64,000 bases of DNA from Maribacter algarum (ex Lu et al. 2025) (nom. illeg.) (GTDB lineage: Bacteria; Bacteroidota; Bacteroidia; Flavobacteriales; Flavobacteriaceae): contig CANMAW010000008.1 in NCBI GenBank assembly GCA_947495915.1, positions 62,001 through 126,000 on the forward strand. The letters are read 5' to 3'. Position 1 is the first letter of the stretch; every line of letters starts with the position of its first letter. The translations under genes and the position numbers were made by a program. Of the stretch, positions 1 to 64,000 are shown piece after piece. Under the pieces are notes generated by a model. The model was not told where the DNA came from. It ran no database searches and saw only the letters and a program-made list of their open reading frames with translations.

Positions 1-249
1 ACACAAATCAACTTGATACCATGATTTATTAGGGTAAAAGTGAGTTAGAACGGTAAAATCAATTTCAATTTTATCTTTGGTTCCTGAGGTTGAAAATCGA
101 TAAGAAATACCACTTGCAGTAGTCGCTGCAGCCCTTGCATTTTCTGGAAAATTTCCTTTAAAATCACTCCAAGAAAGCCGTTGATTCGAATTCCATTCAA
201 CAGTTTCTTCTTGTGCCACAGCTTGAAAGCTTATTAGCAAAAAAATCAT
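1..249 (-). CDS. DUF922-type secreted protein, C-terminus cut by window edge
   Basis: The reading frame is open from an ATG at 249 to the window edge, so only the first 83 residues are visible. It starts with a short hydrophobic signal peptide (MIFLLISFQAVAQ). After that comes a W..NQRLSWSDFKG segment followed by AAATTASGISY, which is the typical opening of DUF922, a family of secreted proteins with a predicted zinc-protease fold. The zinc motif would lie beyond the edge. The gene starts 17 bp after the OsmC stop on the same strand, so it is probably the last gene of that transcript. The frame stays open a little upstream of the ATG without a better start codon. Family assignment is by pattern and is moderately sure. 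Confidence 0.6.
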   Translation of the reverse strand, partial: MIFLLISFQAVAQEETVEWNSNQRLSWSDFKGNFPENARAAATTASGISYRFSTSGTKDKIEIDFTVLTHFYPNKSWYQVDLC

Positions 250-266
250 CTTTACAAGTATATACT

Positions 267-671
267 TTAAAGTACCCAATTAAATGTGATTACTTTTTCA
301 ATATCTGGGTGTAAACTATAATGCACAGGGCAAGTATTCGCCGTATGAATCAAAATTTTACGATGCTTTTCAGAAACAGCCTCCGGTAGACTTAATACAA
401 TTTCAATTTTAGAAATCCTTCTCGGTTCTGATGCCATATGTTTGGTGACCTCGGCAACGGTGCCTTTTAAGTTCACCTCTAGACCGTTAGCCTTTATACC
501 CATCATAGTTAAAATGCAACTTGCTAAACCTGTGGCGACAGTATCTGTGGGTGAAAATGCCTCACCTAAACCGTTATTATCAATTGGTGCATCAGTTATG
601 AATTCATTACCAGAGCGTAGGTGTACACATGAGGTTCTTAATTCACCAGTGTATGTAACTTTTGACGTCAT
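267..671 (-). CDS. OsmC/Ohr family protein
   Basis: A 134-residue protein of normal OsmC length. The two cysteines that define the family are present: Cys52 in GLASCILTMMG and Cys114 in NTCPVHYSL. In this family the pair acts as a thiol peroxidase site for organic or fatty-acid hydroperoxides in the cytoplasm, recycled by lipoyl or other thiols. The closing NTCPVHxSL pattern fits the OsmC subgroup usually annotated as 'OsmC family protein' rather than classic Ohr. It lies 2 bp after the LysM-PBP1 gene and 17 bp before the DUF922 gene, so all three are probably co-transcribed. Family is sure; the physiological peroxide is inferred. Confidence 0.9.
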   Translation of the reverse strand: MTSKVTYTGELRTSCVHLRSGNEFITDAPIDNNGLGEAFSPTDTVATGLASCILTMMGIKANGLEVNLKGTVAEVTKHMASEPRRISKIEIVLSLPEAVSEKHRKILIHTANTCPVHYSLHPDIEKVITFNWVL

Positions 672-673
672 TA

Positions 674-2866
674 TTACTCATTTACTTCTACAATTCTTAA
701 ATCTTTAAATGCCATGATGTAAGAAGCTTGATTATAGTATCCAGATGCAAAATCTTTTTCATAAGAAAATTTACTACCCGTATATTCTGTTTCTCCTATT
801 ATTTTAGACACTTCAATAAGATTCTTTTTATAAGCTAACTTAAGAAGCAAATCATAGGTTAAATCAAAACCGCGAACAGCAAAACGATCAGGGTCACTTT
901 GAAACTTTTTTCGATACCTATCCGTAAAACTATCATTACCAGATTCTCGGTATACAGAAGGATAGGTGAAATTTAAATTAGACAAATGAGTACTAGAAAT
1001 TACATCACTCTCAAAGGCCTTCCCTTTGAATGTTGTAAACATGCGAACCTGTACTTTATCATTACTCACTTCTGGATCAAGAGGAGTATCATGGAAAGAA
1101 TTTAATATGGAAGAAACACTTGATGCTAGTCTAAAATTATCGGTTTCAACAATAACCCAGTTATCAACCTCATCAGACATAATTTCAGCAACCTTTTCTC
1201 TATTAATTCCAATATTTTTTTCTTCTTCAATAACTTCTACCACTTTCGCCTCCGGAAATCTGCTTAAAATAGAGTCTTTTACATCAGCATTGGTGCTATC
1301 GGCGATAATTATTAAATTTTGATCAGTAACTTTTTTCTTTAAGAAATTTAACATTCGCTCTTTTAATACATTGTCTGAAGTATAAGAGAAAAATACATTA
1401 CTCATACTTAAATCTGTATCTGCTGGTATTGGTGCGATAACAGGTACTTGAACAGTAGATGATCGAACAGCAACTTCTCGTAACGAAGGCACATCTAAAG
1501 GACCAACAATAGCATCATAGCTCCCTAAGTTTTCCCGTAATAACAATTCTTTTGTTTTTAATAAACTCAATTGATTATCAAGTGTCTTCACGTCAACCGA
1601 AATACCTAATTCCGCAATGGAATCTAATGCAATTAAAGCGCCTGAATACAAACCCAAGCTAATTTTAGCATCAGTTCTACTGTCAATCATTTTTGCAGTA
1701 TTCGCTTTGTTATTAACATCCATTCGATCAGAACGAAAAGGTAATAAAAACAGCATTTTAGGGTGATTTTCAACATTCAAACTGTCTAGTAGATTTATTT
1801 TATCTAAAACCAATGCATTTCGCACTTCAAAATCACCTGTTTGGTTTTTAGGTAGTTTTAAAACCATACCGGCTTTTAAGCCATCTTTTAAATCAGGATT
1901 CAGTGCTAGCAATTCTTTATATTTAATTCCTAATTTTCTAGTTAGTGAAAACTCCGTTTGTTTTGGTTTTACTTCATAAAAAATATAGTTATCTGTATTT
2001 ACTTCGCCAGTAACCACTTTCTTCTCAGGAATACGTATAACCATTCCTTCTTTAAGTCCACCACGTTCGGTAATTTCTGGGTTCAAGCGTACAATCTCAT
2101 CAGATTTTACACCAAACTCTTGTTCTAGTCTATAAAAATTCATTTTTGCTGGTACGGTATACGAAATAAACAATTCTTGTACCTGATTCGGTATACTACT
2201 ACCTGCTATTTTGGGCATTTTCAACTCTTGACCTTCAGCTAAATAACTAGAATTTTTCGCCAAATCAGGATTCAATGCCACCATACTGTCAATGGTAATA
2301 CCGTATTTATGAGCGATACTCCAACGGGTTTCTTTTGAAGCTACCGTATATGTTTCAAAATCATCTTCATTTATAGTTATAGTATCCTCTGGTTTTACTC
2401 GGCGGTACTTCGGTATTTTTAATACCATTTTCTTCTTCAATTGTGCAGAATACAAAGCTCTATTATAGCGTTTAATATCTTCTTCAGTAATATGATATCG
2501 CTTTGCAATGCCATAAAGCGTTTCTTTTTTACGCACCTTATGTGAAGTAAAACCAATAGGTTCTTCTTGCGCTGCTTTTGGATCTTTTGCTGCCGGCGTT
2601 CTAGGATTTGTTGGAGTACTTGTTGTTTGAACAGTTTTTCCGTCTGCCGGAATTACCAAAATTGTATTTGCATTTAATACCTGATCTTTTCTAATTTCTT
2701 TATTATACTTTAGAATAGTCTCTGTATTTACTTTGTATTGACGAGCAATACTGCTTAAGGTTTCTCCCTTTTTAACAGCATGCGTGGTAAACTTTTGAGC
2801 CATTGCATTGCATCCGAAGAAAACAAACACTAACAGTACGAGGGTATTTTTTAATAAATGATTCAT
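674..2866 (-). CDS. LysM-repeat protein with PBP1-type periplasmic binding domain
   Basis: A 730-residue envelope protein. The N-terminus (MNHLLKNTLVLLVFVFFGCNAMAQ) is a signal peptide; the FFGC stretch could also serve as a lipobox. Five LysM modules follow at about residues 26-70, 108-152, 172-219, 233-283 and 295-340. Each has the form YxVxxxET..SIAxxYxI...LNP...GxxLxIP and should bind peptidoglycan glycan. Residues from about 370 to the end resemble a type 1 periplasmic binding fold (as in amino-acid ABC transporter receptors), with no transporter nearby. This fused architecture is common in Flavobacteriia; a cell-wall sensing or anchoring role is inferred. It heads a probable operon with OsmC and DUF922. 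Confidence 0.85.
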   Translation of the reverse strand: MNHLLKNTLVLLVFVFFGCNAMAQKFTTHAVKKGETLSSIARQYKVNTETILKYNKEIRKDQVLNANTILVIPADGKTVQTTSTPTNPRTPAAKDPKAAQEEPIGFTSHKVRKKETLYGIAKRYHITEEDIKRYNRALYSAQLKKKMVLKIPKYRRVKPEDTITINEDDFETYTVASKETRWSIAHKYGITIDSMVALNPDLAKNSSYLAEGQELKMPKIAGSSIPNQVQELFISYTVPAKMNFYRLEQEFGVKSDEIVRLNPEITERGGLKEGMVIRIPEKKVVTGEVNTDNYIFYEVKPKQTEFSLTRKLGIKYKELLALNPDLKDGLKAGMVLKLPKNQTGDFEVRNALVLDKINLLDSLNVENHPKMLFLLPFRSDRMDVNNKANTAKMIDSRTDAKISLGLYSGALIALDSIAELGISVDVKTLDNQLSLLKTKELLLRENLGSYDAIVGPLDVPSLREVAVRSSTVQVPVIAPIPADTDLSMSNVFFSYTSDNVLKERMLNFLKKKVTDQNLIIIADSTNADVKDSILSRFPEAKVVEVIEEEKNIGINREKVAEIMSDEVDNWVIVETDNFRLASSVSSILNSFHDTPLDPEVSNDKVQVRMFTTFKGKAFESDVISSTHLSNLNFTYPSVYRESGNDSFTDRYRKKFQSDPDRFAVRGFDLTYDLLLKLAYKKNLIEVSKIIGETEYTGSKFSYEKDFASGYYNQASYIMAFKDLRIVEVNE

Positions 2867-2950
2867 GTGTTCTTTGGTAATTCGTTATTCTTTATTAATT
2901 CATTGATTGAGTGAAATACAATGAACCAGGCCTATACAGCATTGGGCTTG

Positions 2951-4483
2951 TTACTCCCATTCAATAGTTGCCGGAGGTTTAGAGCTTATATCATATACGA
3001 CACGATTCACACCTGGGACTTTATTTATTATATCATTTGATGTTTTTTGTAAAAACTCATATGGTAAATTAACCCAATCAGCAGTCATACCGTCGGTACT
3101 TTCAACGGCTCGTAAAGCTACACATTTTTCATATGTTCGCTCATCACCCATTACTCCTACACTATTCACTGGCAACAACATAGCTCCGGCTTGCCATACT
3201 TTATCGTACAAGCCCCATTCTCGCAATCCGTTAATAAAAATATGATCAACTTCTTGTAGAATAGTTACCTTTTCGGGCGTAATATCACCAAGAATTCGAA
3301 TGGCTAAACCCGGACCCGGAAAAGGATGTCTTCCTAACAACTCTTTATCTAAGCCCATACTAGCTCCTACCCTACGCACTTCATCTTTAAAAAGCATTTT
3401 CAAAGGCTCTACAACTTTCAGCTTCATGAAATCAGGTAACCCACCTACATTATGATGGCTTTTTATCGTGGCTGAAGGCCCACCAGTTGCCGATACCGAT
3501 TCAATTACATCAGGATAAATGGTACCCTGCGCCAACCATTTCGCATTTTCTACTAGATGAGATTCATCATCAAACACTTCTACAAAAACACGACCAATAA
3601 TTTTTCTTTTTTTCTCAGGATCGCTCTCTCCTGCTAATTCATCCAAAAAGCGTGCCGAAGCATCGACACCCTTAACATTCAAGCCCATGCCTTCGTATTG
3701 CTGTAATACGCCGTCAAATTCATTTTTACGTAACAGTCCATTATTTACAAAAATGCAATGCAGGTTTTTACCAATCGCCTTATGCAATAAAACTGCAGCA
3801 ACTGAAGAATCTACTCCGCCTGACAATCCTAAAATCACTTTTTCATCGCCAATTTTTTCTTGAAGTTCTGACACCGTAGTTTCTACGAATGCATCAGGCG
3901 TCCAAGTTTGTGCTATTCCTGCAATATCAACCAAGAAATTTTCAAGCAGTTGTTTTCCATCGGTAGAATGATATACTTCAGGATGAAATTGTATGCCGTA
4001 TGTTTCTTCGCCTTCAAATTTAAATGCCGCATTTTCAACATCGTGAGTACTAGCTAATAATTGTGCATTTTCCGGAAGCTTTTTAATCGTATCAGCATGA
4101 CTCATCCAAACTTGACTACCAATATGCACATCCTTTAAAAAAGAATGATCTGTCTCAACCTTTGACAGATTAGCTCTACCGTACTCACGAGTATTCGATT
4201 TCTCTACATTTCCACCATTGAAATGTGCTAGGTACTGAGCACCGTAACAAACCCCTAAAAGTGGTTTTTTGCCTCTTATCTCAGACAAATCAGGGTGTGG
4301 AGCATCTTCAGCTCTTACCGAATACGGAGAACCCGATAGTATGACCGCCTTATACTCAGAAAGGTCTTTTGGGGGATTATTAAATGGTTTTATTTCGGAA
4401 AAAATATTCAGTTCTCTTACGCGTCTACCTATGAGTTGGGTATACTGTGAACCGAAGTCTAGAATTAGGACTTTGTTTTGCAT
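2951..4483 (-). CDS. guaA: GMP synthase (glutamine-hydrolysing)
   Basis: Converts XMP to GMP with ATP and glutamine, the last step of guanine nucleotide synthesis in the cytoplasm. The 510-residue protein has the class I amidotransferase domain first (nucleophile in [10 protein letters not shown], His/Glu in QFHPEV). Next is the ATP pyrophosphatase domain with the P-loop [13 protein letters not shown], and then the dimerisation domain ending [10 protein letters not shown] chose the ATG at 4483 ([11 protein letters not shown]). The longer start at 4507 lacks homology and lies upstream of the likely -7 box (4487-4494), so it would not be on that transcript. The gene stands alone: it ends about 85 bp before the LysM gene start, and the TonB receptor diverges. 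Confidence 0.97.
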
Positions 4484-4486
4484 GGG

Positions 4487-4494
4487 CAAAAATA
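4487..4494 (-). promoter_or_regulatory. Candidate -7 promoter box for guaA
   Basis: On the minus strand this reads TATTTTTG, an exact match to the Bacteroidota -7 element TAnnTTTG. Only 3 nt separate it from the chosen guaA ATG, so a transcript from it would be essentially leaderless. I see no clear -33 TTTG at the right spacing. An alternative is that guaA transcription starts further upstream, through the hairpin at 4580-4608. Confidence 0.4.
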
Positions 4495-4507
4495 GGAATT
4501 TACCCAA

Positions 4508-5057
4508 TTTGAGAAAGCCTTATCTAAACATATTTGTAACATGTTTTTAACAAGTGTTATTTTTGAAAGAATTCTAAAAAAAAACTCAGAACAGTCGTTC
4601 TGAGCTTTTAAACATTTTCCGGTAACCAGCCGGAACATTTCAACCAAACTAACAATTATGAAACAATCAATTTCATATGTTCGTTTGGTCGAGAAATATC
4701 TGGCTCATTACAATGAAGTACGTTAAAGTTTGTTAAAATCACATACGTTAATCAACATTAAAAATGGCACTTAAACCCATTTCATTTTAGTCTTATCATA
4801 TCGCTATCATCCTTGCCATTTTAACTAGGTCATCAGCTTTTTAATAGGTCTTATTTTCAATTTTAAATTCTGTTTTTTCTCTGTAAGCCAATACTCACAT
4901 TTATCATTTTATTAACAACAACATGTAGTAAATAAGTTTTTCTTGCGCTAATATAAAACCAACCAATTTCATCTTTTGAATTAAAAAAATCGTAGTTCAA
5001 GTTCAGTAAAACCATTTTAATCAAACATCAATTTCATTAATCAAAAACCTAACCAGT
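4508..5057. other. Long divergent intergenic region guaA / TonB receptor
   Basis: About 550 bp between divergent genes. It holds the orphan terminator (4580-4608), a small hairpin (4617-4635) and a 22-codon plus-strand reading frame at 4658-4726 (MKQSISYVRLVEKYLAHYNEVR) that starts in an AT-rich leader-like context. The rest (4730-5057) is AT-rich. I find no exact TAnnTTTG box on either strand in it, and no convincing longer gene. The 22-codon frame may be chance. Confidence 0.5.
4580..4608 (-). terminator. Orphan intrinsic terminator/attenuator upstream of guaA
   Basis: A perfect 8-bp stem (CTCAGAAC/GTTCTGAG) with an AGTC loop at 4585-4604. On the minus strand it is followed by a run of nine T; on the plus strand by only four. 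It therefore works best on leftward transcripts, yet no protein gene is seen to its right on the minus strand. A second smaller hairpin (TTCCGG/CCGGAA, 4617-4635) lies just before it in that direction. Confidence 0.65.
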
Positions 5058-7484
5058 TTGACGAACAAAAACTATTTCACCCTATTTTTTCTATGCCATT
5101 TATTTTATGGTTTTTCTAATAACAAATCTGATTCTATTTTAAAACCTCACCTTCAGGCTACCTCATATACGATTAGTGGATATATTACCGAAAGCGGCAG
5201 CGGCGAAAATCTTTTAGGAGTATCAGTATATGTACCTGAATTAAAATTAGGCACCATAACTAACGATTATGGCTTCTTTTCATTAACCCTACCTGAGGGC
5301 AAACACGAGGTGTACATTTCGTACATTGGTTATGCCACCCAAATAAAGTCTATTGAATTAAACAAGGATTCCTCTTGGGCCATTGATTTAGAGTCGGCTA
5401 CAGAATCACTTGAAGAGGTCGTCGTCACTGCCGATGAAAAAGTGAAGCAGAGTAAGGTGACTCAAATGAGTACGGTAAAAATAAAACCATCAATTGTTCA
5501 AGACGTGCCAGCCCTTCTTGGTGAAAAAGACGTTTTAAAAACACTACAACTGTTACCAGGTATTCAAGGAGGATCAGAAGGTACTTCAGGATTCTTTGTA
5601 CGTGGCGGAACACCGGATCAAAATCTAATTGTTCTTGATGATGCCGTTGTTTACAATTCAAATCACTTGTTTGGTTTTCTTTCCGTGTTTAATGGAGATG
5701 CTATTAAATCGGTAGAAGCCTTCAAAGGAGGATTCCCTGCTCGATATGGTGGTCGACTATCTTCTGTGATTAAAATTGACATGAAAGACGGAAATAAAGA
5801 AAAACTTTCTGGTAAAATTAATGTCGGACTAATTTCTTCATCGCTCTTATTGGAAGGGCCCATTAATAAAGGAAAAACCTCCTTTATTGTTAGTGGTCGA
5901 CGTACCTACGCAGATATACTTGCCCGCCCATTTATTCTGTCAGAAACTGATGGTGATGCTGCTGGAGGATATTTTTTCGCTGATTTGAATTTCAAGGTTC
6001 ATCATATTTTTAGTGAAAAAGACAAAATTTATTGGAGTAATTATTACGGTAAAGATAAATTTTACGGCAACGATAAAACAGATAATTATGAAGACCGAGT
6101 ACGTTTAGGATGGGGAAACATTACCTCATCGCTTCGGTGGAATCATCAATTCAATAACAAATTATTTTCTAATACTTCGCTCATTTTTAGTAATTATGAA
6201 TTTAAGGTAACTGGTGATTTTAAAGAGACTTTACCAGATAACACTATTGAAGAATATTTTTTTAATACAAGTTCTGGTATTAATGACTACAGTGTAAAAA
6301 CTGATTTTGATTATTTTCCAAATACAAAGCATCGTATTCGGTTTGGGGCTTTAGCCACCCAACACAATTTTACACCGCAACGGGTATTAATAAAAGATGA
6401 TTATATCGGCGATGTAAATCTAAAGCAAGAACTCAACTCTTTTGAAGGTGGTATTTATGCTGAAGATGATTGGAAATTGACCGATAAACTTAAAATTTCT
6501 CCCGGTTTTCGATTGAGCTATTTTAAATACAAAGACAAGCAATACATCAATCCTGAACCAAGACTGGCATTATCTTACAATGTGAAACCAGACTTTGCCC
6601 TAAAAGCATCTTATACTAAAATGAATCAGTACATTCATTTACTATCTAGTTCGGGTATTGGTTTACCGACAGATTTATGGGTTTCGTCGACTGATCAGGT
6701 AAAACCACAAACTTCACAACAATATGCTATAGGATTAGCCAAAGATTTTTTTAATAGCGATTATTCTGTGAGCCTCGAAGGATACTATAAAACCATGGAT
6801 GATGTTATTGCTTACAAAGAAGGAGCCTCCTTTTTAGCATTTGAAGATATTGAAAATGGCCAAACTATTACTTGGGAAGACAATATCACCTCAGGCAAAG
6901 GCTGGGCTTACGGAGCAGAGTTATTATTACGAAAGCAAACCGGTAAACTTACTGGGTGGTTAGGCTATACACTTTCTTGGTCTGAACGACAGTTTGATGA
7001 ACTGAATTTGGGTAAGAAATTTTTCGACCGCTATGATCGTAGACATGATATCTCATTGGTTGGTATTTACAAACCTCATGATCGCATAACACTTTCAGCG
7101 ACATGGGTACTTTCTTCAGGTAACAACTACACCCTACCTAATTTGCAACGTTTATCACTACCCGATGGTTTTCCAATTGATAATTACGGCAACTATTACG
7201 GTGGTACTACCGAAGATTTTACTACGCAACGAAACAATTTTAGAGCAGAAACAAGTCACCGATTAGATTTGGGTGTTCAATTACATAAAAAATTAAAAAA
7301 AGGGCGAGAACGTACCTGGGGCTTTTCACTTTACAACAGCTATGCAAGACAGAATCCGTTTATTTATACGCTAGGTGATTCGTATTATAACTACAACGAC
7401 CCAAATGCAACAGTTGAACAAGAACTTACCAAAACCTCAGTACTGATGCTTATACCCTCATTTAACTATACCTTCAAATTTTAA
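5058..7484 (+). CDS. TonB-dependent receptor with carboxypeptidase-like regulatory domain
   Basis: An 808-residue outer-membrane active transporter. After a signal peptide (hydrophobic residues about 8-20) comes a CarboxypepD_reg-like domain at about 35-115 (ISGYITESGSGENLLGVSV...TNDYGFFSLTLPEG). The plug follows at about 140-250 (VRGGTPDQNLIVLDDAVVYN) and then the 22-strand barrel, ending in the aromatic strand SFNYTFKF. The start shown is a TTG at 5058. No in-frame ATG lies close by, and this start keeps the signal peptide intact. The DUF4249 lipoprotein follows after 3 bp. The pair resembles a SusC-like importer with a non-SusD partner; the substrate cannot be read from sequence. Confidence 0.93.
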   Translation: MTNKNYFTLFFLCHLFYGFSNNKSDSILKPHLQATSYTISGYITESGSGENLLGVSVYVPELKLGTITNDYGFFSLTLPEGKHEVYISYIGYATQIKSIELNKDSSWAIDLESATESLEEVVVTADEKVKQSKVTQMSTVKIKPSIVQDVPALLGEKDVLKTLQLLPGIQGGSEGTSGFFVRGGTPDQNLIVLDDAVVYNSNHLFGFLSVFNGDAIKSVEAFKGGFPARYGGRLSSVIKIDMKDGNKEKLSGKINVGLISSSLLLEGPINKGKTSFIVSGRRTYADILARPFILSETDGDAAGGYFFADLNFKVHHIFSEKDKIYWSNYYGKDKFYGNDKTDNYEDRVRLGWGNITSSLRWNHQFNNKLFSNTSLIFSNYEFKVTGDFKETLPDNTIEEYFFNTSSGINDYSVKTDFDYFPNTKHRIRFGALATQHNFTPQRVLIKDDYIGDVNLKQELNSFEGGIYAEDDWKLTDKLKISPGFRLSYFKYKDKQYINPEPRLALSYNVKPDFALKASYTKMNQYIHLLSSSGIGLPTDLWVSSTDQVKPQTSQQYAIGLAKDFFNSDYSVSLEGYYKTMDDVIAYKEGASFLAFEDIENGQTITWEDNITSGKGWAYGAELLLRKQTGKLTGWLGYTLSWSERQFDELNLGKKFFDRYDRRHDISLVGIYKPHDRITLSATWVLSSGNNYTLPNLQRLSLPDGFPIDNYGNYYGGTTEDFTTQRNNFRAETSHRLDLGVQLHKKLKKGRERTWGFSLYNSYARQNPFIYTLGDSYYNYNDPNATVEQELTKTSVLMLIPSFNYTFKF

Positions 7485-7487
7485 GTT

Positions 7488-8378
7488 ATGAAAAAAACAC
7501 TCTTACTTTTCGTCGGATTAATGGTACTCTTCACTGGGTGTCAGAAGGTAGTTGATGCTAAAGAACTATTAAATACAGAAGAACAAATTTTTATTTCAAG
7601 TTATATTTCTCCTCAAGACACCGTTTTGCGGGTGAATGTATCGCGAGCCTTACCGGCCATAGGTACCCCTTTAAGTATTTCTGATCATGAAGCTAATCGT
7701 AACTTGTTTTTAATTAAAAATGCTTTGGTGTCGCTTTCAGATGATTTAGGAAACACTGCTCAATTATTTTATTCTGATTCCTTAGATACCTATTTAACAC
7801 CGTCGAGCTCATTGGAAATTTTATCAGAGCAAACTTATTTTTTAGAGGTCACCGTAGATGCCAAAACATTTAGCACTTCGTGTACTATACCAAAAAAGGT
7901 GGAAACTATTAACGAGCGTATCACTTACAGAGACGACATGTACGGCGGAACAGAAGCCGAAATAACGCTTAGCTTTGAAGATATTAAAGGCGCTGATAAT
8001 TATTATGTTTTAGGCGGAATAGCAAGTAATACAGTGCAATATGATAATTTTGAACCAGAGACTTATACGTATCCCTTGTATTTTGATACTGATGAATTTT
8101 TAACAGATAATCTTGAAGATGGCGCTATCTTGAGCGGTACCACATATAGTTATTTTGGTACTGATGCCACTGTTATAGACAATAGCATTATACTTCAGGT
8201 AGCTAACGTTGAAGAAAGCTTATTCCAAAATCTAAGAACTACGGCCACCAACGCAGAATCAGAAGGAAACCCTTTTGTTGAATATGCTATTGCACCCAAT
8301 AATTTTACTGAAGATGGAGTCATTGGTGTTTTCGCAGGATATCAAATTACCGAGAAGAAAATTGAAGTAGAATACTAA
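7488..8378 (+). CDS. DUF4249 domain lipoprotein
   Basis: A 296-residue surface or periplasmic lipoprotein. The signal peptide ends in the lipobox LFTGC, with Cys18 as the lipidated residue. The body has the DUF4249 layout: EEQIFISSYISPQDTVLRVNVSRALP near residues 32-57, then a beta-rich domain with TYFLEVTVDAKTFSTSCTIP. This family is regularly encoded right behind TonB receptors carrying a CarboxypepD_reg domain, as here with a 3-bp gap. A receptor accessory role is likely but the ligand is unknown. A strong terminator follows immediately. Confidence 0.88.
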   Translation: MKKTLLLFVGLMVLFTGCQKVVDAKELLNTEEQIFISSYISPQDTVLRVNVSRALPAIGTPLSISDHEANRNLFLIKNALVSLSDDLGNTAQLFYSDSLDTYLTPSSSLEILSEQTYFLEVTVDAKTFSTSCTIPKKVETINERITYRDDMYGGTEAEITLSFEDIKGADNYYVLGGIASNTVQYDNFEPETYTYPLYFDTDEFLTDNLEDGAILSGTTYSYFGTDATVIDNSIILQVANVEESLFQNLRTTATNAESEGNPFVEYAIAPNNFTEDGVIGVFAGYQITEKKIEVEY

Positions 8379-8383
8379 AAAGT

Positions 8384-8411
8384 AAAAGCTCGGGAACCAC
8401 CCCGAGCTTTT
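8384..8411 (+). terminator. Intrinsic terminator of TonB receptor/DUF4249 operon
   Basis: An 11-bp perfect stem (AAAAGCTCGGG / CCCGAGCTTTT) with a six-base loop, 5 bp after the DUF4249 stop. The A and T tails make it potentially bidirectional. Confidence 0.88.
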
Positions 8412-8610
8412 CATCAAAATCAAAAACCAACCTAAACACATTAAACTGATTATTAATTAAACTAACTCAATAATTAACAATCACAGCAATTTTTATATAT
8501 AACAACAGCACTGTAAAATACCCTACCTAATTTTTGAATTTTTTTGTGCTATTTTTCAAAGAAATTAGAACAACTGGTTTTAAGAGCTTTCAAAAAGCTA
8601 TCTTACCTAT

Positions 8611-9156
8611 ATGAGCAATATATATTTTAATGAGTTGGTTGGCCATTTAAAAGCTGGGGTAAATACTCACGGTCATCCGTTTCGATACGCTGTTTTGGGC
8701 ACAACCGGATTGCATAATGAGCCGCAACTACGTACTGTAGTGCTACGTGAAGTTTCTGATAAATTCGTTTTTCGAATTTTCACAGATTCTCGTTCAAATA
8801 AAATAAAGCAACTAGTAAAAAATAACCAGGTTAGCCTATTGTTTTATCACGCTGAAGAAATGCTACAGGCTACCATAAATGGCAAAGCAAAAATTATTAC
8901 AGATCCCGAAGTAATACAGTCTTATTGGAGTGGTATAGGGCCAAATGCTCAAAAAGATTATACCACAGATAAAGCACCAGGAAGTGAAATTAAGAATGCT
9001 CAATCTATTTCATATTTAACTGATCATCATCATTTTAGTATTATCTACGTTACTACAAGTTCTATGCAGTACCTAAAATTGAATCGAAAACAACATTTAA
9101 AGATTCAATTTACCAAAGTAGATGCCAATTGGCAGGGGACTTTGTTAGTGCCTTAA
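8611..9156 (+). CDS. Pyridoxamine 5'-phosphate oxidase family (FMN-binding) protein
   Basis: A 181-residue single-domain protein of the split-barrel flavin family. The segment PQLRTVVLREV...FRIFTDSRSNKIKQLVKNNQVSLLFYH matches the FMN-binding strands of PPOX proteins, and the WSGIGPNAQKDY stretch fits the Alr4036-like subgroup. It lacks the clear C-terminal signature of genuine PdxH, so a role in vitamin B6 synthesis is not claimed. It probably binds FMN and acts as a cytoplasmic oxidoreductase. The gene has its own upstream region and its last 4 bp overlap the end of convergent bshC. Confidence 0.8.
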   Translation: MSNIYFNELVGHLKAGVNTHGHPFRYAVLGTTGLHNEPQLRTVVLREVSDKFVFRIFTDSRSNKIKQLVKNNQVSLLFYHAEEMLQATINGKAKIITDPEVIQSYWSGIGPNAQKDYTTDKAPGSEIKNAQSISYLTDHHHFSIIYVTTSSMQYLKLNRKQHLKIQFTKVDANWQGTLLVP

Positions 9157-10754
9157 TATTTAAGAATTGCAAATTCTAACTGCAACGGTTGCAATGCTTT
9201 TAATAAGGTAGGTATTAAATTTTCTCCTAATTCTAAGTATAATTCTGAGAAATTCTGATTACGCTCTTGTAATGACTGCCCAGGAAAAAGCTGGTTTTGA
9301 ATTTCAGTCATTCGCACTACATGATCTTTTAATTTTCGCTTTTGCGCCTTGAGCAACCGTTTTTCTAAATGATCTAAACCTTGCTTTTGTTTTATTTCTT
9401 GAGCTTTTACAGCTCCTAAAAATGAAGCATCGGTTTGCTCAGCAAGGGCATACATACTTTCAAACTGTGTTTCTAATAGCTTTTTTTGTGGTGTAAAATC
9501 AATATCGATGTTTGAAATATTACGAATTTTTTTATTTATAAAACTGTGTTGTTTCAGAAATAGATCTTGAACCGACACCTCCATTTTTTGCAACTTTTCG
9601 CTTTGTTTTGTTGTAATTGCCAATACAGAGTTTCGTAATAGTAATATCGGAAAAGGTACTTGCATATTTTTAAACATACTTTTAAGTTCTAGCCAGTATG
9701 CTATTTCACCGCCTCCACCGATATAACATAAGTTTGGAAGTATCACTTCTTGATATAACGGGCGAGCTATTACGTTAGGTGAAAAACGTTCAGGAAATTC
9801 TTCAAGTTCTTTTTGTAAATCACTCTTGCTCCAAAATTTCGGCGTATCTGATAAACCATATCCATTATCAACAGCCACTATACGTTCTCGTATACCTTTC
9901 ACTAAATAGAAATAATTAATTTCCCGCGGATTCACCTGAATGTTATAATCTTTTGAAACGGAACCTAAATCAGCAGCAGCAGCAGATACCTTTTCATAGG
10001 AAACCTGCTCAAAAATATCGCGTTTTGCGTAGGGTATTAACAGTTGTTTTAAATCAGCATCATCACCATCAACAATTACCAAGCCTGTATCGCCGAATAA
10101 TTCGTTAGCTAAAAAACGAGTCGCATCGGTAAGTGTTTCATGATTAAGATATGCTTTACTAAAAAGTTCTTTTAGCACTGTTGCATTTGTTGTTCTTCCC
10201 AGTTCATTAGCGAAAGCAGTAAAAACTTCTTGTAATCCTTCCGTATCTAAATGACCTACGGCACCTGATGCATTTTTGTTCCATTGCAGTTTCTTTCCTC
10301 TGAAATTAAAATAATTAATTTCATCAAAGTCATGGTCTTCTGTCGCCATCCAATAAATAGGCACAAAGTTATATTTCGGGTACTTCTTTTTGAGTGTTTG
10401 GGTCAGATTTATGGTTGATACTATTTTGTATAAAAAATACAAAGGACCTGTAAATAAATTCAACTGATGACCTGTAACCACTGTAAAAGTTATAGGTTCT
10501 TTGAGTTGTTTAATATGATCTTGTGTTTTCTTTGATACACTGGTATCAGCATATTGCTTTTGAATGGAATCATACAATACATCACGATGCAATTGCGGAA
10601 AACTCTCTGCTTTTTCTTTGATCTGTGCTTCAAAATTATTTAACGAAGGAAAACGGTTATAGAATGGCTTTAAAGCTTCCGATTGGTCTAAGTAATCACA
10701 TATTAAAGTTGAAAAATAACCCGTGTTCTTGAAGGGTAAACAGTCAATATCCAT
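9153..10754 (-). CDS. bshC: Bacillithiol biosynthesis cysteine-adding enzyme
   Basis: Catalyses the last step of bacillithiol synthesis, adding cysteine to glucosaminyl-malate in the cytoplasm. The 533-residue length is normal. Diagnostic BshC segments are visible: TVVTGHQLNLFTGPLYFLYK near residue 115, YWMATEDHDFDEINYF near 155, and GGGGEIAYWLELK near 345. The C-terminal part (about 390-500) is a long coiled coil rich in K, Q and E, as in the family. bshA and bshB are not in this window. Its stop overlaps the convergent PPOX gene by 4 bp. Confidence 0.95.
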   Translation of the reverse strand: MDIDCLPFKNTGYFSTLICDYLDQSEALKPFYNRFPSLNNFEAQIKEKAESFPQLHRDVLYDSIQKQYADTSVSKKTQDHIKQLKEPITFTVVTGHQLNLFTGPLYFLYKIVSTINLTQTLKKKYPKYNFVPIYWMATEDHDFDEINYFNFRGKKLQWNKNASGAVGHLDTEGLQEVFTAFANELGRTTNATVLKELFSKAYLNHETLTDATRFLANELFGDTGLVIVDGDDADLKQLLIPYAKRDIFEQVSYEKVSAAAADLGSVSKDYNIQVNPREINYFYLVKGIRERIVAVDNGYGLSDTPKFWSKSDLQKELEEFPERFSPNVIARPLYQEVILPNLCYIGGGGEIAYWLELKSMFKNMQVPFPILLLRNSVLAITTKQSEKLQKMEVSVQDLFLKQHSFINKKIRNISNIDIDFTPQKKLLETQFESMYALAEQTDASFLGAVKAQEIKQKQGLDHLEKRLLKAQKRKLKDHVVRMTEIQNQLFPGQSLQERNQNFSELYLELGENLIPTLLKALQPLQLEFAILKY

Positions 10755-11002
10755 AGTAAAAATTAAAATTCAAATAAATCCAACATCCAAAGAAAACCAC
10801 ATAATTGCATTTTACAGCGTCATCATCGCACCATTGAATAGAAATGCTGTAAATATAAAACTACTAAAAATGTGCATTTGCTAAAATTACGTTAATAAGA
10901 CCAACACTTCATCTAAAAAAGGCGGTATAATGAGGAATAAACTTGTACCATTTCAATGAGTTTTCATACCTTACCCTTCGCTCAAAACAGAACTGAAATT
11001 CG
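10755..11002. other. Divergent intergenic region bshC / M14 peptidase
   Basis: 248 bp that must hold both promoters. The only structure I see is an 8-bp inverted repeat, TTTACAGC (10811-10818) and GCTGTAAA (10846-10853), with a 27-base spacer. No exact TAnnTTTG box was found by eye. Confidence 0.4.
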
Positions 11003-13462
11003 ATGAAAAAACTACTACTAGTCACCTTAATTTTAACTTGCTTTACCAATTTTGCTCAAGAACTACAATCACCCTCTGCTTTTTTAGGTTATGAATTGGG
11101 TACTCAATTTACGCCACACCATAAGGTTGTTGATTATTATCAGCACCTAGCTTCAGTCGCTGAAGACCGAATGCAATTACAACAATATGGCACTACTTAC
11201 GAACGCCGACCTTTATTACTAGCGGTTATAAGTTCTGCTTCAAATATGCAAAATTTAGATGCGATTCAAGCGGCTCATATGAAACATACAACTGGTGATA
11301 GTGATGCAAAAAAAGCTATTGTTTGGTTAAGTTACAATGTACATGGTAATGAAAGTGTTAGTACAGAGGCTTCAATGCAAACCATTTATGATTTATTAAC
11401 TGCAAAAGCAGATTATTTAGAAAACACGGTAGTATTAATTGACCCTTGTATTAACCCAGATGGCCGTGATCGGTATGTGAATTGGTATAATCAAAATAAA
11501 AATACCCCTTTCAACAACGACCCTAATAGTAAAGAACACCATGAAGGATGGTTAAATGGTCGACCCAATCACTATATGTTCGATTTAAATAGAGACTGGG
11601 CGTGGCTTACACAAAAAGAAAGTCAACAACGATTAAAGGTATATAATCAATGGTTACCACATGTTCATGTAGATTTTCATGAGCAAGGAGTTGATAGTCC
11701 ATACTACTTTGCACCTGCTGCTGAACCCTTTCACGAGGTAATTACAGATTTTCAGCGTGATTTTCAGGTAACTATCGGAAAAAACCACGCAAAATATTTT
11801 GATGCTAACGGATGGTTTTATTTCACTAAAGAAGTATTCGATTTGCTATATCCTAGCTATGGCGACACCTACCCTACCTATAATGGAAGTATTGGAATGA
11901 CCTATGAGCAAGGAGGTAGCGGTCGTGCAGGCTTGGCCATTAAAACTAGAGTTGGTGATACCCTAACACTAAATGATAGAATTTCTCATCATTATACAAC
12001 AGGACTTTCAACAATTGAAGTAGCCTCAAAAAATGCTCAAAAGCTAAATGACGAATTCAAAAAGTTTTATGCTCAAAAGAAATTCAAATACAAAAGTTAT
12101 GTTTTAAATGGCAAAAGTGACAATATTGATGCGCTTACCGACCTATTAGATCAACATGAAATTAAGTATGGTTGGGGAACATCAGGCAATGCAAAAGGGT
12201 TTTCTTATGATTACGGAGGTACTCGTAATATGCGCACTACAGATAAAAGTTTGGTAATTCATACCAATCAAGTAAAAGGTACTCTGGTAAAAGTACTTTT
12301 CGAACCTAAGGCCAAATTAAGTGACTCCCTCACTTATGATATTACGGCTTGGTCATTACCATATGCATACGGATTAAACGCCATTGCTTCAGAATCATCA
12401 ATAAACTCAAACAGCAATAAATCAAATAATAACCCTTCAAAAAGCACCTTAATTAATAAATCAAATTATGCATACGTTGCTGACTGGAATAGCATGAACG
12501 ACGCTCGTTTTCTTGCTGATTTAATACAACATAAAATTCGCGTTCGATATGCGCATGAGCCATTTACTTTAAATGGAAAAACGCATCAACGTGGTAGCCT
12601 AATCATTACACAAGCAGATAATAAAAACCATGAAAATTTCATTGTATCTTTTACAGAAATCACCAAAAAACACAAACAAGAACTTACCGTAGTACAAACT
12701 GGATTTGTAGATAGTGGTAAAGATTTTGGGTCTGGTTATGTACAAATGATGAATGATGTAAAGGTTGCTGTACTTGCTGGCGAACCAACTTCTACCTTAC
12801 GATTTGGTGAAATCTGGCACTTTTTTGAGCAACAATTACAGTACCCAATAACAGTAGTTGATACCCATTATATGAATCGTGTTGATTTTTCAGCTTATGA
12901 TATTTTAATATTACCAGACGGATGGGGGTACCGAAGTTTCATGACCAAAGAAAAACTAAAAGAGTTAAAAACTTGGGTAAAATCTGGAGGCAAATTAATA
13001 GCCATGGGAAAAGCCATACAATCTTTAGCCGTAGAAGACGGTTTTTCGATTAAAAATAAAAAACAAGAAAAAGATAGCACCAAATCAGTGCGCCCTTTTG
13101 CGGGATCAGAACGCGAACGTATTCAAAATGCCATTACTGGGGCTATTTTCAAAACGGAAGTAGATGCGACTCATCCTTTAGCTTATGGTTATAACTCATC
13201 ATACTTTACCATGAAACTAGGTAATGATTCTTATGAGTATTTAGACAAAGGAAATGTAGTTTATCTTAAGGAAAATCAAAACAAACCTGTTTCAGGTTTT
13301 GCTGGTAATTTCGCCCAAGATAAAATTGCTAAAAGTTTAGTGTTTGGTGTTGAAAATTACGGGCAAGGAAGTGTTGTTTATATGGTCGACAACCCTTTAT
13401 TTAGAGGTTTCTGGGAGAATGGAAAGTTGTTTTTCGCCAATGCTATTTTTATGGTAAACTGA
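11003..13462 (+). CDS. Secreted M14-family zinc carboxypeptidase with C-terminal amidotransferase-like domain
   Basis: An 819-residue exported metallopeptidase. After a signal peptide (MKKLLLVTLILTCFTNFAQ) the M14 domain runs to about residue 345. Zinc ligands are His114 and Glu117 (HGNES) and His226 (VDFHEQG). Substrate-binding residues lie in NPDGRDR (Arg155) and DLNRDW, and the catalytic glutamate is probably Glu302 (TYEQGGSGR). Residues about 590-720 contain YDILILPDGWGYRSF...LKTWVKSGGKLIAMGKA, which resembles a class I amidotransferase/DJ-1-like fold and may be non-catalytic. It likely trims peptides in the periplasm. The gene is monocistronic between bshC and a Crp-type regulator. Confidence 0.9.
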   Translation: MKKLLLVTLILTCFTNFAQELQSPSAFLGYELGTQFTPHHKVVDYYQHLASVAEDRMQLQQYGTTYERRPLLLAVISSASNMQNLDAIQAAHMKHTTGDSDAKKAIVWLSYNVHGNESVSTEASMQTIYDLLTAKADYLENTVVLIDPCINPDGRDRYVNWYNQNKNTPFNNDPNSKEHHEGWLNGRPNHYMFDLNRDWAWLTQKESQQRLKVYNQWLPHVHVDFHEQGVDSPYYFAPAAEPFHEVITDFQRDFQVTIGKNHAKYFDANGWFYFTKEVFDLLYPSYGDTYPTYNGSIGMTYEQGGSGRAGLAIKTRVGDTLTLNDRISHHYTTGLSTIEVASKNAQKLNDEFKKFYAQKKFKYKSYVLNGKSDNIDALTDLLDQHEIKYGWGTSGNAKGFSYDYGGTRNMRTTDKSLVIHTNQVKGTLVKVLFEPKAKLSDSLTYDITAWSLPYAYGLNAIASESSINSNSNKSNNNPSKSTLINKSNYAYVADWNSMNDARFLADLIQHKIRVRYAHEPFTLNGKTHQRGSLIITQADNKNHENFIVSFTEITKKHKQELTVVQTGFVDSGKDFGSGYVQMMNDVKVAVLAGEPTSTLRFGEIWHFFEQQLQYPITVVDTHYMNRVDFSAYDILILPDGWGYRSFMTKEKLKELKTWVKSGGKLIAMGKAIQSLAVEDGFSIKNKKQEKDSTKSVRPFAGSERERIQNAITGAIFKTEVDATHPLAYGYNSSYFTMKLGNDSYEYLDKGNVVYLKENQNKPVSGFAGNFAQDKIAKSLVFGVENYGQGSVVYMVDNPLFRGFWENGKLFFANAIFMVN

Positions 13463-13496
13463 TGTTTAACTTGATATTGAAATCTAATTTTTATTG

Positions 13497-13621
13497 ATAT
13501 AACCCATAAATAAACAAGAAGGTTATAGTAATTCTTGCAGTTAAAAATTTGTATTTGATTAGGAAGTAAACTTCGCTCGGTTATTACTATACAATTATAA
13601 ACACATTGGTTTGGGTTATAT
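13497..13621. repeat. Nested inverted-repeat element
   Basis: A 125-bp stretch bounded by a perfect 10-bp inverted repeat (ATATAACCCA at 13497-13506, TGGGTTATAT at 13612-13621). Inside is a second inverted pair built on TATAGTAAT / ATTACTATA (around 13525 and 13583). It fills the gap between the peptidase and the Crp regulator, has no coding potential, and looks like a foldable intergenic repeat or MITE-like remnant. No second copy was noticed in the window. Confidence 0.45.
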
Positions 13622-13644
13622 TCAAGTTATAAAGAAAATAATAG

Positions 13645-14220
13645 TTGAATTCTAAAGATAAAATTCGCCCCATCATTAACGCCGTTTCTCCGATTTCAGA
13701 AGCCGCTATGCAAAAGCTTGAACCTTTGGTTCAATTTTCAACCATCACTAAAGGATCAGATTTAACAGCAGTTGGTCAAAGTAATTCTTATGAATATTTT
13801 GTAATTGATGGTATTTGTAAAAGTTTTTTGTTCAATCCAGAGGGTGAAGAAATTACTTTGTCATTTTTTATGTCCAACGCTATAATTTCGCCTTACATAA
13901 CAAGGGTTAAAAATGGCAAATCATTAATCAATCTTAAGGCGCTGACGGAATTAACAGTAGCTAACATGAACGCGGCGGCTTTCGAAAAACTAATGGTAGA
14001 TGATCTCGAAATTAGACGATTTGGAAATACTGTTTTAAGAAACGAATTATTAGAAAAAGTTCAGAAAGAAATCGCCTTAGCTTCTTCACCTGCTAAAATA
14101 AGATTACAAAACCTCAGAAAGAAATTTCCAAATATTGAAAACAGCATTCCACATGCTGATATTGCTTCCTATCTTGGCATTACAACAATTTCATTAAGTA
14201 GATTGAGGTCTCGATCTTAA
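13645..14220 (+). CDS. Crp/Fnr family transcriptional regulator
   Basis: A 191-residue regulator. The N-terminal half (about 20-115) is a cyclic-nucleotide-binding-like beta roll (NSYEYFVIDGICKSFLFNPEGEEITLSFFM). The C-terminus carries a compact helix-turn-helix (HADIASYLGITTISLSRLRS). No clear cAMP-binding arginine motif or Fnr-type cysteine cluster is visible, as in many Bacteroidota members, so the signal is unknown. A TTG start at 13645 is used because the first in-frame ATG would remove the start of the sensor domain. It is the first of three such regulators within 10 kb. Confidence 0.8.
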   Translation: MNSKDKIRPIINAVSPISEAAMQKLEPLVQFSTITKGSDLTAVGQSNSYEYFVIDGICKSFLFNPEGEEITLSFFMSNAIISPYITRVKNGKSLINLKALTELTVANMNAAAFEKLMVDDLEIRRFGNTVLRNELLEKVQKEIALASSPAKIRLQNLRKKFPNIENSIPHADIASYLGITTISLSRLRSRS

Positions 14221-14291
14221 ATCTTATCATTTGTTAACGAGTTTTAAATAATTGATGCAGAATTTTGATTTTAAATTCAATACGCATCAAA

Positions 14292-14858
14292 ATGAAAAAT
14301 ATAAACCATCTCTTAAAACGCACAAGCACCCCCAAAAACTTGCTCTTTTTGTTTCTCATTAGCCACACTATTTTCTGGTTTATGATTAGTTTCTCTTTAC
14401 CAAAAATTAATAGTCAAATCGGAGATAAAGTTTTTGATATCCGTCCTTTTGGATATTCAATTATAGAAGCAAGAACAATCTTATCTAATCTAAATGAAGA
14501 AACTATAAACTTTTACATTTTTCCACAACTCAGTTTTTTAGATATTTTATATCCCTTTTTTCTTGCTTTATTTTTAAGCAGTTTACTATTTCGATTAATA
14601 AATATTTCCGAGCTTTTAATTCGCTCAAAATCAATCTTATTAATGATACCATTTATAGCGATGATATTTGATTATTTAGAAAATTTTTGTGTGCTGTACA
14701 TGATAACTCATACGAGCAGCACTCCAAATGTTTTAATCCACATGTCAAGCATTTTCACAATTTTAAAGGGAGTTTCAACAACCATTGCATGGGTAAGTAT
14801 TTTATTATTTTCAATAACTTTTACAAGAACTAAAATTCTTAAAAGAAAATTTAACTAG
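14292..14858 (+). CDS. Hypothetical four-helix membrane protein
   Basis: 188 residues from the ATG at 14292; a TTG 27 bp earlier is less likely. Four hydrophobic segments are visible: NLLFLFLISHTIFWFMISF, LDILYPFFLALFLSSLLF, SILLMIPFIAMIFDYLENF and a final one before FTRTKILKRKFN. The loop between the first two contains FDIRPFGYSIIEAR. I do not recognise the family. It follows the Crp regulator in the same direction with a 71-bp gap, so co-transcription is possible. Confidence 0.65.
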   Translation: MKNINHLLKRTSTPKNLLFLFLISHTIFWFMISFSLPKINSQIGDKVFDIRPFGYSIIEARTILSNLNEETINFYIFPQLSFLDILYPFFLALFLSSLLFRLINISELLIRSKSILLMIPFIAMIFDYLENFCVLYMITHTSSTPNVLIHMSSIFTILKGVSTTIAWVSILLFSITFTRTKILKRKFN

Positions 14859-14973
14859 ACTGAAAATAAAGAAATTCGCCAAACATTCATCTTAAACTAT
14901 ATCGCTGTAATTGTCAGCATCAGGTTGAATAAATAAGGACTATATTAGTAACTCTAGTTAAGCTATTTCAACC

Positions 14974-15351
14974 ATGTCAACAGATTTTAATCAGGCTACT
15001 TCCGAAGAAGAAAGAAAAAAATGGTGGAGTGAAAAAAGAACTAAATACAACATAGGTTTAATTTTAAGTGGTATGATAGCCTTTGTATGCTATAGTTTAG
15101 TGGTGAGGTATGTAATCCCCCCTGCTCCAGATGTCGAAATAACCCTTTTTACCCTTCTTTTTCAAGGTGTGGGTTATTTGATTTTTATGAGCATAGCCAA
15201 TGTCTTTTATAGTGCAGGCGCTGCAATTGAAAATAGGTGCAAACCAAAAAACACGCTTCAATTTAGAATACGAACTTTCAACCTAGGCTTTGCTCTTTCT
15301 TGCTTGATACCGTTTTCTATTCCGATTATTTTACTAATTTACTACCTGTAG
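14974..15351 (+). CDS. Hypothetical small membrane protein
   Basis: 125 residues. A charged N-terminus (EEERKKWWSEKRTKYN) is followed by three hydrophobic helices: IGLILSGMIAFVCYSLVV, TLFTLLFQGVGYLIFMSIANVF and FALSCLIPFSIPIILLIYYL. I do not recognise the family. It lies between another unknown membrane protein and the NCS1-like permease on the same strand, with about 90-115 bp on each side and no clear terminator, so its link to either is uncertain. Confidence 0.65.
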   Translation: MSTDFNQATSEEERKKWWSEKRTKYNIGLILSGMIAFVCYSLVVRYVIPPAPDVEITLFTLLFQGVGYLIFMSIANVFYSAGAAIENRCKPKNTLQFRIRTFNLGFALSCLIPFSIPIILLIYYL

Positions 15352-15441
15352 CTATTTAGTAAATTCTTTAGTAGTTTTTTGATTCTCACAAGTTAAGTTG
15401 TAGCATTAAAAATGAAGATCACCACCTAAAATCATTCGTAC

Positions 15442-17151
15442 ATGCAAACCAATTCTGATTTTAAGCAATTTGAAAATTTAAATGACGAGCAACTCCCTGT
15501 TGCCAAACAAAAACTTCATGATTGGACACATTTTGCTGGTTTATATGCTGCCGAGCATGTTGCTGCAACAGAATTTGTTATCGGAGCAACCTTCGTTGCC
15601 TTAGGTGCAAAAACCATGGATATCTTACTGGGACTCTTGATCGGTAATGTTTTGGCTGTTTTGAGTTGGACGTTTATCACCTCCCCTATTGCCGTTGATA
15701 CACGATTAAGTCTTTACACCTACCTTAATAAAATTGCCGGTGATTCAATGACCAAACTATACAATTGGGCCAATGTCGTCATCTTTTCGGTGATTTCAGC
15801 CGCCATGATCACAGTTTCATCTACAGCTGTACGTTTTGCCTTTGATATTCCCGCACAACTCAATTGGTATCCCACCAATTTTTGGTTCATTTTGATTGTT
15901 CTAGCAGTCGGTATTTTCGTAGTATCAATTGCTCTATACGGATTTAATGCTGTTGCAGAATTTTCAGGCATTTGCGCACCTTGGCTTTTTGTGATGTTTA
16001 CTAGTGGTGCTATGGTGCTTTTACCTGCTTTATCTTTAGATGTATTAGCCAAAACTTTACCTAGCGGTTGGAATGATTTTATAAGTCTAGGAAATCAGTC
16101 AATATGGACAGGAATTAATAGTGATGGTGAAGCTGGTATTGGACTCGTGGAAGTCATTGGTTTTGCATGGGCTGCTAATACGATAACACATTTCGGACTC
16201 ATTGATATGGCGTTGTTACGATTCGCTAAAAAGAAATCTTACGGACTAGCAACCAGCACGGGAATGATGTTTGGTCATTACGTCGCTTGGATAGCAGCTG
16301 GTATTATGGGCGCAGGTGCTGCCGTAATTCTCGGAAAATCAATCGTCGCTTTAGATCCTGGTGATGTGGCTTATTATGCATTAGGTTGGTCAGGTTTTGT
16401 GATCGTAATCGTCGCAGGATGGACCACTGCTATTACCAACTTATATCGTGCGGGTTTGGCAGCACAGGCCATTTTTAACAAGCATTCTCGTAAAAAAACA
16501 ACTATAATAGTTGGCTTGGTTACCGTTATTATAGCTTGTTTTCCTTTTGTATTTTCTCAAATGCTTCCCTTATTAACTTATGCCGGGTTATTGGTGGTTC
16601 CGGTAGGTGCTATTGTATTTGCTGAGCACCAAATTTTTCCACGTATAGGTTATACCCGTTATTGGTCTTCTTATCGACAATTAACTTTTAGTACTCCCGC
16701 AGTCGCATCTTGGGGATTAGGTCTGGTTTTTGGTTTTGGATTAAATGCTTTGAATGTAATTTCCTTTTATTATCTATTCATTCCAACATGGATTTTCACC
16801 ATACTACTGTATACCTTATTGGCCGCAAAATATGGCGCCAAACAAAAATATACGCAAGAAGAAGAACAAGAAAAAGAACGCCATGAAAACATTTTAAAAT
16901 ATCAAGAATATAAAGCATCGTTAGAAGAACAACCCTTAAAAGATACTTCAGGGCTTACTAAAATTATAAAATTAGTTGCTTACGCTGCACTTGGCGTCAC
17001 CCTATTTTTAGCCGGCATCGTACTTTTCGGTAGTAAAGATGAAAATGAATATGTGGCCAACCGAGAAACTTTTTATCAATACGCATTTATCTGCACCCTT
17101 ATTTATTTCATAACTGCCTATGTAGCTTTAAGGCGTAGCAAATCAACATAA
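15442..17151 (+). CDS. NCS1 (purine-cytosine permease-like) transporter
   Basis: A 569-residue inner-membrane transporter. The first 460 residues follow the NCS1 layout of 10-12 helices, with FAGLYAAEHVAATEFVIGATFVALGA at the start and the conserved AVAEFSGICAPWLFVMF and YRAGLAAQAIF segments. A charged linker (about 470-500, rich in E, K, Q) leads to two extra helices at the C-terminus. NCS1 proteins import nucleobases and related compounds with Na+ or H+. Here the next gene, 8 bp away, is a mannitol dehydrogenase, so the real substrate may be a polyol or sugar acid; that is inference. Confidence 0.82.
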   Translation: MQTNSDFKQFENLNDEQLPVAKQKLHDWTHFAGLYAAEHVAATEFVIGATFVALGAKTMDILLGLLIGNVLAVLSWTFITSPIAVDTRLSLYTYLNKIAGDSMTKLYNWANVVIFSVISAAMITVSSTAVRFAFDIPAQLNWYPTNFWFILIVLAVGIFVVSIALYGFNAVAEFSGICAPWLFVMFTSGAMVLLPALSLDVLAKTLPSGWNDFISLGNQSIWTGINSDGEAGIGLVEVIGFAWAANTITHFGLIDMALLRFAKKKSYGLATSTGMMFGHYVAWIAAGIMGAGAAVILGKSIVALDPGDVAYYALGWSGFVIVIVAGWTTAITNLYRAGLAAQAIFNKHSRKKTTIIVGLVTVIIACFPFVFSQMLPLLTYAGLLVVPVGAIVFAEHQIFPRIGYTRYWSSYRQLTFSTPAVASWGLGLVFGFGLNALNVISFYYLFIPTWIFTILLYTLLAAKYGAKQKYTQEEEQEKERHENILKYQEYKASLEEQPLKDTSGLTKIIKLVAYAALGVTLFLAGIVLFGSKDENEYVANRETFYQYAFICTLIYFITAYVALRRSKST

Positions 17152-17159
17152 CTGTTAAA

Positions 17160-18644
17160 ATGAAAGATAAAACAACCCTTAATCAAAATAACTTAAAACG
17201 AATCGGTGATTATATATCTGTTCCTCAATATGGTCGTGAAACCATAAATTCGGGAATAGTTCATATTGGTGTAGGTGGTTTTCATAGGGCGCACCAAGCC
17301 TATTACACCCATCAACTTCAAGAACAATTTCCTGCAAAAGATTGGGGTATTTGCGGTATGGGTTTGCGAAAGGGGGATCAAAAAATAAATGATGTTTTAC
17401 AAGAACAAGATGGACTATATACCCTAATAATAAAACACCCAAATGGCAAAGTAGAACCCCACATTATAGGCGCTATTCTTGATTTTAATTTGGCGATCGA
17501 TAATCCGTTAGCTGCCATTGATAAAATGGCACATCAAGATACTAAGATTGTTTCGCTTACCATTACAGAAGGTGGCTATAATTTTAATCCATCAACAGGT
17601 GCATTTGATTTCTCGAATCCTGATGTTCAACATGAATTGAAAAACCCAAACGATCCTAAAACGGTATACGGTTATTTAACCGCGGCATTAAAAAAACGTA
17701 GAGATCATAAGTTACCAGCATTTACAGTAATGTCATGCGATAACATTCAACATAACGGTGATGTTGCCCGAACAATGCTGCTCACTTTTGCAAAAAAACT
17801 GGACCCAGATTTAGCTCGTTGGATTGAGCAAGAAGTTCGTTTTCCGAACAGCATGGTAGATCGTATTACTCCGGTTACATCTGCTTCAGACATTGCTTAT
17901 TTAGAAGAAAATTTCGACCTCTTAGATCAATGGCCTGTAACCTGCGAACCTTTCATACAGTGGATTATTGAAGACCAATTTTCAAATGGTAGACCTGAAT
18001 ATGAAAAAGTAGGCGTACAATTTGTACCTGATGTAAAACCTTATGAAAAAATGAAACTTCGCTTGCTAAACGCAGGGCATTCGGTTTTAGGTATTTTAGG
18101 TGCACTTCACGGTCACAGCACTATTAATGCATGTATGGAGGATAGTACGTTTGCAACCTATTTAAGACAGTTTATGGATAGTGAGGTGAGTCCTATATTA
18201 GATCCTGTTGCAGGAATTGATTTAAAAAGCTATAAAGACAGTTTAGAAGAACGTTTTGCCAACCCAAATATAAAAGATAGTGTGAGTCGAATCTGTTCTG
18301 AGAGTTCAGCAAAGCTTCCGAAGTTTCTAATTCCAACTTTAAAAGATAATTTAGACCGTGGTGGTAGTTTCAAGTTCGCAACCTTGGTGATAGCCGCTTG
18401 GTGCTTTTATAGCGATAAATGTAGCAATGAAAAAGGCGAACCCATTGAAATTATTGATGTGATGCAAAAAGAACTTCACGAAGCTGCGCGACAAACGAAC
18501 GATGATCCATTGGCCTTTCTTCGCTTAAAAAGTCTTTTTGGAGATTTAATTGACAACAGAAAATTCACAGCCCTTTACGTGGAAATGATTGCACAAATTT
18601 ATTCGGAAGACGATATTAGAAAGCATATGCAAGAAATGCTTTAA
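17160..18644 (+). CDS. Mannitol dehydrogenase family protein
   Basis: A 494-residue polyol-specific long-chain NAD(P)-dependent dehydrogenase. The Rossmann motif is GVGGFHRAHQAYYTHQL near residue 37. The family's catalytic domain is shown by MKLRLLNAGHSVLGILGALHGHSTI near 300 (the lysine in KLRLLN is the usual catalytic residue). Length and motifs match mannitol 2-dehydrogenase (mannitol to fructose), but fructuronate or other hexuronate reductases share the fold. It is preceded by the NCS1-like permease with an 8-bp gap and probably forms an uptake-plus-oxidation pair. Mannitol is plentiful in brown algae, which would suit a marine host. Confidence 0.88.
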   Translation: MKDKTTLNQNNLKRIGDYISVPQYGRETINSGIVHIGVGGFHRAHQAYYTHQLQEQFPAKDWGICGMGLRKGDQKINDVLQEQDGLYTLIIKHPNGKVEPHIIGAILDFNLAIDNPLAAIDKMAHQDTKIVSLTITEGGYNFNPSTGAFDFSNPDVQHELKNPNDPKTVYGYLTAALKKRRDHKLPAFTVMSCDNIQHNGDVARTMLLTFAKKLDPDLARWIEQEVRFPNSMVDRITPVTSASDIAYLEENFDLLDQWPVTCEPFIQWIIEDQFSNGRPEYEKVGVQFVPDVKPYEKMKLRLLNAGHSVLGILGALHGHSTINACMEDSTFATYLRQFMDSEVSPILDPVAGIDLKSYKDSLEERFANPNIKDSVSRICSESSAKLPKFLIPTLKDNLDRGGSFKFATLVIAAWCFYSDKCSNEKGEPIEIIDVMQKELHEAARQTNDDPLAFLRLKSLFGDLIDNRKFTALYVEMIAQIYSEDDIRKHMQEML

Positions 18645-18754
18645 AATCTATTGAAACGACATCAGCTTTTCTTCTAATATGGTGTTAAATAAAAGTTTAA
18701 TTCCTATATCGTTTCAAGCGGTCTACCAATCTTTGCATTATTATTAAAAAAAAT

Positions 18755-21256
18755 ATGAAACATACCTATTATGTAGAAGGCATGAGTTGCAACGGCTGCC
18801 GAAGTCATGTAGAAAAAACACTGTCTGAGATACAGGGTGTTTCTAAGGTTACTGTTGATTTGAAGAGCACTGAAGCAGTAATCGAAATGGAGCATCATAT
18901 TCCGATGGCTACGTTTACAAAAGCGCTAGGAACTGATGGAAGCAGATATAGTATACATGAGCAAAAGGTAAATTCGCAGTTAACAGCAATTAAACCTATG
19001 GCCGCAAACAAGGCTAAGGGCACAGGAACATTCTATTGCCCAATGCATTGTGAGGGAGATAAAATCTACGATGAAATGGGCGATTGCCCGGTATGTGGAA
19101 TGGATTTAGTTGAAGAACAAAACCTCTCTCAAGCTTCTACCAAACAATATACCTGCCCCATGCACCCAGAAGTAATTCTAGAAGCTGCTGGCGATTGTCC
19201 GATTTGCGGAATGGACCTTGTTTCGATGCAACCAGAGCTTTCTTCCGAAGAAAAAACATATAGAAAGCTTCTGATAAAGTTTAGAATTGCAACCGCATTT
19301 ACAGTACCAATCTTCTTGATTGCCATGAGCGAGATGCAAACAAATAATCCGTTATTTGAAATCATGGCGCAGCAACAATGGAATTATATTCAATTTGCGC
19401 TATCAATTCCTGTTGTTTTTTATGCCACATGGATGTTCTTTGAGCGCGCCTATAGAAGCATTAAAACATGGAATTTAAACATGTTTACATTAATTGGAAT
19501 TGGTGCTGGTGTGGCCTGGTGGTTTAGTGTGTTCGCAATGCTGTTTCCTGACTTTTTTCCACACCAATTCAAATCAGAATCAGGTACAGTACATGTGTAT
19601 TTTGAGGCGGCAACCGTGATTTTAACTTTAGTCCTGCTAGGTCAATTATTAGAGGCTAGAGCCCACAGAAAAACGAATTCTGCTGTCAAAGAATTGCTGC
19701 AATTAGCGCCAAATAAAGCTACTAAAATTGTAAGTGGTAAAGCAATTGAAGTACCTATTAATGACATTCAAATAGGTGATATTTTAAAAGTAAGACCCGG
19801 AGAAAAAATTCCCGTAGACGGACATATCACTAAAGGCAATTCGATCATTGATGAATCGATGATTAGTGGAGAACCCATTCCTGTAAATAAAACGGTTGGA
19901 GATTACGTGAATAGTGGTACTATAAATGGTAATCAAACCTTCATGATGGTTACGAAAAAGGTAGGTAGTGACACCTTACTATCACAGATAATACAGATGG
20001 TAAACAATGCTAGTAGAAGCCGTGCACCCATACAGAAGTTAGCCGATAAGGTTTCTGGCTATTTTGTGCCTATCGTAGTACTAATCGCTGTTTTGACCTT
20101 TGTAATTTGGACTTTATGGGGCCCTGAACCTGTTTATGTGTACGCCTTTGTAAATGCAATTGCAGTTTTAATCATTGCATGTCCGTGTGCTTTAGGTTTA
20201 GCAACCCCCATGTCGGTTATGGTTGGTGTTGGTAAGGGTTCTCAAAATGGAGTATTGATTAAGAATGCCGAGGCTTTAGAAACCATGGCAAAAATTAATA
20301 CCCTAATAGTAGATAAAACTGGGACCCTCACCGAAGGAAAACCATCCGTAGAAAAAATAGGAACATTTATAAATGACTATACCGAAGCAGAAGTACTGCA
20401 ATATCTTGTCTCTATAAATAGCAACAGCGAGCATCCATTAGCAGATGCTACAGTTTCCTATGGAAAAGCGCAAAACACTCAACTATTAGAAACTACAGCT
20501 TTTAATACCATTCCTGGTAAAGGTGTAGCTGCTCAAATAGCAGACCAAAAGGTAATTGTAGGGAACGCTAAAATGTTGCAACAAGAAAATATTGAAACAC
20601 CTTCAGAAGCCTTGGCCATAGTACAATCCTACCAAAAGCAAGGAAAAACAGTTTCATATATAGCAATTGACACCGTGTTAGTAGGATATGTCGTTATTTC
20701 AGATCAGATCAAAAAAAGTAGCGCACCAGTTATCAAAGCTCTTCACGACAAAGGCGTTGAAGTCATTATGTTAACTGGTGACAATAAAGAGACGGCGCAA
20801 GCGGTCGCTACTGCTTTGAATCTGAAATCATTGAAAGCCGGATTGCTACCTGAAGATAAGCTTCAAGAAATCGTGCGACTACAGCATACAGGAAGACGAG
20901 TTGCTATGGCCGGTGATGGCATCAATGACGCCCCAGCATTAGCACAAAGTGATGTGGGTATCGCCATGGGTACAGGAACTGATGTCGCCATTGAAAGTGC
21001 CATGATTACTTTACTTAAAGGAAATTTAAACGGAATATTGAAAGCCTATAACCTCAGTGAAGCTGTGATGAAAAATATTAAGCAAAACCTTTTCTTCGCT
21101 TTAATTTACAATACTTTGGGAATCCCCATAGCTGCTGGAGTACTTTTTCCAATTTTCGGATTATTACTATCTCCGATGATTGCTGCATTGGCCATGAGTT
21201 TTAGCTCTGTTTCGGTAATTGCGAATGCCTTGCGTCTGCGCAGTATAAACATTTGA
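18755..21256 (+). CDS. Heavy-metal (copper-type) translocating P1B ATPase
   Basis: An 833-residue metal exporter of the inner membrane. The N-terminus has an HMA domain with the metal site MSCNGC (Cys12, Cys15). Two zinc-ribbon-like heavy-metal-binding modules follow (CPMHCEG...CPVCGMDLV near 93 and CPMHPE...CPICGMDLV near 130). The membrane CPC motif ([12 protein letters not shown], near 475), the phosphorylated Asp (DKTGTLTEG, near 520), an SEHPLA motif and [10 protein letters not shown] complete the pump. CPC plus HMA points to Cu+ or Ag+ efflux. It stands alone; no copper chaperone or CueR-like regulator is adjacent. The Crp regulator at 21877 is convergent to it. Confidence 0.94.
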
Positions 21257-21345
21257 AAACTTTAGGGAACCAATTTTCCCGATTTGCTTTAGTAGTCCAT
21301 CACCAAAACGTCATCTAAATTCCGACCTGCTTTTATAACTAATCT

Positions 21346-21650
21346 TTAATGATCTTTATGTATTAAAGGAACAGCGCTGTCATTTTCATCTTTTTTTTGC
21401 GATGCCATACTATAATAAATTGGGTAGGTTGTATCTGATACGTCTGAAGGAATGAGTCTTCCATCTGCATCAAATTTGCAGATTTGAATGTTGTTATCAT
21501 CACGAGTACCAAATGCTACTACAGCTTCCAACTCATTTAATTTGCGTATTTAAATTCGTGTCTGCACAGAGAGTTTGGTGCGAGCATCATTTATCAAAAT
21601 AGAGCGCGGCCACAATACCTGTATCATCATCCACTTTAAAAAATCCTTAC
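21346..21650 (-). pseudogene. Decayed gene fragment of unknown family
   Basis: The minus strand encodes LEAVVAFGTRDDNNIQICKF and continues for about 60 codons to a TAA at 21346, with protein-like composition. It has no proper start. Upstream the same frame reads ...INDARTKLSVQTRI, a stop, then IRKLNELEA. A neighbouring frame reads VDDDTGIVAALYFDK before its own stop. This is the look of a gene broken by frameshifts and stops. I do not recognise the parent family. Confidence 0.45.
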
Positions 21651-21751
21651 TCCATTTCAATTAAAAACAAAAAAATTCTTCTTTTTGAAATTCCCCCTTT
21701 AATAATGCTACATAATTTGGGGTGTATCCTGTATAATTAAGCATTAAAAAA

Positions 21752-21782
21752 GTTAGCAGTCAGAGTGATTTTGATTGCTGAC
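21752..21782 (-). terminator. Probable terminator of the 21.9-kb Crp/Fnr gene
   Basis: On the minus strand GTCAGCAATCA pairs imperfectly with TGACTGCTAAC around a nine-base loop and is followed by six T. It lies about 95 bp beyond the stop of the minus-strand regulator. Confidence 0.55.
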
Positions 21783-21876
21783 ATGAGCAATTAATTTTAC
21801 TCATATTTTTAGTTTTCAATATCAAAATTGCCAGATGCCATTTATAAAAATTGAACTAGTTCACTAATTATCACAA

Positions 21877-22461
21877 CTACTTTTCTGATAACGGTTTCCG
21901 CTTAATTTTACTTAAAAATTCATGAGTAATACCCAAGTAACTTGAAATTTGTCGATCGTTTAACTTTGCGACTATACTGGGGTAAGTTTCTACAAAATGC
22001 AGGTAACGTTCTTTTGCTGTTAAGCAATGATTACGCACCAATCTTCTTTGCCAAGCAATAATCGCTTTTTGGCTCATTATACGAAAGAGTCGCTCTACTA
22101 CTGGTACTTCTTCATATAAATGTTCTTTTTGAGTTTTACCTATGAGTAATACTTCACTATCTTCTAAAGCTTCTATATTTAATACTGATGGAGCATGATT
22201 CATAAAACTATCTAAGTCCATTAGCCACCACCCTTTGGCTGCAAAATACAAGGTGTTTTCATTGCCCTTTTTGTCAATGGTAAAGACGCGAAAACAACCA
22301 TTTTTTACAAAACCTTCAAACTTGCAAACCTGACCTTGAACCAGCAACATATTATTTTTACTGACCTTAGTTGGTTCAAAATAATTGCAAATAGCATCTA
22401 ACTGCTGCTCAGAAACAGCTACATCTTTTCTAATACTTTCCTTGAATAAATCGTATGACAT
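21877..22461 (-). CDS. Crp/Fnr family transcriptional regulator
   Basis: A 194-residue regulator with a beta-roll sensor (about 15-120; NNMLLVQGQVCKFEGFVKNGCFRVFTIDKKGNENTLYFA) and a C-terminal helix-turn-helix (DRQISSYLGITHEFLSKIKR). It has no obvious cofactor residues. It looks like a paralogue of the gene at 23159: both share the AxKGWWLMD/IKDWWISD segment, a C-terminal xAKERYLHF/AKDRYYSF motif and the SYLGIT helix. The two are divergent and separated by about 700 bp of decayed sequence. Confidence 0.88.
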   Translation of the reverse strand: MSYDLFKESIRKDVAVSEQQLDAICNYFEPTKVSKNNMLLVQGQVCKFEGFVKNGCFRVFTIDKKGNENTLYFAAKGWWLMDLDSFMNHAPSVLNIEALEDSEVLLIGKTQKEHLYEEVPVVERLFRIMSQKAIIAWQRRLVRNHCLTAKERYLHFVETYPSIVAKLNDRQISSYLGITHEFLSKIKRKPLSEK

Positions 22462-22747
22462 GGTTTATATAAATCTTTTTAAAAATAAAAATTTATAAAT
22501 TGGTAATCGATTCTTTTGTCATTTGATAACATCTTATTTTTAAGATGAATTGATATATTAAAAATTTAAAACTACTTACAGAATACTATAACGCATATAA
22601 ATGTGAGCGTAAATACTTTACTGATAGTTTGCGAAATGCTGTGAGTAAGTGTATCGTTTTTAATAGTTTTTTGAGGATAAATCAAATTATCTTTCTAAAA
22701 ACTTAAAACTAAACAGGTTTTTTAATTACCCTATTGAAACACTAGTA
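22462..22747. other. Non-coding region next to relics
   Basis: About 285 bp, AT-rich. It contains a perfect small palindrome, CATCTTA-TTTT-TAAGATG (22530-22547), which could be an operator or hairpin upstream of the minus-strand Crp gene. No gene is visible. Confidence 0.4.
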
Positions 22748-22975
22748 CTTCATTTGAGTGAAATGGGAAATTATAGTCTTAATGATGTGGCTCACCAAAT
22801 GTATATCGAATATCATTAAGCCGATGATTTTGCAAAGTCTGAAATGTTAAATTCTTTACTTCAAGTGTTGCTACTTAAAGCATAAAGAGCCAAACATCAG
22901 AAACGATTATAGAATTACGAGATTTAAATTGAAAACTACTGTAAGTGAAGTAGCCTACAATACCTTAGGTACTGA
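22748..22975 (+). pseudogene. Remnant of an AraC-family regulator
   Basis: The plus strand reads NYSLNDVAHQMYIEYH, a stop, ADDFAKSEMLNSLLQVLLLKA, a stop, RAKHQKR. A shifted frame then gives TVSEVAYNTLG. The middle part resembles the linker of flavobacterial AraC regulators, and TVSEVAYN resembles the second helix-turn-helix. The internal stops and frame shift show that the gene is dead. The assignment is by pattern only. Confidence 0.45.
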
Positions 22976-23158
22976 AATAGAAAACAAGATTTAGGAGAAT
23001 ATTTAGGAACCGTCATTGCCCGAATTTATGAAGGCATCAGAAACGGAGTGAACAATGTCTCTTCCGATTTTGAAGAAGTTGCACAAATGCTACATAAATC
23101 TCCGTTAGAAATGATGAAACAATTTCAAAAAACTAAAAAATACTATCTTGGGGTACTC
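22976..23158 (+). pseudogene. C-terminal remnant of an NmrA-like NAD(P)-binding oxidoreductase
   Basis: The frame reads YLGTVIARIYEGIRNG, then NNVSSDFEEVAQ and HKSPLEMMKQFQ. ARIYEGIRNG...SSDFEEV is typical of the end of NmrA-like SDR proteins (the ...TSSDLE..LGR.P.... tail). No Rossmann domain or start is present. The frame has lost its own stop and runs straight into the Crp regulator at 23159, giving an apparent 230-codon fusion from a GTG at 23048. I take the fusion to be an accident of decay. Confidence 0.55.
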
Positions 23159-23740
23159 ATGTCTATTGATAAAAAATTTATAGCGGAAGTATTCCAAAAT
23201 CTCGATTTACAACCCAATGAGGTTGAACGAATTGCTGCTACATTTGAACTTTTAGATTTAAAAAAAGGCACTATTCTTTTACATGAAAATGAAGTGGTAC
23301 ATGATCAATACTATGTGCGTTCTGGTTGCTTAAGAACTTATTTTAATGATGTTTCAGGAAAAGAGCACACCATTCAGTTTGCTATTAAGGATTGGTGGAT
23401 TAGTGATTATACCGCTTTTTTTAGTACGTCTAAAGCGTTACTTCAAATCGAATGTATTCAAGATGCCCAAGTATACAAAATCTCAAGAAAGGAGATGGAA
23501 GTTTTGTATGCTGAAATTCCATCCTTAGAGACTTTTTTTAGAAAAAAAATGGAGAAAGGCTTTGCTGCTTTTCAAAAGAGAATTTTATCTAATCTATCTC
23601 AGCCTGCCAAAGATCGATATTACTCCTTCATAAAAACCTATCCCAACATTGAGCAAAGTGTAAAGAATTACCATATTGCTTCCTACTTAGGTATTACTAC
23701 AGAAAGCCTAAGCAGAATTCGAAAAGAAATTACTTCGTAA
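23159..23740 (+). CDS. Crp/Fnr family transcriptional regulator
   Basis: 193 residues from the ATG at 23159 (MSIDKKFIAEVFQNLDL). The frame is open further upstream, but that part is an oxidoreductase relic. The sensor domain (LKKGTILLHENEVVHDQYYVRSGCLRTYF) and helix-turn-helix (NYHIASYLGITTESLSRIRKE) match the family. No ligand residues are obvious. It is a likely paralogue of the divergent regulator at 21877. The DJ-1-like lipoprotein gene follows 69 bp later but has its own -7 box. Confidence 0.87.
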   Translation: MSIDKKFIAEVFQNLDLQPNEVERIAATFELLDLKKGTILLHENEVVHDQYYVRSGCLRTYFNDVSGKEHTIQFAIKDWWISDYTAFFSTSKALLQIECIQDAQVYKISRKEMEVLYAEIPSLETFFRKKMEKGFAAFQKRILSNLSQPAKDRYYSFIKTYPNIEQSVKNYHIASYLGITTESLSRIRKEITS

Positions 23741-23782
23741 GCTTTCTTATCATAGATCAATTTTTTCTGCTCCACTATCCTA

Positions 23783-23790
23783 TAATTTTG
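23783..23790 (+). promoter_or_regulatory. -7 promoter box of the DJ-1/PfpI-like gene
   Basis: TAATTTTG, an exact TAnnTTTG match, 19 bp before the ATG at 23810. A T-rich TTTTTTCTG about 15-20 bp upstream may act as the -33 region. Confidence 0.6.
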
Positions 23791-23809
23791 TAGTCTAAAT
23801 TAGAATACA

Positions 23810-24613
23810 ATGAAAAAACTATCATTATTGATATCAGGTATCATTCTATTTTCTTCTTGCGCTGAGTCAGCAAAGAAAAAAGGTACCGATAACGAAAGTG
23901 TAACAATGAACACCGCAAAAAATACCACTATGAAGAACATTCTATTTGTAGTCACTAGTCATGACGAACTAGGTGATACTGGAGAAAAAACAGGTTTATG
24001 GATTGAAGAATTCGCTGCACCTTATTACTTATTGCTTGAAAAGGGAGCGAAAATTACTATTGCATCTCCTAAGGGAGGACAGCCTCCGATTGATCCAAAA
24101 AGTGAATTACCCGATTTTCAAACTAAAGCAACCAAAAGATTTTACCAAGATAGAAATACACAAGATGTATTAGCAAACACGGTAAAACTTAGTGCTGTAA
24201 ATCAAGCAGATTTTGATGCCGTATTTTATCCTGGTGGTCACGGACCTTTATGGGATTTAGCTGAAGACAAAAATTCTATCGCAATAATTGAAGCTTTTTA
24301 CACGAACAACAAACCTGTAAGTGCAGTATGTCACGCGCCAGCAGTCTTTAAGAATACCAAAAATAACGACGGAACTCCTTTAGTACAAGGTAAAAAAGTA
24401 ACCGGATTCACCAACAGTGAAGAAGACGCCGTTCAGTTAACTAGTATCGTTCCCTTTTTAGTAGAAGACATGTTACAGGAAGCCGGAGGAATTTATTCAA
24501 AAGGTGATGATTGGGCCCCGTATGCCGTTGAAGATGGACTATTAATTACAGGTCAGAATCCTGCATCGTCAGAACTAGTTGCTGAAATGTTATTTGAAAA
24601 ATTAGCGAAGTAA
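23810..24613 (+). CDS. DJ-1/PfpI family (type 1 glutamine amidotransferase-like) lipoprotein
   Basis: 267 residues. The N-terminus has a lipoprotein signal peptide (LFSSC, Cys17) and a linker of about 25 residues. The DJ-1/PfpI fold starts at MKNILFVVTSHDE. The nucleophile elbow is SAVCHAPAVF (Cys174), with FYPGGHGPLWDL before it and VTGFTNSEEDAVQL after, as in the Hsp31-like branch. Cytoplasmic relatives act as glyoxalase III or protein deglycases; here the protein is exported and membrane-anchored, so a periplasmic stress role is inferred. It is monocistronic, with its own promoter and terminator. Confidence 0.9.
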   Translation: MKKLSLLISGIILFSSCAESAKKKGTDNESVTMNTAKNTTMKNILFVVTSHDELGDTGEKTGLWIEEFAAPYYLLLEKGAKITIASPKGGQPPIDPKSELPDFQTKATKRFYQDRNTQDVLANTVKLSAVNQADFDAVFYPGGHGPLWDLAEDKNSIAIIEAFYTNNKPVSAVCHAPAVFKNTKNNDGTPLVQGKKVTGFTNSEEDAVQLTSIVPFLVEDMLQEAGGIYSKGDDWAPYAVEDGLLITGQNPASSELVAEMLFEKLAK

Positions 24614-24636
24614 ACGACCTACATATTAAATTGGCT

Positions 24637-24670
24637 AAAACGGCTTGAGTAGTAACTTAAGTCGTTTTTT
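24637..24670 (+). terminator. Intrinsic terminator after the DJ-1-like gene
   Basis: ACGGCTTGAGT pairs with ACTTAAGTCGT (11 bp, two G-T pairs) around an AGTA loop, preceded by AAA and followed by six T. Confidence 0.8.
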
Positions 24671-24791
24671 GTTTTCCATTATCAGGTTTATTTCATTTAT
24701 TTTAAACCATTTAAAGATACTTACATCTCTTAATTACAGTATATTTTCCACTACCCTACTCGTACTAAATATAAAAATTTTACAATTATAC

Positions 24792-24834
24792 GTAACCAGT
24801 TACGTTATTTTTATATATTTGCGTAACCAGTTAC
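24792..24834 (+). promoter_or_regulatory. MarR promoter with a pair of identical operators
   Basis: GTAACCAGTTAC occurs twice, at 24792-24803 and 24823-24834. Each is a near-perfect palindrome (GTAAC-CA-GTTAC). The copies are 31 bp apart start to start, about three helical turns. Between them lies an exact -7 box, TATATTTG (24814-24821). The first copy covers the -33 region and the second the transcription start, just 4 bp before the MarR ATG. This is the expected layout for autorepression. Confidence 0.8.
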
Positions 24835-24838
24835 ATAT

Positions 24839-25321
24839 ATGAAAGAAGATTATTTAGTTCAATTGCATTTAGAAGGTTTGCCGAGTAGATTAAAAAGGCT
24901 TAGTGATTCCTTATTATATAGTACAAGAGACCTTTATAAATCAATGAATGTTGCTATTGAACCAAACTGGAATTTAGTCTTTCGAATTTTAAAAGATTAT
25001 GAAGAACTAACCATTACTGAAATCGCTGAGAAGTTACAGTTTTCGCATCCGGCAGTCATTAAGATAACCAGTAAAATGAAAAAAAACGGTTATATCATTA
25101 GTGTTGCGGATAAAAAAGATAAAAGAAAACAAATTTTAAGGCTATCAGATAAAGCAAAGACTGAGATGGATTATTTAGAATCGCTTTGGCTTACTCAGGT
25201 AGAAGTTATAAAAGAGCTTTTTGCTGAAAGCCCAAATTTTATGCAAGAGCTTACTGAAATTGAAAACAAAATAGCATCATTAGATTATAAACAACGGGTA
25301 CTAAATTTAATGGAACAATGA
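24839..25321 (+). CDS. MarR family transcriptional regulator
   Basis: A 160-residue regulator with the MarR winged helix at about 45-110 (LTITEIAEKLQFSHPAVIKITSKMKKNGYIISVADKKDKRKQILRLSDKA). The wing carries the DKRKQ turn typical of the family. The C-terminal helices serve dimerisation. Two identical palindromes flank its promoter, so it very likely represses itself and the overlapping gene. Its stop overlaps the start of the small membrane protein by 4 bp (ATGA), so the two are translated together. Confidence 0.92.
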   Translation: MKEDYLVQLHLEGLPSRLKRLSDSLLYSTRDLYKSMNVAIEPNWNLVFRILKDYEELTITEIAEKLQFSHPAVIKITSKMKKNGYIISVADKKDKRKQILRLSDKAKTEMDYLESLWLTQVEVIKELFAESPNFMQELTEIENKIASLDYKQRVLNLMEQ

Positions 25322-25578
25322 AGATAATAATAGAGACTATCGGTTATATTGCGATTGTGGCAGGTTTCTATGCCGCTACCAAAAAAGAAATGGTGAACTT
25401 TCGAGTTTGGCACCTAATCTCAAGTGCTTTCTACGTGGTTTACGGATTTTTCATCAATTCTGGACCACTTATTATTTCAGGCATTATCTTTTGCATTATT
25501 CATTGGTATCATTTACAAAAAAACAAGACTACAAAAGGTAAAAAACCTGGCCGTAAAACAAGCATAAAACATAGCTAG
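25318..25578 (+). CDS. Small YgjV-like inner-membrane protein
   Basis: 86 residues with three hydrophobic segments (IIIETIGYIAIVAGFYAA, VWHLISSAFYVVYGFFI, PLIISGIIFCIIHWYHL) and a basic tail (KGKKPGRKTSIKHS). The pattern resembles the YgjV/SemiSWEET-like small membrane proteins, but the match is by eye. It overlaps the end of the MarR gene by 4 bp and should be controlled by the same operator pair, making it the prime target of that repressor. Confidence 0.7.
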   Translation: MKIIIETIGYIAIVAGFYAATKKEMVNFRVWHLISSAFYVVYGFFINSGPLIISGIIFCIIHWYHLQKNKTTKGKKPGRKTSIKHS

Positions 25579-25691
25579 GTGTATATGCGGCATTAAAAAA
25601 GTGCTAAGCATTGGTTTAACTAAGCAATATTCGGGTTTTTAAATATGGCGTCAATAATAATCTTTGACGTACAATAGTAAAATTCGAAAAA

Positions 25692-26414
25692 ATGAAAACA
25701 TTTATACTCATACATGGTTCATGGCATAGCGCGTGGAATTGGCATAAAGTAAAACCTATTTTAGAAGGTCGAGGGCACACCGTACTCGCTATTGATCTAC
25801 CTGGTATGGGCCGTGATAAAACGCCAATTCAAGAAGTAACTTTTGCCAAAACAGTTGAAAAAATTGTTGCCATTATCGATACTATACAAGACCAAGTTAT
25901 ACTAGTGGGTCATAGCAAAAACGGAATATTGATTTCGCAAGCCGCCGAGTACCGTTCTGAAAAAATTGAAAAACTAATTTATTTAGCCGCCTATTTAGTT
26001 CCAAACGGAAAATCACAAGCCTTTTACTCTGCTCAAGATACTAAGGCACTTTTAAAACCATATGTCACCCAGCACCCGGCAACCAAATCACATACGCTAC
26101 AAACATCCATTTACAAAGAAGGACTTTATCATGATTGCGAGGATAATATAACGGCGTTAGCGAAGTTACTTTTAAGTCATGAACCCGTAGAATCAGCAGT
26201 TGCAACCTTAAATCTCAGTAATGCAAATTATGGCAGTGTACGAAGGTTTTATATTGAATGTACTGACGACAAAGCCGTGACCCCCTTTATTCAACAAAAA
26301 ATGTACTTAGAATCTCCCTGTGAAAAAGTGTTTAAAATGAATACTAGTCATTCCCCCTTTTTTAGCCAACCAAAAGAATTATGCGAATTATTTTTAGAAA
26401 TTGCGAGGTTGTAA
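25692..26414 (+). CDS. Alpha/beta hydrolase
   Basis: A 240-residue single-domain hydrolase. The oxyanion loop is HGSWHSAWNWHKV near residue 8 and the nucleophile elbow is VGHSKNG (Ser near residue 77). The catalytic Asp is probably in IECTDDKAV and the His in TSHSPFFSQP near the end. The overall pattern resembles the methylesterase/salicylate-esterase-like group of the AB-hydrolase family. Substrate unknown, cytoplasmic. It is 113 bp from the upstream membrane protein gene and 108 bp from the DUF1330 gene. Confidence 0.87.
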   Translation: MKTFILIHGSWHSAWNWHKVKPILEGRGHTVLAIDLPGMGRDKTPIQEVTFAKTVEKIVAIIDTIQDQVILVGHSKNGILISQAAEYRSEKIEKLIYLAAYLVPNGKSQAFYSAQDTKALLKPYVTQHPATKSHTLQTSIYKEGLYHDCEDNITALAKLLLSHEPVESAVATLNLSNANYGSVRRFYIECTDDKAVTPFIQQKMYLESPCEKVFKMNTSHSPFFSQPKELCELFLEIARL

Positions 26415-26522
26415 AATTATTGTGTTTCACTATTCAAGAATAAAAAAACGGTATAAAAATGGTAAAACATTTCCATAGATTGTAATTTGCTGAAGCTTAT
26501 TTTATTCTAATTATACAAACAT

Positions 26523-26822
26523 ATGGCAACAGAGATTTTAGTCGCATTACAAGTTACAGACAACCAATTATATGATAGGTATAGGGCAGAAATGTTTCCC
26601 ATCTTACAGGCCTACGGTGGAAGTTTCGGTTACGATTTTAAAGTTGCCGAAATGCTTCAATCAGAAACTACTGAGCCCATAAATAGAGTTTTTACGATTC
26701 GCTTTCAAAATAAAGATAATATAGACTCCTTTTTTAAAAACGAAGACTATCTAGCTATTAAAAAATTATACTTTACCCCTGCCGTTACTACGGTTATAGA
26801 AATTGCTAGGTATGAAAAGTAA
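26523..26822 (+). CDS. DUF1330-like small protein
   Basis: 99 residues with a dimeric alpha-beta barrel pattern: VALQVTDNQLYDRYRAEMFPILQAYGGSFGYDFKVAE, then NRVFTIRFQNKDNIDSFFKNEDYLAIKKLYF. This matches DUF1330 proteins, which are small cytoplasmic proteins of unclear function. The Ada-like zinc protein gene starts 22 bp downstream in the same direction, so the two probably share a transcript. Confidence 0.75.
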   Translation: MATEILVALQVTDNQLYDRYRAEMFPILQAYGGSFGYDFKVAEMLQSETTEPINRVFTIRFQNKDNIDSFFKNEDYLAIKKLYFTPAVTTVIEIARYEK

Positions 26823-26844
26823 ACATTTTAAGAGTCTATGACGA

Positions 26845-27081
26845 ATGATAAGGCATAGTGACGTAGATGATAAAGTGCTTCTAAAAATGATTAAAGACGG
26901 AAACCTATCCATCGGTGGAAATCGAAATCTAAAAATTTATGGAACGCTAAATTGCAAATCTGGCAAGCGAATGAAACGGCAAAATCGAGTTTTTTTCGCT
27001 TCTGAAAAAGAGGCTATTGCCAATAAGTACCGGCCTTGTGGTCATTGCATGCGAACTGCTTATAAACTTTGGAAACTGTGA
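26845..27081 (+). CDS. Stand-alone Ada N-domain-like (methylphosphotriester repair) protein
   Basis: A 78-residue protein matching the N-terminal zinc domain of Ada (GNRNLKIYGTLNCKSGKRMK...RVFFASEKEAIANKYRPCGHC). In E. coli Ada the zinc ligands are Cys38, Cys42, Cys69 and Cys72, and Cys38 takes the methyl group from phosphotriesters. Here Cys37, Cys65 and Cys68 are present, but the Cys42 position is a lysine (Lys41), so either another residue (for example His67) completes the site or zinc is held by three ligands. It sits 105 bp upstream of an AraC-methyltransferase protein, the other two-thirds of Ada. Confidence 0.8.
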   Translation: MIRHSDVDDKVLLKMIKDGNLSIGGNRNLKIYGTLNCKSGKRMKRQNRVFFASEKEAIANKYRPCGHCMRTAYKLWKL

Positions 27082-27186
27082 ACCGACAACCCATGACCTT
27101 CACCTTGGTAAATTGAAGTCCGCAATTTTCGGGTTTAAGCAGAACATTCGTGCCATTATATTTACGCTTCAAAGAAATTGATACCA

Positions 27187-28053
27187 ATGAGCGAACAAGA
27201 AGTACTGAATTATAATAGAATAGCTGAGGCCATCAACTTTATTCAGCAGAATTTTAAGCAACAACCCACGCTTGATGAAATTGCGGCAGCTGTTAATTTG
27301 AGTCCGTTTCATTTTCAACGCTTGTTCACGAATTGGGCTGGGGTGAGTCCGAAAAAATTTCTTCAATACATCAGTGTTAATCACGCGAAACAGGTTTTAA
27401 GCGAAAATCAATCTACCTTATTCGATGCAGCTTTCGAAACCGGACTATCCGGCACGGGTCGTTTGCATGATTTGTTCATGTCGATCGAAGGTATGACCCC
27501 TGGTGAGTACAAAAATCAAGGAGAACACTTAAATATTAACTATAGTTATTTTGATACCATTTTTGGAAAAATATTGATAGCCACCACATCAAAAGGAGTT
27601 TGTTTTATGGCCTTTGCTGATGTTCACTATAATGCGCTCGAAGATTTAAAAACCATATACCCGAAAGCACTTCTAACGAACCAAATCGATAAAATTCAAA
27701 AAAATACCATGTTGATCTATTCTCAAGACTGGACCAATTTGAAAAAGATAAAGTTTCATTTGAAAGGAACTCCCTTTCAATTAAAAGTATGGGAAACCCT
27801 TTTACGAATACCTTTGGGATCAGTAGCAACCTACAGCGATATTGCTACCGAAATTAAAAAACCAAAAGCGGTTAGGGCTGTAGGTACAGCCATTGGCAAA
27901 AACCCAGTGGCCTGTTTGATTCCCTGTCACAGAGTCATAAAAGCCACCGGACTTTTAGGTAATTACAAATGGGGCACTACTAAAAAAGTAACTTTAGTGG
28001 GTTGGGAAGCTGCCAATCGAGACAATCCCGATTTAAACAATAGCATCTATTAA
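27187..28053 (+). CDS. AraC-type regulator fused to methylated-DNA-protein-cysteine methyltransferase (Ada C-terminal two-thirds)
   Basis: 288 residues from the ATG at 27187. Residues about 10-105 form an AraC double helix-turn-helix (FIQQNFKQQPTLDEIAAAVNLSPFHFQRLFTNWAG). After a ribonuclease-like linker the methyltransferase domain ends in the active site IPCHRVI (Cys247), with PFQLKVWETLLRIPLGSVATYSDIA before it. It repairs O6-methylguanine by one-way transfer to Cys247. The zinc methyl-sensing domain of full Ada is missing here but is encoded by the gene just upstream, so a two-protein adaptive response is plausible. Confidence 0.93.
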   Translation: MSEQEVLNYNRIAEAINFIQQNFKQQPTLDEIAAAVNLSPFHFQRLFTNWAGVSPKKFLQYISVNHAKQVLSENQSTLFDAAFETGLSGTGRLHDLFMSIEGMTPGEYKNQGEHLNINYSYFDTIFGKILIATTSKGVCFMAFADVHYNALEDLKTIYPKALLTNQIDKIQKNTMLIYSQDWTNLKKIKFHLKGTPFQLKVWETLLRIPLGSVATYSDIATEIKKPKAVRAVGTAIGKNPVACLIPCHRVIKATGLLGNYKWGTTKKVTLVGWEAANRDNPDLNNSIY

Positions 28054-28125
28054 AACAGCGCAATTAACGGGTTTTAAACGATTTGAAAAACATATAGTTT
28101 TACTTCAAATCGAAAAAAAATCCAA

Positions 28126-28734
28126 ATGAAAAATACACTGATCGTTAGTTATACACCACGCCATGATTCTTATACTAAAGTTTTGGTTGATGAGTTTTTA
28201 GAGCTCGTCAGTCAAAAGACCAACATTACATTTTTAGATTTAGTGGCAACTCCTCCAGATTTGCTTTTAGCCGATAATTTAAATCTAATTCTAAGTGGAA
28301 ACCCAACAGAATTTACCCATGAAGAAAAGGAAAGACTAAGGCAACATGATCTATTCATAGATCAAGTTTTAGCAGCAGATTACATAGTGATAGCATCACC
28401 AATGTATAACTTTTCGCTTCCGGCTACCGTAAAAGCATGGGTTGATAGTATTGTTGCATCTGATAAAACATTCACGTTTTCCGAAAATGATGGCTTTAAA
28501 GGTCTCTGTAAAAACACAGAAGCTTTGGTGCTCATGGTAAGTGGTAATACCTATTCAGATACCGATTCAAAAGAATATTTCTCACCGCTGATTAAAACAA
28601 ATTTTGAGTTTATTGGCATTCCTTCAAACCAAATTTCTGCATCAGGTGTAAACCAGTTTCCTGATCAAGTTTCAACTATCATTGCAAAGGCTAAGAATGA
28701 TATTGCCGCAATAACGCAAACGTGGTATTCCTAA
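28126..28734 (+). CDS. AzoR-like FMN-dependent NAD(P)H oxidoreductase
   Basis: A 202-residue flavodoxin-2 fold protein. The phosphate-binding start (IVSYTPRHDSYTKVLVDEF), the flavin motif SPMYNFSLPATVKAWVDSI near residue 94 and the SGNTYSD loop near 140 are typical of FMN-dependent NADH-azoreductases/quinone reductases. It probably reduces quinones in the cytoplasm. It follows the Ada-like gene by 72 bp in the same direction. Confidence 0.88.
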   Translation: MKNTLIVSYTPRHDSYTKVLVDEFLELVSQKTNITFLDLVATPPDLLLADNLNLILSGNPTEFTHEEKERLRQHDLFIDQVLAADYIVIASPMYNFSLPATVKAWVDSIVASDKTFTFSENDGFKGLCKNTEALVLMVSGNTYSDTDSKEYFSPLIKTNFEFIGIPSNQISASGVNQFPDQVSTIIAKAKNDIAAITQTWYS

Positions 28735-29121
28735 TTAGATCTAAACGTAAAATTTTGGTATACTAATGGCTACGATTTGGCAAATATTTAGCGTAAATCT
28801 ACAAACCACTTTTTGCAAAAAAGTGACATTTTTTTCTAATTATTTTCAAAAAAGACATGAAATTCATCAAAATCAGATTGTTTTAAGCATTTTTTATAGC
28901 TTTTATATTATCAATTCAAAAATTAAAACATCCTTAAATTATGTATACCTCAATACATAGGTATTAACACGGTTGCTTCTCTTTTTCCTACAAATGTATT
29001 CCTATCTTTAAGATATTAACAAGAGCATTATTACAATTCTTAACTGTTATTTTTCATAAAAATAAACTGGTTTTGATTCAATTTTCAAGATGCTATTTAG
29101 TATTCAATTTTTACCATTATT
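28735..29121. other. Intergenic region before the sucrose-like module
   Basis: 387 bp, very AT-rich. Near 29008 there is TATCTTTA, one mismatch from the -7 box, with a T-rich stretch about 20 bp upstream. It may drive the module, leaving a leader of about 100 nt. Nothing else is recognised. Confidence 0.35.
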
Positions 29122-31179
29122 ATGAGCATTCAACTCCTTTCTTTTGATATTGATAATACCCTTATAGAATTAGAAACACGTAAAACCAATTTTCCTTCTG
29201 CATGGAGTCAGATTGAAGACGCCGAAGCCGTTATCTTATGTTATAACACAGGTCGCCTTCTTGATGATGTATTGCAACTTGTAAAACGCCAAATTCTTCC
29301 TGAGCCACAATATATTATTAGTGGAGTTGGCACGAATATATACGATGTAAAAGCTAAAAAATTATTAAAAGAGTTTTCTCAAATTTTAGAAGAAGGTTGG
29401 AATCTTGATTTGGTAAAAGAAAAAATTGAGTCATTACCATTACCTATAAGTTCACAACCGAAACGTTTTCAACACGATTTTAAAAAGAGTTATTTTTTTG
29501 AAAATGCATCTTCTAGAGATCTGAAGAAAATCGAAAAAACCCTTATCACATCTGACCTTGATGTAAACGTAGTGTATTCAGGCAATAAATTTCTTGATAT
29601 TCTTCCGAAGTATGCCAACAAAGGGAATGCCTTACAATGGCTTCTTGCTGAATTAGATATAAAAGCCGAACAGACCATAGTTGCTGGCGATAGTGGTAAT
29701 GATAGCGCCATGTTTAATATTCCTAAAATTAAAGGTATTGTTGTGGCTAATGCACAAGAAGAACTATTTAAATCAGTGACTGATTTAGATGTCTATTTAT
29801 CAAAGAACATTCAAAGTAAAGGTGTTTTAGAGGGACTTCATCATTATAAGGTCATACCTCAAGAGATTTTTGAAAACTATGATCACAATGAAATTCAAGA
29901 TGAAAAAATCATACAGCATTTAGACGAGCAAGAAAATAAGCCGGTCACAGACGATGAACTTAAATTCATTATTGAAGGGTATGACAAAGCTGTTGAAGCG
30001 GTTAAACTGAATATTACCCGATTAGGGTTTTCCGCCTGTTCATTGACGCATAATTCAAGTACAGGTACCGATGAAAATTACAGAAGTGTTTGGGGTAGAG
30101 ATGGGGCTATAACTGTTATTGGCACTATTCCGCTAATTGGTGACGAAGCCATTAGAAACTGTCAACGTCAGACTTTAGAAACCCTAATTAGCAATATCAC
30201 TCTGAACGGTCAAATTCCCTCAAACGTTAGCATCGACACCAATGTACCTGACTATTCAGGAGTTGGCGGCATCTGTTCTATTGACAGTGGTTTATGGTTT
30301 ATTATTGCATTTTACGAATACGTGAATGCAACCAACGAACATGAATTATTACGCAAGCACCTTCCCGCTTTAAAAAAAGTAATGAATTGGTTAAGTGCAC
30401 AAGATGGTAATAATGATGCTTTATTAGAAATACCTGAAGCGGGAGACTGGACAGATTTGTTTGGTCGTAGTTATAATGTTTTATATGATGAAATTCTTTG
30501 GTACAGAGCCAATGTATGCTTTGGTAGACTATTAGAAGAAATTGGTGAGCACGATGATGCAGGCGCTTATTTACGGTGGTCTCAAGTCATTAAAAAAGCT
30601 ATTATTTCAAGTTTCTGGCCAAGCACACAAACCGATCGCGCTTCCCCTTTCGCTTTTGCTGATCAGCAATTCTCGCTAGGTGATGCCAGTTATCTCATCG
30701 CACAAGTTACGCCATTTGATTTTAGTTGGCGTTGTGATGTGTACGGTAATGTTTTGGCATATTTATTTGATGTACTAGACACAGAAAAAGCCCAATCTGC
30801 TTTTAGATTTATGTGGGGCGTAGGTGTCAACGAACCTTACCCTGTGGCTAATGTATATCCAGTGGTTTCTCCAGGAGATCCTGATTGGAGACCTTATTAC
30901 GCCGTAAACCTTTTAAACCTACCTAATCACTATCACAATGGAGGTATTTGGCCCTTTGTTGGTAGCGCTTGGGTGCGTTTTGTTCATAAACTAGGGTTGG
31001 CGTCAGTTGCCAGAAAAGAACTGTACAAACTAGCCAAATTAAATCATTTAGGAATTAATCAAGAGTGGGAATTTAATGAATGGGCACATGGCCAAACTGG
31101 TCGACCAATGGGTAAAATTTACCAAGCATGGTCTGCTGCCGAATACATTTCTACTTGTCACTATTTAAAAATAAAATAA
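29122..31179 (+). CDS. Fusion of sucrose-phosphate-phosphatase-like HAD domain and glucosidase/invertase-like (alpha/alpha)6 domain
   Basis: 685 residues in two parts. Residues 1 to about 250 are a HAD phosphatase of the S6PP type: nucleophile DIDNTLIE (Asp9, Asp11), NKGNALQWLL and AGDSGNDSAMF. Residues about 275-685 form a GH63/GH100-like or amylo-glucosidase-like barrel. WGRDGAI (Asp327) and GDWTD (Asp442) are candidate acidic sites, and NEWAHGQTGRPMGKIYQAW near the end echoes neutral invertases. The next gene, 1 bp away, is an SPS-like transferase. So one polypeptide could both finish the synthesis of a disaccharide (dephosphorylation) and hydrolyse it. The exact sugar is inferred. Confidence 0.85.
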   Translation: MSIQLLSFDIDNTLIELETRKTNFPSAWSQIEDAEAVILCYNTGRLLDDVLQLVKRQILPEPQYIISGVGTNIYDVKAKKLLKEFSQILEEGWNLDLVKEKIESLPLPISSQPKRFQHDFKKSYFFENASSRDLKKIEKTLITSDLDVNVVYSGNKFLDILPKYANKGNALQWLLAELDIKAEQTIVAGDSGNDSAMFNIPKIKGIVVANAQEELFKSVTDLDVYLSKNIQSKGVLEGLHHYKVIPQEIFENYDHNEIQDEKIIQHLDEQENKPVTDDELKFIIEGYDKAVEAVKLNITRLGFSACSLTHNSSTGTDENYRSVWGRDGAITVIGTIPLIGDEAIRNCQRQTLETLISNITLNGQIPSNVSIDTNVPDYSGVGGICSIDSGLWFIIAFYEYVNATNEHELLRKHLPALKKVMNWLSAQDGNNDALLEIPEAGDWTDLFGRSYNVLYDEILWYRANVCFGRLLEEIGEHDDAGAYLRWSQVIKKAIISSFWPSTQTDRASPFAFADQQFSLGDASYLIAQVTPFDFSWRCDVYGNVLAYLFDVLDTEKAQSAFRFMWGVGVNEPYPVANVYPVVSPGDPDWRPYYAVNLLNLPNHYHNGGIWPFVGSAWVRFVHKLGLASVARKELYKLAKLNHLGINQEWEFNEWAHGQTGRPMGKIYQAWSAAEYISTCHYLKIK

Positions 31180-31180
31180 A

Positions 31181-32458
31181 ATGGACTCAATTTTAATGAT
31201 ATCTGTACACGGATATGTAGGTGCTGAACCCGAATTAGGAAAACCTGATACTGGCGGGCAAGTTGTGTATGTATTAGAGTTAGCAGATAGATTCAGTAGG
31301 TTAGGAAAACGCGTTGACCTTCTCACAAGGCAATTCGAAGATCAACCTGAATATGACCTAGTCAATGAAAACTATAGTGTTTGGAGAGTTCCATTTGGTG
31401 GCAAAAAATTCATTCGTAAAGAAGATATGCACGATCATCTAAACCAATTTGTAACCAACACGCTTTCCGCTATTAAAAAACAAGGCAAACGTTATGATAT
31501 TATTTATTCCCATTACTGGGATGCTGGTTGGGCTGGGCAAAAAATCGCTGAAGAATTAGGGGTGCCTCACGTGCACACTCCGCACTCTTTAGGTTGGTGG
31601 AAACGCTATAGTATGGGTACTGATATGGAAGAAAAAGAGATGGAGAAAACCTATCGCTTTGAAGAACGCATTCGCAAAGAATATTTTGTGTATCAGATGT
31701 GTAATCATGTCATTGCAACCACACTACCTCAAGTAGAACTTCTTCAACAACATTATGATTTGCTCGAAAGACGTTGTAAAATGATTCCTCCAGGAATTGA
31801 TGAGAATCGCTTTTTCCCTGTTCCTAGTGGTGAAGTGAAACGCTTACGAGATAAATACGGAATGCAGAGTAAAGATATTTTGACACTCGGTCGAATGGCG
31901 CATAACAAAGGTTATGATTTACTAATTCAAGCCTTACCCACCTTGTTTTCTCTAGTACCTGATGCGCGCTTAGTAGCAGCCATTGGTACTGACAATTCAA
32001 AACAAGACCTTTCGGGAATTAAAATTTTAAAAGACGAAGCAAAAAAATTAGGTGTTGAAGACAAAATCGTTTGGAGTGGATTTGTAGAAGATGATGACTT
32101 AGCCAATATGTATCGATCTGCACAAGTATTTGCAATGCCTTCAAGATATGAACCTTTTGGCATGGTATCTATTGAAGCCATGGCCTGCGGAACTCCTTCT
32201 ATCATTACCACCAACGGGGGATTATTTGAACTGATTAAATTTGGCACACATGCCTTATATTCTGACCCTCATCGCGCAGTAGAATTTGGCACCATGTTAG
32301 CATTACCGCTACTTTACCCTAATTTACATAATGAACTTTCTGTTGCCGGAGCACGGTTTTCACGACGTAATTTTGGTTGGACAGGAATTGCAAAACAAAT
32401 TATTGAAATTTTCAGTTTTTCGATAAATATGCAATCTTTTCAAACAAGAGTTGGATAA
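31181..32458 (+). CDS. Sucrose-phosphate-synthase-like glycosyltransferase (GT4)
   Basis: A 425-residue GT-B enzyme. The N-terminal DTGGQVVYVLELA and HVHTPHSLGWWKR segments are hallmarks of the sucrose synthase/sucrose-phosphate synthase branch of GT4. GRMAHNKGYDLLIQAL opens the nucleotide-sugar domain. The E-x7-E motif is EPFGMVSIE (Glu324, Glu332) and is followed by ACGTPSIITTNGG. It likely transfers a hexose from NDP-sugar to a sugar phosphate such as fructose-6-P. It starts 1 bp after the phosphatase-glycosidase fusion, so the two are translationally linked. Mannosylfructose-phosphate or similar products cannot be excluded. Confidence 0.87.
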   Translation: MDSILMISVHGYVGAEPELGKPDTGGQVVYVLELADRFSRLGKRVDLLTRQFEDQPEYDLVNENYSVWRVPFGGKKFIRKEDMHDHLNQFVTNTLSAIKKQGKRYDIIYSHYWDAGWAGQKIAEELGVPHVHTPHSLGWWKRYSMGTDMEEKEMEKTYRFEERIRKEYFVYQMCNHVIATTLPQVELLQQHYDLLERRCKMIPPGIDENRFFPVPSGEVKRLRDKYGMQSKDILTLGRMAHNKGYDLLIQALPTLFSLVPDARLVAAIGTDNSKQDLSGIKILKDEAKKLGVEDKIVWSGFVEDDDLANMYRSAQVFAMPSRYEPFGMVSIEAMACGTPSIITTNGGLFELIKFGTHALYSDPHRAVEFGTMLALPLLYPNLHNELSVAGARFSRRNFGWTGIAKQIIEIFSFSINMQSFQTRVG

Positions 32459-32463
32459 GGCTA

Positions 32464-33813
32464 CTAGCCTAAAATTGTAGCAAAGCAATAAATAATACAA
32501 ATGGCGGATACTCCGAAAATTAGAGTACCAACTGTTTGTATTTGATTGCCTTGTTTCACATTCATACCTGTGAGTTGCGTAACTACCCAAAAGAAGCTGT
32601 CATTGGCATGAGAGACAACAGTTGAACCTGCACCAATGGCTAAAACCGTCATGGTTTTCATAAATGGTTCGTCTAAACCCAATCCCGTCATCATCGGAGC
32701 CACTATAGAAGCTGCGGTTATTAAAGCCACTGTTGATGATCCTTGTGCAGTTTTCAAACACGCAGCCAACAAAAAAGGTAATAACAGTCCGATAGACATT
32801 CCTTCAAAATATTCAGCAATGAATTCTGCCATTCCAGATTTTTGCAGCATTGCTCCGAAAATACCACCAGCACCCGTTATTAAAATAATCGGTGCAGCAA
32901 TACGTACCGCATCACCAAACCAACCGGAAGCACCATAAACTTTATCATCTAATGTACTAGGTAATAGCAAAGACAGCAATACCCCGACAAAAAGTGCAAT
33001 AACCGGCGTACCTAGAAATTCGACAACAGGATATATATTTCTGGACTTTAACTCCAATTCCGGGTAATCAAAAATCGATTTTGCAATAATTAATACGATA
33101 GGAACTACAATGGCCAATAGTGCTATTCGCAATTTAGGCTGATGTGCACTTGCTTCCACTTTTTCAATATGAATCGGAACATGAATTTTAGAAGCAACCT
33201 TTTTTGCAAAAATAAAACAAGGAATTAAAGCCAATGCACTTATACAAACGCCCCACAGAATTACATTACCGAGTTCGGCACCAAGAATACCAGCTGCAGC
33301 AATTGGCCCTGGTGTGGGCGGAACCATAACATGTGTTGCCATGAGACCTAAGGCCAAGGCTGCTGTTGATCCCGCATACGCCACTTTTGCTTTTTGTGAT
33401 AAGGCTTTGTTTAGCGAATTCATGATGATAAAAGCACTATCCACAAAAACAGGAATCGACAATAAAAAACCCGTCAACATCATGGCTAAGTGAATAGATT
33501 TTTCGCCAATCAAATTGATGAGTCGTGTAGCAATAACCATAGCGCCTCCTGACTTTTCCAACACCGTACCTAACACCACTCCGAAAAAAATAATGAGTCC
33601 GATTTTACCCATAAGCGAGCCAAAACCATCGTTTACGGCTGCAATAATTTGAGAAACCTCCATTCCTGTAATAAATCCGTAGAGCATTGAAGCTACGAGG
33701 AGTACAAAAAAGGGGTGGATTTTTAAGCGAACAATACCGAATATTATAAGCGCAAGCGCAAGAAGTAAAGCAACAATATAAATCATGAAGGCAGCATGGT
33801 TTGGTACATGCAC
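32464..33813 (-). CDS. GntP family gluconate:H+ symporter-like permease
   Basis: A 449-residue inner-membrane protein with about 12 hydrophobic segments. The GntP signature is visible (GATVMVPPTPGPIAAAGILG-like segment reading ATHVMVPPTPGPIAAAGILGAELG near 160, and AAQGSS-like CLKTAQGSSTVALITAASIVAPM near 355). The family imports gluconate or related sugar acids with protons. No gluconate kinase is adjacent, so the substrate is open. It converges on the glycosyltransferase with only 5 bp between stop codons and no visible terminator between them. Confidence 0.92.
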   Translation of the reverse strand: MHVPNHAAFMIYIVALLLALALIIFGIVRLKIHPFFVLLVASMLYGFITGMEVSQIIAAVNDGFGSLMGKIGLIIFFGVVLGTVLEKSGGAMVIATRLINLIGEKSIHLAMMLTGFLLSIPVFVDSAFIIMNSLNKALSQKAKVAYAGSTAALALGLMATHVMVPPTPGPIAAAGILGAELGNVILWGVCISALALIPCFIFAKKVASKIHVPIHIEKVEASAHQPKLRIALLAIVVPIVLIIAKSIFDYPELELKSRNIYPVVEFLGTPVIALFVGVLLSLLLPSTLDDKVYGASGWFGDAVRIAAPIILITGAGGIFGAMLQKSGMAEFIAEYFEGMSIGLLLPFLLAACLKTAQGSSTVALITAASIVAPMMTGLGLDEPFMKTMTVLAIGAGSTVVSHANDSFFWVVTQLTGMNVKQGNQIQTVGTLIFGVSAICIIYCFATILG

Positions 33814-33886
33814 TAAAATAGCAATTATATTGGAACTACATCTTCGTCAAAATGCTACACCACAAACCTTTTATAATAAGCTCGTA

Positions 33887-35188
33887 TTAGACAGGCTCTC
33901 CGTATAAATCAAAATCAGCGGCTTCGGTTATTTTAATAGTTGCGAATTCGCCTTGTTTAAGATAAAATTTAGTAGCATCAATTAGCACTTCGTTATCAAC
34001 ATCGGGTGAATCGAATTCTGTTCTTCCAACAAAATGATTACCTTCTTTACGATCAATGATGCAACGAAATTCTTGTCCTATTTTCTGTTGGTTTAACTCC
34101 CATGAAATTTGCGACTGTATTTCCATTATCTCATTAGCACGCTGTTGTTTCACTTCTTCAGGAACATCATCTTCTAAAGTATAGGCATGTGTATTTTCCT
34201 CGTGGCTATAGGTGAAACATCCCAAACGTTCAAATCGCATTTCTTCAACCCATTGTTTTAAGGTTTGAAAGTCTGCTTCAGTTTCCCCTGGGTAACCCAC
34301 TATTAATGTTGTACGAATTGTCATTTCAGGTACCGCAGCACGAAACGCTGTCAATAATTTTGTCGTTTTTGCTTGTGTAGTACCACGGCGCATACTCTTG
34401 AGAATAGCATCAGCAATATGTTGTAATGGAATATCTAAATAGTTACACACTTTAGGCTCGCGCTTCATAACCTCAAGCACATCCATCGGAAAACCAGTTG
34501 GAAAAGCATAATGCAAGCGAATCCATTCTATACCTTCAACCTTTACCAAAGCTTCTAAAAGCTCTGCTAAATTCCTTTTTTTGTATAAATCTAGTCCGTA
34601 ATAGGTTAAATCTTGAGCAATTAGTATAAGTTCTTTTACCCCTTTGGCAGCCAATTTTTCAGCCTCAGTAACCAAATCTTCTATTTTTTTACTGCGATGT
34701 TTACCGCGCATGATCGGAATTGCACAAAACGAACAAGGTCGATCACAACCTTCTGCAATTTTTAAATAAGCATAGTTTTTAGGAGTGGTGATCAAACGCT
34801 CTCCTATCAATTCATGCTTGTAGTCTGCCCCCAAAGCCTTTAGCAAATTCGGTAATTCACTGGTACCGAAGTATTCATCTACGTCAGGAATCTCTTTTTG
34901 TAAATCTGGTTTGTAGCGTTCGCTTAGGCATCCGGTAACAAATACCTTATCTACCTCACCAGCTTCCTTTTTCTGAACATATTCAAGAATGGTGTTTACA
35001 CTCTCCTCTTTTGCATTGGCAATAAATCCGCAGGTATTTATCACCACAACATTACCTTCTTCTTCATGAACTACTTCTTTTTCGTTGGCACGCAATTGCC
35101 CCATCAGTACTTCTGAATCGTAAACATTTTTAGAACAACCTAGGGTTACTACGTTGATCTTATTCTTTTTAAGCGTTTTTGTTCGCAT
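33887..35188 (-). CDS. rimO: Ribosomal protein S12 methylthiotransferase RimO
   Basis: A radical-SAM enzyme that adds a methylthio group to an aspartate of ribosomal protein S12. The 433-residue protein has the N-terminal MTTase domain (INVVTLGCSKNVYDSEVLMGQL, with two more cysteines in NTCGFI and VTGCLSERY). The radical-SAM cluster is EGCDRPCSFCAIP, and a TRAM domain ends the protein. The start at 35188 (MRTKTLKKNK) is preferred over an upstream one at 35281, because an exact -7 box lies at 35206-35213 between the two. Confidence 0.95.
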   Translation of the reverse strand: MRTKTLKKNKINVVTLGCSKNVYDSEVLMGQLRANEKEVVHEEEGNVVVINTCGFIANAKEESVNTILEYVQKKEAGEVDKVFVTGCLSERYKPDLQKEIPDVDEYFGTSELPNLLKALGADYKHELIGERLITTPKNYAYLKIAEGCDRPCSFCAIPIMRGKHRSKKIEDLVTEAEKLAAKGVKELILIAQDLTYYGLDLYKKRNLAELLEALVKVEGIEWIRLHYAFPTGFPMDVLEVMKREPKVCNYLDIPLQHIADAILKSMRRGTTQAKTTKLLTAFRAAVPEMTIRTTLIVGYPGETEADFQTLKQWVEEMRFERLGCFTYSHEENTHAYTLEDDVPEEVKQQRANEIMEIQSQISWELNQQKIGQEFRCIIDRKEGNHFVGRTEFDSPDVDNEVLIDATKFYLKQGEFATIKITEAADFDLYGEPV

Positions 35189-35205
35189 AGCTTTTTTCTG
35201 GTTTG

Positions 35206-35213
35206 CAAAAATA
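35206..35213 (-). promoter_or_regulatory. -7 promoter box of rimO
   Basis: Reads TATTTTTG on the minus strand, an exact TAnnTTTG match, 17 nt before the chosen rimO ATG. It supports the shorter start. Confidence 0.6.
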
Positions 35214-35252
35214 CAACAAGCCATACGAACCATTGTATTTTCACAAGAATTC

Positions 35253-35286
35253 TTTGTTTTTATCGTTAAACCTATACCCATATTTG
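35253..35286 (+). promoter_or_regulatory. Candidate promoter of the serine hydrolase gene
   Basis: TTTG at 35253-35256 and CATATTTG at 35279-35286, one mismatch from the -7 consensus, with about 22 bp between them. It lies 37 bp before the ATG at 35324. Confidence 0.4.
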
Positions 35287-35323
35287 TAGTCTAACAACCA
35301 TTCAACCACTAAATAGTAGATTT

Positions 35324-36457
35324 ATGAAAACGCTAAACGTAATACTACTTTTTCCTTTTCTATTGATTTTTACGAACTGTTCTACTGATTCTGCCTCTGA
35401 TGACTTACCTATAGATGAAGTTACCCCTGAGCAAGAAATCAAAGAAAATGACCCCGAGGAAGAAATGGAAGAAAACGTGACTTATTTTCCACCGCTAAAT
35501 TCAGATGAATGGGAAACCATTTCATTAACCGAATTGGAATGGAATGAAGCAGAACTTGAACCATTACTTGATTTTTTAGAGGAAAAAGGAACCAAAGGTT
35601 TTATCATTTTAAAAAATGGTAAAATAGTGGTTGAAAGTTATATGAACGGGCATTCAGCATCAACACCCTGGTACTGGGCTAGCGCTGGCAAAACCCTTAC
35701 CACAACCGTAACGGGAATCGCCGTTGATGAAGACCTATTAGACATTAATGCTAAAGTTTCAGATTATCTAGGAGAAGGATGGACTTCTGCGCCAATAGAA
35801 AAAGAAAACTTAATTACCAATAAAAATCTATTGTCAATGAACTCTGGTTTAGATGATAGTTTAGGAGATAATGTATCGCCATCAAACCTTCAATATGTAG
35901 CAGATGCAGGAGAACGTTGGGCGTATCATAATGTATACGTAAAATTACAAGATGTGGTAGCTGCAGCTAGCGAACAAGATTGGTCTACATACTTTGAGGC
36001 CAAATTAAAGCATAAAATTGGCATGAACGGAAGCTGGATTGCCAACAACGACTTGAGTGTTTATTGGAGTAACACCCGCAGTATGGCTCGTTTTGGTTTG
36101 TTTATTCAAGCTGACGGCCAATGGGAAGACCAACAACTGATTTCTAAAGAATTTTTAGAAGCTTCGGTAAACACTTCGCAAGATATTAATGAAGCCTACG
36201 GCTATTTATGGTGGCTCAATGGCAAATCAAGCTATCATTTACCATCCTCGCAATTTGAATTTGATGGCGCATTGATACCGACTGCCCCAACAGAAACAAT
36301 AGCTGCCTTAGGTAAAAATGATCAAAAAATTTACATTGTCCCTAGCGAAAAATTAGTTGTTATTAGAATGGGAAATGTAGCTTCAGATGTCAACTTTGCA
36401 CTGTCTTCTTTTGACGAAGAATTATGGTCAAAACTAAACGATTTAATGGTAAAATAG
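35324..36457 (+). CDS. Beta-lactamase class C-like serine hydrolase, lipoprotein
   Basis: 377 residues. The lipobox is FTNC (Cys19), followed by an acidic spacer (DEVTPEQEIKENDPEEEMEEN). The serine hydrolase fold has the SxxK motif as SAGK (Ser120, Lys123) and the second motif as YHN in RWAYHNVYVKLQD. The third motif may be HLPSSQF-like or absent. The family includes esterases and D-amino-acid peptidases as well as beta-lactamases, and the cell location is the envelope. It is a single gene between rimO and the convergent amidase, only 1 bp from the latter's stop. Confidence 0.87.
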   Translation: MKTLNVILLFPFLLIFTNCSTDSASDDLPIDEVTPEQEIKENDPEEEMEENVTYFPPLNSDEWETISLTELEWNEAELEPLLDFLEEKGTKGFIILKNGKIVVESYMNGHSASTPWYWASAGKTLTTTVTGIAVDEDLLDINAKVSDYLGEGWTSAPIEKENLITNKNLLSMNSGLDDSLGDNVSPSNLQYVADAGERWAYHNVYVKLQDVVAAASEQDWSTYFEAKLKHKIGMNGSWIANNDLSVYWSNTRSMARFGLFIQADGQWEDQQLISKEFLEASVNTSQDINEAYGYLWWLNGKSSYHLPSSQFEFDGALIPTAPTETIAALGKNDQKIYIVPSEKLVVIRMGNVASDVNFALSSFDEELWSKLNDLMVK

Positions 36458-36458
36458 T

Positions 36459-38141
36459 TTAATTCTTATAATTTTCGGGGATTGTTCTAACCTGTGTTAC
36501 TTTCTCAAAAGCAGCACCCATACGCAGTAATTCAGCCTCAGTAAAGGGCTTACCAATAAAGGTTAGACTGACAGGTTCACCAGATGTTTTGTAACCCATA
36601 GGTACCGTTAATGCCGGATATTTTGCCACAGCGGCGTAACCCGCATGGTAATTATTGATTGATAAAATAGCATCTAGCTGATATGTATTCATTGCGGTAT
36701 CAAAAAAGGTACGGCCATTTTGCTCTAATCTAGATTTTATTTCTTCGAAACCTTTTTCAGTAGTTGAATCTGCAAGTATCCCTTCAAACAATGCTTGTCC
36801 GTAGGGAATACGAGTTACAGAATCTTTGCTATTGAACTCAACCGCATCTGCTACTGATCTAATAGTCACCTCTTCAGAATTTTTTACATGCGCCTTCAAA
36901 TATTGGGGAAGATCATTACGCATATCAATATTTAAAATACTGAGAAAACCATCCATAGCAACTTCAGGAGGGGTAAACGTAATCACCTCAGCCCCAAGTT
37001 CTTTTAACTTTTCTACGGATTTTTTATAGATGGAGTCACTATCTAAAAGCGATTGAATCGCACCTAATCGCAGCTCTGTACAAGGCGTGGGGTGCAACCC
37101 CGCAGATAGAATACCGGGATACTCGTTTGCAACAGATTTTGAATCTACCGAATCTTTACCCATCATGGCCGATAATAAAATGGCATTATCCATTACATTG
37201 CGCGTCATAGGTCCTGGCGTATCTAAGGTGCTCGATATTGGCACTATTCCTGTTCTACTTAATAATCCGATCGTTGGTTTTAAGCCGACTACCGAATTTT
37301 GACTACTCGGCGATAAAATTGAACCTGATGTTTCAGTACCTACTGCGGCAACCGCATAACTCGCCGCCATCGCCGTACCACTGCCTGAACTAGAACCACC
37401 AGTTTCAAAAATACGTCTTCCGTAGGGGTTGAGGGTTTGCCCCCCAACTGCACTATATCCAACCGGACAACCACTGCATAAAAAATATGCCCACTCACTT
37501 AAATTTACTTTTCCCAAAATTAAAGCGCCGTTTGCTTTGAGTCGCTCTACAATAAAAGAATCATCAACCGCATTGTCTAGTAATGCTATAGAACCCGCTG
37601 TAGTATTCATGCCTGATGTATTGATATTGTCTTTCAATAAAATTGGCATGCCATAAATAGGATGTTTCCATCGAGGGGCCAGCCCCTTTGCAACTAAATC
37701 ATCTAAAGCTCTTGCTTGATCTACGACCTCTTTATTTAGTGCAATTACCGTATTTAAGGTAGACGTGTTGTCTATTTCATATTTATAAATTCGATATAAG
37801 AAAAATAAGGTGAGTTCTTCATAGCTCAAATTACCTTGTTCAATCTCATATTTAATATCAAAAATACTCCGTTCTAAAACCAATGGCTTAATACGCTCAT
37901 AGGTAGTTTCATCAAACTTCGAGACTTCTGCATGTAGCGGGAGAAACACTTCGTTCTTATTCAAGACTTTTGATTGAATTAGCTTGTACCGCATGCGCGC
38001 CACCTCATGATCTTGATTTGCTAAAACCTCTATAGAATCGTTATAGGGTTGCCACAACACCACTTCATTTTGTTGTTGCGTACTATTTTGTTTACAAGAA
38101 ATAGCGATTATGAAGCAAATCAGTAGAAATATTCTTTTCAT
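36459..38141 (-). CDS. Amidase-signature family lipoprotein
   Basis: A 560-residue exported hydrolase with lipobox AISC (Cys16). The Ser-Ser-Lys triad is visible: Lys170 in GMPILLKDNI, the cis-Ser in the glycine/serine-rich TGGSSSGSG loop (about residue 251), and the nucleophile Ser274 in GTETSGSI. The rest (VGLKPTIGLLSRTGIVPIS, DTPGPMTRNV) is typical of the family. Relatives hydrolyse linear amides or act in GatCAB; an envelope lipoprotein form is more likely a scavenging amidase. It starts 1 bp after the DUF2911 gene stop, so they form an operon. Confidence 0.92.
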   Translation of the reverse strand: MKRIFLLICFIIAISCKQNSTQQQNEVVLWQPYNDSIEVLANQDHEVARMRYKLIQSKVLNKNEVFLPLHAEVSKFDETTYERIKPLVLERSIFDIKYEIEQGNLSYEELTLFFLYRIYKYEIDNTSTLNTVIALNKEVVDQARALDDLVAKGLAPRWKHPIYGMPILLKDNINTSGMNTTAGSIALLDNAVDDSFIVERLKANGALILGKVNLSEWAYFLCSGCPVGYSAVGGQTLNPYGRRIFETGGSSSGSGTAMAASYAVAAVGTETSGSILSPSSQNSVVGLKPTIGLLSRTGIVPISSTLDTPGPMTRNVMDNAILLSAMMGKDSVDSKSVANEYPGILSAGLHPTPCTELRLGAIQSLLDSDSIYKKSVEKLKELGAEVITFTPPEVAMDGFLSILNIDMRNDLPQYLKAHVKNSEEVTIRSVADAVEFNSKDSVTRIPYGQALFEGILADSTTEKGFEEIKSRLEQNGRTFFDTAMNTYQLDAILSINNYHAGYAAVAKYPALTVPMGYKTSGEPVSLTFIGKPFTEAELLRMGAAFEKVTQVRTIPENYKN

Positions 38142-38142
38142 C

Positions 38143-39009
38143 CTATTCGTTTTTTTCTTTAAGCAATCGTGTCCACATGGAAATGTTCTTTTGATTCATG
38201 CGTACAAATTCATCTTTGTCTTCTTTTTGAGCTAATTCCAACGATTTTTTAGCAGCAATTATAGCTAATTCGTAATGACCTAAAGCTGCCTCCGCAAGCG
38301 ATTTAACCCTGTAAAAATAATAGGTATCACCTGCTAATTCAATTGCTTTTTTCAAATACTCAATCGCTAATTGGTGTTTGATTTGTTCTTCAACATAATA
38401 ACGTGCCACTTCATAATAGGTTTGTGCGGTAACATCATTTTGCAATTTTTCTTGGATTAGTTTTTCCATGATTTTGCCAGTCTTCACTTGTATGGGTATT
38501 GTTACACTGGTGTTGGCCCAATGAATTATCAAATTGGTGCTATCATGTGTCAACTTATCAAAATAGATCGATAAATTTTCATGAAACTTGGCTTCTCTTT
38601 GAGGTATTACTTGAATACGAAATACATCTTCTTCAGGGTTGTATTTTTTTCGCCCATCACCCCAATGCGAGATATTCTTATGAAAGATAATTTGCCACTG
38701 CTCTTTACTTGGAAAGGCATATAAAGCATAGGTACCTTTCTCTAGAGTATTGTCTTTAATTACTACATCGGCATCAACAGTTACTTTTGTTGACTCATTG
38801 GCCCCTACCCGCCATATTCTACCGTATGGTACCAATTCACCAAAAATCTCACGACCTCGAACTGCTGGTCTTGAATAAGAAATGGTGATTTTAGAAAGTC
38901 CAACTTCTTGTTCAATTGTAGCTGCCGGACTCACTTTTGGATGCCTTAATTGTGCACTTCCAAACTGGATAATGAACAGAAAAAATAGAATAACACCCTG
39001 TTTATTCAT
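38143..39009 (-). CDS. DUF2911 secreted protein with TPR-like C-terminus
   Basis: 288 residues. A signal peptide ending in FGSAQ is followed by the DUF2911 domain (about 20-170): RHPKVSPAATIEQEVG, ISYSRPAVRGREIFG, LVPYGRIWRVGANESTKVT and KGTYALYAFP. Residues about 185-285 form two or three TPR-like helical repeats (AIEYLKKAIELAGDTYYFYRVKSLAEAALGHYELAIIAAKKSLELA). Function unknown, periplasmic. It is co-transcribed with the amidase (1 bp gap). Confidence 0.88.
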   Translation of the reverse strand: MNKQGVILFFLFIIQFGSAQLRHPKVSPAATIEQEVGLSKITISYSRPAVRGREIFGELVPYGRIWRVGANESTKVTVDADVVIKDNTLEKGTYALYAFPSKEQWQIIFHKNISHWGDGRKKYNPEEDVFRIQVIPQREAKFHENLSIYFDKLTHDSTNLIIHWANTSVTIPIQVKTGKIMEKLIQEKLQNDVTAQTYYEVARYYVEEQIKHQLAIEYLKKAIELAGDTYYFYRVKSLAEAALGHYELAIIAAKKSLELAQKEDKDEFVRMNQKNISMWTRLLKEKNE

Positions 39010-39054
39010 ATGATGTTCGAATTTTAAAAAAATGCAAAAACTATTTGAAGTTTA

Positions 39055-39399
39055 CTAGCTTCCATATGGGTTATGATACATAATGAAGCTATACAACCTG
39101 CTACCAAAAAGAAAATACAATAAAGAAACAACAACAAGTAAAAAAACTACTGTTTTATGATACCTATTAGTTAAAATTGCTCTAGCAGCTGCTATAAAAA
39201 TAGTGAGAAAAAAAGGCACAAGAAAATACAGAGGAAAAGCTACATAATCAACTAAAGCCTCTGGCAACAACGTACTTTGTGTTAAATTAAGGTAACTCGT
39301 AACAAAAGAAAAAATAAGATATACCAGTTGCAATAAAGAATAAAAGAGTACCAAAATCATTGAAATTCTCAATGTTCTAGGACTATCAAGCACTTTCAT
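39055..39399 (-). CDS. Hypothetical three-helix membrane protein
   Basis: 114 residues with three hydrophobic segments (MILVLFYSLLQLVYLIFSFV, YVAFPLYFLVPFFLTIFIAAARAIL, VFLLVVVSLLYFLFGS). I do not recognise the family. It starts 4 bp after the ftsY stop on the same strand and is probably the last gene of the ftsY transcript. Confidence 0.7.
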   Translation of the reverse strand: MKVLDSPRTLRISMILVLFYSLLQLVYLIFSFVTSYLNLTQSTLLPEALVDYVAFPLYFLVPFFLTIFIAAARAILTNRYHKTVVFLLVVVSLLYFLFGSRLYSFIMYHNPYGS

Positions 39400-39403
39400 T
39401 TAT

Positions 39404-40360
39404 CTAGACCTTAAAAAAAGAATCAACGAATTCATGTTTATTAAAAACCTGTAAATCTTCAATGCCCTCACCTACGCCAATATATTTTACAGGAATTTGA
39501 AACTGATCTGAAATTCCGATTACTACCCCACCTTTAGCAGTTCCATCCAATTTAGTAACCGCCAACGATGTAACTTCTGTAGCCTTTGTAAACTGCTTGG
39601 CTTGTTCAAATGCATTTTGACCTGTAGAACCATCTAATACTAACAACACATCATGTGGTGTATGGTCAACAACCTTTTGCATAACACGTTTAATTTTAGA
39701 GAGCTCATTCATTAAATTCACTTTATTGTGTAATCTCCCTGCGGTATCAATAATAACAACATCAGCATCTTGAGTAATTGCCGAACTCAAGGTATCAAAA
39801 GCTACTGATGCCGGATCACTGCCCATACTTTGCTTAACAATTGGAATATCTACTCGATCTGCCCATACTTGCAGTTGATCAATTGCAGCAGCTCTAAAGG
39901 TGTCGGCAGCACCTAAGACCACTTTATGTCCTTGTTTTTTAAATTGATAGGCTAATTTACCTATGGTGGTTGTTTTACCAACACCATTTACCCCAACTAC
40001 CATTATCACATAGGGTTTTTTATCATTAGGAATAGAAAACTCAACCGCTTCACCCACATGAGTTTCAGAAAGCAAACCAGCAATTTCTTCACGCAAAATC
40101 ACATTCAACTCATCGGTACCAACATATTTATCTTTCGAAACTCGCGCTTCAATACGATCAATAATTTTTAAGGTAGTCTCTACACCCACATCTGAGGAAA
40201 CCAACACTTCCTCCAAATTATCTAAAACATCATCATCAACCTTTGACTTGCCTGCAACAGCTTTTGTCATTTTAGCAAAAAAGCTTGTTTTACTTTTCTC
40301 TAAACCTTTATCTAAAGTTTCCTTTTTCTTTGATGAAAATATATTTTTAAATAAACTCAT
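39404..40360 (-). CDS. ftsY: Signal recognition particle receptor FtsY
   Basis: The GTPase that docks SRP-bound ribosomes at the inner membrane. 318 residues from the ATG at 40360 (MSLFKNIFSSKKKETLDK). The short basic N-terminus replaces the long acidic A domain of E. coli, as usual in Bacteroidota. The NG domain shows G1 GVNGVGKTTTIGKLA, DTAGRLHNK, TKLDGTAKGG and the final GEGIEDLQVF. A start at 40384 is rejected because it falls inside the -7 box at 40382-40389. The preceding ribosomal-protein cluster ends in a terminator, so ftsY has its own promoter. Confidence 0.97.
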   Translation of the reverse strand: MSLFKNIFSSKKKETLDKGLEKSKTSFFAKMTKAVAGKSKVDDDVLDNLEEVLVSSDVGVETTLKIIDRIEARVSKDKYVGTDELNVILREEIAGLLSETHVGEAVEFSIPNDKKPYVIMVVGVNGVGKTTTIGKLAYQFKKQGHKVVLGAADTFRAAAIDQLQVWADRVDIPIVKQSMGSDPASVAFDTLSSAITQDADVVIIDTAGRLHNKVNLMNELSKIKRVMQKVVDHTPHDVLLVLDGSTGQNAFEQAKQFTKATEVTSLAVTKLDGTAKGGVVIGISDQFQIPVKYIGVGEGIEDLQVFNKHEFVDSFFKV

Positions 40361-40381
40361 AATAGTCTTAAACGCTTTGTT

Positions 40382-40389
40382 CAAAGATA
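40382..40389 (-). promoter_or_regulatory. -7 promoter box of ftsY
   Basis: TATCTTTG on the minus strand, an exact consensus match, 21 nt before the ftsY ATG. Confidence 0.6.
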
Positions 40390-40434
40390 GAGAACTTGCA
40401 GCTATTTTTTCTTATAGATCATTGTATTGCAACG

Positions 40435-40466
40435 AAAAAAGCCTCTTTCAAACGAAAGAGGCTTTT
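40435..40466 (-). terminator. Terminator of the rpmB-rpmG-DUF4295 operon
   Basis: AGCCTCTTTC and GAAAGAGGCT form a perfect stem with an AAAC loop, flanked by A and T runs on both sides. On the minus strand it lies about 25 bp after the DUF4295 stop. Confidence 0.88.
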
Positions 40467-40489
40467 GTACTATATTGATCTATAGTTAA

Positions 40490-40642
40490 TTATTTCTTGG
40501 CGATCCACTCATTTACAGCTTCTGGCGCCATTACAGACTCAACAAAAGTATAGGCTCCACTTTTTGGAGATTTTACCATTTTAATAGCCTTGGTCAATCT
40601 TTTAGAACTTGTTTGTAAACTTGCTACGGTCTTCTTTGCCAT
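40490..40642 (-). CDS. DUF4295 small ribosome-cluster protein
   Basis: A 50-residue basic protein (MAKKTVASLQTSSKRLTKAI...ending VNEWIAKK). This is the DUF4295 family found in Bacteroidota directly after the genes for L28 and L33, exactly its position here (39 bp after rpmG). Its constant place suggests a ribosome-associated protein, but no activity can be read from sequence. Confidence 0.92.
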   Translation of the reverse strand: MAKKTVASLQTSSKRLTKAIKMVKSPKSGAYTFVESVMAPEAVNEWIAKK

Positions 40643-40681
40643 GATTAATATGCTTTAGCTTCATTTCTGCGAGTGCAGAAA

Positions 40682-40864
40682 TTATTTAATTTCTTTATGA
40701 ACGGTCATGCGCTTCAAAATAGGATTGAATTTTTTGATTTCCATCCTTTCTGGCGTGTTCTTCTTATTTTTAGTAGTAATGTACCGTGAAGTACCTGGTT
40801 GCCCAGACTCTTTGTGCTCTGTACATTCTAAAATAACCTGAATTCTGTTTCCTTTTTTTGCCAT
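40682..40864 (-). CDS. rpmG: 50S ribosomal protein L33
   Basis: A 60-residue protein with the L33 pattern ([45 protein letters not shown]). It has a single cysteine and no CxxC pairs, so it is the zinc-independent (C-) form. It sits 22 bp after rpmB and 39 bp before the DUF4295 gene in one operon. Confidence 0.97.
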
Positions 40865-40886
40865 TGTAACCTTAATATTTTGAAGA

Positions 40887-41123
40887 CTATTTCAACACTC
40901 CTTGAGCTTTCGCCTCTTTCAACACTGCTGAAATTCCTTTTTTGTTGATAATTTTTAATCCCTTCGCAGAAACTTTTAAAGTTACCCAACGATCTTCTTC
41001 AGGAATGTAAAAACGCTTCTTAGAAAGATTTACGTTAAACCTTCTTCTTGTTTTATTGATAGAGAAAGAAACATTGTTACCGAACATCGCTTTCTTTCCA
41101 GTAATTTCACAAACTTTTGACAT
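40887..41123 (-). CDS. rpmB: 50S ribosomal protein L28
   Basis: A 78-residue protein with the L28 signature ([59 protein letters not shown]). It is the first gene of the rpmB-rpmG-DUF4295 operon and has a complete-looking promoter upstream. Length is normal. Confidence 0.97.
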
Positions 41124-41146
41124 TACGCTGATTTTTTTACAGGCTG

Positions 41147-41178
41147 CAAATTTATATCTTTTTTATCGTACCTACAAA
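41147..41178 (-). promoter_or_regulatory. Promoter of the rpmB operon
   Basis: On the minus strand TTTG (41175-41178) is followed after about 20 bp by TAAATTTG (41147-41154). Both elements match the Bacteroidota consensus. The -7 box lies 23 nt before the rpmB ATG. Confidence 0.72.
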
Positions 41179-41186
41179 ATTCTTAT

Positions 41187-42437
41187 TCAGAATTTTAAAA
41201 TTTCTTTTTGCAGCAACTCAAAAGCCTTGTTCACAGACTTTTGAACGATACGATTGCGGTGTTTTCCCATCATGAATTTATCGGCATAAACCCCATTAGG
41301 AGTAGCAATAGCAATATACACCGTACCCACCTCTGCATTTGAATCACCTTTTGTTGGCCCGGCGTTTCCTGTTGTAGCTATTGCAAAATCTGTTTTCAAT
41401 ATTTTTTTTACATTTTCAGCCATAGCTTTGGCAACTGCTTCACTTACTACGGAGTGTTTTTCAATAACGGATTCAGAAACGTGCAAAACATTAATTTTAG
41501 CCTCTGTAGCGTAACTGACCACACTACCTTTAAAATAGGAAGATGCTCCAGCCAAAGCAGTAATCTTTTGGGCTATTTTACCTCCGGTACAACTCTCAGC
41601 GGTTGCTAAGGTTAGTCCTTTTTGTGTAAAAAGTTTAGCTACTACTTCTTCAATGCTCTCATCATCTTCAATACCATAGACGATATCACCTATCAACGGA
41701 TATAATTTTTCCATTTCAGCATCTACCGCTTTCAGCAGCACTTCTTTATCTGCTCCTTTTGCTGTAAGTCGTAATCGTACTTTTCCCAAATTTGGCAAAT
41801 ATGCCAACTTAATAAAGTTGGGTAAACTATTTTCCCAATCTTCTATTTTTTCAGCTATTGCACTTTCTCCCAAACCGTAAGTTACGAGGGTTTTATGAAC
41901 TATATGTGGACGCTCAAATGTAGCTGCTATTTTAGGAATTACGTGAGCGGTTATTAAATTTTTCATTTCAAAAGGCACTCCTGGAAGCGACACATATACA
42001 ATGTCCTCTTCATAAAACCACATACCTGGCGCCGTACCAAATTCATTATGCAAAGCAGTTGCTTTTGAAGGAATTAAAGCCTGATCTCTATTGATATCAG
42101 AAATCTGGGTTGTGGTAATGTATTTGGCAAAAAGTGCCTCTACATGCTCAAGTACTTCTTTATTGCGAACTAAGGTATCATCAAAATACTCACAAAAGGT
42201 ATGCTTGGTTATATCGTCTTTCGTTGGCCCTAGTCCTCCAGTAACTATAATTATATTTGCCCGTTGTTTTGCTTCGGAAAGTGCATTTAGAATATGTGTT
42301 CGATCATCTTGTATCGAAGTTATTTGATAAACCGATACTCCAATCTTATTTAATTCTTTGGCAATAAAAGCAGAATTGGTATCCACAATTTGTCCAATAA
42401 GAATTTCATCGCCAATGGTGATTATTTCAGCAAGCAT
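41187..42437 (-). CDS. cinA: CinA family competence/damage-inducible protein
   Basis: A 416-residue cytoplasmic protein in two domains. Residues 1-170 are the MoaB/MogA-like domain ([49 protein letters not shown]), linked to NAD/ADP-ribose pyrophosphatase activity in relatives. The C-terminal 150 residues are the PncC domain ([46 protein letters not shown]), a nicotinamide-mononucleotide deamidase. It lies 11 bp after the Hpt gene and probably forms an operon with Hpt and the FAH hydrolase. Confidence 0.95.
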
Positions 42438-42448
42438 GAAATAAAGGA

Positions 42449-42787
42449 TTAAAGGTTGAAGTCGTTCTTTAATTCTGCCACCACCTGCTCTATATCTTTT
42501 TTAAGATTTGGAAACACACTTTGTATTTCAGACATGTTGGCTTCACTCTTACCTAATGTTTCAATTTCTAAAGCTGCTGCACGCGTTTGCTCCATTCCTA
42601 ACAGATCTACATTCGGCTTAATTTTATGCGCTAACTGATATACCAACTCGTAATCACCGGCTGCTAGGGCTTTTTCTAAACCTTCTAAATCTACCGGTAC
42701 TTCTTCTAAAAAGACTGATATTACAGAGTTGATGAAATCTTCATCACCTTCAGCCATTTCATTTATTTTATCTAAACTGTATATCAT
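42449..42787 (-). CDS. Stand-alone Hpt (histidine phosphotransfer) domain protein
   Basis: A 112-residue four-helix Hpt protein. The phospho-acceptor histidine is in [17 protein letters not shown] (about residue 54). No histidine kinase or response regulator is nearby. It overlaps the FAH hydrolase gene by 1 bp and precedes cinA by 11 bp, so it is transcribed with metabolic genes. It presumably relays phosphate for a hybrid kinase encoded elsewhere. Confidence 0.88.
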
Positions 42788-43398
42788 TACTTAATTTTAA
42801 CCGTAAATAGTTGTTGATCTTCTAGAACACCGGTAAGATAATCATTTGGCACAATTTTACCAACACCAGCAGGAGTTCCTGTAAAAATAACATCTCCTTT
42901 TTTAAGTGTGAAAAATGTTGAAACATAAGAAATCAGCTCATCAATCTTCCATAACATAAAACTTGTGTTTCCTTTTTGAACGACTTCTTCGTTCTTAGTT
43001 AATTGAAAATTAATGTTATTAATATCATTAAACTCCGTTTTATTCACCCATTCTCCGATAACTGTCGCGCCATCAAATCCCTTTGCTTTTTCCCAAGGCA
43101 ATCCTTTTTCTTTAAGTTTTGATTGCAAATCTCGAGCAGTAAAATCAATTCCTAATCCCAATTCATCATAATAATTAGGTGCGAATTTCGAATCAATATG
43201 TTTACCAACCTTTTTAATTTTAACCAAAACTTCAACTTCATAATGCACATCATTAGAAAACTCTGGTATATAGAAGTCTTGCTCTTTTGGTAATACCGAG
43301 GAATCAGGTTTAATAAAAACCACCGGTTCTACTGGTCGTTCATTGGCCAGTTCTTCAATATGGGCCGTATAATTTCTTCCTATACAGATTATTTTCAT
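42787..43398 (-). CDS. Fumarylacetoacetate hydrolase family protein
   Basis: A 203-residue FAH-fold hydrolase/decarboxylase. Metal-binding residues are in VHYEVEVLVKI (Glu-x-Glu) and GIDFTARDLQ, and the closing motif is GDVIFTGTPAGVGKI. This short form resembles the acylpyruvate hydrolase/oxaloacetate decarboxylase group. The start (MKIICIGRNYTAHIEEL) is the usual one. It shares 1 bp with the Hpt gene downstream. Substrate not determined. Confidence 0.92.
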   Translation of the reverse strand: MKIICIGRNYTAHIEELANERPVEPVVFIKPDSSVLPKEQDFYIPEFSNDVHYEVEVLVKIKKVGKHIDSKFAPNYYDELGLGIDFTARDLQSKLKEKGLPWEKAKGFDGATVIGEWVNKTEFNDINNINFQLTKNEEVVQKGNTSFMLWKIDELISYVSTFFTLKKGDVIFTGTPAGVGKIVPNDYLTGVLEDQQLFTVKIK

Positions 43399-43456
43399 GT
43401 GATAACCTTTTACTATTCAAAAATCGATTTAGTATCAATGCCTACGTTAAACGTTT

Positions 43457-44365
43457 TTATTCTTTTTTTAGTTTTAACGAAATCGCCGGTATAAAGTTTC
43501 TGTCATTATTTCGTGATTTCACTTTAAAATCTGTCCATTCACCCATACCATAAATCATAACTTTATAATTTTGGTTTCTGGTATACATACCTGCAAAGGT
43601 TGGCGCGAATCGGTCTTCAATTACATTTTTATTATCAATAGGATGCACCTCGGTTTGCATATACCAATTACTGGGTATAAACAACCACTCAAGGCCAACG
43701 TAAATACCATCACTTGGAATTTCAATATTCAAAGAATTCAAATCAAGAGAAACAAAGTCTTTTTCAACATCATGCTCTAAAACAAAACTTTTTCTTAAGA
43801 GGTCTTTATTTGGTTTTTTTGTTTTTGAGTCAACATCATAAATGCGAATTCTAAATTTTGATTGCGTTCTTTTAAATTTTTCTGTCTTATTTAAGAATAC
43901 AGTAACCTTTTCTAAATACTTTTTCTGAGCTCCGATATTAGGAAAATATAAAGCCAGAACCCATGGTGTTACTGAAGATGAAAAACCACTAGTTATACTA
44001 TTACTAGCAATCGGATTCAGTACATACGAATCTCCGAGTGACTCACTCACCACCACTTCATCTAATTCAAATGATTCTTCAACCATTTCGAAACGTTTGG
44101 CTTCAAAAATTTGCTTAGCAACCACAATCGTGTCTTTATACCCTAAAGAAGAAATATGAACTTTTCTTTCTAAATATGGTTGGGGCAAATCCATAAAAAA
44201 ATGACCTTCTTCATCGGTAGAGGTGCCTTTTAAGGTATTTAGAAAACTCAGATTGACATACGGAATTGGGGCTTTGGTTTTATGATCATAAACATGACCT
44301 TCAAATAACACCTCTTGCGCATGCACCTGAAAAGCAACTAATAGGGGGAATATTAGGTTTTTCAT
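43457..44365 (-). CDS. Carboxypeptidase-like regulatory domain secreted protein
   Basis: 302 residues. After a signal peptide (MKNLIFPLLVAFQVHAQ) comes a CarboxypepD_reg-like domain (about 18-100: FEGHVYDHKTKAPIPYVNLSF, GTSTDEEGHFFMDLP, VHISSLGYKDTIV). It is followed by a beta-rich region of unknown type with no TonB plug or barrel. Its start is adjacent to the stop of the exonuclease gene (no spacer), suggesting co-transcription. Function unknown; envelope location inferred. Confidence 0.82.
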   Translation of the reverse strand: MKNLIFPLLVAFQVHAQEVLFEGHVYDHKTKAPIPYVNLSFLNTLKGTSTDEEGHFFMDLPQPYLERKVHISSLGYKDTIVVAKQIFEAKRFEMVEESFELDEVVVSESLGDSYVLNPIASNSITSGFSSSVTPWVLALYFPNIGAQKKYLEKVTVFLNKTEKFKRTQSKFRIRIYDVDSKTKKPNKDLLRKSFVLEHDVEKDFVSLDLNSLNIEIPSDGIYVGLEWLFIPSNWYMQTEVHPIDNKNVIEDRFAPTFAGMYTRNQNYKVMIYGMGEWTDFKVKSRNNDRNFIPAISLKLKKE

Positions 44366-45142
44366 TTAGCCAAGCTTATTATTTAATTTATTGAGTTTGA
44401 TTTGAGTTAATACTTTTTTAGTGAATAATGGAAAATCAGAATTCAAAATCCAACTGAAATATCCTGGTTCTTTTTCAAGAACATCATTTACTTTTTTGCC
44501 TTTGTGTTTACCAAAAGCAAAACTCTCATCATCATCATCATCCCAAACAATAAAGCCGGCGAAATCAACAGTGCGTTTATGAGAGGAAAATTCCGCAAGT
44601 TTCTTTACGTTATTTTCTAAATCTGAATAGCGATCTAATTGCGCTAAAAGCACCTCGTAAGTAGCATTAGTATCTGCCGCTGCACTATGCGCATCAGTCA
44701 AATCTTTATTACAATAAAATTTATACGCAGCCCCTAAAGTTCGCTTTTCCATTTTATGAAAAATCGTCTGAACATCAATCGAAACTGTATTTTTCATATC
44801 GAAATCTACATCTGCCCGAAGCATTTCTTCTGCCAATAAAGGAATATCAAAACGATCAGAATTAAAACCACCTAAATCACTATCTTTTATTAAGTTATAT
44901 ATTTCTTTAGATAATTCTTTGAATGTAGGCTCATTGGCCACTTTTTCGTTGGAAATACCGTGAATAGCAACCACTTCAGCAGGAATTTCAACCTCTGGAT
45001 TTACTAACCAAGTTTTACTTTCCTTATTTCCGTTCGGAAAAACTTTTAATACGGCAATTTCTACAATTCGATCTTTAGCCACATTGGTTCCTGTAGTTTC
45101 TAAATCAAAGAAACAAATAGGTCTGGTAAGTTTTAAATCCAT
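44366..45142 (-). CDS. DEDDh 3'-5' exonuclease (DNA polymerase III epsilon-like)
   Basis: 258 residues. The exonuclease motifs are FFDLETTGTN (ExoI), GFNSDRFDIPLL (ExoII) and HSAAADTNATYEVL (ExoIII, DEDDh type), with AIHGISNEKV between. The last 55 residues (FAFGKHKGKKVNDVLEKEPGYFSWIL) form a DUF3820-like C-terminal module seen in exodeoxyribonuclease X relatives. It likely acts in DNA repair or proofreading rather than as the main epsilon subunit. It has its own -7 box upstream. Confidence 0.92.
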   Translation of the reverse strand: MDLKLTRPICFFDLETTGTNVAKDRIVEIAVLKVFPNGNKESKTWLVNPEVEIPAEVVAIHGISNEKVANEPTFKELSKEIYNLIKDSDLGGFNSDRFDIPLLAEEMLRADVDFDMKNTVSIDVQTIFHKMEKRTLGAAYKFYCNKDLTDAHSAAADTNATYEVLLAQLDRYSDLENNVKKLAEFSSHKRTVDFAGFIVWDDDDDESFAFGKHKGKKVNDVLEKEPGYFSWILNSDFPLFTKKVLTQIKLNKLNNKLG

Positions 45143-45160
45143 CTATACAATAGTTTTATG

Positions 45161-45168
45161 CAAAGATA
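45161..45168 (-). promoter_or_regulatory. -7 promoter box of the exonuclease gene
   Basis: TATCTTTG on the minus strand, an exact consensus match, 18 nt before the ATG at 45142. Confidence 0.6.
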
Positions 45169-45233
45169 TATAGATGCTAGGTTTAATTAAGAAAACGAAC
45201 TACATTATTACCATAAAAGAGTTATAACACAAA

Positions 45234-46496
45234 CTATAATCGTGTATTGATCACATTATTGAATGCAGAACCAAAGGTATAGCTCAAGCCTACACTAAAA
45301 CCAACCTCAAAATCGGTAGCAATTTGTTTTTGCTGTAATAAAACATCTTCGATAGACGCACTTCCAGCAGGTAAGTTTATTTGATCTTGAATCAGCTCCA
45401 TTCTTCCTGAAAAACGAGCAGCCAATCCTTTAAATACACGTACAGAAACATTACCAAAAAATTGAGTTCTGTTTTTTGCAAAATCATTAAGAAAACTGGA
45501 AGCTCTTAATCGCGAATATAAGTTACCCCATGGCTGTCTAAACCGAAATTGCACATCTAAAGAGTGATTAAAGATACCTTCACTAGTTTTATTAAAAATG
45601 GTAGACTCTATATAGTCATTATGAAAATACCCAATACGGTAAGCAAACACAATTTCATGTCGCAACACTTCATTATAAGGAAAAATATTATACTCAATAG
45701 CCGGATCAAAGTAATACCTAAAATCGAGATTAGTAAATGTATTGTGCCGACCACCCACAAACATACCTGCAGACCAATGATCAGACAAACTTCGTACCAC
45801 ACTACCATCTAGAGAATAGCGAAATCTTTTACTGGTAAAAGTCTCCTCTTCTTGAACAAACTCGCTTGTGGCCTGATTTAATTGAAAATCTGTTCGTATT
45901 CGAATTTTTTCAGTGACGCGATCACTTTCAAATCCAACCTCGTATTCAAATCTTTTTCGGCTAGATTCTCTTTTCATTTCCGCCTCACCATATACCTCAA
46001 ATATCCAATTATTCCACGGGTCATCGAAATCTATATCCTGCTGCTTAGCCAAACCAGAATTACTAACCCTGTAGTCAATAGAACCAGCCAGATCTGAATC
46101 GATTAAAAAGCGTAGCAACCCTTTCTTAATAGCTTTTACAAGTCCTTTTCTAATGTCATCAGCAGTCATATTCGCATTAGAATCATAACTACCTTTTTCC
46201 ACAACATCTTGATATTCTCCAATTCCTTTAAAATCTAACTTATAAGTACGTCCACCACTACCATTGGCTATATCATATATAAATAGCTGCACGTTGGCCT
46301 GCGCTTGGTCACGTACATGACTAACAAAATCTATTTCTTGTCGAACGTAACTTTTCTCACAATTACAATCTACAAAAAGCTTTAATCGGCCCTTTGTGTC
46401 TTCCTTTTGCGGGTAGCAGAAAATTGGTAAAATAATTAATACGAATAATGATAGCCTTCTTCTGGTAAAAGAAAGCCGAAACGTTGGTTTTGGCAT
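45234..46496 (-). CDS. Hypothetical secreted/outer-membrane beta-rich protein
   Basis: 420 residues. A basic then hydrophobic N-terminus (RRRLSLFVLIILPIFCYPQ) looks like a signal peptide. Early on it has DCNCEKSYVRQEIDFVSHVRD and QLFIYDIANGSGGRTYKLDF. From about residue 145 to the end it is a series of amphipathic strands with aromatic ends (WSAGMFVGGRHNTF, HEIVFAYRIGYFHNDYIES), ending GLSYTFGSAFNNVINTRL, as in an outer-membrane barrel. I do not recognise a named family. It is a single gene with about 90-160 bp on either side. Confidence 0.72.
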   Translation of the reverse strand: MPKPTFRLSFTRRRLSLFVLIILPIFCYPQKEDTKGRLKLFVDCNCEKSYVRQEIDFVSHVRDQAQANVQLFIYDIANGSGGRTYKLDFKGIGEYQDVVEKGSYDSNANMTADDIRKGLVKAIKKGLLRFLIDSDLAGSIDYRVSNSGLAKQQDIDFDDPWNNWIFEVYGEAEMKRESSRKRFEYEVGFESDRVTEKIRIRTDFQLNQATSEFVQEEETFTSKRFRYSLDGSVVRSLSDHWSAGMFVGGRHNTFTNLDFRYYFDPAIEYNIFPYNEVLRHEIVFAYRIGYFHNDYIESTIFNKTSEGIFNHSLDVQFRFRQPWGNLYSRLRASSFLNDFAKNRTQFFGNVSVRVFKGLAARFSGRMELIQDQINLPAGSASIEDVLLQQKQIATDFEVGFSVGLSYTFGSAFNNVINTRL

Positions 46497-46657
46497 GGTA
46501 TATAAAAAAAGACAAGTTAATTCTTAAAACAGCGCATAACTGTTAGCATATTGTTAATACAAGAATTAACATTAGAAGTTACCTTTTTTTAAGATTTACG
46601 AAAAAGTATTCGTAAAAAAGGGTTGTCTTTTATATTATATTCAAGAAAAAAAAATGA

Positions 46658-48007
46658 TTACACTTCTCTATTGAGATCCCAAGCCTCTAAATAGTCAGCA
46701 ACGGCCTTGGCAAACATGCTACCAAGGGCTCCATTTACCACACGATGATCGTAACTATGTGAAATGTACATTTTACTTCGAATTGCTATAAAGTCGCCTT
46801 CTTCAGTTTCTATTACAGAAGGTATTTTTCGAATCGCACCAAGTGCCAAAATTCCCACTTGCGGCTGATTTATAATTGGAGTACCAAAAACACTACCAAA
46901 GGTGCCAACATTAGTAACGGTGTACGTACCATCTTGAATCTCATCTGGTTTTAATTTATTTTCACGAGAACGCGTAGCTAAATCATTGACCACCTTAGCC
47001 ATACCTACTAAATTCAATTGATCAGCATTTTTGATTACAGGAACGATCAAATTTCCATCAGGTAAAGCTGCGGCCATACCAATGTTAATATTTTTTTTCT
47101 TTATTACCGTATCGCCATTCACAGAAATATTCATCATCGGATATTTCTTCAATGCCTTTGCAACAGCTTCCATAAAGATTGGCGTAAAGGTCAACTTCTC
47201 GCCTTCTGTTTTCTCAAAAGTGCTCTTCATTTTATTCCGCCAGTTTACCACATTGGTTACATCAACTTCAATAAAACTTTGAACATGCGCAGATGTAGAA
47301 ACACTAGCCACCATATGCTTGGCAATAAGTTTACCCATTCGAGACATTTCAATGACCTCATCGTTGCCCGAAACTTGAACTGTTGTTGCTTGCGAAGTTT
47401 GCGCAATATTTTCTTGATTCTTCTGCGGTGCCTCTGTAGTCTGTGCAACCGCGGCTTCTTTTGCATTTGTATCAGTAGCGACAACGGCATTATTATCTGT
47501 AACCTTGCCATTTGCAACGAATGACAAAATATCATTTTTAGTTACCCTACCTTCTTTACCAGTACCCTTTATAGTATCTAGAGTTGCAACTGAAATACCT
47601 TCTTGTTTGGCAATATTTTTAACCAAAGGCGAGTAAAAACGCTCTGTACTGCTATAATCTTGAACCGAACTAGAACTCGTTTCTTTTGCAATGGAAATAT
47701 TCTCTTCAATAGCCGCTATAGCTTCGGCAGCAGGTTTTTCATCTAAAGCTGCAACTGGTGCGGCACCTTTAATTTCAATTACAGCTACAGTTTCGCCAAC
47801 TTTAATTACATCATCAACTTGAAACTTTTTCTCTAGCAAAACACCTTCCACCTCACTAGGCACTTCAGAATCTACTTTGTCTGTTGCTATTTCAAAAACC
47901 GGCTCATCTAACTCAATAGTATCGCCTATTTCTTTAAGCCAAGTAGTTAGTGTCGCTTCTGCAACACTTTCTCCCATTCGCGGTAATTTCAGTTCAAATT
48001 TTGACAT
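46658..48007 (-). CDS. 2-oxo acid dehydrogenase E2 component (dihydrolipoamide acyltransferase)
   Basis: The acyl-transferring core of a 2-oxo acid dehydrogenase complex in the cytoplasm. 449 residues: a lipoyl domain (1-78; lipoylated Lys44 in TDKVDSEVP), an A/P/T-rich linker, an E1/E3-binding domain (about 127-165, SPLVKNIAKQEGI...GKEGRVTKNDIL), a second linker, and the catalytic domain (about 220-449). The active-site motif reads DHRVVNG, with Asn where most E2 enzymes have Asp (HxxxDG). No E1 or E3 gene is adjacent. Branched-chain or pyruvate specificity cannot be told. Confidence 0.93.
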   Translation of the reverse strand: MSKFELKLPRMGESVAEATLTTWLKEIGDTIELDEPVFEIATDKVDSEVPSEVEGVLLEKKFQVDDVIKVGETVAVIEIKGAAPVAALDEKPAAEAIAAIEENISIAKETSSSSVQDYSSTERFYSPLVKNIAKQEGISVATLDTIKGTGKEGRVTKNDILSFVANGKVTDNNAVVATDTNAKEAAVAQTTEAPQKNQENIAQTSQATTVQVSGNDEVIEMSRMGKLIAKHMVASVSTSAHVQSFIEVDVTNVVNWRNKMKSTFEKTEGEKLTFTPIFMEAVAKALKKYPMMNISVNGDTVIKKKNINIGMAAALPDGNLIVPVIKNADQLNLVGMAKVVNDLATRSRENKLKPDEIQDGTYTVTNVGTFGSVFGTPIINQPQVGILALGAIRKIPSVIETEEGDFIAIRSKMYISHSYDHRVVNGALGSMFAKAVADYLEAWDLNREV

Positions 48008-48044
48008 ATTGCTATTCTAACTGCTGTTTTACGTATATTTTTTG

Positions 48045-48052
48045 CAAAAATA
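48045..48052 (-). promoter_or_regulatory. -7 promoter box of the E2 gene
   Basis: TATTTTTG on the minus strand, an exact consensus match, 37 nt before the ATG at 48007. Confidence 0.58.
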
Positions 48053-48100
48053 CTAAAAATATAAGGTTGTTGTTAAATTTAATACAATTTTAAGATGAGG

Positions 48101-48721
48101 CTAATTTGCTTTTAATGAACCTTCAAAAGGAATTCTATTCAAAATACTACGCCCTAATGTAACTTCATCTGCATATTCTAATTCATCACCAACCGCAATT
48201 CCTCGTGCAATTGTTGATGTTTTAATTTCTAAACCTTCAATTTGTTTATAAATATAGAAGTTCGTAGTATCCCCTTCCATGGTAGAACTTAACGCAAAAA
48301 TAAGTTCCTTTATTACTCCTTCTTTGGCTTTCTGAACTAAAGAATTTATAGTTAAATCTTGTGGCCCTACCCCTTCCATTGGAGATATCTTCCCTCCTAA
48401 AACATGATACAAGCCTTTAAACTGACTGGTGTTTTCAATGGCCATAACATCTCTAATATCTTCCACTACACACACCAAAGAACTATCTCGTTTCGGATTT
48501 GCACAAATTTCGCAAAGCATAACATCTGAAATATTGTGGCAACTTTTACAGAACTTAATTGTAGTTCGCAAAGTGGTTAATGAATGTGCTAATTTTTCAG
48601 TTTGAGCTTCAGGTTGTTTCAATAAATGCAATACTAAACGAAGTGCAGTGCGCTTACCAATACCAGGTAACTGCGACATTTCGTAGACTGCATTCTCTAA
48701 GAGTTTTGATGAAAAATCCAT
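48101..48721 (-). CDS. recR: Recombination protein RecR
   Basis: Works with RecO and RecF to load RecA at gaps. 206 residues from the ATG at 48721 ([29 protein letters not shown]). The order is helix-hairpin-helix, a C4 zinc finger ([19 protein letters not shown]), then a Toprim domain ([36 protein letters not shown]). A longer start at 48739 is rejected because the -7 box (48727-48734) lies between the two. It diverges from the sodium/solute symporter. Confidence 0.96.
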
Positions 48722-48726
48722 AGACA

Positions 48727-48734
48727 CAAAGGTA
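48727..48734 (-). promoter_or_regulatory. -7 promoter box of recR
   Basis: TACCTTTG on the minus strand, an exact consensus match, only 5 nt before the recR ATG, which implies a nearly leaderless mRNA. Confidence 0.5.
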
Positions 48735-48779
48735 CACACTATTTTTACTTTTTGTAATTTGCTTTGAAATCATTTCTAC

Positions 48780-50252
48780 ATGACACCAACTCATATTCTG
48801 TTACTTATTGGCAGTTATTTTTTACTTCTTTTATTGATATCATATTTTACCGGTAAGAATGATTCAAATGTTGATTTTTTTAAAGCAGGAAAAGAATCAC
48901 CCTGGTACTTAGTTGCTTTTGGAATGGTAGGCGCCTCTTTATCAGGAGTCACATTCATTTCAGTACCCGGTTGGGTAGAAGCTTCTCAGTTCAGTTATAT
49001 GCAAGTTGTTTTAGGATATTTCTTAGGATACTTAATTACGGCCTATGTATTGCTACCTATTTATTACAAGCAAAATGTGACATCAATTTATCAATATTTA
49101 GATGATCGTTTTGGGTTTGTCAGTTACAAAGTTGGTGCTGTTTCATTTTTTGTATCGAGAGTTTTAGGGGCTGCATTTCGTCTCTTTTTAGTAGCGATAG
49201 TTTTACAACAATTTGTTTTTGACGAGCTTAATATTGACTTTAAGATCACCGTAATTATTTCCATTTTATTAATATGGATTTATACCTTTAGAGGAGGTAT
49301 CAAAACTATTGTTTGGACGGACACGCTGCAAACGCTCTTTATGCTTGTGTCAGTAAGCTTATCAATTTATTTTATTCTAGATAAAATGGATTGGACCTTT
49401 GCTGACTTTATAGCCTCAGAAGAATTTTCAGCTTATAGCCAAACAATATTCATCGATGATTTTTTAGAAAAAAATCATTTAATTAAATCGTTCTTAGGTG
49501 GCATGTTTATTACTATTTGTATGACTGGTCTTGACCAAGATATGATGCAAAAAAACCTGACCTGTAAGACCCTTAAAGATGCACAAAAAAACATGGTCAG
49601 TTTTAGTGTAGTGTTAGTAGTTGTTACCTTTGTTTTTATGCTTTTAGGAGCACTCTTATTTATATATGCTGAGAAAAATGGAATCGCTTTACCGCTAATG
49701 GATGGCAAACCCAAGTCTGATTTATTGTTTCCAGAGATTGCATTAAACAGCGATTTAGGCATTGTAGTCGCCATAACTTTTATGTTGGGCCTAATTGCAG
49801 CTGCTTACAGCAGTGCAGATAGTGCCTTAACTTCATTAACTACATCGTTTTGTGTTGATTTTTTAAATATTGAAAAGAAACCCATAGGGGATCAAAAATT
49901 AATTCGAAAATTTACTCATGTTGGCATGAGTATTATGCTGATTATTGTGGTCATTGCCTTTAAATATATTCTAGATACGAACGTTATTGATGGGCTATTA
50001 CAAGTTGCTGGCTATACTTACGGGCCGCTATTGGGTCTTTTCGCATTCGGAATTTTCACAAAATACCAGGTGAAAGATCACTTCGTGTGGATTGTCGCTC
50101 TGCTGTCAGTACTTACAGTCTATGGTATCGCCAGTATACCCGCTAAGTTTCTAGGTGGATATATTATTGGATACGAGTTATTACCCTTAAACGGACTTTT
50201 TACTTTTATAGGATTGTGGTTAATTCGCAGAAAACATACCGCTATTGCATAG
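48780..50252 (+). CDS. Sodium:solute symporter family protein
   Basis: A 490-residue inner-membrane transporter of the SSS (LeuT-fold) family with about 13 hydrophobic segments. Family segments include [19 protein letters not shown] near 50, [16 protein letters not shown] near 125, [23 protein letters not shown] near 165 and [21 protein letters not shown] near 340. The last carries the Na2-site serines. Substrate unknown; no catabolic gene is adjacent. It stands alone, divergent from recR. Confidence 0.93.
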
Positions 50253-50341
50253 TTCAACCCATCGATAAAAAGCATATTTCATCGATTAGAATTAACATGA
50301 AGTGTTAAAGTTATGTGAATAAATTCTGTCATTTCAAATAC

Positions 50342-50716
50342 TTACAAATTGTATTGGTTCGTAGAAAGCAAAACTAATGTACAAGCTACCTCCACCTCTA
50401 TTCCATTGTTTTTAAGTATTTTATATAAGTCGGGGTTTTCCGTTCCCGGATTAAATATTACTCTTTTAGGAGCGATTTGTAAGAAAGCATCGTAATATTC
50501 AGGCTGGCGAGCTGCTCCTATATATAAAGTTATAGTGTGTATGTTTTGAAAATCTTGTAAATTGGTCTTGATTTCGCATCCCTTTATTTTACCTGGTTTT
50601 AAACCAAAAGCTTCAGTTTCAATGTTATGGTCCAATAGCCTTTTCGTGGCAATATTACTATAACGACTGCTTTTTAAAGATGCGCCGAAGACAAGTGTTT
50701 TTTTATTTGTTTTCAT
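50342..50716 (-). CDS. CoA-binding (Rossmann) domain protein
   Basis: A 124-residue single-domain protein of the CoA_binding_2 family: KTLVFGASLKSSRYSNIATKRLLDHNIETEAFG at the start, IHTITLYIGAARQPEYYDAFLQIAPKRVIFNPGTENPDL in the middle. It has the CoA-binding half of succinyl-CoA synthetase-like proteins without a partner domain. Cytoplasmic; function unknown. It is a single gene between the symporter and fabH. Confidence 0.88.
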   Translation of the reverse strand: MKTNKKTLVFGASLKSSRYSNIATKRLLDHNIETEAFGLKPGKIKGCEIKTNLQDFQNIHTITLYIGAARQPEYYDAFLQIAPKRVIFNPGTENPDLYKILKNNGIEVEVACTLVLLSTNQYNL

Positions 50717-50867
50717 ATTGATGTTAAAGTTACCTTAACAGGTGTAACGAATTGAGAATAATACCGTCTATTATTAAGGCGTCATTAAAAAATATAGATT
50801 TAGTTGTTGATGAAGCTATATGTTTATAGTTAATGGTTAGTGTTTAGTATAGCCGAATCGATAACAG

Positions 50868-50897
50868 AAACCCCGACCAAATTGGTCGGGGTTTTGT
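50868..50897 (-). terminator. Terminator of fabH
   Basis: AACCCCGACCAA pairs perfectly with TTGGTCGGGGTT, with A and T tails on both sides. On the minus strand it lies about 28 bp after the fabH stop. Confidence 0.9.
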
Positions 50898-50924
50898 GTT
50901 TTTAATTACAGGATGTAAAATTCA

Positions 50925-51935
50925 CTACCAACGAATTATAGCACTACCCCATGTAAATCCACTACCAAACGCAGCTAATACAACCAAATCTCCTGACTTT
51001 ATTTTATTTTGCTCCCATGCTTCTGTTAAAGCAATAGGTATTGACGCTGCAGTAGTATTACCATAATTCATAATATTATTATATACCTGATCATCAGTAA
51101 GCTTAAACTTATTTTGAATAAATTGAGAAATTCGAAGATTCGCTTGATGCGGAATTAACATATCTATCGCTGTTGGTGGTAAATTATTAGCCGCCAAACC
51201 TTCTAAAATCACCTCACTAAAACGCACTACGGCATTTTTAAATACAAATTGCCCATTCATATGCGGTAAGTATGAAACATCATCAGGGTTATTATCTGCT
51301 ATAATTTCATTCACCCAACGGCTACCCATTCCAGGTGCAATTAAAGACAATTCTTCGGCATGCTCTCCTTCTGAATGTAGATGGGTAGACAGTATACCTT
51401 TTGAAGTATCTGTTTCTCTACTTAAAATTGCTGCGCCTGCACCATCTCCAAAAATAACAGAAACTCCCCTACCTCTAGTGGTCATATCTAATCCTTTCGA
51501 ATGTATTTCAGAACCAATGACCAATATATTCTTATACATTCCACTTTTTATATACTGATCAGCAACAGAAACTGCATACACAAAACCTGAACATTGGTTT
51601 CTAACATCTAATGCCCCAACGGTTTTTATTCCCAAATCACGTTGTACTAAAACTCCCGGTCCAGGAAAATAATAATCCGGACTAAGCGTCGCAAAAATGA
51701 TAAAATCGATATCATCTTTACTTATACCCGCACGCTCAATTGCTATTTTTGCCGCTTTAACCCCCATTGAGGTTGTTGAATTTCCATCATCTTTAGTAAC
51801 ATGGCGGCGCTCTTTAATACCGGTTCGCTCTTGAATCCATTCGTCACTGGTATCCATCACTTTAGACAATTCATCGTTAGTGACTACGTTCTCAGGCACA
51901 TAATACCCAAGGCCTGTTATTTTCGAGTTGAACAT
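50925..51935 (-). CDS. fabH: 3-oxoacyl-ACP synthase III (KAS III)
   Basis: Starts fatty-acid synthesis by condensing an acyl-CoA with malonyl-ACP. 336 residues of the normal length. The catalytic triad is visible: Cys in DVRNQCSGFVYAV (about residue 114), His in IPHQANLRISQF and Asn in MNYGNTTAASIP. GDGAGAAIL and the C-terminal LAAFGSGFTWGSAIIRW are standard. Transcribed alone, with a terminator behind it. Its upstream region contains a hairpin and a palindrome that may matter for regulation. Confidence 0.96.
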   Translation of the reverse strand: MFNSKITGLGYYVPENVVTNDELSKVMDTSDEWIQERTGIKERRHVTKDDGNSTTSMGVKAAKIAIERAGISKDDIDFIIFATLSPDYYFPGPGVLVQRDLGIKTVGALDVRNQCSGFVYAVSVADQYIKSGMYKNILVIGSEIHSKGLDMTTRGRGVSVIFGDGAGAAILSRETDTSKGILSTHLHSEGEHAEELSLIAPGMGSRWVNEIIADNNPDDVSYLPHMNGQFVFKNAVVRFSEVILEGLAANNLPPTAIDMLIPHQANLRISQFIQNKFKLTDDQVYNNIMNYGNTTAASIPIALTEAWEQNKIKSGDLVVLAAFGSGFTWGSAIIRW

Positions 51936-52042
51936 TTTTCGTTGTTTTTGTTTGTTTCGCCTATAGGCGCAAGGTAGTGAATGCTATCTATTTCGTCAAA
52001 ATGCCCCCTTAAAAGAATTTATTTAAGTTCTGCATAAACGAC

Positions 52043-52075
52043 AAAACGTGCTTTCGGAGGCGAAAACACGTTTTT
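52043..52075. terminator. Terminator-like hairpin in the fabH upstream region
   Basis: AAAACGTG-C-TTTCG pairs with CGAAA-A-CACGTTTT (13 pairs, one C/A mismatch) around a GAGG loop. It has a T5 tail on the plus strand and T4 on the minus strand. Neither strand has a protein gene ending here. Confidence 0.55.
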
Positions 52076-52177
52076 AACAACCTAACTAAAAAATAAGATT
52101 GCAATAATCAAATTTCTTTTTCATAGCAATTTTAGCCCGATTGCTTGGTTAAAAATACATAATGTTTAACTATTTAC

Positions 52178-52185
52178 CAAAAATA
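52178..52185 (-). promoter_or_regulatory. Minus-strand -7 box upstream of the fabH-leader hairpin
   Basis: TATTTTTG on the minus strand, an exact consensus match. A transcript from it would reach the hairpin at 52043 after about 100-130 nt. It may serve an sRNA or a long fabH leader. Confidence 0.4.
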
Positions 52186-52328
52186 TTAAACAAAATATCC
52201 CAATCGTAGTTTGTGTCAGTTTGTCAGTTGTTATGAATATGGTATTTTTTTTGACTAGCAATTGCCTAAATAGTACAAACAAAAAATATCTTCATTACTG
52301 AAGTTTTGAAGAGCAAAACAATTCTTTT

Positions 52329-54215
52329 ATGGCAAAAGGCAAGATTAATGTATCAGTAGAAAACATATTTCCGCTGATTAAGAAATTTTTATATAGCGAT
52401 CATGAAATTTTTCTTCGAGAATTAATTTCAAATGCTACCGATGCGACTTTGAAGCTGAAGCATTTAACATCAATTGGGGAGGCAAAAGTAGAATATGGCA
52501 ACCCAAGAATTGAAATCAAGGTTGACAAAGAAGGAAAGAAACTTCATATCATTGACCAAGGTTTAGGTATGACTGAAGAAGAGGTTAAAAATTATATTAA
52601 CCAAGTTGCTTTTTCTGGAGCCGAAGAGTTTTTAAACAAATATGAAGACGGAGCGAAAGACACCGGTATTATCGGTCATTTTGGTTTAGGATTCTATTCT
52701 GCCTTCATGGTAGCAGATACCGTTGAGATTATAACAAAAAGTTATAAAGATGAACCAGCAGCACATTGGTCTTGTGATGGTTCACCAAATTTCACCTTAA
52801 AGAAAGGTAAGAAAGAAGATCGCGGTACCGAAATCATTTTGCATATTGCTGATGACTCAACAGAATTCTTAGAAGAAAGCCGTATTAACGAGCTTTTAAG
52901 TAAGTACAATAAATTTATGCCAATTCCGATTAAATTCGGAATGCGTACAGAAACATTACCAAAGCCAGAAGGTGCGAAAGAAGAAGACCCAGCGCCAACT
53001 AAAGAAGTAGACAATATCGTTAACAATCCTAATCCGGCTTGGACAAAACAACCCGCTGATTTAGAAGATGCTGATTATAAAGGTTTCTATAGAGAATTGT
53101 ATCCAATGCAATTTGAAGAGCCTCTATTCCATATTCATTTGAATGTAGATTATCCTTTTAACCTGACGGGAATACTTTACTTTCCGAAGTTAACACAAGA
53201 TTTAAACGTTCAAAAAGACCGTATTCAACTGTATCAAAACCAAGTTTTTGTTACTGATAATGTAGAGGGTATTGTTCCTGAATTTTTGACTATGCTACGC
53301 GGTGTTATTGATTCACCAGATATTCCATTGAACGTATCACGTTCATATTTACAAGCAGATGGAGCGGTTAAAAAGATTTCTTCTTATATCACTAGAAAGG
53401 TTGCTGATAAATTAAGTTCATTATTTAAGAACAATCGTGAAGATTTCGAAGCCAAGTGGAACGATATTAAAATCGTTATCGAGTACGGAATGCTTTCTGA
53501 AGACAAGTTTTTTGAAAAAGCTGACAAATTTGCCTTGTACCCTACCGTAGATGGTAACTTCTATACATTTGAAGAGTTACAAGAAAAAATCAAAGACACA
53601 CAAACCGATAAAGATGACAAACTAGTTATTCTTTATGCTTCCGATAAAGATGCTCAGCATAGTTATATTGAGGCAGCAAAAACGAAAGGATACGAGGTTT
53701 TAATGATGGATTCTCCGATTATCGGCCATTTGATGCAGAAATTAGAGACTTCTAAAGAAAAAGTATCTTTTGCTCGTGTTGATGCAGATCACCTTGACAA
53801 TCTTATTAAAAAGGAAGAAACGGCAATTTCGAAGTTATCTGATGAAGAAAAAGAAAAACTTAAGGCTGAATTAGAAGAAACAATAACAAATAAAAGTTAT
53901 ACGGTTCAACTAGAGGCAATGGATAGCTCTGCGTCACCGTTCATTATTACAGAACCAGAATTTATGCGTCGTATGAAAGAGATGCAACAAACTGGCGGTG
54001 GCGGAATGTTCGGTATGGGTAACATGCCAGAAATGTACAACCTCATTGTGAATACTAATCATGAGTTAGTCAATGAGATTTTAAATACTAAAACGGCTAA
54101 AAAGAAAGAACGATTAATCAATCAGTCGCTCGATTTGGCTCGACTTTCTAAGGGACTATTAAAAGGTGAAGAGTTAACTGCCTTTATCAAACGTAGTTAC
54201 GAAATGGTAAAATAA
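52329..54215 (+). CDS. htpG: Molecular chaperone HtpG (Hsp90)
   Basis: A 628-residue cytosolic Hsp90 homodimer. The N-terminal ATPase (about 1-220) shows FLRELISNATDAT, IDQGLGMTEEEV and GHFGLGFYSAFMVAD. The middle domain includes GILYFPKLTQDLNVQKDRIQLYQNQVFVTDN and NVSRSYLQADGAVKKI. The C-terminal dimerisation domain follows and has a glycine/methionine-rich stretch (TGGGGMFGMGNMPEMYN). No obvious CIRCE or other heat-shock operator was seen upstream. Followed by a strong terminator. Confidence 0.97.
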   Translation: MAKGKINVSVENIFPLIKKFLYSDHEIFLRELISNATDATLKLKHLTSIGEAKVEYGNPRIEIKVDKEGKKLHIIDQGLGMTEEEVKNYINQVAFSGAEEFLNKYEDGAKDTGIIGHFGLGFYSAFMVADTVEIITKSYKDEPAAHWSCDGSPNFTLKKGKKEDRGTEIILHIADDSTEFLEESRINELLSKYNKFMPIPIKFGMRTETLPKPEGAKEEDPAPTKEVDNIVNNPNPAWTKQPADLEDADYKGFYRELYPMQFEEPLFHIHLNVDYPFNLTGILYFPKLTQDLNVQKDRIQLYQNQVFVTDNVEGIVPEFLTMLRGVIDSPDIPLNVSRSYLQADGAVKKISSYITRKVADKLSSLFKNNREDFEAKWNDIKIVIEYGMLSEDKFFEKADKFALYPTVDGNFYTFEELQEKIKDTQTDKDDKLVILYASDKDAQHSYIEAAKTKGYEVLMMDSPIIGHLMQKLETSKEKVSFARVDADHLDNLIKKEETAISKLSDEEKEKLKAELEETITNKSYTVQLEAMDSSASPFIITEPEFMRRMKEMQQTGGGGMFGMGNMPEMYNLIVNTNHELVNEILNTKTAKKKERLINQSLDLARLSKGLLKGEELTAFIKRSYEMVK

Positions 54216-54233
54216 ATAGCTTACATATTTACT

Positions 54234-54263
54234 AAAGCCGCTACATTATCAGGTAGCGGCTTT
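54234..54263 (+). terminator. Terminator of htpG
   Basis: AAAGCCGCTAC pairs with GTAGCGGCTTT around an eight-base loop and is followed by a run of seven or more T, 19 bp after the htpG stop. Confidence 0.9.
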
Positions 54264-54378
54264 TTTTATTCGCCAAACTTAAAATCTACTGGTTTTCTGG
54301 TATGGTTTAGTAATACTATTTCCTGTAATTTTCAATTCTTGTTTGAAGGCAAGACACCATTAACTATAGCTATAGTAG
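54264..54378 (+). ncRNA. Possible small RNA ending at the orphan terminator
   Basis: About 115 bp without coding potential between two strong plus-strand terminators. It contains a TCTTG...CAAGA stem-loop and a CTATAGCTATAG palindrome just before the second terminator. No exact -7 box was found; TAATTTTC at about 54327 is one mismatch away. Low certainty. Confidence 0.25.
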
Positions 54379-54407
54379 CCGCCTTAAGAAATTAAGGCGG
54401 TTTTTTT
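54379..54407 (+). terminator. Second, orphan terminator downstream of htpG
   Basis: A perfect 9-bp stem CCGCCTTAA/TTAAGGCGG with a GAAA tetraloop and seven T on the plus strand only. No protein gene lies between it and the first terminator 120 bp upstream, so it either backs that one up or ends a small RNA. Confidence 0.8.
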
Positions 54408-54662
54408 AGTCCTCCATATCATAGTTTAAATTACCCTAAACCATTTTCTTAACATCAGGTTTTTTATTCCATTTTTAAACTCAAGCGGCTTCGATCAATA
54501 CAAATGTGAAATCTTTCATAAATTATAAGGTATTTCCTTCAAAATATATCAACGTTTCGCAAATTTGCCGCCTTAAATGTGAAAGAGGTCTCTATATTAA
54601 AACAATATAGTTGCTGAAATTCAACCTCCCATTATTAATTGAATTTTAATTTTTACACGATT
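54408..54662. other. Intergenic region before the cupin-like gene
   Basis: 255 bp, AT-rich. CGCAAATTTGCCGCC near 54557-54571 resembles the end of a -7 box but lacks the TA. No gene or repeat was recognised. Confidence 0.35.
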
Positions 54663-55058
54663 ATGACATTAACAGAAATAAACCCTAAAGGTAACTTTGA
54701 TACTTGGAAAAAAGATAAACTGAATGAAGTGAAAAATGATCAATTTAGTTCTAATCTTGGCAAACCCTTGTTTGAAAATAATTCCATAAAACTCTGGGAA
54801 ATTCAATTAAAACCTTCAGAAACAACGCCTTTTAGAAGGCATACTCAAAATTATAGTGCAACTAGCTTTTCAGATGGCCTCATGGTCTCTCGAAATACCA
54901 ATGGTAGAATTGTACTGATTCGATTAAAAAAAGGAGATAACCTTTATTTCGAATGTCAACAACAAGAAATTATTCACGACCTTGAAAATATAGGTGAATC
55001 TACCATTAAAATCATTGTACTTGAAGAAAAACTAGTACAACAAAACAGCTATTTATAA
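54663..55058 (+). CDS. Hypothetical cupin-like small protein
   Basis: 131 residues from the ATG at 54663; a TTG 24 bp upstream is less likely. The C-terminal 75 residues have a beta-rich pattern (IKLWEIQLKPSETTPFRRHTQNYSATSFSDGLMVSRN, GRIVLIRLKKGDNLYFE, EIIHDLENIGESTIKIIVLEEK) resembling a small cupin barrel, with His68-type residues but no full metal motif. Cytoplasmic. Stands alone. Function unknown. Confidence 0.6.
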   Translation: MTLTEINPKGNFDTWKKDKLNEVKNDQFSSNLGKPLFENNSIKLWEIQLKPSETTPFRRHTQNYSATSFSDGLMVSRNTNGRIVLIRLKKGDNLYFECQQQEIIHDLENIGESTIKIIVLEEKLVQQNSYL

Positions 55059-55238
55059 GATTGCAAATTGAACTATAGTCATCTAAATATACTGCCTTTA
55101 ATACTTCTTGGCATGTACAATGACAAGTGAAAACGATAAGAGCTACCCCGATTACAAATTAAAAAATACTGGAAATCAGGTATTTTATTTTTTTAGGTAG
55201 ATTAATAATTTAGCGTAGAACATTAAACTATTATTGTA

Positions 55239-56057
55239 ATGAAATATTCTAAACTTCTCGTTCCCATATTTTTGGGAATGTTCCTCTCTTTAAGCGCGCA
55301 AAACGCTACCGACCAAATTCTTTTGCAAAATGGAGAAGTTATATCAGTTCATGTAAAAAAAATAGAGCCAAACACCATTACCTATAGTTATGAAGGAGAA
55401 GAATTAGAGAATGTAGTTAAAAAAAATGAGATCGCTAAAATAACATTCAAAAGTGGCCGCGAACAGCTTTTCAACCAGTCGGTAACTAAAACTATTAAAA
55501 GAAATGATTTTGAATATCCACCTATGAAAACCAACCAAGGTGCTGTTCTGCCATTTGAATTTGTTTTTGATGGAACTGCGGCTCCTGAAGAAGGTTTAGA
55601 GGCTCAAGAATATTATTATAACAACCTCATGCGCAAACCCGAAAGAAATACTATTACCTATCAAGATGCTGAACTTACCCTAAAAAGACTAAGGGCAGCT
55701 GGTATCCATGAAGCACAAGACATGAGAAGTTTCGAAATGACCGAAATTGCAAAAATTGTGGGTGCCGGAATACTGGTTACTGGCAAAATCACAGTTGATT
55801 ACCGAAGCACTACGTCTACTTCATCAGGGTCTACCACTACAAAAGTTGACACCAAAAAGAAAAAAGTAAAGTCATATTCTAGTGACTATAGCACTTCTAC
55901 AGATGAATTTAATACCAAGGTTCTTTTTAGAATTTATGATAAAAATGGAAACAAAATTATTGACGTAAAGCGTGTGCCCTTTATGGCATCTACACGCAAC
56001 AATTACATAACCGCTCTAAATTATTTAATGAAGCGTACACCTTATTATCAGAAATAA
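55239..56057 (+). CDS. Hypothetical secreted protein
   Basis: 272 residues with a signal peptide (LLVPIFLGMFLSLSAQ). Residues 25-75 (DQILLQNGEVISVHVKKIEPNTITYSYEGEE, KKNEIAKITFKSGREQLF) form a small beta domain common at the start of Bacteroidota secreted proteins. A segment near 155-185 (AAGIHEAQDMRSFEMTEIAKIVGAGILVTGKIT) resembles the CsgG/FlgO-like nucleotide-free fold used in outer-membrane lipoproteins. A S/T-rich and lysine-rich stretch follows (TTSTSSGSTTTKVDTKKKKVKS). Function unknown; stands alone. Confidence 0.68.
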   Translation: MKYSKLLVPIFLGMFLSLSAQNATDQILLQNGEVISVHVKKIEPNTITYSYEGEELENVVKKNEIAKITFKSGREQLFNQSVTKTIKRNDFEYPPMKTNQGAVLPFEFVFDGTAAPEEGLEAQEYYYNNLMRKPERNTITYQDAELTLKRLRAAGIHEAQDMRSFEMTEIAKIVGAGILVTGKITVDYRSTTSTSSGSTTTKVDTKKKKVKSYSSDYSTSTDEFNTKVLFRIYDKNGNKIIDVKRVPFMASTRNNYITALNYLMKRTPYYQK

Positions 56058-56249
56058 CCATTGTAAAATCAGCTAGCTGATTTTAGATATTTAATAATTT
56101 TAAATACACTATGTTCTAATTAAAACTAATGTAGAATTCACCTATGAACTAATACATGAACCAAAAATTTAATAATTGTAATTAGTCTATATTATTTACA
56201 AACGCTAAAATCTTTTCGCTTTTGGTTATGGTTTACCTATTTTTAATAA

Positions 56250-56885
56250 ATGAAGGTAATATCAACAAATATTGGGGAGCCCACAACGTTTATTTGGAAC
56301 GGAAAAGAAGAACAAACTGGAATCTTTAAAAAACCAGTTTCACAGGCCTTATACCTAACTAAAAACGATGTAAAAAATGATACCGTGATTGATAGGGTTC
56401 ATCACGGTGGTGTAAATAAAGCGTGCTATTTATTTGCCGCTGACAACTATGAATATTGGAAACAGCTTTATCCTGATTTAGATTGGGACTGGGGTATGTT
56501 TGGAGAAAATTTAACCATATCAGCACTTGATGAATCTACACTAAGAGTAGGCAACATTTATAAATTAGGAAAAGCTTTAGTACAAGTTTCACAACCTCGT
56601 GAGCCTTGTTATAAATTAGGTGTCCGCTTTGGCACACAACAAGTTCTCAAACAGTTTATTGAACATAATCGACCCGGTACTTATGTTCGTATTTTAGAGG
56701 AAGGAGAGGTTAAAACAGGTGATCAAATGATTCTTCAATCCGAATCTGAAAACGAATTAACCACCCAACAATTTTACCAATTGATGTTTATGAAGGAAAA
56801 ACCAAAAGAATTATTGCAACTTTTCATGGACAACCCCTCAGTGCCGGCATATAAAAAAGAGCGCTTTAAAAAATATTTAAACTAA
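56250..56885 (+). CDS. MOSC domain protein (YiiM-like)
   Basis: 211 residues. The MOSC beta-barrel is shown by DRVHHGGVNKACYLFAADNYEYW, WGMFGENLTISALDESTLRVGNIYKLG and VQVSQPREPCYKLGVRFG, where Cys near residue 114 would hold a molybdenum cofactor sulfur or ligand. E. coli YiiM reduces N-hydroxylated bases with a molybdenum cofactor, and a similar detoxification role is inferred. Only 7 bp separate it from the DUF885 peptidase, so the two and the DoxX-like gene form an operon. Confidence 0.9.
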   Translation: MKVISTNIGEPTTFIWNGKEEQTGIFKKPVSQALYLTKNDVKNDTVIDRVHHGGVNKACYLFAADNYEYWKQLYPDLDWDWGMFGENLTISALDESTLRVGNIYKLGKALVQVSQPREPCYKLGVRFGTQQVLKQFIEHNRPGTYVRILEEGEVKTGDQMILQSESENELTTQQFYQLMFMKEKPKELLQLFMDNPSVPAYKKERFKKYLN

Positions 56886-56892
56886 ACTCAAA

Positions 56893-58668
56893 ATGATGAA
56901 AAAGCATATTTTAGTGATCTTGTTAAGTCTGGGCGTAATTGCATGTAAAAACGAAAAAAAAGACCAAAAAACCGAGAATATTACTCCGATTTCGGAAGTT
57001 TTTGATGCCTATTATGAAGAAGGTCTTCAGCTGAATCCGCTCAGTGCTACCTTTGCAGGTGACAATAGATTTAATGACACATTACCGAATTTTTTAACTC
57101 CGGAATTCGAAGATCAATACAAAGCTTATTACACAAAGTATAAGTCACAACTTTCAGAATATCAAGATGCTACTCTTACTGATAGTGAGAAAATGACCAT
57201 TGCAATTTTGAATTGGGAGTGTGATATAAACCTTGAAACACTAGCTTTTGGAAGCTATACCCCTATTGATCAAATGTGGTCAATGAACCTTATGATAGGT
57301 CAACTTGCTAGTGGCGCTAGTGCGCAGCCTTTTGAAACGGTTCAAGATTACCACAATTGGCTTTCGCGACTTGAAGATTATTCAGCTTGGTTGAATTCGG
57401 CAAAGACAAAAATGGAGGAAGGTATTGAGGTAGGCAATGTATTACCCAAATCATTGATAAAAAAAGTAATTCCGCAATTAGCGAGTGTCGTAACGCCTAA
57501 ACTAGAAGACAATTTGTTTTATAGTCCGGTAAAAAACTTTCCTGAGAACTTCAATGACGAAGAAAAAGCAGCTTTAACGAAAGCATATTCACAAATCATC
57601 ATCGATAAAATTGTGCCTAGTTACAAAGCATTACATGATTTTATGAATTCTGATTATATGGCTGCTGGTCGTGAAACTAGCGGTATTGAGGGAATTCCTG
57701 ATGGAAAAAAGTATTACGCACATCAAATAAAGTTGTATACCACTACTTCTATGACGGCTGCTGAAATTCATCAACTAGGACTTGATGAAGTCGCCAGAAT
57801 TTCCTCAGAAATGGAAAAAGTAAAAGAAAAAGTAGGTTTTAAGGGTGATTTAAAGGCATTTTTTAATGAAGTTCGAAACAAAAAAGAATTGATGCCTTTT
57901 ACTGATCCGCAACAGGTTATTGATAATTTCAATGCTATTCATGCAAAGATGAAACCCCAAGTAGACAAGCTTTTTGGGAAACAACCAAAGACACCTTTCG
58001 AAGTGCGACGCACCGAAGCATTTCGTGAAGCTTCAGCAAGTGCAGAATATAATCCTGGTTCGGTTGATGGCACAAGACCTGGTATTTTTTATGTTCCGAT
58101 ACCTGATGTGACAAAATATAATGTCTATTCTGATGAAGACCTTTTTCTACATGAGGCAATACCTGGCCATCATTTTCAAATATCTTTAACTCAAGAAAAC
58201 GAAGAGTTACCAAAATTCAGAAAAACATTATGGTATAGTGCATATGGTGAAGGTTGGGCCTTATACACAGAATCACTAGGTGAGGAATTAGGTTTATATG
58301 ATGACCCTTATCAGTATTTTGGAATGTTGGGGGCTGAAATGCATCGCGCAATTCGTTTGGTTGTTGACACTGGTCTTCATTCAAAAGGATGGACAAGAGA
58401 GCAAGCAATTCAATATTCTTTAGATAACGAAGCGGAATCTGAAGCTAGTATTACCTCAGAAATAGAAAGATATATGGCCAACCCAGGGCAAGCCTTATCT
58501 TATAAAATAGGGCAATTAAAAATACGTGAGCTTAGAATTAAAGCAGAAACAAGCATGGGTGATGCTTTTGACATTAAAGAATTTCACCATCAAATCTTAG
58601 AAACTGGTTGTGTGCCTTTAGCATTATTAGAAGATAAAATCAATAATTGGATAAATTCAAATAAATAA
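56893..58668 (+). CDS. DUF885 family lipoprotein (predicted zinc peptidase)
   Basis: A 591-residue exported protein with lipobox GVIAC (Cys18). The DUF885 family is marked by the zinc-binding LHEAIPGHHFQISL (HExxPGHH) near residue 417, with WYSAYGEGWALYTESLGEELGLY after it supplying the third ligand. SSEYNPGSVDGTRPGIF-like residues precede it. Relatives are predicted metallo-carboxypeptidases of the envelope. The gene is the second of a three-gene operon; its stop overlaps the DoxX-like start by 1 bp. Confidence 0.92.
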   Translation: MMKKHILVILLSLGVIACKNEKKDQKTENITPISEVFDAYYEEGLQLNPLSATFAGDNRFNDTLPNFLTPEFEDQYKAYYTKYKSQLSEYQDATLTDSEKMTIAILNWECDINLETLAFGSYTPIDQMWSMNLMIGQLASGASAQPFETVQDYHNWLSRLEDYSAWLNSAKTKMEEGIEVGNVLPKSLIKKVIPQLASVVTPKLEDNLFYSPVKNFPENFNDEEKAALTKAYSQIIIDKIVPSYKALHDFMNSDYMAAGRETSGIEGIPDGKKYYAHQIKLYTTTSMTAAEIHQLGLDEVARISSEMEKVKEKVGFKGDLKAFFNEVRNKKELMPFTDPQQVIDNFNAIHAKMKPQVDKLFGKQPKTPFEVRRTEAFREASASAEYNPGSVDGTRPGIFYVPIPDVTKYNVYSDEDLFLHEAIPGHHFQISLTQENEELPKFRKTLWYSAYGEGWALYTESLGEELGLYDDPYQYFGMLGAEMHRAIRLVVDTGLHSKGWTREQAIQYSLDNEAESEASITSEIERYMANPGQALSYKIGQLKIRELRIKAETSMGDAFDIKEFHHQILETGCVPLALLEDKINNWINSNK

Positions 58669-59021
58669 TGCAGTACCCTTGGCATCTTTATGTAATGGGT
58701 GGGCTTTATTTTATTGCAGGTATAATGCATTTTGTTAAACCCAGAATGTATCAGCGTATCATACCTAAATATATGCCAAACCACAAATTACTGGTGCTTT
58801 TAAGTGGCGTCGCAGAGATTATCTTAGGAGTTTCAATTTGTATTCCGGCTACCAAAGATGTTTCAATTTATGGTATTATTGCAATGCTCCTTATTTTTTT
58901 AACGGTGCATTTTCATATGCTTTTTGTAAAGAGTGCTGCCATGGGACTACCTCAATGGGTTTTAATTTTAAGAATACCTCTGCAGTTTGTATTGATCTAT
59001 TGGGCTTATACCTATTTATAA
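58668..59021 (+). CDS. DoxX-like small membrane protein
   Basis: 117 residues with four hydrophobic helices (LYVMGGLYFIAGIMHFV, LLVLLSGVAEIILGVSIC, IYGIIAMLLIFLTVHFHMLFV, LILRIPLQFVLIYWAYTYL). GGLYFIAGIMHFVKPRMYQRIIP and SGVAEIILG are typical of the DoxX/MauE-like group. It starts in the stop codon of the DUF885 gene (TAATG) and closes the operon. Function uncertain. Confidence 0.83.
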   Translation: MQYPWHLYVMGGLYFIAGIMHFVKPRMYQRIIPKYMPNHKLLVLLSGVAEIILGVSICIPATKDVSIYGIIAMLLIFLTVHFHMLFVKSAAMGLPQWVLILRIPLQFVLIYWAYTYL

Positions 59022-59027
59022 ATAAAA

Positions 59028-59063
59028 AAACTCCCAAAATCATTAAGATCATGGGAGTTTTTA
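59028..59063. terminator. Bidirectional terminator between convergent genes
   Basis: AAACTCCCA and TGGGAGTTT form a 9-bp stem over a 15-base loop, with A7 before and T5 after. It serves the MOSC-DUF885-DoxX operon and the convergent secreted-protein gene. Confidence 0.78.
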
Positions 59064-59080
59064 CTCAACTTAAACCAACT

Positions 59081-59662
59081 TTATTTTACAACGATATTTT
59101 CAAAATAAGTATCGTTACTATCTGCTACTACTACTTGATAAGTGTCATCATAAGCTCCATCAAAATTGAAAACTTTTCCAACAAGGGCTTCGTCTTTTAC
59201 TGTTTCTTCAAAAACAACTCGATTTGCGCTATCAGTGATAGTAATTTTAACTGCTTTTTTCTCAAGATTCAAAAGGTTTAAATAAACCATTTTACCTGAT
59301 TTTCTAAAAACCGGCTTAGCGTTTTCATGACGATCTTTAATTGCTACGTTAAAATCTCCTAACTCAATATTGTAAACAATTTCTTTAAGGTCATTCTCTA
59401 CCTCTAAGTAGAACATTCCTTTTTCAAGTTTACTCAAGTCAAATCGCTTCAAGTACATTTCTTTATTGGTAACATCTTCAGAAAATATCACATTTCCGTC
59501 AGCGTCAACCAAGCGAATAGCTGTTTCTTGATTATTAGTATCTAAAGAGAAGGTTAGACTTTTTGTTGCATTTGGCGTCAATCCTAACTTTGTTTCTGAT
59601 GCATTAATTGAAGTTGTTAAGAATAATGCAATAACTGCTGTTAATTTAAATACATTTTTCAT
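59081..59662 (-). CDS. Hypothetical secreted beta-sandwich protein
   Basis: 193 residues with a signal peptide (MKNVFKLTAVIALFLTTSINAS). Two repeated beta-sandwich halves are visible: IRLVDADGNVIFSEDVTNKEMYLKRFDLSKLEKGMFYLEVEND and VKITITDSANRVVFEETVKDEALVGKVFNFDGAYDDTYQVVVADS. Both resemble the C-terminal sorting-type domains of type 9 secretion cargo or DUF3244 proteins. It is divergent from the AraC regulator at 59882 and has its own -7 box. Function unknown. Confidence 0.72.
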   Translation of the reverse strand: MKNVFKLTAVIALFLTTSINASETKLGLTPNATKSLTFSLDTNNQETAIRLVDADGNVIFSEDVTNKEMYLKRFDLSKLEKGMFYLEVENDLKEIVYNIELGDFNVAIKDRHENAKPVFRKSGKMVYLNLLNLEKKAVKITITDSANRVVFEETVKDEALVGKVFNFDGAYDDTYQVVVADSNDTYFENIVVK

Positions 59663-59719
59663 AATTACTTGTTTTTAAAACTGCCTTGCGACAGCATAGG
59701 TTAATACTTTTGTTCGAAA

Positions 59720-59727
59720 CAAAGGTA
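59720..59727 (-). promoter_or_regulatory. -7 promoter box of the secreted beta-sandwich gene
   Basis: TACCTTTG on the minus strand, an exact consensus match, 57 nt before the ATG at 59662. Confidence 0.55.
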
Positions 59728-59794
59728 TATCAGGAATAAGGCACTCACTACACCAGATTTTGCCGATTTATATTCTATTTTAACCATGCTGACA

Positions 59795-59843
59795 GGTAAT
59801 TTTACACATAAAGGTAATATATCACATATTTAGGGTAATTTTG
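59795..59843 (+). promoter_or_regulatory. Promoter and GGTAAT direct repeats upstream of the AraC gene
   Basis: GGTAAT occurs at 59795-59800, 59813-59818 and 59834-59839 (spacing 18 and 21 bp), and the last copy runs into an exact -7 box TAATTTTG (59836-59843). Direct repeats at two-turn spacing suit AraC-type binding and may mark autoregulation of the AraC-alkB pair. The ATG is 38 bp downstream. Confidence 0.45.
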
Positions 59844-59881
59844 TAGATAATTGTACGTTATGACAGAAGTAACTTTATATT

Positions 59882-60766
59882 ATGAATACAACAATTACTA
59901 AACAAAAACCCTCGTTTGAAATTATTGAACCAGGGTTTGGGCATTCTTATTTATATCAAAAATTTGATTCTTCAAAAAACAATAAAGACACGGTGTGGCA
60001 TTACCACCCCGAAATTGAATTGGTTTATGTGAAAGGAGGGTCTGGAAAAAGGCAAATTGGTAGCCATATCTCTTATTATTCGAATGGTGACCTTATGTTA
60101 ATAGGTAGTAACCTACCTCATTGCGGTTTTACCGATATATTAACGGGTAATGATTGTGAAGTGGTGGTGCAAATGAAACAAGATTTTCTAGGTGCCAATT
60201 TCTTTGATATTCCTGAAATGAGAAATATTCAACAGCTCTTTGAAATGGCCAAGGGTGGAATAGCATTTACTGGTAACACAAAATTAAAAATTGGTGATAA
60301 AATGGAGGTGCTTGAATATCAAGATGATTTTCAAAGACTACTTTCAATATTAAATATTCTAAATACCTTAGGAAAATCTAAAGAGTTTACCATATTAAAT
60401 GGTGACGGCTTCTCTTTAGAAACTGAAGTTAAAGACAATGATAGAATCAATGTTGTTTTTAATCATGTAAAAAATAATTTTAAAGAAGAAATTACACTTG
60501 AAGAAATTGCAGGTATGGTAAGTATGACCGTACCATCATTTTGTAGGTATTTCAAAAAAATCACTAACAAGACCTTTACCAAATTTGTAAATGAGTATCG
60601 ACTCGTACATGCTTCAAAATTATTGGCTGAGCAAAATTTAAGTATTACTGATATTTGTTTTGAAAGCGGATTCAATAACTTTTCTCATTTTAACAAATCG
60701 TTTAAGGCTTTTACGGGTCAAAATCCCTCAGAATATAGAAATCAATTGAAAAATGTCATTACTTAA
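59882..60766 (+). CDS. AraC family regulator with N-terminal cupin domain
   Basis: 294 residues. The first 110 form a cupin-like sensor (VWHYHPEIELVYVKGGSGKRQIGSHISYYSNGDLMLIGSNLPH). The C-terminal 100 are the AraC double helix-turn-helix (ITLEEIAGMVSMTVPSFCRYFKKITNKTFTKFVNEYRLVHASKLL and ITDICFESGFNNFSHFNKSFKAFTGQNPSEYR). Such proteins usually sense small sugars or metabolites. Its stop overlaps the alkB start by 1 bp, so regulator and repair enzyme are co-expressed. Confidence 0.92.
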   Translation: MNTTITKQKPSFEIIEPGFGHSYLYQKFDSSKNNKDTVWHYHPEIELVYVKGGSGKRQIGSHISYYSNGDLMLIGSNLPHCGFTDILTGNDCEVVVQMKQDFLGANFFDIPEMRNIQQLFEMAKGGIAFTGNTKLKIGDKMEVLEYQDDFQRLLSILNILNTLGKSKEFTILNGDGFSLETEVKDNDRINVVFNHVKNNFKEEITLEEIAGMVSMTVPSFCRYFKKITNKTFTKFVNEYRLVHASKLLAEQNLSITDICFESGFNNFSHFNKSFKAFTGQNPSEYRNQLKNVIT

Positions 60767-61365
60767 TGAATTCTTTGTTTTCTGAATCTTATAATTTAAA
60801 TCTTATTGATAGCGATATATCGTATTATCCTAATTTTATATCGACCGATAAGGCCGATACGTATTTTGAAGTATTTAAAAATACCATTCCATGGCAACAA
60901 GATGATATTCAAATTTTTGGTAAAGTATATGCTCAACCTAGGCTAACAGCCCTCTTTGGGGAAAAGGGTAAACCCTATGGATATTCAGGTATAACCATGA
61001 TGCCCCAATCGTTTACTTCAGAGTTATTAGCTATCAAAACATTACTTGAAACTAAAGTTGCAATACATTTTAATACATGCCTACTAAATCTTTATCGAGA
61101 TGGTAATGATAGTAATGGATGGCATGCAGACAATGAAAAGGAATTGGGTGAAAATCCGGCAATTGCATCGATTACATTGGGTCAAGAACGTTATTTTCAT
61201 CTAAAACATCGCACTCAAAAAGAACTGAAACATAAATTACTACTAGAACATGGTAGTTTGCTATTAATGCAGGGCAAGACACAGCACCATTGGTTACATC
61301 AAATACCAAAAACCAAAAAAATTATTAAAGAAAGAATCAATCTTACGTTTAGAGTGGTTTATTAA
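60766..61365 (+). CDS. alkB: AlkB-like Fe(II)/2-oxoglutarate dioxygenase
   Basis: A 199-residue DNA/RNA repair enzyme that removes 1-methyladenine and 3-methylcytosine damage by oxidation. Iron ligands are His and Asp in GWHADNEKELG and the distal His in MQGKTQHHWLHQIPKT. The 2-oxoglutarate and substrate arginines are in RINLTFRVVY at the C-terminus. SITLGQERYFHLKHR and the lid PYGYSGITMMP are typical of the short AlkB/ALKBH2-like form. It starts in the stop codon of the AraC regulator and is closed by a terminator. Confidence 0.93.
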   Translation: MNSLFSESYNLNLIDSDISYYPNFISTDKADTYFEVFKNTIPWQQDDIQIFGKVYAQPRLTALFGEKGKPYGYSGITMMPQSFTSELLAIKTLLETKVAIHFNTCLLNLYRDGNDSNGWHADNEKELGENPAIASITLGQERYFHLKHRTQKELKHKLLLEHGSLLLMQGKTQHHWLHQIPKTKKIIKERINLTFRVVY

Positions 61366-61384
61366 ATCAAACGAAACTTAAAGG

Positions 61385-61422
61385 CATAAAAAAGCGGTCA
61401 TTTCAAAAGGACCGCTTTTTTA
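61385..61422 (+). terminator. Terminator of the AraC-alkB operon
   Basis: AAAAAAGCGGTC pairs with GACCGCTTTTTT around a nine- to ten-base loop, about 22 bp after the alkB stop. Likely bidirectional. Confidence 0.88.
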
Positions 61423-61565
61423 AAACCCTATCTTAGAGTTAGATACTATCTTTAGCATTCGGGCAGTTATGCTAATGTACTCACATCGTAACTTCCCTAT
61501 TATAACTTCAAATCTTATGCCAAGGTATTCTTTTTCGATGAAATATTGATTTATGGGGTAAAATA

Positions 61566-62342
61566 CTATTTATATAAGTCGTTTAATATTTTTGCTAGCC
61601 TCAATCCTCCTTTTTGCAATTGAACTTCAACAGTTCCCCACCAATCATAACTATACCTATAACGAAGTTTATCTCCTGTAGCTACAGAACTGTAAATCTT
61701 ATTCGCAACATCTTGAGATTCTTCTACCCAATCATAAATAGTACCTTGTTGAATACTTTTCTTTTGCTTTTTTGTTAATCGAGGTAATGAAGCTGTAAGC
61801 TCAGTATAGCTTAACCCATAATCATCGATCATATTAGAATCCCACACTCTATGTAAATTGCTACCTTCTTTAAACCACTGTACTTGAATATCATTTCCAC
61901 CTTTATCTTCTAAACGACCTACATGCATTGGCTGATGTAAATCACCCACCAAATGAACAAGCATTTTCAAATAAAAGATCTTATCTGTCTTGCTACTTTC
62001 TTTATCCTTAATAATTGAAACACATTTTTCAATGCCAATAATTAAATCTCCATACTTACTGGGTTCTACATCAATGTATTCTTTGTCCGAAGGAAAATTC
62101 AAATAATGCCAAGCGCTAAATTTACGAAACTGTTTATCTGCTTTGATTTCATCAGCAAAAGTAGATACAGTAGCTAAACTTTCACCAGATAACAATTTGT
62201 CAATTGCTTTACGCGCTTTTCGAGATAAATGCTGTTCAGCGATTTCACCTGTTGTTCGATGGCCAGTTTTTGACCAAACCATATCATTACTAAAAGCAAA
62301 CTGACAAGTGACTAATAATATAACTGCTATAAACTTCGTCAT
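61566..62342 (-). CDS. S1/P1 nuclease family protein
   Basis: A 258-residue secreted zinc nuclease. The signal peptide (MTKFIAVILLVTCQFAFS) precedes a mature N-terminal Trp region (NDMVWSKTGHRTTGEIAEQHL). Zinc ligands are spread over SAWHYLNFP, LVHLVGDLHQPMHVG and GGNDIQVQWF...NLHRVWDSNMID, as in P1 nuclease with its three-zinc site. It cleaves single-stranded DNA or RNA outside the cytoplasm, for phosphate or nucleoside scavenging. Starts at 62342 or 62348 (MFMTKF) are both possible; the -7 box at 62356 slightly favours the shorter one. Confidence 0.93.
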   Translation of the reverse strand: MTKFIAVILLVTCQFAFSNDMVWSKTGHRTTGEIAEQHLSRKARKAIDKLLSGESLATVSTFADEIKADKQFRKFSAWHYLNFPSDKEYIDVEPSKYGDLIIGIEKCVSIIKDKESSKTDKIFYLKMLVHLVGDLHQPMHVGRLEDKGGNDIQVQWFKEGSNLHRVWDSNMIDDYGLSYTELTASLPRLTKKQKKSIQQGTIYDWVEESQDVANKIYSSVATGDKLRYRYSYDWWGTVEVQLQKGGLRLAKILNDLYK

Positions 62343-62355
62343 AAACATTTTTTTT

Positions 62356-62363
62356 CAAAAGTA
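62356..62363 (-). promoter_or_regulatory. -7 promoter box of the S1/P1 nuclease gene
   Basis: TACTTTTG on the minus strand, an exact consensus match, 13 nt before the ATG at 62342. Confidence 0.55.
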
Positions 62364-62444
62364 GGTAATGTACTTTAATCTAATGTTAACTGTTTATTTG
62401 ATTTATTTTTAAAGTATGATATTGCACCTTATATAAACCTACGC

Positions 62445-64000
62445 ATGAAGAAGCGAAAAATACCAAAATTTTTAAAACTATTACTCATAAGTTTTGCCGT
62501 CATTATTGGCTGTTTACTTTTATTTATAGCAAGTATCTATATTGGTGCTTGGGGTAAGTTACCAACTAAGAAAGAACTTGCTGACTTTCAATATCAGCAA
62601 GCTTCTGAAGTTTATTCTAGAGATAGTGTTCTAATTGGCAAGTATTACTTGTACGATAGGCAGCCCATTGCATTTGAGAATATACCACAACATGTATTAG
62701 ATGCCCTAGTATCTATAGAAGACGAACGTTTTTACAATCATTCAGGAGTTGATTATCAAAGCTTAATGCGAGTAGCGGTAAAAACTTTGTTGATGCAAGA
62801 TCAATCTTCTGGTGGTGGAAGTACAATTTCACAACAATTAGCAAAAAACCTTTATCCGCGTAACGAACGAAAAAATACCCATATAGCTGTTGACAAGATT
62901 AAAGAAATGTTCATGGCTTCAAGACTTGAGACTGTTTTTTCTAAAGATGAAATTCTTGCACATTATTTAAATACGGTTTCCTTCGGAGATAACACTTTCG
63001 GAATTGAAAGTGCTGCTTTAAAGTTTTTTAATAAAAAGACTAGTGATTTAAAAGTGGAAGAAGCTGCCGTACTAATAGGAATGTTAAAAGCTACCTATGG
63101 ATATAATCCCAGAGTTTTTCCTGATAACAGCTTAGCTCGTAGAAACTTGGTGCTTCAGTCGATGGCCAATAATGAAGTCTTAGCGATAGCGAAAAAAGAC
63201 AGTTTAGTAGCTACTCCCCTAACTTTAGATTATAGAAAATTTGATTATTCTGATGGTGTTGCTCCATATTTTAGAGAAGAAGTACGCAAGAAATTAATCA
63301 AGTGGGTAAGCTCAGAAAAAGAGAAAGGAAATTCATATAATATTTATACTTCCGGATTAAAAATCTATACCACCCTGAACTATAAAATGCAAGTATTGGC
63401 TGAAGAAGCCATGCAGAAACATATGGCTTCGCTGCAAAAAACCTTCGAAAAAAGCTATGGAGAAAGGGGCCCTTGGAAAACCAATGGAAAAATTATAGAA
63501 AAAGCAATTCGAAATTCAGAACATTATAAAAAACTAATCTCAAACGGATTAACACATCAAGAAGCTAGAGACTCTTTAAGTCAGCAACGAACGATGAATC
63601 TGATGGATTGGAAAGGCGATAATAGGGTTTCAGCCAGTGTAATTGATAGTATTCAACATTACATGAAGTTCTTGAACACCGGTTCATTAGCCATTGATTC
63701 TAAAACTGGTGCCGTACACACTTGGATCGGAGGAGTCAACTTTAAACATTTCAAATTTGACCATGTTGCTCAAAGTAGAAGACAAGTAGGTTCTACCTTT
63801 AAACCTATAGTTTATACAGCAGCTTTAGAAACAGGTATACCCCCATGTGCTTATTTCTCTGCTCGTGAGGTGGAGTATGAAAATTTAAAAGGTTGGTCGC
63901 CCAGTAACTCTGGTGATAAAGACGAAGCATATTTAAATTATGCTATGGAAGAATCATTAAGTAAATCGGTGAATACCGTTGCCGTTAAAGTTATGGAGGC
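62445..64000 (+). CDS. Penicillin-binding protein 1A-type transglycosylase/transpeptidase, C-terminus cut by window edge
   Basis: The frame is open from the ATG at 62445 to the end, giving 518 residues of a bifunctional peptidoglycan synthase. A basic N-terminus and a membrane anchor (about 12-36) lead to the GT51 domain, with catalytic Glu92 in SIEDERFYNHSGVD and GGGSTISQQLAKNLYP. The transpeptidase domain begins near 420. Its SxxK motif is GSTFKP (Ser450, Lys453) and SxN is SVN (508-510). The KTG motif lies beyond the window. Divergent from the S1/P1 nuclease. Confidence 0.94.
   Translation, partial: MKKRKIPKFLKLLLISFAVIIGCLLLFIASIYIGAWGKLPTKKELADFQYQQASEVYSRDSVLIGKYYLYDRQPIAFENIPQHVLDALVSIEDERFYNHSGVDYQSLMRVAVKTLLMQDQSSGGGSTISQQLAKNLYPRNERKNTHIAVDKIKEMFMASRLETVFSKDEILAHYLNTVSFGDNTFGIESAALKFFNKKTSDLKVEEAAVLIGMLKATYGYNPRVFPDNSLARRNLVLQSMANNEVLAIAKKDSLVATPLTLDYRKFDYSDGVAPYFREEVRKKLIKWVSSEKEKGNSYNIYTSGLKIYTTLNYKMQVLAEEAMQKHMASLQKTFEKSYGERGPWKTNGKIIEKAIRNSEHYKKLISNGLTHQEARDSLSQQRTMNLMDWKGDNRVSASVIDSIQHYMKFLNTGSLAIDSKTGAVHTWIGGVNFKHFKFDHVAQSRRQVGSTFKPIVYTAALETGIPPCAYFSAREVEYENLKGWSPSNSGDKDEAYLNYAMEESLSKSVNTVAVKVME

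Follow-up and report, generated by a model that had tools for sequence, protein, structure and literature searches.

The mannosylfructose pathway of Agrobacterium, reportedly described by Torres and Salerno in 2007, comprises MfpsA and MfppA, and its mannosylfructose phosphatase is a separate gene without a glycosidase. We know of no hydrolase for mannosylfructose. A passage of PMC2918589 names mannosucrose (mannosylfructose) as a salt-induced solute of A. tumefaciens, and mannosylfructose as reported from Agrobacterium and rhizobial isolates. A second comparable system is the plasmid-borne SPS/SPP and invertase cluster of Acidithiobacillus (MFS-PfkB-GH100-SPS-HAD), in which synthase, phosphatase, invertase and PfkB kinase genes lie side by side. 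The gene pair studied here lies in a window of 64,000 nt (the whole stretch of DNA analysed) from Maribacter algarum. Like MfpsA and MfppA, it joins a GT4 glycosyltransferase to an S6PP-type HAD phosphatase, and sequences presumed to be those two enzymes group with its GT4 and HAD in the trees. Unlike both systems, its phosphatase is fused to a glycosidase. The Acidithiobacillus synthase, unlike the window's GT4, passes the SPS cut-off and bears an SPP-like domain, and the Acidithiobacillus invertase belongs to GH100 proper (624.8 bits, versus 56.5 for the window's glycosidase). No description of such a phosphatase-glycosidase fusion was found in the open-licence literature with the terms used.

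The fusion ORF (29122-31179, + strand, ATG start, 685 aa) places an S6PP-type HAD phosphatase before an (alpha/alpha)6 glycosidase on one chain, and the GT4 ORF (31181-32458, + strand, ATG start, 425 aa) follows after 1 nt. This arrangement, one frame with both enzymes and the GT4 one base later, was part of the original prediction and is confirmed by the ORFs, by the motifs DIDNTL, GDSGND, WGRDGAI, TGRPMGKIYQAW, DTGGQVVY and HTPHSLG in the two translations, and by the Pfam domains. The fusion is not an artefact of the source assembly, since it recurs full-length in other genomes. Promoter-like sites were not in excess of shuffled sequence (12 versus 14.1).

The HAD domain (residues 1-250, 29122..29871, + strand) is covered by S6PP PF05116 over residues 5-243 (E=1.9e-63; 214.8 bits, gathering score 20.3), and its best match by both Foldseek and profile is the Synechocystis sucrose-phosphatase 1s2o, with which it shares fold and motifs at 29% identity. 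These matches bear out the SPP-type phosphatase that had been proposed. In contrast to 1s2o, the domain is fused and scores below the curated SPP equivalog cut-offs (160.7 versus 183.65 for TIGR01485; 142.3 versus 209.75 for TIGR02471). Residues D9 (29146-29148), D11 (29152-29154), R45, K167, D190 (29689-29691) and D194 are invariant in 34/34 fused HAD rows. A sequence presumed to be MfppA falls with the fused HADs (98) in the HAD tree, from which 9/68 rows were left out. An acidic linker (residues 251-276, 29872..29949, + strand), with pLDDT <50 at residues 254-266 of the model, connects the two domains.

The glycosidase domain (residues 277-685, 29950..31176, + strand) is matched almost equally by two Pfam families, GDE_C (7.4e-16; 58.5 bits, gathering score 21) and Glyco_hydro_100 (PF12899, 2.6e-15; 56.5 bits, gathering score 23.6). 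Foldseek ranks 2-29 for the fusion chain are the GH100 enzymes InvB, InvA and CINV. Profile alignment places D445 (30454-30456), the candidate acid, and E653 (31078-31080), the candidate base, on InvA Asp188 and Glu414, the catalytic residues named in PMC6995568, and both are present in 47/47 glycosidase rows. The expected invertase-like (alpha/alpha)6 glycosidase is thus upheld by fold, and both catalytic acids of GH100 are in place. The domain has its fold and aligned acids in common with the alkaline/neutral invertases InvA, InvB and CINV1, but is 17-19% identical to them and does not keep the equivalent of InvB Arg430 (K in 39/47 rows and other residues in 8; the alignment is gapped at this position). 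It is nearest in fold to GH100 invertases yet a clade distinct from them in the tree, which leaves out 3/67 rows. The loop bearing D445 (439-449) has pLDDT under 50 in the AF2 model. Distant standalone relatives adjoin genes for GH38 alpha-mannosidase, beta-N-acetylglucosaminidase, GH2, GH35 or rhamnosidase, and further neighbours are a ROK kinase with an ABC transporter and a phosphomannose isomerase; a GT4 like the window's was absent from the fetched stretch at all five of these loci. Inferring the substrate from such neighbours was rejected, as they point in several directions.

The GT4 (31181..32458, + strand; Pfam GT4 match, 2.1e-30) is a predicted glycosyl-fructose-6-phosphate synthase, judging from profiles, tree, SPS contact residues and co-occurrence with the fusion. 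It does not qualify as a genuine sucrose-phosphate synthase. With TIGR02472 (SPS) it scores 203.1 bits, far from the curated cut-off of 576, and the MshA model scores it the same (202). In a tree built by a quick method, with long branches and with the seven SPS rows themselves not forming one clade, it belongs to a clade of 46/61 rows (support 99) that contains none of those seven; eight of 69 rows (six near-identical SPS and two truncated GT4s) were left out. Because of the missed cut-off and the separate clade, the earlier labels 'SPS' and 'sucrose' are not taken over here, and the accompanying caution that sucrose might not be the product was well placed. An affinity with cell-wall or lipid transferases also found little to recommend it: NCBIfam has no cell-wall or lipid model scoring near SPS and MshA, and the window's GT4 stands apart from six other GT4s and two MshA, although in a tree without any named cell-wall enzyme.

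Substrate contacts of SPS are nevertheless kept. Those listed for T. elongatus SPS in PMC7264703 (Q51, R105, H158, R178 and E331) match Q27, K80, H135, R163 and E324 by alignment, so that, by the same account, Q27 would contact fructose, K80 and R163 the phosphate, and H135 and E324 the donor sugar. The GT4 thus retains the contacts of SPS to fructose-6-phosphate and its phosphate; K in place of R105 is seen in 6/7 SPS too, and MshA has M where GT4 and SPS have the fructose-contact Q. The clade differs from SPS at two positions: SPS R253 is replaced by N and SPS L335 by M in 48/48 rows (the window and the presumed MfpsA included), versus 0/7 SPS. Listed for the window's GT4 besides the five contacts are R238, N242, M328 and E332.

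Among 199 genomes of the window's family, the full-length fusion occurs in 17 (16 besides the source); one match, G078, carries an internal TGA. The GT4 (E<=1e-100) occurs in exactly the same 17, adjacent to the fusion in all (gaps of 4-121 nt by match coordinates), so the supposed link between the two genes proved strict. Matches to the HAD alone or the glycosidase alone, in five further family genomes and in 13/395 of another set, were not counted as fusions. The layout, called unusual for a flavobacterium, is indeed uncommon but not unique, and the same gene pair is also found in other groups of bacteria. Among 50 loci from named genomes of the collection, 33 have an intact fused ORF, and at 29 of these a GT4 of 43-77% identity lies within the fetched stretch, before the fusion or after it. 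Of the other four, an Akkermansiaceae bin (L028) carries an SPS, and L008, L016 and L029 have a GT4 in the genome (47%, 54% over a partial match and 42% identity, respectively). At five planctomycete-type loci a gene of its own encodes the glycosidase; the fetched stretch contains the GT4 at 5/5 and the HAD at 4/5. On a Paracoccus plasmid (L052), a GT4 of the clade (57%) occurs together with a separate HAD and with a 514-aa protein that GH32N matches weakly (24.6 versus 22.1 bits) and that has no PDB match below 0.02; this protein is perhaps another fructosidase-like partner.

The observations, from the structure of the genes and their homology to the intact catalytic residues, the strictly shared and adjacent occurrence of the pair and the kinase neighbours in some relatives, make it quite likely that the two genes form a module that synthesises and turns over a non-reducing glycosyl-fructose, whatever the hexose. 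We infer its activities, their direction, its physiological role, product and glycosidase substrate as follows. With a sugar nucleotide as donor, the GT4 would attach a hexose to fructose-6-phosphate, and the HAD domain of the fusion chain would strip the phosphate, giving a free disaccharide that may serve as osmolyte or reserve. Once the cell can dispense with the solute, the GH100-like domain, on that same chain, would cleave it to hexose and fructose in an inverting reaction (D445 the acid, E653 the base), and the fructose would be rephosphorylated by a PfkB kinase, whose gene is a neighbour in some relatives. A PfkB-type gene lies directly 3' of the GT4 in 6/15 same-family loci (with a Pfam scan at one of these) and between the HAD and glycosidase genes at planctomycete locus L036, which fits fructose release. 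It is not next to the pair in the window, among the five planctomycete-type loci it was found at L036 only, and the ORF in its place at L033 matched no Pfam family. The device is thus self-contained only in part, as PfkB genes elsewhere in the genome would have to supply the fructose kinase. Several observations speak against the module: a chain that carries both the hydrolase and the final step of synthesis is prone to futile cycling, the Arg430 equivalent is not kept, distant glycosidase relatives sit beside other glycosidase genes, and fewer than half of the same-family loci have the PfkB neighbour. Ionic strength and phosphate are candidates for holding the hydrolase quiet during accumulation.

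Its product is likely to be sucrose or a sugar of mannose and fructose. Mannosylfructose, presumably made from GDP-mannose, is our first choice because the GT4 clade holds a sequence that we presume to be Agrobacterium MfpsA; for the module with this particular product we consider the case evenly balanced. Among loci with at least 300 aligned residues, the presumed MfpsA is 75% identical to an Opitutaceae GT4 adjoining a fusion, and it is 48.8% identical to the window's GT4. Against mannosylfructose stand the presumed identity of the MfpsA and MfppA sequences, the sucrose-cleaving GH100 enzymes as nearest folds, and L028. At L028 the fusion lies 8 nt before a 736-aa protein that scores 622.2 bits as SPS (cut-off 576). 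The SPP-like domain of this protein aligns to its profile from position 26 onwards only, which would leave the role of active phosphatase to the fusion; no further GT4 matches in that genome at 1e-30. Sucrose therefore stays a candidate, with the GT4 as a divergent SPS using UDP- or ADP-glucose, the HAD as SPP and the glycosidase as neutral invertase. The like gene set of Acidithiobacillus would agree with this, as would, by analogy, the sucrose accumulation of Rhodopirellula baltica under salt mentioned in part of PMC3694870. We nevertheless think sucrose rather unlikely, given the SPS score and tree position of the GT4, its two donor-site differences, the presumed MfpsA inside its clade and, more weakly, the source genome's lack of a GalU above threshold (the best reached 49 bits), a point of little weight given that only 5/14 controls pass and that enzymes of other families can catalyse this step. 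UDPGP had no match in the source genome and the controls were silent (in the family 13/199 match, five over the cut-off), and a mannose-1-phosphate guanylyltransferase-like gene is present but below the cut-off of a two-domain model; genome content does not decide the sugar donor. Gene names decide little either: an excerpt of PMC7356697 places a GT4 named mfpsA within an exopolysaccharide cluster of Pontiella, so the name alone proves nothing, and a passage of a 2026 paper (PMC13308351) reads a cyanobacterial mfppA, by prediction, as sucrose-making. Glucosylsucrose, whose synthase is treated in PMC9909042, was considered as another GT4 product.

Less probable still is a glycosidase acting on another glycoside (a glucan, phospho-sugar or glycan), whose fusion would serve stability or channel a shared hexose. 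The varied glycosidase neighbours of its distant relatives and the similar GDE_C and GH100 scores would suit such a role, but the glycosidase accompanies the GT4-HAD pair from group to group, even as separate genes, and the fusion comes with the GT4 in every carrier of the window's family. That the glycosidase proofreads, destroying a wrong disaccharide (e.g. sucrose from a glucosyl donor) beside the phosphatase so that the right one accumulates, would account for its GH100 kinship and for synthesis with an invertase-like domain on one chain, but is very improbable, facing a PfkB neighbour that suggests bulk fructose flux.

Returning to the mannosylfructose module, we offer tentatively, as a doubtful but possible extension, that the fused domain may be a dedicated mannosylfructose hydrolase founding a family beside GH100, that the chain may be a one-protein switch both completing and destroying an osmolyte, and that with the GT4 it may form an osmolyte cycle portable over several phyla. 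The module raises the puzzle of how one chain avoids a futile cycle. It predicts a conserved, seemingly uncharacterised fusion of the last synthetic and the breakdown steps of a compatible solute, and provides a protein set for asking whether mannosylfructose may be an osmolyte of flavobacteria, Verrucomicrobia and Planctomycetes too.

The two ORFs of the original prediction are borne out, with the fusion at 29122-31179 and the GT4 gene at 31181-32458, both on the + strand and 1 nt apart, and every motif quoted for them is present in the translations. Pfam places S6PP at residues 5-243 of the fusion (1.9e-63), finds GDE_C (7.4e-16) and Glyco_hydro_100 (2.6e-15) in its C-terminal part, and assigns the second protein to GT4. 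Since the 387 nt separating the fusion from the upstream ORF contain no ORF of at least 90 aa in the ORF listing, and a GntP permease gene lies downstream on the opposite strand, the pair makes up the whole unit here.

Synechocystis sucrose-phosphatase (SPP) is the top match of the HAD domain by both fold and profile; the domain scores below the SPP equivalog cut-offs, and D9, D11, R45, K167, D190 and D194 are kept in all 34 fused HAD rows. When an AF2 model of the fusion (mean pLDDT 83) is searched with Foldseek, ranks 2-29 are GH100 invertases from Anabaena and Arabidopsis, with E-values between 8.6e-12 and 1.5e-9, target-normalized TM-scores of 0.64-0.71 and 17-19% identity; GH116 and glucosylglycerate hydrolase appear lower down. 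A profile built from 44 relatives picks out the GH100 invertase InvB (3.1e-18) and sets the candidate acid D445 and the candidate base E653 on the two acids of InvA; these two residues are present in 47/47 glycosidase rows. The acids are named in PMC6995568, along with a third residue, Arg430 of InvB, whose equivalent the fusion glycosidase has not kept. Fused and planctomycete glycosidase domains form one clade (99), separate from true GH100; this clade adjoins standalone genes from Chloroflexi, Deinococcus, Paenibacillus and Variovorax (support 83, on long branches). On two Deinococcus plasmids (L054, L084), relatives annotated as GH100 sit in clusters that also hold genes for GH38, beta-N-acetylglucosaminidase, aldolase and sugar kinase.

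A scan of named genomes yielded 50 loci. By ORF analysis the fusion is intact in 33 and cut or frame-broken in two more (L030, L039); ten have a standalone glycosidase, and five are fragments or too short to classify. The 33 intact records, nearly all metagenome bins, are labeled Saprospiraceae (Bacteroidota), Chloroflexi and Verrucomicrobia, with one bin each of Planctomyces and Acidobacteria; single labels (e.g. 'Blastochloris' for L030) are doubtful. In 29 of them the fetched stretch includes a GT4 sharing 43-77% identity with that of the window (three are cut by a contig end and one is split over two ORFs), with the fusion first in L002-L005 and the GT4 first in the rest. Of the other four, L028 has a sucrose-phosphate synthase (SPS), and three have no GT4 within the fetched stretch and one of 42-54% identity elsewhere in the genome. 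Five loci with an unfused glycosidase (L032-L036; three labeled Pirellulales, one Planctomycetota, one doubtful) have a GT4 in 5/5 and a HAD in 4/5 fetched stretches. Two of the planctomycete-type loci have a MarR-type regulator close to the GT4 (L035:6389-6982, L036:11314-11994). A Paracoccus plasmid (L052:5677-9269) carries a GT4 of the clade, an S6PP HAD encoded separately, and a 514-aa protein that matches GH32N weakly and may be a different hydrolase filling the same role.

The window's family was sampled with 199 genomes, close to one for each genus. Of these, 17 have a full-length fusion (>900 bits), and the identical 17 have the GT4 (E<=1e-100), adjacent in every case with gaps of 4-121 nt by match coordinates; the same-genus genome in this sample, G057, has neither. 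One copy (L063/G078) has an internal TGA within the glycosidase domain, from a pseudogene or a sequencing error. A draw of 395 genomes from the phylum gave 13 partial matches and two full-length fusions, so the pair is thinly spread there; these two are the window's own and that of G415, outside the family (fusion 54%, adjoining GT4 69%). Besides the window, the family has 16 loci, and flanks were read for 15 of them. A VWA-domain gene precedes the fusion in 14/15, as does an AAA/ChlI-like gene (L093:1087-3761, with counterparts in L094-L106). In 6/15 the gene immediately after the GT4 is a PfkB-type kinase. None of the three adjoins the window's pair, which is therefore placed elsewhere than those of its relatives.

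The GT4 scores 203 against SPS (cut-off 576) and 202 against MshA (cut-off 462.5); it has GGQ, as does SPS, where MshA has GGM. In alignment it keeps the T. elongatus SPS contacts for fructose-6-phosphate, phosphate and donor sugar described in PMC7264703. Two donor-site positions differ between SPS (all seven rows) and the GT4 clade, R253 being N and L335 being M in 48/48 rows. A rapid maximum-likelihood tree (61 rows) recovers the clade, 46 rows in all, with support 99 and places SPS, MshA and the other sampled GT4s outside it; the SPS rows are not united in a single clade, and the deep joins are unsure because of long branches.

We give mannosylfructose about an even chance of being the product. 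A sequence that we take to be Agrobacterium mannosylfructose-phosphate synthase (MfpsA) falls deep inside the GT4 clade; it shares as much as 75% identity with Opitutaceae GT4s adjoining the fusion and 48.8% with the window's, over nearly full length. So close a match with independent sequences indicates that this sequence is genuine but does not vouch for the name given to it. A second sequence, presumably the matching phosphatase MfppA, falls together with the fused HADs (98; long branch) at 36.6% identity to the window's. The original mannosylfructose paper names a family of mannosyltransferases in its title. In A. tumefaciens, mannosylfructose is a solute induced by salt (PMC2918589). Sucrose is a possible but less probable product, favored by the kinship of the glycosidase to GH100, by an Acidithiobacillus cluster and by the Akkermansiaceae bin L028, where the fusion ends 8 nt before a true SPS (L028:8061-10271) whose own SPP-like domain is without its start, matching only from profile position 26, and where the genome has no further GT4 match at 1e-30. 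The gene content of the genome does not decide between the two sugars.

With either sugar, the GT4 would make a disaccharide phosphate, the HAD domain would free the disaccharide, the glycosidase domain would split it and a PfkB kinase would recover the fructose. The last step finds support both in the window's family and in the planctomycete L036; among NCBIfam models, the PfkB-type kinases of these two groups come closest to ribokinase and fructokinase, all under cut-offs. We infer this sequence of events, and any switch between making and breaking. The individual activities are known, as is the idea of one locus serving synthesis and turnover; for a phosphatase fused to a glycosidase and tightly linked to the GT4, no description was found in the open-licence papers searched. 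The oddest feature is that the last synthetic and first degradative steps are held at a fixed 1:1 ratio, which calls for post-translational control, or proofreading.
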